Of a DNA stretch of 28,604 bases, positions 1 to 28,604 are shown piece after piece. Within the stretch, counting starts at the first letter, position 1. Each line of letters starts with the position of its first letter. The stretch lies in the IMG/VR virus record IMGVR_UViG_3300008110_000301, positions 1-28,604 of that record. The stretch is one strand, 5' to 3'. A model generated the notes under the pieces. That model did no database searches. It worked only from the letters and a program-made list of their open reading frames with translations, and was not told the DNA's origin. The translations under genes were made by a program, and so were the position numbers. The DNA comes from a virus.

Positions 1-96
1 GATATGCAGGAGGCAGACCAGCCATCTGGTGTGATCTCCTGCGACTACGTGGTGAAGTATCGGACTCGAGTCGCTAATTTGGCGCAGAGTCCGTAG
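1..96 (+). CDS. 3' end of a head-tail connector or tail terminator-like gene (partial)
   Basis: The first 31 codons are open from the window edge and stop with TAG at 94-96. The readable C-terminus (ISCDYVVKYRTRVANLAQSP) looks like the last beta strand of a small tail-terminator or tail-completion protein. The position directly before the tail tube gene fits that role in lambda-like phages. The start and most of the protein lie outside the window, so the family assignment rests on context and a short fragment. Confidence 0.5.
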   Translation, partial: DMQEADQPSGVISCDYVVKYRTRVANLAQSP

Positions 97-104
97 TAGC
101 TACG

Positions 105-269
105 ATGATGGACGAATACAAAGGCCAGGGCGGCAGCTATCTGGTCGACAAGAAAACCGGCAAGCGAAAGCTCGTCGAGCGGACCCAGCCGGCTCCCCAC
201 CCCCAACCCGAGGTAGCCACCGATGGCATCAGTTCTGACACGCCGGCGTCTGATCCTGGCGAAGATTGA
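105..269 (+). CDS. Small hydrophilic phage protein overlapping the tail tube gene
   Basis: An ATG at 105 (or the adjacent ATG at 108) opens a 54-residue frame ending at TGA 267-269. It begins MMDEYKGQGGSYLVDKKTGKRKLVERT, is rich in Lys, Glu, Pro and Asp, and has no membrane segment. It begins eight bases after the preceding stop and its last 47 bases overlap the start of the tail tube gene in another frame. I do not know its function. Small charged proteins of this kind are common between the connector and tail tube genes. Its position makes it a likely expressed gene, while the long overlap leaves some doubt. Confidence 0.55.
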   Translation: MMDEYKGQGGSYLVDKKTGKRKLVERTQPAPHPQPEVATDGISSDTPASDPGED

Positions 270-1161
270 ATCGACCTACGCCACTGACTCCAGCCCGACC
301 GGCTCGAGCAATGCCATCTTGGTGCGCAACCTCGAGATCCAGCCGCTGGTCGCTGAGACCGTAAATCGCGACCTGGTGCGCCCTTACATGGGGCAAGCCG
401 ATCAACTGCTGGCGCAGACCAGGGTCGAGGTGACCTTCGAGGTGGAGCTGGCTGGTTCCGGCACCGCTGGCACCGCTCCGGCCTATGGTCCGGTGCTGCG
501 TAGCTGCGGCCTGTCTGAGACGCTGGTGACCAGCACCAGCGCCACCTACGCGCCCGAGAGCACTGGCTTCGAGAGCTGCACCATCCACTACCACGAGGAT
601 GGCATTCGCCACAAGCTGACCGGCTGCCGCGGAACTTTTGAGGTCTCCGGGGAAGTTGGCCAGATCCCGCTGATCAGCTTCACCATGACGGGCATCTACA
701 ACGCCCCGACCGATGAGACGCTGCCCACCCCGACCTACGCCAACCAGGCCACCCCGCTGATCTTCAAGCAGGGCAACACCACCAACTTCAGCGCTTTCTC
801 CTACAGCGGCTGCCTGCAGAGCTACAACTTCAGCATGGCCAACGACGTGATCTATCGCGAGCTGGTTGGCTGCGCGAAGGAGATCATGATCACCAACCGG
901 GCGCCCAGCGGCACCATCGTGATCGAAGCTCCGACCATCACGGCCAAGGACTTCTTCACGATCGCTACCGGCAGCAGCACCGGCAGCATCACCTTCCAGC
1001 ACGGCACCACCGGCGGCAACATCGCCACGGTGACCACTGCCCAGTCCGATCTGGGCAACCTGACCTATTCGGATCAGGATGGCGTGCAGATGCTGAACAT
1101 GCCGTTTATTGCGGTTCCGACCAGTTCGGGCAATGATGAGTTCAGTCTTGCCTTTACCTGA
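223..1161 (+). CDS. Major tail tube protein
   Basis: This 312-residue protein begins MASVLTRRRLILAKIESTYA. It should be the tube subunit that stacks around the tape measure to form the non-contractile tail. The N-terminus with a conserved 'LAKIE-TYATDS-PT' segment, the beta-rich middle with small Ser/Thr/Gly-rich loops and the final strand region are typical of phage tail tube proteins of the Phage_tube family. The position immediately before the two tail assembly chaperone frames and the tape measure supports this. The start is fixed by the conserved N-terminal segment and follows a long out-of-frame overlap with the small gene at 105-269. No catalytic motif is expected or seen. Confidence 0.85.
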   Translation: MASVLTRRRLILAKIESTYATDSSPTGSSNAILVRNLEIQPLVAETVNRDLVRPYMGQADQLLAQTRVEVTFEVELAGSGTAGTAPAYGPVLRSCGLSETLVTSTSATYAPESTGFESCTIHYHEDGIRHKLTGCRGTFEVSGEVGQIPLISFTMTGIYNAPTDETLPTPTYANQATPLIFKQGNTTNFSAFSYSGCLQSYNFSMANDVIYRELVGCAKEIMITNRAPSGTIVIEAPTITAKDFFTIATGSSTGSITFQHGTTGGNIATVTTAQSDLGNLTYSDQDGVQMLNMPFIAVPTSSGNDEFSLAFT

Positions 1162-1163
1162 CC

Positions 1164-1508
1164 TTGGCGTTTGTTCTTAAGCAGTCGGACACCTACTCGT
1201 GGCCGGTCGCCTTCGATCTTCCTGTCGATGGTGGCCGCCATGAGCGTCAGACCTTCGATGGTGAGTTCAAGCGCCTCCCACAGAGCCGCATCAGGGAGAT
1301 CGGCCAGCAGATTGAGGCTGGCGAAATTATCGACGGCGCGATAGCTGCGGAGGTGCTGGTCGGCTGGTCTGGTGTGACCGATGGCGATGGCAAGGATGTG
1401 CCCTTCAGCCAGAAGGCGCTGGATCAAATGCTGGACATTCCGCTGCTGGCGACGGCTGTGGTGATGGCCTACTTCGAGAGCCTGCAGGGAGCCAAGCGAA
1501 AAAACTGA
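1164..1508 (+). CDS. G: Tail assembly chaperone, G-like short form
   Basis: A TTG start two bases after the tail tube stop gives 114 residues (MAFVLKQSDTYSWPVAFDLP...). Short proteins here act as chaperones that coat the tape measure and recruit tail tube subunits; they are not in the virion. The fold pattern is a beta-rich N-terminus with charged loops ('RHERQTFDGEFKRLP') followed by a helical C-terminus ('PLLATAVVMAYFESLQGAKRKN'). The frame ends at TGA 1506-1508 directly after a canonical slippery heptamer, exactly as in lambda G. TTG is an unusual start, but no upstream in-frame alternative fits the spacing. Confidence 0.85.
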   Translation: MAFVLKQSDTYSWPVAFDLPVDGGRHERQTFDGEFKRLPQSRIREIGQQIEAGEIIDGAIAAEVLVGWSGVTDGDGKDVPFSQKALDQMLDIPLLATAVVMAYFESLQGAKRKN

Positions 1509-1537
1509 TCGAGGCCGCTGAGCATTGGGCAAGCGGT
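1499..1537 (+). promoter_or_regulatory. Programmed -1 ribosomal frameshift site for G/GT chaperones
   Basis: The heptamer A AAA AAC occupies 1499-1505, in register with the G frame (CGA AAA AAC, then TGA). A potential stem pairs GCCGCT (1514-1519) with AGCGGT (1532-1537), five Watson-Crick pairs plus one G-U, with a 12-nt loop. It begins eight bases after the heptamer, which is ideal spacing for stimulating a shift. A -1 slip on AAC continues into the frame that runs to 1834. The heptamer and stem are seen; use of the site is inferred from the lambda G/GT precedent. Confidence 0.85.
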
Positions 1538-1834
1538 GGCGTTGTGGACGAAACCGCCGACGATGCCGCGGCCTTTGGCTTTGACCTGCCGGATCTGCCG
1601 CCGCCACCGGATGAAGACTTCGGGATCCTCCCCGAGAACTGGCCGGTGGTGCAAATGTTCCTCCGTGTGCAGACGCAGTGGCGCACCACGATGAGTGGCG
1701 TGATCGGATTGGACTATGCAGCGGTGCGCTGGCTGTTTAAGCTGTACGACGTAGAGGAACCGCGCGCGCTGCTGGAGGACCTGCAAATCATGGAGGCCGC
1801 AGCGATGACCGTGATCAATAAACAGGGGGCATAG
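1505..1834 (+). CDS. GT: T-part of the GT tail assembly chaperone (DUF1799-like), read by -1 frameshift
   Basis: After the -1 slip the frame reads LIEAAEHWASGG and continues to TAG at 1832-1834, adding 109 residues to the 114 of G and making a 223-residue fusion. The first in-frame GTG (1544) would give a stand-alone 96-residue protein, but the residues before it are protein-like and the frame is open right back to the slippery site. The helical core ('WPVVQMFLRVQTQWRTTMSGVIGLDYAAVRWLFKLYDV') resembles the DUF1799 / tail chaperone T group. In lambda the T domain bridges the tape measure and tail tube subunits. The gene ends two bases before the tape measure start. Confidence 0.82.
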   Translation: MIEAAEHWASGGVVDETADDAAAFGFDLPDLPPPPDEDFGILPENWPVVQMFLRVQTQWRTTMSGVIGLDYAAVRWLFKLYDVEEPRALLEDLQIMEAAAMTVINKQGA

Positions 1835-1836
1835 CC

Positions 1837-3978
1837 ATGGCCATGAACATGGAGGCAATGCTCAAGATTCGAGCAAATGTCGTCGGAGAGAACAATATCC
1901 GCCGCCTTGGCAACTCCATGCAGGGAGTCCAAGGGCAGGTTAAAAATCTTGCAATGTCATTTGACGGCTTGCGCGCAGCCGTTGGCGGAGTCGCCGGTCT
2001 GATCGGTGGCGGTTTGATCATTAACAAAATTTTCGGAGATGCAGCGACACTAGAGAGCCAGGCTCGCAGTCTGCAGGTGCTAACCGGCAGCGCGACTCAG
2101 GCATCTCAAATCATTCGAGAACTGCAAAGCTATGGAGCACTGACTCCGTTTGAGTCGACTGAACTGATCGAGACGGCAAAGCGCCTAAATGCTTTTGGAG
2201 TTGAATCGAATCGAGTTGTTGATGTTGTAAAAACGCTCGGCGATGTAGCTGGCGCAACCGGCGCCAACTTAGGCGAACTCGCGACGGCCTATGGCCAAGT
2301 GGTTGCCAAAGGGCGACTGCAAGGCGAGGAGCTACTGCAATTCCAAGAGCGTGGCGTTGCGCTCTCGGCTGAGTTGCAGAAAATGTATAAGCTGCAAGGC
2401 CAAGAATTTACCAAGGCACTCGAAGGTGGAAGAATCAGCGCCCAGGCTGTTGAGGTTGCCATTCAGCGTCTTACCGCTGCCGGCGGCAAATATGCTGATG
2501 GTGCCATTGCTCAAAGCGATACCCTAAACGGCAAATTTAGCACACTAAAAGATAACATTACAGGTCTCTCGCAAACGATCGGAACAGTCTTGGGTCCGGC
2601 TGTTAAAAGAATCTTAGATTTAGCAATTAATGTAATTGATACAATCAATAAGGCCATCAAGCTGGCAATCAGTGGTCCTCAGCAGGCGGAAGCAACAGCA
2701 TCCGTTCGAGCCGGGCAGTTGCCATTTGGTGGACCCGCTGCCATCGATCGCATCATTGGCGAGCAGCGTCGGCGAGCGCTTCAGAGGCAAGCAGGGAGCG
2801 CCTTTTTAGGTGTTGGTTTTAATGAGCAAAACTTCATCAAATTGCTACAGCAGCAGCCTGAATTTTCTGCTCGCGGACAACGGCGCGCCGCGTTGCCAGC
2901 CATTCCCCCATTGTTGCCCGGTCGAGCATCAGGCAGTGATGCTGCTGAAAAAGAAAAAGCAGCACAAAAACGTGCTGAGGCTGAGCGTAAGCGAATCGCG
3001 GAAGGCATAGCATCTTCGCGTGAGTCACTAGCGCAATCGAGGGCGGAGCTGGCGATTCTTCGCGAAACCGATCCTCTCAGAAAAATCCAGCTCGAATATG
3101 CAGAGAGGCGCCGAGCCGTCAGCGCCGCGGCCGATAAGGAATTGCGCCAGCAGTTGCCCATTGAACAGCAAGCCAACATCCAGCGCACCAGATCGGTTGA
3201 GATTCAGAAGCTGCAAGTTCAAGAAACCAATGCGCTCATCGAGAAATTCAAGGAGCTGAAGGGCGCCGGCTTCGAGGCCGGCATGAGCGGAGAGCTGTTC
3301 TATGCGTCTGTACAGAAAACAACGTCGGCAATGGAAGACTTCCGTGCTGGCATCGGTTCCTACATTGAAAGCATCGGGACACTGGGCGCCAACCTGAGCA
3401 ATGTCACTCAGACCGCTTTTAAGGGTCTCGAGGATGCCATTGTCTCCCTGACCACTACCGGCACCTTTAGCTTCCGTCAGTTTGCACAATCCATCATCGA
3501 GGAGATCACCCGCATGGTCACCCGAATGCTGATCATTGCGCCTCTACTGCGATCTGTGCAGAGCATGTTCGGCGGTGGTGGCGGGGGCGGCTTGCTTGGA
3601 GTGGCCAGCACGCTGAGCAAGACCATCGGCTTCGGTGCTAGCGCGATGGGCAACGTCTTCGCCCAGAACGGCATCCAGAAGTTCGCCCGTGGCGGCATCG
3701 TCGACAAGCCAACGATGTTCCCCTTCGCCAATGGCATCGGCCTGATGGGCGAGGCCGGACCTGAAGCGATCATGCCATTGCGCCGTGGCCGTGATGGTCG
3801 CCTTGGTGTGCAGGCTGCGAACGGTGGCGGTGCGGTGAGTGTGACGGTGAACGTCGATGTTGCTGGCTCTAACGTGCAAGGCGACGGCAATCAGGCCAAC
3901 CAACTTGGTAAGGCCATTGGCATCGCGGTCCAGCAGGAACTGATCAAGCAGAAACGACCAGGAGGCTTGCTCAACTAA
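1837..3978 (+). CDS. H: Tape measure protein
   Basis: This 713-residue protein starts at ATG 1837, eight bases after an AGGGGG ribosome site (1823-1828). It sets tail length and probably helps DNA entry. The N-terminal part has the TMP repeat-type helical domain ('LNAFGVESNRVVDVVKTLGDVAGATGANLGEL...' about residues 110-170), with a hydrophobic segment near residues 46-67. A charged coiled-coil region follows (about 365-470). The C-terminus carries the lambda-type signature FARGGIVDKPTMFPFANG...MGEAGPEAIMPLRRG (about 610-655). By the lambda ruler rule of about 0.15 nm per residue, the tail would be roughly 100 nm long. The first two thirds use more AT-rich codons than the GC-rich C-terminal third, suggesting mosaic ancestry. 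Confidence 0.92.
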   Translation: MAMNMEAMLKIRANVVGENNIRRLGNSMQGVQGQVKNLAMSFDGLRAAVGGVAGLIGGGLIINKIFGDAATLESQARSLQVLTGSATQASQIIRELQSYGALTPFESTELIETAKRLNAFGVESNRVVDVVKTLGDVAGATGANLGELATAYGQVVAKGRLQGEELLQFQERGVALSAELQKMYKLQGQEFTKALEGGRISAQAVEVAIQRLTAAGGKYADGAIAQSDTLNGKFSTLKDNITGLSQTIGTVLGPAVKRILDLAINVIDTINKAIKLAISGPQQAEATASVRAGQLPFGGPAAIDRIIGEQRRRALQRQAGSAFLGVGFNEQNFIKLLQQQPEFSARGQRRAALPAIPPLLPGRASGSDAAEKEKAAQKRAEAERKRIAEGIASSRESLAQSRAELAILRETDPLRKIQLEYAERRRAVSAAADKELRQQLPIEQQANIQRTRSVEIQKLQVQETNALIEKFKELKGAGFEAGMSGELFYASVQKTTSAMEDFRAGIGSYIESIGTLGANLSNVTQTAFKGLEDAIVSLTTTGTFSFRQFAQSIIEEITRMVTRMLIIAPLLRSVQSMFGGGGGGGLLGVASTLSKTIGFGASAMGNVFAQNGIQKFARGGIVDKPTMFPFANGIGLMGEAGPEAIMPLRRGRDGRLGVQAANGGGAVSVTVNVDVAGSNVQGDGNQANQLGKAIGIAVQQELIKQKRPGGLLN

Positions 3979-4313
3979 TGACCACCTTCACCTACACGCC
4001 CAGTTTCAGCGCTGATTTATCGGAGGCGCCTACGGTGCGCACCGTTAAGTTCGGCGATGGATATGAGCAACGTCTTGCCTATGGCTTGAACACACAACCA
4101 AAGACCTGGCAGCTTCAGTTCAGCAATCGAGACGATACCGAACGAGACAACATCCTCACCTTCCTACGCGCTCGAGGTGCTACTGAGTCGTTTGACTGGA
4201 CTGATCCGAATAACTATGCCGGCAAGTGGGTGTGCAGCGAATGGCAGACCAGTCAGGTGAGCTGCAACTTCAACAACATCACAGCCACCTTCCGTCAAGT
4301 ATTTGAACCCTGA
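3978..4313 (+). CDS. M: Minor tail protein M
   Basis: This 111-residue protein begins MTTFTYTPSFSADLSEAPTVRTVKFGDGYEQRLAYGLN, the hallmark start of the phage minor tail protein M family (Phage_min_tail). It contains the 'TFLRARGATESFDWTDP' segment and ends in a beta strand (ATFRQVFEP). Its ATG overlaps the tape measure stop by one base (TAATG), implying translational coupling. In lambda, M is part of the tail tip assembly pathway and is added before L. Length matches the family. Confidence 0.9.
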   Translation: MTTFTYTPSFSADLSEAPTVRTVKFGDGYEQRLAYGLNTQPKTWQLQFSNRDDTERDNILTFLRARGATESFDWTDPNNYAGKWVCSEWQTSQVSCNFNNITATFRQVFEP

Positions 4314-5929
4314 TGGCGTATTCAGCCTGGGCTAGTTCAACCGTATACGTTGTTGGCAACATTGTCCGCGCCAGCAGCCTGCCCGGCACCGGCTTGGTGT
4401 TCAAGTGCATTGCGGCTGGTACGTCCGCCGCAACGGAGCCGACATGGCCAACGGTTATTTACACAACGCAAACGCTTGACGGCACCCAGTCCAATAAGGT
4501 CGGCTTTGTCGTAGATGGCACGGTGACGTGGGCGGCAATCATGGCCGTCTCGCAGGATCTCCAAGGCGCTGCACTATCGTCAATTATTGAGCTGTTTGAA
4601 CTGCAGCTTGATGCCACCCTGCATGGTGCCACTGATGTGTATCGCTTCCACGCTGGCGCCAATGCACTGAACACGCCAGGCGATGTGATCTGGAATGGCA
4701 ACGGCTACTTGCGCTATCCCGTGCAGGTCGAAGGCTTTGAGTGGAACGGCCAAGGTCAACTGCCGCGCCCGAAGCTGTCAATTAGCAACCTTGCCAACAC
4801 CATCAGCGCCCTGTTGTTGATCGTCAACGAGGAGACGCCTAACAACGATCTCATCGGCGCAAAGCTGACACGTATCCGCACGCTGGCACGTTATCTCGAC
4901 AACGTGAACTTTGAAGGTGGTGTGAACCCCAGCGGTGCTGTTGATCCCACCGCTGAATTTCCGCGAGACATTTACTACATCGCCCGCAAGTCAGCCGAAA
5001 ACCGCAACGTCGTTGAATTTGAGTGTGCCGCTGCATTTGACCTGCAGCACGTCAAGGCACCCCGCCGCCTGTGCATCAACAATGTGTGCCAGTGGACCTA
5101 CCGTAGTGCCGTTGGCTGTGGCTATGACCCAACGCAGATTGGACCGTTCTGGACCGCTGCCGATGAACCCGCCACCGAGCTGGCAACTGATGTATGCGGC
5201 AAACGACTTAGCAGTTGTATTTTGCGATTTGGTGCGGTTGACGTTCACGGTGATGTCACTAGCGGCAGCAATCTTCTTACAAATCTGACGACAGAAGAGC
5301 TAAACCGTATCCATATTGGCGATCCGATCAAGGGACTAGGTATTCCTACTGGTACAACGGTCACGGCGAAGGCGGATACCCAGCTCACCCTGTCCGCCAA
5401 TGCCACGGCAACAACCCTGATCACACGCAACGGCACGTTGACCGCCAAGGGCACTCAGATGACAGTCGCCAGCGTGACTGGTTTGGCTGCTGGCATGACC
5501 ATCACCGGCACCGGAGTCCCCACTGGCACGACCATCAAAAGCATCTCCGGCACCACGCTGACGCTAAGCATCGCCAGCAACAGCAACTACCTAACATCGC
5601 CAGTCACAAAGACTGTGCAGTACAAAGTTGTCGGCGGGAAGCCTCGTCTTTATATGTCCGACACCAGCAGCATTGCAGCAGGCAATCCAGTAACAGGGAG
5701 CGGCATCCCGACTGGCACAGAAGTTGTCGGCATTAGCACCAATAAGTTTGTTGAACTTACGAGCGAAACAAGTGCAGTGCAAAATACCAACTTCACGGCA
5801 ACGTTCTACACGCCGGCAACTTTTACATCGCAGAGCTATCAGTTCCGCGTTGATGATCGTTATGTAATTCGCCCTGATGGCATCTTGCCCTTTGGTTCGT
5901 TCCCCGGCGTTGGCACCATCAAGACATGA
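4313..5929 (+). CDS. L: Minor tail protein L with N-terminal binding-type domain and a large C-terminal insertion
   Basis: The protein has 538 residues against about 230 for lambda L. Residues 1-80 form an extra module ([14 protein letters not shown]...[12 protein letters not shown]...DGTVTWAAI) of the kind found on phage virion proteins and often suspected of carbohydrate binding. The L core follows (about 83-307), with Cys at 254, 259, 269, 295 and 302, four of which should hold the iron-sulfur cluster known in lambda L. The conserved C-terminal tail [10 protein letters not shown] is at 525-534, but about 215 residues with three beta-type repeats (GIPTGTTV at 343-350, GVPTGTTI at 401-408, GIPTGTEV at 464-471) are inserted before it. 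The start overlaps the M stop. Confidence 0.88.
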
Positions 5930-6639
5930 ACAAAACATCTCGCGCCGCTGCACTGGAGCACGCCAAGGCTTGCCTACCGAAAGAAGCCTGCGGCCTGCTG
6001 GTGGTCATCAAAGGCCGCGAACGCTACTGGCCGTGTAAAAACCTTGCCAATGCCGAGGACTTCTTCGTGCTGGACCCTGAGGACTGGGCAGCCGCTGAGG
6101 ACAAGGGCGAAATCACGGCAGTGGTTCACAGCCATGTGCTGATGCCGCCGACACCCAGCCAAGCCGATTTGGTGGCGTGCGAAAAATCCGGTCTGCCCTG
6201 GTACATCGTTAACCCGCAACTGGAGAGCTGGGGCGAGTGCAAGCCATCGGGCTACAAAGCACCACTGATCGGGCGGCAATGGGTGTGGTCGATCACGGAT
6301 TGCTGGACGCTGGTGCGCGACTGGTACAAGGAGGAATGGGGTCTGGAACTAAAGGATTGGGAACGTCCGTTAAACCCCATGGATTTCGTCAAAGCTCCAA
6401 TGTTTGATGACTGCTGGGCAGAGGCTGGTTTCCGCGAGTTGCGTGCTGATGAGGAACTGCAGGTGGGGGATGCTGTGCTGATGTCGATTGCTGATCGCGG
6501 CCTCAACCACGTCGGCGTCTACATCGGCAACCAAATGATCCTGCACCACCTCGGGGGACGGCTCTCAAGTCGTGACTTGTATGGGGAATGGCTTTTACAA
6601 TGCACAGGAAGGAGGCTGCGCCATGCTTCGCGAGATTAG
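5926..6639 (+). CDS. K: Tail assembly protein K (JAMM protease plus NlpC/P60 hydrolase)
   Basis: This 237-residue protein joins two enzyme domains as in lambda K. The N-terminal MPN/JAMM domain has E20 and the metal motif H68-S-H70-x7-S78-x2-D81. The C-terminal NlpC/P60 peptidoglycan peptidase domain has catalytic C126 (ITDCWTLV), H195 (LNHVGVYIG) and a further His pair at 207-208. K is needed for tail tip assembly, and its hydrolase may open the wall during DNA entry. The ATG lies inside the L stop (ATGA overlap). All key catalytic residues are present, so both domains look active. Confidence 0.92.
6609..6615 (+). promoter_or_regulatory. Strong Shine-Dalgarno deciding the start of tail protein I
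   Basis: AAGGAGG lies seven bases before ATG 6623. It is one of the best ribosome sites in the window. It favours the start at 6623 over the longer GTG start at 6572, which would overlap K by 68 bases and lacks such a site. Confidence 0.75.
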
Positions 6640-7306
6640 GCTCTACGGCAAGCTTGCCAAATTCGTCGGCCAACGCAGTTTCCAGGCAGCCGTCAGCAAC
6701 GCCGCCGAGGCAGTCCGTTTTCTGCTGGCAAACTTTCCCGGCTTGGAACAGCACATGGCGGATCAGCACTACAAAGTGCTGGTGGGTGACTGGTCGTTGA
6801 CGCTGGATGAAATCCACAACCCAGCCGGTCAGCAGGTGATCAAGATCGTGCCCGTGGTTGGTGGTGCGGGTGGGGGTGGCGGAACTGGCTCGATATTGGC
6901 AGGGATCGGGTTGATCGCTGCTGCGATTGTTTTGGGACCAGCGGCAGGCGGCTTTCTTGGTTTGGGTGCTGGCTTGGGTGGCTCTGGTGGTGTTGTTGCT
7001 GCCACAAGCGTTGTTGGTTCATCGTTTGGTTTGATCGGTGGCGCAGCAGCATCTGCGATTGGTTTTATGGGTGCGGCTTTGGTGCTTGGCGGCGTCGCGC
7101 AGATGATCGCCCCAACGCCCTCGACCGCATCTGTTAATTCTGTTGGCGGCACCAGCGGCAGCTCAGATCCCCGCGAAAGTTACAGCTTCAACGGCGTGCA
7201 AAATACGAGCCGCCAAGGTGTACCAGTTCCCATCATTTTTGGTGAGGTTATTTGCGGTTCAATTACCGTAAGTGCCGGCATTGATGTTGCACAGGTGAAG
7301 GTCTGA
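6623..7306 (+). CDS. I: Tail assembly protein I
   Basis: With the start at ATG 6623 the protein has 227 residues. Residues 1-80 form a ubiquitin-like domain ([16 protein letters not shown]...[10 protein letters not shown]). A long Gly/Ala-rich hydrophobic stretch follows (about 85-155). The C-terminal piece [35 protein letters not shown] is the lambda tail I signature. It works with K, L and J to build the tail tip initiator. The gene overlaps the end of K by 17 bases and touches J through TGATG. The length and domain order match the family. Confidence 0.88.
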
Positions 7307-10300
7307 TGACATACATTGCAGGTGCTGGTGGTAACCCCGCCGGCGGCGGCGGGGTTGGCAAGGGCGGCGGCGGTGGAGGAGGCGGTGGCGCTTCTGTAAA
7401 TACGCCAACAGAAGCCAAGGACAGCCTCGACTCAACAGCCTATGCAAACATCATCGACCTTTTGTGTGAAGGTGAGATAGAAGGTTTTGCAACACCATCA
7501 AAAGCTGGTTACGCACGCGATAGCGCCAACTGGAACAAGGCGCTGCTTAAAGATGTCTTTGCTAACGACACCCCAATCCTGCGGGAGTCAGCCGATGTTA
7601 CCGACATTAAGGACACGGACTATAACTTCACCGATTTCCAAATCAGCAACCGCTACGGCACCAACGACCAAGACCCTGTAACAGGTTTTGATCGCGTTGA
7701 AACCGAGGTGTCCATTGGCGTAGAAGTTCAAAAAGATACACCAATCACGCGCACAATTACCGACACGGATACCGATACAGTCCGCGTCACAATTTCGCTG
7801 CCTGCGCTTCAACAATTTACGGATCAAGGCGACATCATTGGCACGTCTGTACAACTTCAAATTCAAATAGCCGAGAACGGCGGTGCATTTGCCACAGTTA
7901 TTGAGGACAAAATTTCAGGGCGGACGGGTGATCTATTCCAGCGCGATTATGAAATCAGCCTAGTAGGTCGCGTTTTTCCGATTGATGTTCGCGTGGTGCG
8001 CGTTACTAAAGACAGCACTAGCAGTAAACTGGCCAACCTTTTCAACTGGGCAAGTTATACGCAAATTGTTTCGCGGAAGATGCGCTACCCAAATAGCGCT
8101 TACACCGCCATCCGCATTTCCGCCGAACAGTTCAGCAACATCCCTAGCCGTTCGTATCGGATTCGCGGCCTCAAGATTCAGCTCCCCAGCAACGCCACGG
8201 TTGACATTGCCACAGGGCGCGTCACCTATGCCGGTGTCTGGAATGGAACTTTCGGCGCTGCTCAGTGGTGTGCCGATCCCGCCTGGTGCCTGTACGCCCT
8301 GCTCACCAACACTCGCTGGGGATTTGGCCAGCACATTGACGCCGCACAAATCGATAAGTGGAGTTTCTATCAGGCTTCCATCTACGCCAACGAATTAGTC
8401 GATAACGGCTTTGGCGGCCAGGAACCACGCTTCCAATGCAACGTCAACATTCAGACGCTGGATCAGGCATACAACCTCATCAATGAGTTGTGCTCGGTGT
8501 TCCGATCTATGCCGTTCTGGAACACTGGTACGCTGACGATCGCGCAGGACAGTCCGCAAGATGCGACATACCAGTTCAACCAAAGCAACGTTATCAATGG
8601 CGAGTTCGGTTACAGCACCTCAGACGTAAGCACCCGCTTCAACAGCGTCACTGTGTCCTACTTCGACATGGGCACCCGCGACACAGCGTTTGAAATTGTT
8701 GAAGATGTAGACCTGATTGCCAAGTACGGCTTTAACAGCACGGAGATCACGGCATTTGCCTGCACCTCTCGTGGTCAAGCGCGTCGCCTAGCCAAGTGGC
8801 TGATCTACAGCAACCAATACGAAGCCGAGACGATCACATTTGCTACCTCGATTGACGCTGGCACGATCTGCCGCCCAGGGCAAATCATCGAAGTGGCCGA
8901 TCCGATGCGAGCTGGCAGCCGTCGTGGCGGGCGCATCAGCAGCGCAACAACCACCACCGTCACGGTGGATAACGCCAGCGCCAGCAGCATCCCTACCACC
9001 AGCACGCCAACGTTGGCAGTGATCCTGCCCGATGGTCGGATGGAGTCGCGCCCCATCACCGCAGTCTCCAACAACACCATCACTGTGGACCCCGCGTTCA
9101 GCGAGGCACCTGCAGCCAACAGCATCTGGATTGCCCAGAACACCGCAATTCAAACCAGCACCTGGCGCGTGCTTGCTGTCACTGATGGTGGTGATGGCAC
9201 GTTTGGCGTCACGGCACTGGCCTACAACAGCAGTAAATATGCCTATGTCGAAGACGGCGAAGAACTGCAAGTCCGTGACATCACCGACCTAAACATCAAA
9301 TATCCAGGTCCAGCAAACCTCACCCATACGCTGCAGCTTTACAACCTAAACGGTCAGGCTCGCGTCAAGATCGTTCTGAACTGGGAAAGCGTCACCGGAT
9401 CCAGCGGATACAAAGTCCGTTACCGCGCTGATGACGACAACTGGAGCGAGCAGATCGTTGCTAAGGGCACCAGCTACGAAATCCTCGACGCCCGTGTGGC
9501 GATCTACGAAATTGAGGTCTGGACCCTCAACGCCGCACTGTTGCAAACCGGCGTCAGCAAGCTCACGCTGTCCTCCTCTGGCAAATCAACACCACCTGCT
9601 GATGTCACCGGCCTGACGATCCTGCCCGCCGACGATGGCACCGCCCTCCTGCGCTGGAACCTGAGCACTGACCTCGACGTGGTGCTGGGCGGCAACGTGC
9701 TGATCCGTCACTCCAGTGTGCTGTCTGGTGCGGTGTGGGAGGAGTCCCAAAGCATCGTGGACGCCGTGTCCGGCAACTCCACCGAACGCCACGTGGCACT
9801 GCTGGAGGGCACCTACCTGCTGAAATTTGCAGACGTTGACAACAACCGCTCGGTGAACGCCGCGACTGTTGTGGTCGATTTGCCGGCGGTGTTTCCACGG
9901 CTGTCCGTCACCACCTATTCGGAGGACACCACCACGCCACCGTTCCAGGGCAACGCCACCAACATGTTTTATTCCAGCGAGCTGGATGGCCTGATCCTTG
10001 ACGCTGGTGACGCCGTGGACGATATGGCGGTTGACGGTGACTGGGACGCGCTGCCGTCGATTGATGGTGTCGGCGGTGTGGTGGCCGAGGGCGAATACGA
10101 GTTTGGCAGCACCTTCGACATGGGTGCCCGCTACGACGTGAACCTGCAACGCCGCTTTGTCACCCGCCCCTACCTGCCTTCTGCGCTCTGGGACGACAAG
10201 TTTGAGGACATCGACCTGTGGGCATCCATTGATGAGGACAACCTCGACAAGGTGGACGCCAAGCTCTACGTTCGCAGCACTGACGACAACCCCAGCGGAA

Positions 10301-10683
10301 CCCCGACTTGGGGCAACTGGAACGAGCTGGTCAACGGCGTCCAGCGTGGTCGCGGCTTCCAGTTCAAGACCTTGGCCACCTCAACCGATACCAGCGTCAA
10401 CATCGTGATCGACGAGCTGGGCGCCGTGATGGAACTGCAACAGCACACGGAGCAATCCGCCAGCCTCAGCAGCGGCGCTGGCACCTACACCGCCACGTTC
10501 GCCAATGCCTTTTACCAAGCGCCAGCGGTGGCGATTAGTCCGTCCAACTTGGCGACAGGTGACTTTTTGGAACTTGCCAGTATCACTAGAACGGGTTTCC
10601 AAGTAACATTTAAGAACAGTGCCGGCACTGCCGTGTCCCGCTCCTTCACCTATGTGGCCGTTGGTTACGGCAGGGAGGTCTAA
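7306..10683 (+). CDS. J: Tip attachment / central fibre protein J
   Basis: The protein has 1125 residues, close to lambda J (1132). It forms the conical tail tip and central fibre and probably contacts the receptor. A Gly-rich N-terminus (residues 8-30) precedes the conserved core 'DSTAYANIIDLLCEGEIEGF'. The ring-forming beta domains run to about residue 640, including 'DPAWCLYALLTNTRWGFG' and 'QARRLAKWLIYSNQYEAETITF'. Two fibronectin type III-like domains lie at about 666-760 and 762-865. The last 260 residues are a beta-rich C-terminus ending in SFTYVAVGYGREV. The distal C-terminus should decide host range. The start overlaps the I stop by one base. Confidence 0.92.
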   Translation: MTYIAGAGGNPAGGGGVGKGGGGGGGGGASVNTPTEAKDSLDSTAYANIIDLLCEGEIEGFATPSKAGYARDSANWNKALLKDVFANDTPILRESADVTDIKDTDYNFTDFQISNRYGTNDQDPVTGFDRVETEVSIGVEVQKDTPITRTITDTDTDTVRVTISLPALQQFTDQGDIIGTSVQLQIQIAENGGAFATVIEDKISGRTGDLFQRDYEISLVGRVFPIDVRVVRVTKDSTSSKLANLFNWASYTQIVSRKMRYPNSAYTAIRISAEQFSNIPSRSYRIRGLKIQLPSNATVDIATGRVTYAGVWNGTFGAAQWCADPAWCLYALLTNTRWGFGQHIDAAQIDKWSFYQASIYANELVDNGFGGQEPRFQCNVNIQTLDQAYNLINELCSVFRSMPFWNTGTLTIAQDSPQDATYQFNQSNVINGEFGYSTSDVSTRFNSVTVSYFDMGTRDTAFEIVEDVDLIAKYGFNSTEITAFACTSRGQARRLAKWLIYSNQYEAETITFATSIDAGTICRPGQIIEVADPMRAGSRRGGRISSATTTTVTVDNASASSIPTTSTPTLAVILPDGRMESRPITAVSNNTITVDPAFSEAPAANSIWIAQNTAIQTSTWRVLAVTDGGDGTFGVTALAYNSSKYAYVEDGEELQVRDITDLNIKYPGPANLTHTLQLYNLNGQARVKIVLNWESVTGSSGYKVRYRADDDNWSEQIVAKGTSYEILDARVAIYEIEVWTLNAALLQTGVSKLTLSSSGKSTPPADVTGLTILPADDGTALLRWNLSTDLDVVLGGNVLIRHSSVLSGAVWEESQSIVDAVSGNSTERHVALLEGTYLLKFADVDNNRSVNAATVVVDLPAVFPRLSVTTYSEDTTTPPFQGNATNMFYSSELDGLILDAGDAVDDMAVDGDWDALPSIDGVGGVVAEGEYEFGSTFDMGARYDVNLQRRFVTRPYLPSALWDDKFEDIDLWASIDEDNLDKVDAKLYVRSTDDNPSGTPTWGNWNELVNGVQRGRGFQFKTLATSTDTSVNIVIDELGAVMELQQHTEQSASLSSGAGTYTATFANAFYQAPAVAISPSNLATGDFLELASITRTGFQVTFKNSAGTAVSRSFTYVAVGYGREV

Positions 10684-10686
10684 GCC

Positions 10687-11286
10687 TTGGCGCAGCACGA
10701 TTACGTCATTGCCAACCAGTCGGGCGCGAGTTTCCGCTCAGACCTGAACAACGCGCTGAGTGCGGTTGCAACCAACAACAGCGGCACCAGCGAACCCAGC
10801 ACCACCTACGCCTATCAGTGGTGGGCAGACACCAACACCGGCCTACTGAAGGTCCGCAATGCTGCCAACTCCGCGTGGGTGACAGTTGGCACGCTGGCAA
10901 CAGCAAACCTCGGCCTTGCCCCAACCGCATCGCCCAGCTTCACCGGCACCGCCACGTTTGCGGGTGATGTGCTGCTGAGCGGCACCGGCCAACTGGACTT
11001 GCCTGCTGGTACGACTGCACAGCGTTCAGGGTCGCCCAACTCGGGCATGATCCGCTTCAACACCACGCTGAGCACCTTTGAGGGATACAACGGCACCGCA
11101 TGGGGTTCGATTGGTGGTGGCGCCACGGGCGGTGGATCTGATGATGTGTTTTACGAGAATGGCCAGACGGTGGGCACTAGCTACACTTTGACTACCAACA
11201 AGAACGCCGTGTCTGCTGGTCCGATCACGATCAACTCCGGGGTGACCGTTACGGTGCCCTCTGGTGCTTCCTGGGTGGTGGTGTAA
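10687..11286 (+). CDS. Tail fibre protein, cyanophage type
   Basis: A TTG start, preceded by GGGAGG (10673-10678), gives 199 residues (MAQHDYVIANQSGASFRSDLNNALSAVATNNSG...). The N-terminal 70 residues (SEPSTTYAYQWWADTNTGLLKVRNAAN) and the C-terminal piece (FYENGQTVGTSYTLTTNKNAVSAGPITINSGVTVTVPSGASWVVV) are modules I associate with marine cyanophage and related virion proteins. It is beta-rich with no membrane segment. It follows J by three bases and leads the fibre cassette, so it is probably an appendage on the tail tip or side fibres. Confidence 0.78.
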   Translation: MAQHDYVIANQSGASFRSDLNNALSAVATNNSGTSEPSTTYAYQWWADTNTGLLKVRNAANSAWVTVGTLATANLGLAPTASPSFTGTATFAGDVLLSGTGQLDLPAGTTAQRSGSPNSGMIRFNTTLSTFEGYNGTAWGSIGGGATGGGSDDVFYENGQTVGTSYTLTTNKNAVSAGPITINSGVTVTVPSGASWVVV

Positions 11287-11289
11287 GTC

Positions 11290-11970
11290 ATGCCAATCGC
11301 AATCAACGGCTCTGGAACAATCACTGGCATCAGCGTCGGCGGCATCCCTGATGGCACGGTTGACACTGATGTGCTGGCTGCCAACGCTGTCACCTACGCC
11401 AAGATCGGCACCACTGAGCAGGGGCAACTCTGCAAAGCGTGGGTGAACTTCAACGGTGGTGCTAACACTAACTTGACTGGCACCTATTCACAGTCAGGCA
11501 CTACGGTCACCGTTACCGCAACGGCACATGGTTTGATCGCCGGTAATACTGTCTTTGCGGACATCACCAGCGGCACTGGAGTAGACGGCACTTATACAGT
11601 TGCAACTGTCACAGATGCCAACACATTTACCTATACGGCTGGAACAAGTTTGACCACCAGTGGCAACATCACACTAGTACGCAACACAATCCGCGCCAGC
11701 TACAACGTAAGCAGCATTACGGATAGAGGCGTAGGAGCTTATTCGGTGAACTTTACGACGGCTATGCCAGATGCGAATTATGCCGTTGTTGGCATTGCCG
11801 ATCAAACAGCCAATGTAAACACCACCGTAGGCGATCACAACGTTGCTTTGGCAGGAGGCGGCGGCAACTCTACAACGGCTGCTCCTATCTACATCATTGG
11901 TCCTCTGGGCAACAATTTAGCAGCAGCTTTTTATGATCCTCAAACAGCCTCCGTCGCCATCTTCCGCTAA
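11290..11970 (+). CDS. Tail fibre-like structural protein
   Basis: The 226-residue protein begins MPIAINGSGTITGISVGGIPDGTVDTDVLAANAVTYAKIG, a fibre N-terminus repeated in many phage adhesins. The middle has a 'GTTVTVTATAHGLIAGNTVF...GTYTVATVTDANTFTYTA' beta module. The last part (RASYNVSSITDRGVGAYSVNFTTAMPDANYAVVGIA) is a known receptor-binding-type end module. It starts three bases after the previous stop. The middle and C-terminal DNA is more AT-rich than the start, as expected for a domain swapped between phages. Confidence 0.75.
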   Translation: MPIAINGSGTITGISVGGIPDGTVDTDVLAANAVTYAKIGTTEQGQLCKAWVNFNGGANTNLTGTYSQSGTTVTVTATAHGLIAGNTVFADITSGTGVDGTYTVATVTDANTFTYTAGTSLTTSGNITLVRNTIRASYNVSSITDRGVGAYSVNFTTAMPDANYAVVGIADQTANVNTTVGDHNVALAGGGGNSTTAAPIYIIGPLGNNLAAAFYDPQTASVAIFR

Positions 11971-11974
11971 CCCC

Positions 11975-12388
11975 ATGAACAGAATCATCTACCAAAACGA
12001 GACTGGCGGAGTCTCCATCATCATTCCAACCGAGTCCGTAGAACTGGCTCTCAAGGACGTTCCCGAAGGCGTGCCCTACGAGATCGTGGACGAAGCCGAC
12101 ATCCCCAGCGACCGCTACTTCCGCAATGCGTGGGTGATGGGCGACTGCTGCGTGGAGCACGACCTCGACAAGTGCAAAGAGATCGGCCACGACCATCGCC
12201 GTCAACAACGTGCAGAGGAGTTCGCCCCCTACGACGAGGTGATCGCCAAGCAAATCCCTGGTGCTGACGCCGTTGCAGCAGAGGAAGCCCGCCAGCAGAT
12301 CCGCGATAAGTACGCCCTGATCCAAGACGTGATTGAAGGCGCATCTACCCCCGACGAAATCAAGACCGCCTTGGAGGCAAACCAATGA
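11975..12388 (+). CDS. Fibre-associated phage protein, possible fibre chaperone
   Basis: With ATG 11975 as start the protein has 137 residues (MNRIIYQNETGGVSIIIPTESV). The central motif DIPSDRYFRNAWV is widely conserved in small phage proteins encoded next to tail fibres. The C-terminal half is helical and charged. An upstream in-frame ATG at 11933 lies inside the preceding gene and is not favoured. The stop overlaps the next fibre gene through ATGA. A role in fibre folding or assembly is inferred from position only. Confidence 0.65.
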   Translation: MNRIIYQNETGGVSIIIPTESVELALKDVPEGVPYEIVDEADIPSDRYFRNAWVMGDCCVEHDLDKCKEIGHDHRRQQRAEEFAPYDEVIAKQIPGADAVAAEEARQQIRDKYALIQDVIEGASTPDEIKTALEANQ

Positions 12389-13008
12389 CACTCAGACTCG
12401 CAGGCTCGACATCTGGCTACACAGAAATTGACTGCCCCTCTGTAGGCGGGAACAACACGCTGGTGCTTCCGACTGGTAATGGGTCCGCAGATCAGGCGCT
12501 GGTCACCAACGGCAGCGGCACCCTGAGCTTCGCTGATCGCGGGCGGATGGTACTTGAAACCGCTCAGGCAACGACCAGCGGCACCAGCAAAGACTTCACT
12601 GGGATTCCGAGTTGGGTGAAGCGTATAACTGTCATAATCAACGGTGTTTCCACTAGCGGATCATCTACAACGCAGGTGCAAATAGGCTCAGGATCATTTA
12701 CGACAAGCGGCTATGCAGGCAGCTACACACAAGTGGCCGCATCAAATAGTCAGGCCAATTTTACAAGCGGTTTTGCTCTTTCTTTGTGCGATTCAGCCAC
12801 CGTCGCGGTAGGGACAGCGGTGTTGAATCTTATTTCTGGCAACACTTGGATTTATGCTTCCAACATTGGAAGAACCAATCAAGTGCAAAGCACTATTGCC
12901 GCTGGGTTGCTGGCGCTCTCCGGCACCCTAGATCGCGTCCGCATCACCACCGTCAACGGCACCGACACCTTTGACGCCGGGTCGATCAACATTCTTTACG
13001 AGGGCTGA
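12385..13008 (+). CDS. Tail fibre protein with shared C-terminal module (copy 1)
   Basis: This 207-residue protein starts MTLRLAGSTSGYTEIDCPSVGGNNTLVLP, an N-terminal attachment-type segment. Residues from about 65 on match the next gene in layout: SGTSKDFTGIPSWVKRITV, a variable centre, then GTLDRVRITTVNGTDTFDAGSINILYEG. The variable centre (about 12650-12900) is more AT-rich than its flanks. Translation is coupled to the previous gene by an ATGA overlap. It is likely one of several alternative adhesin tips. Confidence 0.75.
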   Translation: MTLRLAGSTSGYTEIDCPSVGGNNTLVLPTGNGSADQALVTNGSGTLSFADRGRMVLETAQATTSGTSKDFTGIPSWVKRITVIINGVSTSGSSTTQVQIGSGSFTTSGYAGSYTQVAASNSQANFTSGFALSLCDSATVAVGTAVLNLISGNTWIYASNIGRTNQVQSTIAAGLLALSGTLDRVRITTVNGTDTFDAGSINILYEG

Positions 13009-13010
13009 TC

Positions 13011-13613
13011 ATGAGCACAGTTAACACGACCAACCTCAAGAACCCCAGCTCCGGCAGCAATAATATCGTTCTGGCGACTGACGGTAGCGCCACGATTGCC
13101 ACGCTCAGCAGCACCACGATCACCGGCACCACAATTCAAGGCACGATCAAGTCGGGCACTGCAGTTGCTTCGACCAGTGGCACCTCGATTGACTTCACCA
13201 GCATCCCAAGTTGGGTGAAGCGGATTACGGTGATGCTGAGTGCTGTGAGTACAAGCGGAACAGGTTTAATACGTTTTCAACTTGGAACATCAAGCGGTGT
13301 TGTAACCACGGGATATAACGGTGTTGCAAGTCAGTTAGGCGGCGGTACTGCCAGTGCTACCTCTACCAGTGGATTTGATTCCACTAATGACGGTGGAGCA
13401 TCGTACAATCGAAGAGGTCAAATTATTTTTTCAACACTTGGGTCTAACATTTGGGTAATGAATGGTTGTTACAACTTGGGAACAGGTGCCTTCCAATATT
13501 TATTTAGTGGCGATGTAACCCTTGGCGCAACTTTGGACCGAGTTCGTATAACTACAACCAACGGCACCGACACCTTCGATGCTGGCACCATCAACATCCT
13601 TTACGAGGGCTAA
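13011..13613 (+). CDS. Tail fibre protein with shared C-terminal module (copy 2)
   Basis: This 200-residue protein starts MSTVNTTNLKNPSSGSNNIVLATDGSATI, a different and very common fibre N-terminus. It then carries the same framework as the gene before it (SGTSIDFTSIPSWVKRITV ... ATLDRVRITTTNGTDTFDAGTINILYEG) with an unrelated central part. The centre (about 13240-13550) is clearly AT-rich compared with its edges. The two genes look like paralogues or recombination products that differ in the exposed domain. Confidence 0.75.
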   Translation: MSTVNTTNLKNPSSGSNNIVLATDGSATIATLSSTTITGTTIQGTIKSGTAVASTSGTSIDFTSIPSWVKRITVMLSAVSTSGTGLIRFQLGTSSGVVTTGYNGVASQLGGGTASATSTSGFDSTNDGGASYNRRGQIIFSTLGSNIWVMNGCYNLGTGAFQYLFSGDVTLGATLDRVRITTTNGTDTFDAGTINILYEG

Positions 13614-13616
13614 ACC

Positions 13617-13799
13617 ATGCATCGCATTGTTGTTGACGTACAAACCGGCGAGCAGGAAATCGTCGAACTGACCGCCGAAGAAATCGCGGAGATCGAATCC
13701 CGCCCGCAACCTGAGCCACCTGCCGAGCTGACGCCTGCTGAAAAGCTGGCCGCTAGTGGGCTGACGGTGGAGGAGCTGAAGGAGTTGCTCGGGATCTGA
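13617..13799 (+). CDS. Small acidic phage protein
   Basis: The product has 60 residues, MHRIVVDVQTGEQEIVELTAEEIAEIESRP..., with a short beta strand, an acidic helix and a C-terminal helix (AEKLAASGLTVEELKELLGI). Proteins of this shape sit after tail fibre genes in many phages; a fibre assembly role is possible but unproven. The stop TGA shares a base with the next ATG (TGATG), so it is translated together with its neighbours. Confidence 0.7.
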   Translation: MHRIVVDVQTGEQEIVELTAEEIAEIESRPQPEPPAELTPAEKLAASGLTVEELKELLGI

Positions 13800-13936
13800 T
13801 GGCCGTCCGCAGCAAGACCGGCACCGCTCGCATCGAGCATCAGCCAGGTCCACCAAAGACCACACGCCAGGGGTTCGGCCAGCAGTCCCGCCCACGGCGC
13901 CGCGGCCGCAAGCCGCTGAGGGGGCAAGGCCGCTGA
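13799..13936 (+). CDS. Tiny basic Arg/Gly-rich protein
   Basis: ATG 13799 opens 45 residues: MAVRSKTGTARIEHQPGPPK then TTRQGFGQQSRPRRRGRKPL and a final RGQGR. It is strongly basic and probably unstructured, fitting a nucleic-acid-binding or structural accessory peptide. Similar 'KTGTARIEHQP...TRQG...RGQG' peptides occur, as I recall, in cyanophage structural regions. It is joined to both neighbours by one-base TGATG overlaps, strong evidence that it is translated. Confidence 0.65.
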   Translation: MAVRSKTGTARIEHQPGPPKTTRQGFGQQSRPRRRGRKPLRGQGR

Positions 13937-14103
13937 TGGATCGCGATACGCTCGAAAACTGGCGCAAGATTCGCGACCACCTCGAGCGTGTCGGGAAGAC
14001 GGACAATCATTACTATCGCCGTGCGGTGGTCATCCTGCAGGGGAGGCCGGACCCGTTCGATCGCTACGATGGATGGGATGGAAGTCGCCACAGCGATGGC
14101 TGA
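13936..14103 (+). CDS. Small conserved-looking phage protein of unknown role
   Basis: ATG 13936 opens 55 residues beginning MDRDTLENWRKIRDHLERVG, then KTDNHYYRRAVVILQGRPDPFDR. A helical N-terminus and a 'YRRAVVILQGRPDP' core are visible. No function is recognised. It starts on the last base of the previous stop and its end overlaps the next gene, so it belongs to the same coupled set of tiny genes between fibres and lysis genes. Confidence 0.65.
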   Translation: MDRDTLENWRKIRDHLERVGKTDNHYYRRAVVILQGRPDPFDRYDGWDGSRHSDG

Positions 14104-14329
14104 AGAACCACAGAGCGTAGGTGGCGTCTTCTCCGCCTCGCTGCCCACCGTTTTAGCTACTGGCATGATCGCCATCGGTGGTCTGCTGATCTCGATGCAG
14201 ATCCAGTCCGCACGGATCGAGGCCACTGTGGTGCAGATGGCCAAATCGATTGAAGAGCTGAAGATTGACGCACGCAACGAACTGTCCGACCTGGACAAAC
14301 GCGTGCGCGCACTGGAGCTTCAGCAGTAA
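14096..14329 (+). CDS. Single-pass membrane protein with C-terminal coiled coil (lysis accessory candidate)
   Basis: ATG 14096 gives 77 residues (MAEEPQSVGGVFSASLPTVL...); in-frame ATGs at 14078 and 14069 are alternatives. One transmembrane helix (LPTVLATGMIAIGGLLISMQIQ) is followed by an amphipathic helix with heptad leucines (EELKIDARNELSDLDKRVRALELQQ). This layout and the position two genes before the endolysin suggest a holin, antiholin or holin-accessory protein. No family is recognised with certainty. Confidence 0.68.
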   Translation: MAEEPQSVGGVFSASLPTVLATGMIAIGGLLISMQIQSARIEATVVQMAKSIEELKIDARNELSDLDKRVRALELQQ

Positions 14330-14353
14330 CTTAGAGATTCAGGCACTCCTGCT

Positions 14354-14494
14354 ATGTCCCCTGAAACCATTGCGATCATCGCGATCATCGTGGCCGCTGG
14401 CTCCGAGATCATCGCCGTCTCCCCGCTGAAATCCAATAGCTGGATCCAGCTTCTCCTTCAAGCGCTGCGTGTTGTATTCCCTAAGCGCCGCTGA
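14354..14494 (+). CDS. Tiny hydrophobic protein, holin candidate
   Basis: ATG 14354 opens 46 residues: MSPETIAIIAIIVAAGSEII, a 'AVSPLKSNSWIQ' turn, a second apolar helix (LLLQALRVVF) and a basic end (PKRR). One clear transmembrane helix, an amphipathic helix and a positive C-terminus are holin-like. The stop is two bases before the endolysin ATG, the usual place for a holin. It is too short for a family call, so holin is an inference. Confidence 0.65.
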   Translation: MSPETIAIIAIIVAAGSEIIAVSPLKSNSWIQLLLQALRVVFPKRR

Positions 14495-14496
14495 TC

Positions 14497-15579
14497 ATGG
14501 CCAACACGGCGCCGATCACACTGCAGGCTCTGTTCCGGTACTACAAGGGACTCCCCCATCAGGCCGCGGCGATCAGCTTGCTCGAGCAAGACCTTGCGGC
14601 CAATGGCTACCAGCAGGCGATGCGGCGTGATCGGCCGTGGTTCGAGGCTTGGTCGCAAGATGGCAAGCAGGTCGATCTATCGGTTGGCATCAACCTGATC
14701 AAGCAGTTCGAGGGTGTGCATCTCTCCGCCTACCCGGATCCGCTCAGCGGTGGCGATCCATGGACGATCGGCTACGGCACCACCCGCTATAGCGGTGGTG
14801 TGCCGGTGAAGCGTGGCGACAAGATCACCATGATCGAGGCCGACATGATGCTCCGCCTTGAGGTGGATCGTATTGCCGACAAGCTGGCCAGCACCATCCC
14901 GCACTGGAAGGTGATGGATGACAACCAGCGATCGGCGCTGGTGAGCTTTGCCTACAACCTCGGTGCTGGCTTCTACGGCACGCCCGGCTTTGAGACGATC
15001 AGCAAGGTGCTGCGCGAGCAGGCATGGGACAAGGCGCCCGCCGCCATGGAGCTGTACCGCAACCCTGGCACCAACGTCGAGGCAGGCCTGCTTCGCCGCC
15101 GCAAAGCAGAAGGCGAGCTGTGGGGTGACCATCGGCCGAAGGTGCAGCAGGAACCTGCCAGGTTGACGCCCGACTCATCGTTCAGCGCACGGATCACACC
15201 GCACATTCGGCTGGGTGAGTTTGCGCTCGATCAGGAGGCGCGGCGATTCCGGCATCAATATCAGGTGAACACTGCAGCAGAGCTGGCGGCGTTCCTCGAG
15301 CGGGTGCGGCAACGGTTTGGCGGCAAGAGCATCATCCTCACCAGCGGCTATAGGCCGGCAGCGATCAATGCGTCGGTGGGCGGTGCCACCAACAGCGAGC
15401 ACCTCTACTCAGCACCTGGCGTTGGTGCAGTCGACTTCGTGATCGATGGCGCCGATATGAAAGCTGTCGAGAAGTGGTGCGATGAGAACTGGCCGTACAG
15501 TCTCGGCTACGCTGCACCGGCCTTCATCCATCTCGGTCGGCGCGCTGATGGCAAGCGCCGCCGCTGGGATTACGCCTGA
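14497..15579 (+). CDS. Two-domain endolysin: GH24 muramidase plus M15 peptidase
   Basis: The protein has 360 residues without a signal peptide, so export should need a holin. After a short helical N-terminus, a phage lysozyme domain runs from about 62 to 210 with the catalytic-type pattern E72 (IKQFEG), D81/D87 and T95 (TIGYGTT). A C-terminal M15-type domain (about 232-355) has the zinc ligands H302 (NSEHLYS), D313 (GAVDF) and H345 (FIHLG), plus SGYRP at 283-287. It should cut both glycan strands and peptide links of the wall. It sits just after two small membrane proteins, forming the lysis cassette. Confidence 0.92.
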   Translation: MANTAPITLQALFRYYKGLPHQAAAISLLEQDLAANGYQQAMRRDRPWFEAWSQDGKQVDLSVGINLIKQFEGVHLSAYPDPLSGGDPWTIGYGTTRYSGGVPVKRGDKITMIEADMMLRLEVDRIADKLASTIPHWKVMDDNQRSALVSFAYNLGAGFYGTPGFETISKVLREQAWDKAPAAMELYRNPGTNVEAGLLRRRKAEGELWGDHRPKVQQEPARLTPDSSFSARITPHIRLGEFALDQEARRFRHQYQVNTAAELAAFLERVRQRFGGKSIILTSGYRPAAINASVGGATNSEHLYSAPGVGAVDFVIDGADMKAVEKWCDENWPYSLGYAAPAFIHLGRRADGKRRRWDYA

Positions 15580-16094
15580 TGCTCCTACCTGATCATGAGA
15601 TCTGCCGCCTGTGCAAGCAGGAGGCGATGGTGACGCCCTACAACGACGATCACCTGAACCCAGCCAGCTTGGACGTGACGCTGGGCGATCGGATCATGAT
15701 CGAGGTGGCCGGTCATCCTGAGCTGCAGATCCTTGGCATCACTGGCCACACGCAGGAGGATCCGTTCTGGATTCAGCCGGGTGAATGGTTCTTGGCGGAG
15801 ACCAGGGAGATCTTCAACCTGCCCGATCACGTCGGTGCGCAGTTCGTTCTCAAGTCAAGTCGCGCACGCGAAGGCTGGGATCACGCTGAGGCCGGATGGT
15901 GTGATCCCGGTTGGTATGGCAGCAGGCTGACAATGGAGCTGAAGAATGGCCGCCGGATGCATCCACTGCCGATCTGGCCTGGCCTACGCATCGGGCAGAT
16001 GAAGTTCCTGCTGGTGAGCGGTCGACCGGATCGGAGCTATGCCGCCACAGGGCGCTACAACGCCGATCTCGGCGTCACGGGCAGCAAGGGCTAG
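15579..16094 (+). CDS. dcd: dCTP deaminase / dUTPase-like protein
   Basis: This 171-residue protein belongs to the Dcd/Dut fold group. Family motifs are NPASLDVTLGD (27-37), LKSSRAREG (91-99, with S93 and R97 matching the catalytic Ser and Arg of E. coli Dcd), AGWCDPGWYGSRLTMELKN (105-123, with E120 as the likely catalytic Glu, one residue later than usual), GLRIGQMKF (135-143) and the C-terminal YNADLG. It should convert dCTP to dUTP or hydrolyse dUTP for the phage dTTP pool. It overlaps the endolysin stop by one base and ends the rightward block, so it is probably expressed late with it, unusual for a nucleotide enzyme. Confidence 0.85.
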   Translation: MLLPDHEICRLCKQEAMVTPYNDDHLNPASLDVTLGDRIMIEVAGHPELQILGITGHTQEDPFWIQPGEWFLAETREIFNLPDHVGAQFVLKSSRAREGWDHAEAGWCDPGWYGSRLTMELKNGRRMHPLPIWPGLRIGQMKFLLVSGRPDRSYAATGRYNADLGVTGSKG

Positions 16095-16279
16095 CGCGCC
16101 ATCGGATGCTGCAGCGGCGCCATCCGCAGCCGATGGATGTTGCCGGGCGCTTCAGCCGGATCATCCAGCGGGATCATCGTGTAATCGTCGCAGCCGTGCT
16201 GCTCCGCGAAGCTGGTGGCAGCGATGTGGGTGGTGAACGGTCCGATATGCCACGGACCGATGCGGAGGATGTAAGTCAT
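16091..16279 (-). CDS. Small protein of unknown function
   Basis: The product has 62 residues, MTYILRIGPWHIGPFTTHIAATSFAEQHGCDDYTMIPLDDPAEAP..., with a beta-beta-helix look and no membrane segment. No family is recognised. Its ATG overlaps the stop of the methyltransferase-like gene (ATGA) and its stop interlocks with the dcd-like stop from the other strand. Coupling to the gene upstream supports expression as an operon. Confidence 0.62.
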   Translation of the reverse strand: MTYILRIGPWHIGPFTTHIAATSFAEQHGCDDYTMIPLDDPAEAPGNIHRLRMAPLQHPMAR

Positions 16280-16878
16280 GGGAGGAAGGCTAACTGCTGT
16301 GCAACAGGTGGTAACTCACGCGCACCCCATTGATCGCCCATGGCATCGGCGATCCCTTGATAGGTGCGCGAGCGCTCCTTCCATCGGTCCGGTGATGGAG
16401 GGAGATTCAGGATCCGCTGCTCACGCCCATCGGCGTAGCTGGTCGGTCTGAGCTTTGGGAGGTTATGCAGCCACAGGCAGGTTGTCTTCACTTCGCCATG
16501 TCCGTACTCCCATGGCTGGATGATCTGATCCGGCTTGCGGATGGTGGTGCTGATCATGCTGACTGGATTCTCGAGGCACCAGCGTGGGATCGGTGCTGCT
16601 ATCAGCAGGCGAACAAAGTCCATGGCCTGATCGGTCAAAGCAGGATCACGCTTACCCGAGTAAGTCGCCCACATGCCGCTGATGGCGAGATAGGTGCAGG
16701 GAGGGTGAGCAACCATCAGATCCCAGCCTTGATCGAGGATCTCCTCGACTGGTTGCTGCAGATGCCAACGGGGGTCGGCCTCGCACTCGAGCAGATCGCA
16801 GCTCCATGCGTCATGGCCATGGCGGCGGAAGGCATCACGCACTCGGCCGCTGTATTCGCAGGCGACAAGGACTCGCAT
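16276..16878 (-). CDS. Orphan DNA cytosine C5-methyltransferase-like protein
   Basis: This 200-residue protein begins MRVLVACEYSGRVRDAFRRHGHDAWSCDLL, the SAM-binding motif I region. A 'WDLMVAHPPCTYLA' segment holds the PPC catalytic motif (59-61), and 'WCLENPVS' (100-107) matches the EN-type motif VI. It is far shorter than a normal C5-methyltransferase (over 300 residues) and lacks a clear target recognition domain. This short group is common in phages and is annotated as methyltransferase-like. Possible roles are modifying phage DNA or acting with a partner. No restriction enzyme lies beside it. Confidence 0.78.
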   Translation of the reverse strand: MRVLVACEYSGRVRDAFRRHGHDAWSCDLLECEADPRWHLQQPVEEILDQGWDLMVAHPPCTYLAISGMWATYSGKRDPALTDQAMDFVRLLIAAPIPRWCLENPVSMISTTIRKPDQIIQPWEYGHGEVKTTCLWLHNLPKLRPTSYADGREQRILNLPPSPDRWKERSRTYQGIADAMGDQWGARELPPVAQQLAFLP

Positions 16879-17045
16879 CAGTAGAGGCGCTTGATCTCGA
16901 TGTCGCGGTTGGTGATGGGGTTGAACTTCATGAGGACGACAATGGCATCAGGGCGCTCAGTATGGCCACGCTCGGCTGCAGCGATGGCGGCCTTGCGGGT
17001 CATCATGCCGGTCTGAGCGATGCCGTTGACTTCGAGAAAGAACAT
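16878..17045 (-). CDS. Small protein upstream of the methyltransferase
   Basis: ATG at 17045 (minus strand) gives 55 residues beginning MFFLEVNGIAQTGMMTRKAA, then IAAAERGHTERPDAIVVLMKFNP. It has alternating beta and helix character and no known motif. Its stop shares one base with the methyltransferase start (TGATG), so the two are translationally coupled, and it is the first gene of this leftward operon. Function unknown. Confidence 0.62.
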   Translation of the reverse strand: MFFLEVNGIAQTGMMTRKAAIAAAERGHTERPDAIVVLMKFNPITNRDIEIKRLY

Positions 17046-17085
17046 GATCGGGTGGCTGTCGATAGAGAAAGAATACCCCGCCCGT

Positions 17086-17100
17086 GGGGCACAGTGCCCC
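17086..17100. promoter_or_regulatory. Perfect 15-bp palindrome between divergent operons, operator candidate
   Basis: GGGGCACAGTGCCCC is a 7-bp perfect inverted repeat around one central base. A further half-site GGGCAC (17108-17113) lies 7 bp beyond it. The element sits in the 137-bp gap (17046-17182) between the leftward methyltransferase operon and the rightward small protein/HNH pair. A symmetric site here fits a dimeric regulator acting on both promoters. An RNA hairpin is the alternative, but no U-run follows. Confidence 0.45.
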
Positions 17101-17182
17101 GGATGCAGGGCACGTTAACGAACTGTCACATCTGCCGATCCCGTCTCACCCGCTACCGTTTAACCAGCCGGGGCTGCCGCCC

Positions 17183-17368
17183 ATGCGGGCGTACATCGTG
17201 GAGATCACCGCCAAGGTGCTGGTGCGCTCCGAAACCGATCCCGAGGAGCTGCCGGCTGACATTTACTCCCAGATCGCTGAGTTCGTCCACAACGAGGAAG
17301 ATCTCCTAGAGCTGGGCATCGAGCTGTTCACCCTTCCCGTGGACCTCTGTGGATCAACACCACATTGA
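17183..17368 (+). CDS. Small protein of unknown function
   Basis: ATG 17183 gives 61 residues (MRAYIVEITAKVLVRSETDPEELPADIYSQIAEFVHNEEDLLELG...). An upstream in-frame ATG at 17084 would include the palindrome and a proline-rich, non-conserved stretch, so the shorter start is preferred. The sequence has a beta strand followed by an acidic helical region, and resembles small early phage proteins. Its end overlaps the HNH start by 20 bases, suggesting a two-gene unit. Function unknown. Confidence 0.6.
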   Translation: MRAYIVEITAKVLVRSETDPEELPADIYSQIAEFVHNEEDLLELGIELFTLPVDLCGSTPH

Positions 17369-17693
17369 CGAAACCCGGCTGGTCACACGCCGCTCGGCTC
17401 GTGATCAGATCCACCTCCGCTGGGGATATAGGTGCGCCTATTGCAACGATCCCCTCGGCCGTAGCCCCACCCTCGATCACGTCATCCCTAAGGTCCACGG
17501 TGGCCTGACGGTCCGCGAGAACCTGGTCTCCTGCTGCCTGATGTGCAACAGCCAGAAAGGCCACAAGCCATGGGTCGACTGGTATCGCGCTCAACCGTTC
17601 TGGTCTGCGCTTGGTGAATGGGCGATCGTGCAGTGGATCACCAGCCACTCAGAACATCGTCAGCCAGATGGTGGCGAGCAACATGCCGCCTAG
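17349..17693 (+). CDS. HNH endonuclease, small
   Basis: A GTG start gives 114 residues. The HNH core is complete: zinc pair C29-x2-C32 (YRCAYC), D43-H44 (TLDHVIPKVHGG), N58 (RENLV) and the second zinc pair C63-x2-C66 followed by N67 (CLMCNSQKGHK). The C-terminal 'WVDWYRAQPFWSALGEWAIVQWI' helix is typical of small cyanobacterial and phage HNH proteins. It could cut DNA during recombination or act as a free-standing homing enzyme. It is not beside the terminase here. It overlaps the gene before it and converges on the leftward block. Confidence 0.85.
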   Translation: MDQHHIDETRLVTRRSARDQIHLRWGYRCAYCNDPLGRSPTLDHVIPKVHGGLTVRENLVSCCLMCNSQKGHKPWVDWYRAQPFWSALGEWAIVQWITSHSEHRQPDGGEQHAA

Positions 17694-17732
17694 CCACGTC
17701 AGGCCGAAGATCACCACCGGCGGGTACTTCAT
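17649..17732 (-). CDS. 27-residue hydrophobic membrane peptide (tentative)
   Basis: The minus-strand ATG at 17732 opens 27 residues, essentially one transmembrane helix (VVIFGLTWLGGMLLATIWLTMF) after MKYPP. Its ATG overlaps the stop of the gene before it by TGATG, as in other coupled pairs of this operon. It overlaps the end of the convergent HNH gene by 45 bases. It is too short to assign; single-helix peptides like this can be toxins, host-membrane effectors or lysis modulators. Confidence 0.42.
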   Translation of the reverse strand: MKYPPVVIFGLTWLGGMLLATIWLTMF

Positions 17733-17899
17733 GGCCGCAGCATCTGATTGAGGTAGATCTCCGCCTGGAACCAGTCCGAGCTATACCGGCACACGCCACC
17801 GACACAACTCCGGTAGTACACCTCACCCTTCACAGGCATCAGCACCTCGATGTAGCCGCCGTCTCGATCAGTCCGGCTGATCACTTCAGGTCCGAACAT
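17729..17899 (-). CDS. Small protein of unknown function
   Basis: ATG 17899 gives 56 residues beginning MFGPEVISRTDRDGGYIEVL, then MPVKGEVYYRSCVGGVCRYS. It is beta-rich with a C-x5-C pair. It overlaps the stop of its upstream neighbour by 19 bases and is coupled to the membrane peptide after it. No family recognised. Confidence 0.6.
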   Translation of the reverse strand: MFGPEVISRTDRDGGYIEVLMPVKGEVYYRSCVGGVCRYSSDWFQAEIYLNQMLRP

Positions 17900-18093
17900 T
17901 GCCGTGCCTCCTCACGATGGATCCATGTCTTTAGGTCCGCCACATAGTCGCGCAGTACCTGCGCCTGCTGGAGGTGCCATCCATCGCCCGATGCAAACCA
18001 GAGCCGGTTATGCCGGTCGATTGCCTGCAGCGATTGATGGATGAGCACATTCCACGGCTCACGGATAGGCGTGTTGAACTCACGCTTTGACAC
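17881..18093 (-). CDS. Small protein of unknown function
   Basis: The product has 70 residues (MSKREFNTPIREPWNVLIHQSLQAIDRHNRLWFASGDGWHLQQAQVLRDYVADLKTWIHREEARQ...). It is helical, Trp- and His-rich and soluble. Nineteen bases separate it from the gene upstream. No function can be assigned. Confidence 0.65.
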   Translation of the reverse strand: MSKREFNTPIREPWNVLIHQSLQAIDRHNRLWFASGDGWHLQQAQVLRDYVADLKTWIHREEARQCSDLK

Positions 18094-18112
18094 GGCGACC
18101 TGGCGGCCTCTA

Positions 18113-18451
18113 TCAGTCTGCCGCCGGCAATGCCCGCTGGAAGAAGTCGCAACTCATTGCGTAGCGCCCGCCACTTCGCTTGCTCTCCGGCAGCAGCAAA
18201 TCGCAACGCTGGGTACTCATCTCCCACTGGATGCAGTCCCAGCACATCACGCTGGCCGTCTCCGGTCTGATGCTGGCCACCGCCGCTTGGAAGACTGCCT
18301 CAGCCTTCAGCAGCGCATCGTGCAGGCTGTTGGTGCCAGTGTCCACCTCGACCTGGTGCTCAGCCTTCGGACCAAGGATCACGCGCGCGTGCCATGTCCG
18401 ATCGATGCGGTCGCACACCAGCAGTAATCGGCCAGCGTGCAACCTGATCAT
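18113..18451 (-). CDS. Small cysteine-rich protein, probable zinc binder
   Basis: The product has 112 residues. The N-terminal half is beta-alpha (MIRLHAGRLLLVCDRIDRTWHARVILGPK...). The C-terminal part holds MCWDCIQWEMSTQRCDLLLPESKRSGGRYAMSCDFF, with four spaced cysteines (C-x2-C, then C and C) that look like a zinc site. Similar C4 segments occur in small phage and plasmid proteins of unknown role. It overlaps the upstream gene by an ATGA-type join. Confidence 0.66.
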   Translation of the reverse strand: MIRLHAGRLLLVCDRIDRTWHARVILGPKAEHQVEVDTGTNSLHDALLKAEAVFQAAVASIRPETASVMCWDCIQWEMSTQRCDLLLPESKRSGGRYAMSCDFFQRALPAAD

Positions 18452-18669
18452 TCATCCTCTCCATAGCTCGGCTGGTGATACAACCGCTCGAGCTGCATCG
18501 ATAGCGGTTCATCGGCCTGCGTGATATCGATCGGATCGTTCTGATCCCGCACGATGAAGACCATCCGAGAGCCGTGGCGCTTCACCACCAGCAGGCCGAT
18601 GCGCTCGCTGCGGCATAGGATCCGCAGCGCTTGCCGCTCAAGCCAGTTCAGGCGGAGATGTTCGAGCAT
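18448..18669 (-). CDS. Small protein of unknown function
   Basis: The preferred start is ATG 18669 (MLEHLRLNWLERQALRILCRSERIGLLVVKRHGSRMVFIV...), giving 73 residues. A longer in-frame start at 18705 lies deeper in the upstream gene. The protein has a basic helical N-terminus, a beta core and an acidic C-terminus. It overlaps the DUF3310 gene by 22 bases and the next gene by four. Function unknown. Confidence 0.62.
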   Translation of the reverse strand: MLEHLRLNWLERQALRILCRSERIGLLVVKRHGSRMVFIVRDQNDPIDITQADEPLSMQLERLYHQPSYGEDE

Positions 18670-18908
18670 GACTCCATCTTGGCAATGAGTCGATTCAGAT
18701 ACCACTCCGCTTTACGGGCATCCTCGAGCGCGTTGCCCTTGAGCCACATGCGGATCATGTACTTGAGCGCCTGCCCCTGCAGGTATGCCGGGACCATGTG
18801 CGGTGCATCGGCGATCACCGACTCGATGAAGTCGATGGCCTCGATGGTGCCCGCCTGATAGTGCGGGGGGTGGTTCACGAGGTCGCTTGCTGTTCTGCGT
18901 TTTTCCAT
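18648..18908 (-). CDS. DUF3310 family protein
   Basis: With ATG 18908 the protein has 86 residues. It matches the DUF3310 pattern closely: VNHPPHYQAGTIEAIDFIESVI near the N-terminus, then LQGQALKYMIRMWLKGNALEDARKAEWYLNRLI. These proteins are common in phage early regions and are sometimes called nucleotide kinase-like, but their reaction is not established. The long upstream extension to 19100 reads through the HTH gene in another frame and looks non-coding. Confidence 0.85.
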   Translation of the reverse strand: MEKRRTASDLVNHPPHYQAGTIEAIDFIESVIADAPHMVPAYLQGQALKYMIRMWLKGNALEDARKAEWYLNRLIAKMESCSNISA

Positions 18909-19093
18909 TTCTTGCGGGTGATAATGTCGTAGACGTGGGTGCTGGTGATGCCGTAGATGGCCGCCAGCTGTTTGATTGTCCAGCCGCTGGCGTACAGCTT
19001 GCGAATGTCGATGGCGTTCTGCGGCGTCAATACAGCGTTGCCGGGCACATGGCCTGGCCTGAAGCTGGTGCTGGTCGGCGCCTTCACCGCCAC
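18875..19093 (-). CDS. Small helix-turn-helix DNA-binding protein
   Basis: A GTG start gives 72 residues. LTPQNAIDIRKLYASGWTIKQLAAIYGITSTHVYDIITRKKWKN (about 22-65) is a homeodomain-like / HTH_23-type motif with the recognition helix around ITSTHVYDII. It may regulate phage transcription. It overlaps both neighbours (10 and 34 bases). The start may instead be the GTG two codons later. Confidence 0.75.
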   Translation of the reverse strand: MAVKAPTSTSFRPGHVPGNAVLTPQNAIDIRKLYASGWTIKQLAAIYGITSTHVYDIITRKKWKNAEQQATS

Positions 19094-19374
19094 TTCTCAC
19101 CCATCAGCACCTGGCGGCACACCTCAATGGCCTGCTGCGCCTGCTTCTGCGTCATCACCGATTCGGTCTCATCCATCGCCTTCACCACTCGGTCGAGCAG
19201 TGTGCCGTAGTCCGTGTCACGGAAGTTTGCGGCAATGTCGAGCGCAAACTCCTCCCACAGGCCGGTGAGGGTGCCACGCAGTGGATGGCCATACGGCAAC
19301 TCCTGACGGCCACTGCGTTGATACAGCGCCTCCATCATGTCGGCGCGCTGCTGGTCGAGTTGCGTGGTGGTCAT
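19084..19374 (-). CDS. Small helical protein of unknown function
   Basis: The product has 96 residues (MTTTQLDQQRADMMEALYQRSGRQELPYGHPLRGTLTGLWEEFALDIAANFRDTDY...). It is acidic, mainly helical and soluble. Its ATG overlaps the stop of the previous gene (ATGA). No family recognised. Confidence 0.68.
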   Translation of the reverse strand: MTTTQLDQQRADMMEALYQRSGRQELPYGHPLRGTLTGLWEEFALDIAANFRDTDYGTLLDRVVKAMDETESVMTQKQAQQAIEVCRQVLMGEKWR

Positions 19375-19571
19375 TCGTCGAGGTACTTGCGAAGGTGGAG
19401 CAGTTCAGCACAGAGCTGTTCGCGGTTCTTGATGCCGCAAGTGTTGTGCAACTGATCGATGCGGATGTCGATCAGCAGGCGGAGGCGATCACGTTCTGAT
19501 GCCTGGCCAGCTTTGAAGGTGTTGCTGCCTTCGAGCAGGCTATAGAGACGAGCACGGGCAGCATCGTTCAT
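19371..19571 (-). CDS. Small helical protein of unknown function
   Basis: The product has 66 residues (MNDAARARLYSLLEGSNTFKAGQASERDRLRLLIDIRIDQLHNTCGIKNREQLCAELLHLRKYLDE). It is almost entirely helical with regular leucines, suggesting a coiled coil or dimer. It joins both neighbours by four-base overlaps. Function unknown. Confidence 0.66.
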   Translation of the reverse strand: MNDAARARLYSLLEGSNTFKAGQASERDRLRLLIDIRIDQLHNTCGIKNREQLCAELLHLRKYLDE

Positions 19572-19828
19572 CGGCTCTGCAGGGCGATCTGAATAGCAGC
19601 TTGGAAGTAGCCGGCCATCTTCATCCGGCGATATTCGCCACTGGCCTCCTCCGATTGTTTGTCCTCGATAAGGTCGTAGTTGTGCCTGGCTTCTTGGAGT
19701 GCGGCCAGCGTTTCGATGTTGAGCATGTCCAGTTCAGATCGGCTGAGATCATTCACCTTGTCCAAGTGGATGACTTTCGCGAGGATGAACGAACGATGGA
19801 AGGGAACAATGGATTGGTCTGGGGTCAT
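19568..19828 (-). CDS. Small protein of unknown function
   Basis: The product has 86 residues (MTPDQSIVPFHRSFILAKVIHLDKVNDLSRSELDMLNIETLAALQEARHNYDLIEDKQSEEASGEYRRMKMAGYFQAAIQ...). It is helical and charged. Start and stop overlap the neighbouring genes by four bases each, so it belongs to the coupled chain. No function can be assigned. Confidence 0.67.
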   Translation of the reverse strand: MTPDQSIVPFHRSFILAKVIHLDKVNDLSRSELDMLNIETLAALQEARHNYDLIEDKQSEEASGEYRRMKMAGYFQAAIQIALQSR

Positions 19829-20064
19829 GATGCAACTTCGATTTCAGCGGATGGCCAGCGGTTCTGGGCGTAGCGGATCGCAGCACCGACGTTCTCGGCG
19901 CGAGTGATCCAGAGCATCGGCCGAGCGCCGCTGGGATAAATTAGGAGGCGATACTCCTTAGTGCGGGCACCATTGCGTGGCCTGCTGATGCCCTCGCCGT
20001 AGACGCCCTGATCCTCGGGATCGGTGCGCCATTGGAAGGCGATCAGTGAGTTAGAGGTAGACAT
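19825..20064 (-). CDS. Small protein of unknown function
   Basis: The product has 79 residues (MSTSNSLIAFQWRTDPEDQGVYGEGISRPRNGARTKEYRLLIYPSGARPMLWITRAENVGAAIRYAQNRWPSAEIEVAS). It has a mixed beta-alpha pattern and a basic centre. It overlaps the upstream gene by 14 bases and the next by four. No family recognised. Confidence 0.66.
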   Translation of the reverse strand: MSTSNSLIAFQWRTDPEDQGVYGEGISRPRNGARTKEYRLLIYPSGARPMLWITRAENVGAAIRYAQNRWPSAEIEVAS

Positions 20065-20224
20065 TCGGATCGGTGACAGATTCAGGATTGAGCCATTCGA
20101 TCTGGTTCCACCAAGGGAGCCATGTATCGGCGGCGATCAGCTTGGCCTCCGTCAGGCTGTGCGCCAGTACGCACTCAACGACGTTGGCGGACTTGATCGT
20201 GAAGTAAAAGCGGCGGGGGGTCAC
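20051..20224 (-). CDS. Small protein of unknown function
   Basis: A GTG start at 20224, overlapping the stop of the gene before it by four bases, gives 57 residues (MTPRRFYFTIKSANVVECVLAHSLTEAKLIAADTWLPWWNQIEWLNPE...). A longer reading to 20578 passes through the small membrane gene and the zinc-ribbon gene in another frame and is not supported. The beta-hairpin plus helix and the WLPWWN patch are distinctive, but no function is known to me. Confidence 0.6.
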   Translation of the reverse strand: MTPRRFYFTIKSANVVECVLAHSLTEAKLIAADTWLPWWNQIEWLNPESVTDPNVYL

Positions 20225-20355
20225 TTGCGCACCTCGATGTAGGACTGCGTGCCGGAGTGCGTAGCGCCTGCTTGGTTGCCAGCCTCGATGCCGATCATGG
20301 CGAAAACGGCAGCGACGACCAGAAGGCAGATGACGTTGTTGATGCGGTTGATCAT
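20221..20355 (-). CDS. 44-residue single-pass membrane protein
   Basis: ATG 20355 opens MINRINNVICLLVVAAVFAM, continuing IGIEAGNQAGATHSGTQSYI and EVRK. One strong hydrophobic helix (VICLLVVAAVFAMIGI) after a short basic N-terminus could be a membrane anchor or a signal peptide with a roughly 20-residue exposed tail. Its stop overlaps the next GTG start. It is the first gene of the long coupled chain below 20355. Confidence 0.55.
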   Translation of the reverse strand: MINRINNVICLLVVAAVFAMIGIEAGNQAGATHSGTQSYIEVRK

Positions 20356-20363
20356 TGGATTGA

Positions 20364-20392
20364 AGAACAGTGGCCTGGTGGCCGTGGGTCAA
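20364..20392 (-). promoter_or_regulatory. Weak candidate promoter for the leftward small-gene operon
   Basis: On the minus strand TTGACC (20387-20392) is separated by exactly 17 bases from TGTTCT (20364-20369). The -35 is good and the -10 poor (3 of 6). It would give an almost leaderless transcript for the gene at 20355. The 83-bp gap 20356-20438 holds nothing else that I recognise. Confidence 0.25.
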
Positions 20393-20438
20393 TAATGCCG
20401 TGCCCCGTCGGCGGTGCACAGCGCCCTGTGACAGTTCT

Positions 20439-20669
20439 TCACACGGCCTCAGCGCCCACTGCCAGCTCAACCGGCACCCGCAGTTCTGGCTTGCTCTGCC
20501 CCTTGACGCGCCGCCCCCAGCCGACCACCGCCGGGCTGACAGGTAGCTCGACCGTGAACCACACATGGCCGCAGGCATTGCAGCCCCGCTTACGCACCGT
20601 CACCTCGGCGTCGCGGTTGTTCGTTGCCATTGCCTTGATGTCACCACTGGAGCACCTGGGGCACTGCAT
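20439..20669 (-). CDS. Small zinc-ribbon protein
   Basis: The product has 76 residues. The N-terminus MQCPRCSSGDIKAMATNNRDAEVTVRKRGCNACGHVWFTVE has C3-x2-C6 and C30-x2-C33, a four-cysteine zinc ribbon like the N-terminal part of NrdR, but without an ATP-cone. The C-terminus is short and basic. It could bind DNA as a small regulator. It diverges from the + gene at 20705. Confidence 0.72.
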   Translation of the reverse strand: MQCPRCSSGDIKAMATNNRDAEVTVRKRGCNACGHVWFTVELPVSPAVVGWGRRVKGQSKPELRVPVELAVGAEAV

Positions 20670-20678
20670 TGCTATCGT
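20670..20678 (+). promoter_or_regulatory. Extended -10-like promoter element for the lone + gene
   Basis: TGCTATCGT (TG at 20670-20671, TATCGT at 20673-20678) has the extended -10 layout TGnTATnnT, 26 bases before ATG 20705. No -35 is visible, as is usual for extended -10 promoters. It lies right at the start of the divergent zinc-ribbon gene. Confidence 0.3.
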
Positions 20679-20704
20679 GAGATGTACCCCACTGGTCTAG
20701 CACA

Positions 20705-20908
20705 ATGCAGTTCGGTGAGTGGATGGCCGTCACCCTTTCGGCAGAGCAGCAGTTCGAGATCGAAAAACATGCCCGCGCTCTGCTCAACAGCAAAGACGCG
20801 GGCACCATGGCCGTTGCTCTCTATAAGCAGGCCTGCTACCAGCAACAACTGCTGCAGCAGGCCGTGAACGAGATCGCGCGGCTCGAATGTAAACTGATGG
20901 GGCGTTAG
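20705..20908 (+). CDS. Small helical protein, lone rightward gene
   Basis: The product has 67 residues from ATG 20705, or 61 from ATG 20723 (MAVTLSAEQQFEIEKHARALLNSKDAGTMAVALYKQACYQQQLLQQAVNEIARLECKLMGR). It is fully helical, with a Gln-rich second half that could form a coiled coil. It is the only + gene within the leftward block, and its TAG interlocks with the TAA of the convergent gene (20905-20908). The protein pattern looks real; function unknown. Confidence 0.65.
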   Translation: MQFGEWMAVTLSAEQQFEIEKHARALLNSKDAGTMAVALYKQACYQQQLLQQAVNEIARLECKLMGR

Positions 20909-21219
20909 AACATGTCGTCGCTCACGTCGACCACCACGCCATCAGTGGCCGCGGCCAGCTTCTGCGCAGCATCACCGGGATCCACCCAGTCGCGCGGCGG
21001 CTGTGCCACGGCGCTTACATAGGCCAATCCCTTCTGGCTGGTCTTCTTCCAGCCGCTGATCGGCACCTGGACGCTGCCGTACTGGTCGGGCGTCTGGCTC
21101 ATCACAAAGCGGCAGAAGGCATCCAGCTCCTCCACTTTGATGTTCATCATCCCGCTGAAGTCCACCTTGCTTTCAGGCTTGGTCGACTTAAAGATGCTCA
21201 GGTTCAGCTTGAAGCTCAT
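20905..21219 (-). CDS. Recombination-operon protein of unknown function
   Basis: ATG 21219 gives 104 residues (MSFKLNLSIFKSTKPESKVDFSGMMNIKVEELDAFCRFVMSQTPDQYGSVQVPISGWKKTSQKGLAYVSAVAQPP...). The first part is beta-rich and the C-terminus acidic, ending DVSDDMF. An acidic tail with a terminal Phe is a feature of single-strand binding proteins, and the place after RecT- and RecE-like genes fits, but no OB-fold motif is certain. Its ATG overlaps the HTH gene stop by four bases. A longer start at 21363 would run through that gene. Confidence 0.68.
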   Translation of the reverse strand: MSFKLNLSIFKSTKPESKVDFSGMMNIKVEELDAFCRFVMSQTPDQYGSVQVPISGWKKTSQKGLAYVSAVAQPPRDWVDPGDAAQKLAAATDGVVVDVSDDMF

Positions 21220-21407
21220 GGTTGTTCGTTGGTAATGGTGTTGGCCTGTTCGTATTGCTCCACCCCGGCCAATGGGTAGAGCACGAAGCCTGGCGTGCGG
21301 AAATACGCCGGACCTTTGCCTGCCTTGCGCCAGCGCATCAGCGTGTCGGGGTGCAACCCCCATCGCTGTGCAAGCTGGGTGGCAGTCAGGTACTCAGAAG
21401 AGTTCAT
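21216..21407 (-). CDS. Excisionase-like helix-turn-helix protein
   Basis: The product has 63 residues. SEYLTATQLAQRWGLHPDTLMRWRKAGKGPAYFRTPGFVLYPLAGVEQYEQ is a winged-HTH of the MerR/excisionase (HTH_17) type: LTATQLAQRWGL is the first helix pair and HPDTLMRWRKAGKGP the recognition helix and wing. It could be an excisionase, a regulator or a recombination helper. It overlaps the RecT-like gene by 14 bases. No integrase is in the window to pair it with. Confidence 0.78.
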   Translation of the reverse strand: MNSSEYLTATQLAQRWGLHPDTLMRWRKAGKGPAYFRTPGFVLYPLAGVEQYEQANTITNEQP

Positions 21408-22044
21408 CGCTCTCAGGCTCCGGTGTAGGTGCCGGCTCGGGGATGGCGGCGTTGAGATCAGCGACCTGATCGCTCACGGTCACCGGCTCAATGTCGACCA
21501 CCTCCTCCTGGCTCTGCATCCCGAGCAGGAGATCACTGGCATAGAGGCGACCCCAGAACGCTGCGGCGCGATAGCGGATCATCAGCTCGGGCATCGTTTG
21601 CCACTTGCTGCCCGCCTTGGTCGCCCAACCTTCCTTCTTCGCCATCGCCATCGTGATGGTTGGTCCCTTCAGCTCCTGCCCGCTGGCGAGATCCTTGGCG
21701 ATCGCGTAGCAGGCCAGGCTGTCGCCGCTGCCGCTCAATTCGAACCGCAGCGGACTGAATCGGCCGCAGCCGTTCACCATCGCGATGATGAAACTGCTGC
21801 TCCACGATGGGCGGCCATGAATTACATGGAGGTGCTGCATCGCCAAGAAGGGCGAGATGCCCATCCGATTGGCGATCTCAAGCGCGACCAGGCAGTTGGC
21901 GAACCCCTGCTGGCCTTGAAATTGCGGCGGGATCAGCGTGCTGCTGGCTAAGGCCTTGGCAATACGCTGGGCGTCCTCGAACTGTTGAATCCCCGAGAAG
22001 ACGGAGCCAGTTGGGTGGGTGGTGGTGAGTGCTGTGGATTCCAT
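21394..22044 (-). CDS. RecT-like single-strand annealing protein
   Basis: ATG 22044, overlapping the exonuclease stop as TGATG, gives 216 residues (MESTALTTTHPTGSVFSGIQQFEDAQRIAKALASSTLIPPQFQGQQGFANCLVALEIANRMGISPFLAMQHLHVIHGRP...). The segment TITMAMAKKEGWATKAGSKWQTMPELMIRYRAAAFWGRLYASDLLLGM is characteristic of RecT-family relatives in phages. The C-terminus is acidic and proline-rich. With the RecE-like nuclease it should anneal resected ends, supporting recombination or end repair. The upstream extension to 22158 is not coding. Confidence 0.75.
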   Translation of the reverse strand: MESTALTTTHPTGSVFSGIQQFEDAQRIAKALASSTLIPPQFQGQQGFANCLVALEIANRMGISPFLAMQHLHVIHGRPSWSSSFIIAMVNGCGRFSPLRFELSGSGDSLACYAIAKDLASGQELKGPTITMAMAKKEGWATKAGSKWQTMPELMIRYRAAAFWGRLYASDLLLGMQSQEEVVDIEPVTVSDQVADLNAAIPEPAPTPEPESDELF

Positions 22045-22877
22045 CAATACATCTCGATCTCGGTGGTCTGTGTAGCGGCCTCGCCGATCATCCATGACGG
22101 CAGGCTGATCGGTTCGATCCGATCGCTGTAGGCAGGCCAGCGGCCATTGGATTTGCACTCGGCCAGTGTCTGCAGATCGCGCATGGCGGTCTGATAGCCG
22201 CGCTCGATCATCTGCTCATCAGCGGCATAGACACCAACCGCGAACGGTGGCTTCTTCTCTACTGCGATAAAGATGAACCCAGAGGGGCGCTTCCCATAGG
22301 CGGCCTCAATGCCCGCCATGTACCAGCCGGCTTGAACGTGATACCGCCACTTCGCGATGCTGCGGCGGAACTCCCGCGGACTGGCATCTTCGGTGGTCTT
22401 GAGATCCACCACGATGCCGCCATCCTCGGTGATCCAGTCCGGCCGGCACTTGCACTGCAATCCGGTGGTCGGCTCCGTCCACATGTGCGTGGTCTCGGCC
22501 TCGCCGGCTATACCAAGCAGCAATGCAGCAGCCGGATGGCCGAGCACTGCTCTGCCCATGTGCATCACCAGATCGGCATCCTCTCGGCTCAGCACTGTGC
22601 GGCCGTTGGCCTCAGCCTCGAACGCTGCCCATGCCTCCTTGCCGGCCTTGGTACGGCGGTCAAGGCCATCGGGGGCGACAATGTAGTCGGTATCCCATTT
22701 GTGCAGTTCGAGCACATGGGTGTGAACTGCGCTGCCGATGCGCATCGCTGGCGTCGGCTCGGGAATGACGCGCTTCGGGTCGATGTAGCGCGCCCAGTAG
22801 TGCAAGGGTGATCGCGCGATGAGATCCAAGTGCGACTTTGAGATCGCAGGATGCGCGTGATAGTCGGCGTTCTCCAT
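22044..22877 (-). CDS. RecE-like PDDEXK exonuclease (DUF3799-type)
   Basis: This 277-residue protein begins MENADYHAHPAISKSHLDLIARSPLHYWARYID, a hallmark of this family. RecB-type nuclease residues are visible: H52 (GSAVHTHVLE), D147 (CRPDWI), D158-L-K160 (VVDLKTT) and Q182-x3-Y186 (HVQAGWY). It should resect double-stranded ends to give single strands for the RecT-like protein that follows and is coupled by TGATG. It is the first gene of the leftward recombination operon and diverges from the helicase across 53 bp. Confidence 0.88.
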   Translation of the reverse strand: MENADYHAHPAISKSHLDLIARSPLHYWARYIDPKRVIPEPTPAMRIGSAVHTHVLELHKWDTDYIVAPDGLDRRTKAGKEAWAAFEAEANGRTVLSREDADLVMHMGRAVLGHPAAALLLGIAGEAETTHMWTEPTTGLQCKCRPDWITEDGGIVVDLKTTEDASPREFRRSIAKWRYHVQAGWYMAGIEAAYGKRPSGFIFIAVEKKPPFAVGVYAADEQMIERGYQTAMRDLQTLAECKSNGRWPAYSDRIEPISLPSWMIGEAATQTTEIEMY

Positions 22878-22897
22878 AGGGTGTGGCGACTTGCGCG

Positions 22898-22926
22898 ATC
22901 CTATAGCCTGATGCGGTCAAGTGCAA
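22898..22926 (-). promoter_or_regulatory. Candidate promoter of the recombination operon
   Basis: On the minus strand TTGCAC (22921-22926) and TAGGAT (22898-22903) are 17 bases apart, and the operon start codon is at 22877. The match is moderate (3 of 6 and 4 of 6). The divergent helicase must be driven from the same 53-bp gap, where TATAGC at 22902-22907 is the only -10-like site on the + strand. Confidence 0.32.
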
Positions 22927-22930
22927 CCCC

Positions 22931-24283
22931 ATGCAGCTCCGCACTTATCAGCAGCGCGCCATCGACGATCTGCGCAATGCCTACCGCTTTGGCTATCGGG
23001 CGCCACTGCTATGCCTACCGACCGGCGGCGGGAAGACCATCATCTTCACCGCCATCGCGCAGGCCTCAGCCGCTCGAGGCCGCCGTGTGCTGATCTTGGT
23101 GCATCGCCGTGAGCTACTCCGCCAGGCCAGCGACAAGCTGCGATGGGCAGGCCTTGAACATGGCCTGATCGCTGCAGGCATCGAGCCATCTGAGGCGCCC
23201 GTGCAGGTGGCCTCAGTCCAGACCATCGCGCGCCGCCTGTCAGCCATTGACTGGCAGCCGGACCTGATCATCATCGACGAAGCGCATCACGCCACTGCAG
23301 GCCAGTGGGAGCGCATCCTGCAACATTGGCCAGCCGCCTACCGCCTAGGTGTCACCGCCACGCCATGCCGCCTCGATGGCCGCGGCCTCCGCAGTGCGTT
23401 CGATCACTTAGTCCTCGGTCCATCAGTTGCTGAGCTGATAGACGCTGGCTACCTCAGCAATTCCCGCATCTACGCGCCACCACTGGTGGCCGATCTATCC
23501 GGCATCCGTACCCGAGCCGGCGACTATGCCAACGATCAGGCCGCGGCGGCCATGGATCGCCCAACCGTCACAGGTGATGCCATTGCGCACTACCAGCGGC
23601 TCGCTGCAGGCCAGCAGGCGATCGCGTTCTGCTGCAATATCGCCCACGCCAAATCCGTTTGCGCTGCGTTTCTGGCCGCAAGCATCCGCGCGGTACTACT
23701 CCTTGGTACCACTACCGACCGCGATCAGGTCGTTGCAGACTTTGGCGCCGGCTTGGTGCAGATATTGGTGACCGTCGATGTTGTCTCCGAAGGCTTTGAT
23801 GTGCCCGCTGCCAGCGTTGCCATCCTGCTGCGCCCCACCAAGTCCCTTGGCCTCTACCTACAGCAGGTCGGGCGCGTACTCCGCCCAGCCCCTGGCAAGC
23901 AGGCTGCGCTCATCCTCGATCACGTCGGCAATGTCACCCGACACGGCTTCCCAGATGATGCCCGTGACTGGACGCTCGACGATGGCATCAAGCGCACCGC
24001 AGGCACAGCAGCGCCATCAGTGCGCACATGCCCCGAGTGCTACGCCGCTTTCAAGCCGCAACCGATCTGTCCCGTTTGTGGCGCTAATTGCGCACCGATC
24101 ACTAACCGCAAGATCCGCCAGCTAGCAGGTGAACTGCAGGAGCTGAAGCGGAGCGAGATGCGGCAAGCACGCCGCAAGCAGGGCACCGCTCGCACCCTCG
24201 AGCAGCTTCTCGCCTTGGCCAATGAGCGCGGCTACAGTCCCGGCTGGGCGTACCGGATCTTCCACGCGCGTGGCAAACGCTGA
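22931..24283 (+). CDS. Superfamily II DNA/RNA helicase
   Basis: This 450-residue helicase starts MQLRTYQQRAIDDLRNAY (Q motif region). Motif I is PTGGGKT (30-36), motif II DEAH (116-119), motif III TAT (142-144) and motif VI QQVGRVLR (311-318). A four-cysteine zinc site follows (C367, C370, C380, C383), then a basic helical C-terminus. The architecture matches phage replication or recombination helicases of the RecG/UvsW-like SF2 group. It opens the rightward replication module and is followed by a VRR-NUC nuclease and primase, so it probably remodels forks or recombination intermediates. Confidence 0.92.
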   Translation: MQLRTYQQRAIDDLRNAYRFGYRAPLLCLPTGGGKTIIFTAIAQASAARGRRVLILVHRRELLRQASDKLRWAGLEHGLIAAGIEPSEAPVQVASVQTIARRLSAIDWQPDLIIIDEAHHATAGQWERILQHWPAAYRLGVTATPCRLDGRGLRSAFDHLVLGPSVAELIDAGYLSNSRIYAPPLVADLSGIRTRAGDYANDQAAAAMDRPTVTGDAIAHYQRLAAGQQAIAFCCNIAHAKSVCAAFLAASIRAVLLLGTTTDRDQVVADFGAGLVQILVTVDVVSEGFDVPAASVAILLRPTKSLGLYLQQVGRVLRPAPGKQAALILDHVGNVTRHGFPDDARDWTLDDGIKRTAGTAAPSVRTCPECYAAFKPQPICPVCGANCAPITNRKIRQLAGELQELKRSEMRQARRKQGTARTLEQLLALANERGYSPGWAYRIFHARGKR

Positions 24284-24620
24284 GACCGACATTCAGCAGC
24301 GCATCCGCTTGGCAGTTGGCACCCGATCCGATCTCCGCCTGTTCCGCAACAACACCGGCACCCTGCCCGATCCACGCACTGGTCGACCTGTGCAATTCGG
24401 CCTGGCGCGCGGCTCCGCAGACCTGATCGGCTGGCGCACCGTCACCATCACCCCCGAGATGGTCGGGCAGCATATTGCAGTCTTTACCAGCATCGAAGTG
24501 AAGACCACCACAGGCCATCTCACTCCAGCGCAGCAAGCCTGGATGGGCACCGTCCGCACAGCCGGTGGCATCGCTGGCGTGGCGCGCTCAGTTCGAGACG
24601 CAGAAGAAATCTTGGGATAG
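24270..24620 (+). CDS. VRR-NUC domain nuclease
   Basis: A GTG start at 24270 (14-base overlap with the helicase) gives 116 residues; an ATG at 24222 would overlap by 62. The family core is present: ETDIQQRIRLAVG, LRLFRNNTGTL, FGLARGSADLIGW with the catalytic Asp, IEVKTTTGHLTPAQQAW with the E-x-K pair and Gln, then AGGIAGVARSVRDAEEIL. VRR-NUC proteins are PD-(D/E)XK nucleases that cut branched or flap DNA. Pairing with an SF2 helicase is common in phages and suggests joint work on replication intermediates. Confidence 0.85.
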   Translation: MANAETDIQQRIRLAVGTRSDLRLFRNNTGTLPDPRTGRPVQFGLARGSADLIGWRTVTITPEMVGQHIAVFTSIEVKTTTGHLTPAQQAWMGTVRTAGGIAGVARSVRDAEEILG

Positions 24621-24622
24621 CT

Positions 24623-24639
24623 TGCCAACCTTGCTAACC
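24623..24639 (-). repeat. Two tandem GGTTRGCA repeats upstream of the primase gene
   Basis: Read on the minus strand, GGTTAGCA (24632-24639) and GGTTGGCA (24623-24630) are nine bases apart in the 52-bp gap before the primase. They match the GGTCRGCA units found downstream of the same gene, in the opposite orientation. They may be binding sites for a replication initiator or regulator. Confidence 0.5.
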
Positions 24640-24672
24640 TCAAGCAGTATCTAACGGCCTTGAATCCGTCAG

Positions 24673-26775
24673 TTGTCATCCCTGCTCGATCAGCTAGCCG
24701 CACTCCCCGATCACTGGGGGTTCGTTGCAGTTGGCCACGGCAAGCGCCCCTACCAATCCGAGTGGCAGAAGAACCCCCTCACCAAGCAGCAGCTCACCGT
24801 TGAGATCGACGCCGGCCGCGCAGTTGCTATCGGCGTCATCGCCGGTCCCCAGTCCGGTGGCCTGCTATTCGTTGATCACGATGGCATCAGCGCCGGCGAG
24901 ATCCTCGACAAGCTCGGCGTTCCCCTGCGCGATCTGCCCAAATCCTGGGCAGTCACCTCAGGCCGTGATGGTCGCCTGCAGATCATCTACCAAGTCCCGG
25001 AACAGTACTGGTCTGGCATCCGTACCCGGAAATTTAAGACCGGCAAATCTGATGAGGAGGGCAAGCCTGAGCAGCTTGAACTGCGCTGGACCGGCTGCCA
25101 GTCCGTTGTCGCTGGCGTCCACCCAACCACTGGCGCGTATCGCTGGCTGAAGGGTCGTGAACCTAGTGACCTGCCCCTCGCGGAGGCACCCATTGCGCTA
25201 ATCGAGCAGATGTTGCCGCAGGAGCCTCCTGCGCCGCAGCCATTGCTGCCCGTACCCCCGCTCCGTCAATCAGATCGCACCGATGAAGACTGGGCACGCA
25301 TCTGGCTCGATGCGCTCAGCTCCTCCCGTGCGGACGATTACGACTACTGGATCGAGGTTGGTCAATGCCTCCACAGCGTTGGCGAGCACATGCTGGCCGA
25401 CTGGGAGGCCTGGTCTCGGCAATCAGCGAAATGGGAGGCTGGCACTTGCGAACGCCATTGGCGCAGCTTCACCGCAGACGGCAAGCGTGATATTCGCCAT
25501 CTGTGCAACCTCGCCAAGGAAGACGGCTGGCAACCGAAGCAGCGTCAGCTGCCCCCAGTGCAGTCCAGCAAGCCAAGCGCACCAGGACAGCAGAACGACG
25601 CTGCGCCCATTGCTGACAAGCCGCAGAAGCTGGAGGCCAAGGAGCTACTAAACATGCTCCGCCATCCCGGCAAGGATGGCCTGCCACGCTTTCGCTACAA
25701 CATCTTCACCCAGCAGATCGAGATCCACGGTGATGTAGCCGAAGGTGTTGAACGTTTCTACCTGCAACTCGCGCAAGAGGGCTACAAGGTCTCCAAGGAG
25801 ATGGCACTCGACTGCCTCGTGGAGGTAGCGCGCGAGAACCCATACGACCCCGTGAAGCTCTACCTCGAGCACGTTGCAGCAGAGGTGCCCCCCACCTACA
25901 TCGATCGCCTTGCATCGACCTATCTCAGACCTGTCGATGCCGATCTGAAGGAGCCGACGCTCTACGACATGATGCTCAAGAAGACGCTGATCGGTGCAGT
26001 CCGGCGCATCTTCGAACCTGGCTGCAAGCACGACTATGCCTGTGTGCTGATGGGTGATCAGGGCGCCCGCAAGTCATCGTTCTGGGCAGCGCTCGGTGGT
26101 CCCTTTTTCTCCGATGCGCTCCGCGACATCAGCTCCAAGGATGACCTGATGGTCCTCCATCGCTCCTGGATCATGGAGTGGGCAGAACTGGATCACATCA
26201 CCAGCAAGAAACACGCCGGTCAGGTGAAGGCCTTCCTCAGCCAGTCCACCGACATGTTCCGCGTGCCCTACGGCAAGGCCACTGAGGCCTTCCCCAGGCG
26301 CTCGATCATTGTCGGCTCCACCAACCGCGAAAGCGGCTTTCTCGTCGATGAAACAGGCAACCGCCGCTTCTGGGTGATCCCTGTTACCTGCACCATCAGC
26401 AAACCCATCGATGTGCCAAATCTGCTGCTCGAGCGCGATTCGATCTGGTCCGCCGCAGTCGCCGCCTACTTGGCCGGTGAGGCCAATGAGCTGGCCGTTG
26501 AGCACCAGGCTGCCGTCGAGGCCGAGAACATCAGCTATCTGGTCGAGTCGCCATGGTCGGCACCCATCCAGAAATGGCTGACCGTCAACCTCGGCAGAGC
26601 CATCACCAGCGAGGTGCTGCTCAACGAGGCGATCCTCAAACCAGTCGAGCGGCAAACCAGATCTGACCAGATGCAGGTTGCGACCATCTTGAGAGACCTG
26701 GGATACCGAAAGCGGCGGCAGACCATTGATGGCGCTCAGAAGTGGGTGTTCTTCCAACCTGCTGAGCAGAGGTAG
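24673..26775 (+). CDS. PrimPol-PriCT-VapE primase-helicase
   Basis: A TTG start gives 700 residues. Residues 10-175 look like a bifunctional primase-polymerase domain, with the metal pair D68-H-D70 (LLFVDHDG). A PriCT-2-like domain follows (about 203-285: WARIWLDALSSSRADDYDYWIEVGQCLHSVGE). A linker leads to a VapE/D5-like helicase domain with Walker A GDQGARKS (461-468) and the acidic 'WIMEWAELD' (499-507). It should prime and unwind at the phage origin. No DNA polymerase gene is seen, so the host enzyme or this PrimPol must do synthesis. The gene is flanked by GGTNRGCA repeats. Confidence 0.9.
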   Translation: MSSLLDQLAALPDHWGFVAVGHGKRPYQSEWQKNPLTKQQLTVEIDAGRAVAIGVIAGPQSGGLLFVDHDGISAGEILDKLGVPLRDLPKSWAVTSGRDGRLQIIYQVPEQYWSGIRTRKFKTGKSDEEGKPEQLELRWTGCQSVVAGVHPTTGAYRWLKGREPSDLPLAEAPIALIEQMLPQEPPAPQPLLPVPPLRQSDRTDEDWARIWLDALSSSRADDYDYWIEVGQCLHSVGEHMLADWEAWSRQSAKWEAGTCERHWRSFTADGKRDIRHLCNLAKEDGWQPKQRQLPPVQSSKPSAPGQQNDAAPIADKPQKLEAKELLNMLRHPGKDGLPRFRYNIFTQQIEIHGDVAEGVERFYLQLAQEGYKVSKEMALDCLVEVARENPYDPVKLYLEHVAAEVPPTYIDRLASTYLRPVDADLKEPTLYDMMLKKTLIGAVRRIFEPGCKHDYACVLMGDQGARKSSFWAALGGPFFSDALRDISSKDDLMVLHRSWIMEWAELDHITSKKHAGQVKAFLSQSTDMFRVPYGKATEAFPRRSIIVGSTNRESGFLVDETGNRRFWVIPVTCTISKPIDVPNLLLERDSIWSAAVAAYLAGEANELAVEHQAAVEAENISYLVESPWSAPIQKWLTVNLGRAITSEVLLNEAILKPVERQTRSDQMQVATILRDLGYRKRRQTIDGAQKWVFFQPAEQR

Positions 26776-26778
26776 GCA
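26771..26778 (+). repeat. Single GGTAGGCA repeat unit at the primase stop
   Basis: GGTAGGCA, followed by AGGG, overlaps the primase stop codon (TAG, 26773-26775). It is one base from the units at 26903-26926 and shares their GGCAAGG extension. A degenerate inverted copy (GGTTAGAA on the minus strand) is at 26817-26824. Confidence 0.4.
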
Positions 26779-26846
26779 AGGGCAAATCCGCTGCGCTGCA
26801 TGGCTTCTTCCTATCTTTCTAACCTTCTATCCTTTATAAAAGAATA

Positions 26847-26852
26847 TATAAT
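26847..26852 (+). promoter_or_regulatory. Consensus -10 box (TATAAT) upstream of the late genes
   Basis: A perfect TATAAT lies inside the AT-rich core, about 100 bases before ATG 26955. No good -35 hexamer is found 16-18 bases upstream, where the sequence is pyrimidine-rich. In such AT-rich DNA a chance match is possible. Confidence 0.3.
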
Positions 26853-26861
26853 ATAAGAGTA

Positions 26862-26879
26862 GGGGAGGGGGGGGAGGGG
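26862..26879 (+). repeat. G-quadruplex-type G-run
   Basis: GGGGAGGGGGGGGAGGGG has 16 guanines in 18 bases, in runs of 4, 8 and 4 split by single A. It satisfies the four-tract quadruplex pattern and is the most extreme base-composition feature of the window. It sits directly beside the AT-rich core. Confidence 0.7.
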
Positions 26880-26902
26880 TATTTCCTAGCTCCTAAGACA
26901 AA

Positions 26903-26926
26903 GGTCGGCAGGTCAGCAGGTCGGCA
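26903..26926 (+). repeat. Three tandem 8-bp iteron-like repeats GGTCRGCA
   Basis: The units are GGTCGGCA, GGTCAGCA and GGTCGGCA with no spacer, differing by one base. Related units occur at 26771 and, inverted, at 24623-24639. Tandem short direct repeats after a primase gene are typical initiator binding sites. Confidence 0.6.
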
Positions 26927-26954
26927 AGGCCGTGGATGGCGCCAAACTGGGTGC

Positions 26955-27623
26955 ATGACCACCATCCGCCTGGACATCAAGTCGGAGCTGCCCACCGCCA
27001 TCCGGTGGACCGACACCATGACGAAGCAGCTTCCGTTCGCCATCAGCCAGGCGCTCAACAGCGTCGGCTTCGATGGCAGGACAGCCCTTGGTGGTGCCTC
27101 GCGTCAATACTTCAACCAGCCCACCAAGTTCATCGAGAACGCTTGGTTGGTTCGCAAGGCCAACAAGCGCAACTTGGAAGTTCAGATCTACCCAGAGCGA
27201 AAGCGCCTGCCGTATCTGCGTGCGAATATCTATGGCGGCAGTCGTGGCCGCAAACCGTTCGAGGTCAAGCTGGTCTCGATGCAGGTCGGCAACATGCCGA
27301 GCAACGTTCGACTTGTTCCCAACATCGTGAGCCAGAACTCACAGGGCAATGTGAGTCGCGCAACCCTTGGCAGGATCATTCGCAACGTTCAGAGCAGCGG
27401 CAAGAACTCCGTGTTCATCGGTAAGCCATTAGGTGGTGGCCGCGAACCTGGTGTCTATCAGCGCATGGCCAGCGGCAAGCTGAGACCGCTATTCACCGCA
27501 GTGCCGCAGGCGCGTTACGAACGCCGTTTCCCCATCGCTGACATTGTTGGCAAGGTGGCTGAGCGCCGTTTTGGCGGCTATCTCAGGAGCAGCCTTGAGC
27601 GCGCGATGGCTTCTGCGCGGTAA
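26955..27623 (+). CDS. Phage structural-type protein of uncertain role
   Basis: The product has 222 residues (MTTIRLDIKSELPTAIRWTDTMTKQLPFAISQALNSVGFDGRTALGGASRQYFNQPTKFIENAWLVRKANKRNLEVQIYP...). The features 'KQLPFAISQALNSVGFD', 'FNQPTKFIENAWLVRKANKRNLEVQIYPERKR' and a basic centre match a family of phage proteins seen near head and tail genes, annotated only as hypothetical or minor structural. It is basic and has no signal peptide. It is the first gene after the candidate origin, ahead of the HNH gene. A virion component or DNA-packaging accessory is plausible. Confidence 0.6.
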   Translation: MTTIRLDIKSELPTAIRWTDTMTKQLPFAISQALNSVGFDGRTALGGASRQYFNQPTKFIENAWLVRKANKRNLEVQIYPERKRLPYLRANIYGGSRGRKPFEVKLVSMQVGNMPSNVRLVPNIVSQNSQGNVSRATLGRIIRNVQSSGKNSVFIGKPLGGGREPGVYQRMASGKLRPLFTAVPQARYERRFPIADIVGKVAERRFGGYLRSSLERAMASAR

Positions 27624-27681
27624 GATGGTGGCCTGGCGCTGTTGACGCAGCCCAGACCGTGACCACCTGCTCAACCAGGCG

Positions 27682-28604
27682 ATGGAATTACGCTACAGCT
27701 TTGACCCTCAAAAGTGGTATTTAGGCACCCTTTGCCGCAAAGGTCACCGATGGCCTGGCACTGATCTAAGTATTCGCCGCAATTACAAAGGCGCAGCTAA
27801 GTGCGCGGGTTGCTCTACTGATCCTGAAGCCGAGCTGCCTTGGCTTTTTCGCTTTATTGATTTTGAGGCCAGCGGCGTGCCAGTAGGGCACAGGCTTGGC
27901 AAGCTATGCGCTAAAGGCCATACCTGGAGCGGCACCGGCTACACGTTGCGCAAGCACGGCCATTGTGTTGAGTGCGAAAAAGAAAGAACACGGCCTCGCA
28001 CCGATGCAGACAAGGCAAGGCAACAGCGCTACTACCAAGCAAACCGCGAGCGCCTTATTGAGGAAGCCAAGCAGCGACAACTCAGACGCATAGAAAGCGG
28101 CGAGCATCAGGCGTACCGAGAGCGCACCAAAGAGCAGCGCAACGCATACAAACGCCGCAAACGGGCAGAGGCTGGGGCATTGTCTCGTGGTCCACAGGAA
28201 GAGATCGTGCTGCGTGCTGCAATCAAGCGAGCTGGTCGCCTGCCATCAGTTGCGCGGCTTGTGTACGAGCAGCAGCTTCAGCACTGGCGGGACAAGCCTG
28301 AGGATCGCGCCGAGTTCCTTCGCCATTACGCCAAGCGCCAAGCACGTTGGCGCTACCTCGTCGACCCATCGTTTAGGCTCTATCACCGAAGCAAGTCCAA
28401 GCGCCGCAAGGCGCAGGAGCGTGGCAGTCGCGCCATCATGCTCAGCCCTGACAAGCTATGGCGCAGGTGGGTGCAGTTTGGTCATGAGTGCGCTTACTGC
28501 GGTGCCAATGGCGATCTGCAGGTGGAGCACGTGATCCCCATTAGCAAGGGCGGTGAGCATCACCTAGGCAACATTGTGCCTGCGTGCCAGCGCTGCAACT
28601 TTAG
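27682..28604 (+). CDS. Large HNH endonuclease with two zinc-finger repeats (3' end outside window)
   Basis: ATG 27682 opens a frame that stays open to the window end (307 full codons). The N-terminus has two copies of a zinc-ribbon-like unit: LCRKGHRWPGTDLSIRR...CAGC (about 17-44) and LCAKGHTWSGTGYTLRK...CVEC (about 75-98). A very basic Arg/Gln-rich helical linker follows (about 100-175). The HNH core at the end (about 269-307) reads CAYC, EHVIPISKGGEHHLGNIV and ACQRCNF, with the second zinc pair present and the final residues missing. It is probably a homing-type or site-specific nuclease; some phages also need an HNH protein for packaging. Codon use is more AT-rich at its 5' half than in neighbouring genes. 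Confidence 0.82.
   Translation, partial: MELRYSFDPQKWYLGTLCRKGHRWPGTDLSIRRNYKGAAKCAGCSTDPEAELPWLFRFIDFEASGVPVGHRLGKLCAKGHTWSGTGYTLRKHGHCVECEKERTRPRTDADKARQQRYYQANRERLIEEAKQRQLRRIESGEHQAYRERTKEQRNAYKRRKRAEAGALSRGPQEEIVLRAAIKRAGRLPSVARLVYEQQLQHWRDKPEDRAEFLRHYAKRQARWRYLVDPSFRLYHRSKSKRRKAQERGSRAIMLSPDKLWRRWVQFGHECAYCGANGDLQVEHVIPISKGGEHHLGNIVPACQRCNF

Follow-up and report, generated by a model that had tools for sequence, protein, structure and literature searches.

The window analysed here is a virus record of 28,604 bases in which tail and lysis genes are followed by replication genes and which, by gene content, belongs to a siphovirus. Directly 3' of its primase-helicase ORF (24673-26775) lies a gap of 179 bp (26776-26954), the longest internal gap of the window by the gene list used. 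This locus raises the question of whether the gap is the replication origin of the virus, as proposed in an earlier note made from the sequence alone, and, if so, which protein would recognize it. The closest named relative is Synechococcus phage S-LBS1, with 66% identity in the primase, and bacterial and archaeal genomes yielded a single relative, located in a Cyanobium bin; based on this evidence the host is probably a picocyanobacterium. The elements of the locus are the following:

24623-24640, minus strand: iteron pair TGCCAACCT TGCTAACCT with 9-bp spacing, shortly before the primase start
24673-26775, plus strand: primase-helicase gene with Prim-Pol, PriCT_2 and VapE-like helicase domains (Pfam PF09250, PF08707, PF05272) and a predicted C-terminal winged helix; the proposed initiator
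26515-26775, plus strand: C-terminal domain of the proposed initiator, a putative iteron-binding winged helix (AlphaFold2 model helix-helix-helix-strand-strand, pLDDT 87.9), which iteron type tracks
26770-26778, plus strand: single iteron AGGTAGGCA overlapping the primase stop codon; of 29 loci checked, 20 have a matching iteron in this position
26788-26803, no strand assigned: GC-rich box CCGCTGCGCTGCATGG / TGCGCTGCA beside array A, recurring in both element orientations in the alignment of relatives
26811-26834, minus strand: iteron array A, three 8-bp copies AAGGATAG AAGGTTAG AAAGATAG
26832-26857, no strand assigned: AT-rich core, proposed DNA unwinding element, the AT maximum of the window and conserved in relatives
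26862-26879, plus strand: G-run GGGGAGGGGGGGGAGGGG, a strict G4 motif
26889-26897, plus strand: conserved box GCTCCTAAG (CTCCTA box) between the G-run and array B
26902-26925, plus strand: iteron array B, three 8-bp copies AGGTCGGC / AGGTCAGC / AGGTCGGC

The earlier note had placed the gap right after the primase-helicase gene, as is the case, and had described a nearly pure AT core and a G-run, both of which turned out to be compositional extremes of the 28.6-kb window: its most AT-rich 27-mer (24/27, within 26828-26861), its most G-rich 19-mer (16/19, from 26861), its longest G-run (eight, at 26867) and its sole strict G4 motif are all located in the gap. Two other descriptions held in part. 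The "pyrimidine tract" is indeed the most pyrimidine-rich 33-mer of the window (28/33, from 26803), but what had been missed is that it contains an iteron array on the minus strand (array A), with repeats of the same type as those of array B. In the "three exact tandem 8-mers" (array B), copies 1 and 3 are identical while the middle one carries one mismatch. The resulting layout is that of two inverted arrays of three iterons of about 8 bp each, with the AT core between them and the G-run and CTCCTA box on one side.

That no other gap of the window has this structure was confirmed by two approaches. A degenerate pattern for a pair of inverted three-copy arrays has a single match in the window and five in the 889 kb of sequence from relatives, each of them within 300 nt past the primase stop, and a family profile built from relatives only, leaving out the window and locus L005, matches the window solely at 26784-26940 (E=1.4e-34; next best, E=0.4). 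A strict motif-free scan of the window alone, allowing one mismatch, detected no array pair because the two arms differ in sequence; the degenerate pattern or the family profile is required to detect it.

Comparison with relatives was one of the checks suggested in the earlier note. The set comprised 82 loci (80 IMG/VR loci retrieved with the primase as query, S-LBS1 and the Cyanobium locus), and the element lies 3' of the primase in 82/82, having been located in 62 by the profile (E<1e-3 on either strand) and in the rest by the motif-free array scan or by eye. Iteron pairs are concentrated at the same position, with 63 found within 440 nt past the stop, 11 around the start and 5 elsewhere in 775 kb. 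The CTCCTA box pattern gave 20 matches in IMG/VR, 17 of them at 116-138 nt past a primase; the remaining three, with no primase, lie near or within unrelated phage genes and were discarded as chance matches. Relative to the gene, an inverted orientation of the element is found in one large clade as well as in two loci (L019/L021) placed inside the clade of the window; when a profile was built exclusively from inverted relatives, its matches in the non-inverted ones were on the opposite strand. The genes downstream of the element vary among relatives.

Both by sequence (E=5.5e-26) and by fold (E=1.3e-12), the best match of the primase in the PDB is 7pds, PriRep1 bound to dsDNA, evidencing homology to the Rep/PriRep helicases of the staphylococcal pathogenicity islands (SaPI). 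The last 75 residues of the primase are predicted to form a winged helix; the matches from a fold search with this domain include several winged-helix regulators, but all are weak (none with E<0.001). In SaPI the origin is located directly downstream of the initiator gene and contains short iterons, and the C-terminal domain is the part that binds them, while in the SCCmec helicase Cch2 the isolated C-terminal domain binds repeats behind cch2's own gene (PMC7581432). The window and its relatives share with SaPI the position behind the initiator helicase gene and the multiple short iterons, which in the window are three plus three, unique there. Unlike SaPI, the source is a tailed cyanophage and no satellite island, as the record carries tail and lysozyme genes; its iterons, of 8-9 bp with the form GGTNRG, make up two inverted arrays, and the G-run and CTCCTA box are present on one side only. 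In this family, either orientation of the element with respect to the gene occurs, and the Prim-Pol domain is fused to VapE.

If the C-terminal domain binds the iterons, both should change together. Over 57 loci, iteron type correlates with the C-terminus given the rest of the primase (partial Mantel r=0.46, p=0.0002) and shows no correlation with the rest of the primase given the C-terminus (r=-0.08, p=0.95). The L019/L021 loci provide a natural case. Most blocks of their primase share ~80-97% identity with the window group, and the last one (~60 columns) switches to the sequence type of L036/L037/L068. The N-terminal part groups with the window clade (support 99), and an AU test rejects joining it to the donor clade (p=1e-52); conversely, the C-terminal 75 amino acids group with L036/L037/L038/L042/L068 (support 98), and the window clade is rejected (p=0.008), the groups for both tests having been picked after the identity profile was seen. 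In L019/L021 the element is inverted as in the donors and its iterons are of the donor type; the iteron pair preceding the primase gene also belongs to this new type. On these trees and alignments, the C-terminal domain and its matching inverted putative origin were exchanged together in one lineage nested in the window clade, and such a linked swap of domain, origin and iterons is what is expected if the domain binds the iterons. Coevolution and swap agree with the C-terminal domain as the putative iteron-binding part of the initiator. For a second candidate, the L060 group, the tree hints at a swap and the AU test was not significant (p=0.216).

Altogether, fixed position, inverted arrays around an AT core, coevolution with the C-terminus and homology to PriRep1 argue, with high confidence, that the element, a stretch of 160 bases, serves a cyanobacterial siphovirus as its replication origin and that the adjoining Prim-Pol/VapE protein is the initiator that would bind the inverted arrays and melt the AT core. 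The best reading, based on sequence comparison, would be a SaPI-type iteron origin for a self-loading Prim-Pol/VapE initiator in a cyanophage near S-LBS1. According to this model, the C-terminal winged helix would bind both iteron arrays, whose inverted arrangement suggests two oppositely oriented hexamers, probably one loaded per arm, with the AT core melting between them; the VapE motor would then unwind outward, in a presumably bidirectional movement, while the Prim-Pol domain primes. The G-run might keep the bubble open or direct priming.

Other functions have to be considered for an element located where replication genes give way to tail genes. The earlier note had mentioned that it could act as the switch to late genes, and control of transcription, as terminator of the early operon and/or promoter of the following late genes, would be compatible with that junction as well as with the presence of an AT-rich core and a G-run. 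A search covering sigma-70-like promoters detected no such promoter and no terminator in the element, its RNA folds no better than shuffled sequences (z -0.11) and an Rfam search gave no match. Furthermore, neither the inversion of the whole element in many relatives, nor the variable genes downstream, nor iterons that follow the primase C-terminus would be expected of a transcriptional switch, and this explanation is considered very unlikely. A packaging (cos/pac) site preceding terminase and HNH genes is suggested by the terminase genes that come next in S-LBS1 and by an HNH gene two genes further on in the window; nevertheless, the same architecture precedes early genes in other VapE phages (e.g., VRR-NUC, helicase) and the element travels with the primase C-terminus, so that a role in packaging appears extremely improbable.

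The iteron pair before the primase start, which about 10 relatives have in the same position and which is of the new type in L019/L021 and L060, is a candidate operator through which the initiator probably regulates its own gene. It could be argued that the downstream element is likewise a mere operator for gene repression by the primase protein and that the true origin lies elsewhere, since some of the relatives have such pairs ahead of the primase start. However, the upstream site contains neither a second inverted arm nor an AT core, it is the downstream element that is invariably present, and the SaPI precedent places the origin downstream of the initiator gene, which leaves this explanation a slight chance of being correct.

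The GC skew, also proposed as a check of the origin and, if its minimum lay elsewhere, as grounds for refuting it, gave a mixed result. In the window the raw cumulative minimum is located at 26668, close to the element. S-LBS1 and three relatives have theirs no more than about 1.4 kb from the element, another relative has it at a distance of 2.7 kb, and in three more it is far removed. Skew, which is confounded by gene strand, supports the origin in part of the genomes and not in general.

Similar arrangements occur in described phages. In S-LBS1 (MG271909) the same element is found at 34380-34520, between primase and terminase, with three and four iterons of 9 bp, their spacing being 9 compared with 8 in the window; a term search of the paper on S-LBS1 detected no description of the origin. 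The end of this record (L082, 34500-34641) repeats about 34266-34389, which may be a real duplication or an assembly artefact. In Hamiltonella phage APSE-1, the gap after gene P3 contains inverted GTAACAACC arrays that flank an AT core behind a VapE gene, as in the window, but the iteron sequence differs and the primase is only about 25% identical. Streptococcus thermophilus phages of the Sfi21 type reportedly contain a short noncoding element with replication-origin characteristics, judging by the title of a 1998 study by Foley, and another S. thermophilus phage, SW6, shows inverted repeats within an AT-rich gap behind its VapE-type helicase, its arrays not being above shuffles (p 0.097). In origins of the lambda-O type the iterons lie within the initiator gene; this type was rejected for the window, where the arrays are located in the gap after the gene.

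The association extends to distant VapE phages from hosts including Pseudomonas, Marinobacter, Staphylococcus, Corynebacterium, Enterococcus, Paenibacillus, Rhodobacter, Yersinia and Acidovorax, among others. A motif-free scan detected inverted iteron arrays in 15/19 of them (SW6, with the p value given above, is one of the 15), the best array being behind the VapE gene each time, and no arrays in the other four. Over the 97 loci scanned in total, near-copies included, 69 contain any array, and in 65 of these the best one lies in the 900 nt past the gene. In two of the distant phages, those of Enterococcus and Paenibacillus (L089, L090), as well as in the window (22931-24620), VRR-NUC nuclease and DEAD/ResIII helicase genes adjoin the primase, and their order around the origin differs between the window and these phages. 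It can be hypothesized, with about even chances of being right, that throughout the VapE-type phages the origin and the last ~75 residues of the preceding primase-helicase constitute one exchangeable specificity cassette, in which the iterons are matched to the winged helix and the polarity (the side of the G-run) can be flipped by evolution. If so, dozens of natural initiator-origin pairs would make a recognition code readable.

To our knowledge, most tailed phages have no mapped origin, and a rule combining the position behind the VapE gene with iteron reading would allow origin annotation in hundreds of phages. Natural swaps of domain and origin would provide material for studies on origin recognition by a self-loading helicase, and the element may serve as a basis for developing vectors that replicate in picocyanobacteria.

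Two further observations concern the organization of these loci. In L054, L061 and L066 an 83-residue free-standing copy of the primase C-terminal domain is encoded on the far side of the origin (L061:8323-8571); an interrupted primase gene was considered and rejected, since these loci have an intact primase and the additional match corresponds to this separate small copy, which had no match in PHROG and is possibly a regulator or a leftover of domain exchange. Besides, a 73-kb viral contig (L032, G010) encodes two different primases (3139-5169 and 49529-51598), each followed by its own origin type.
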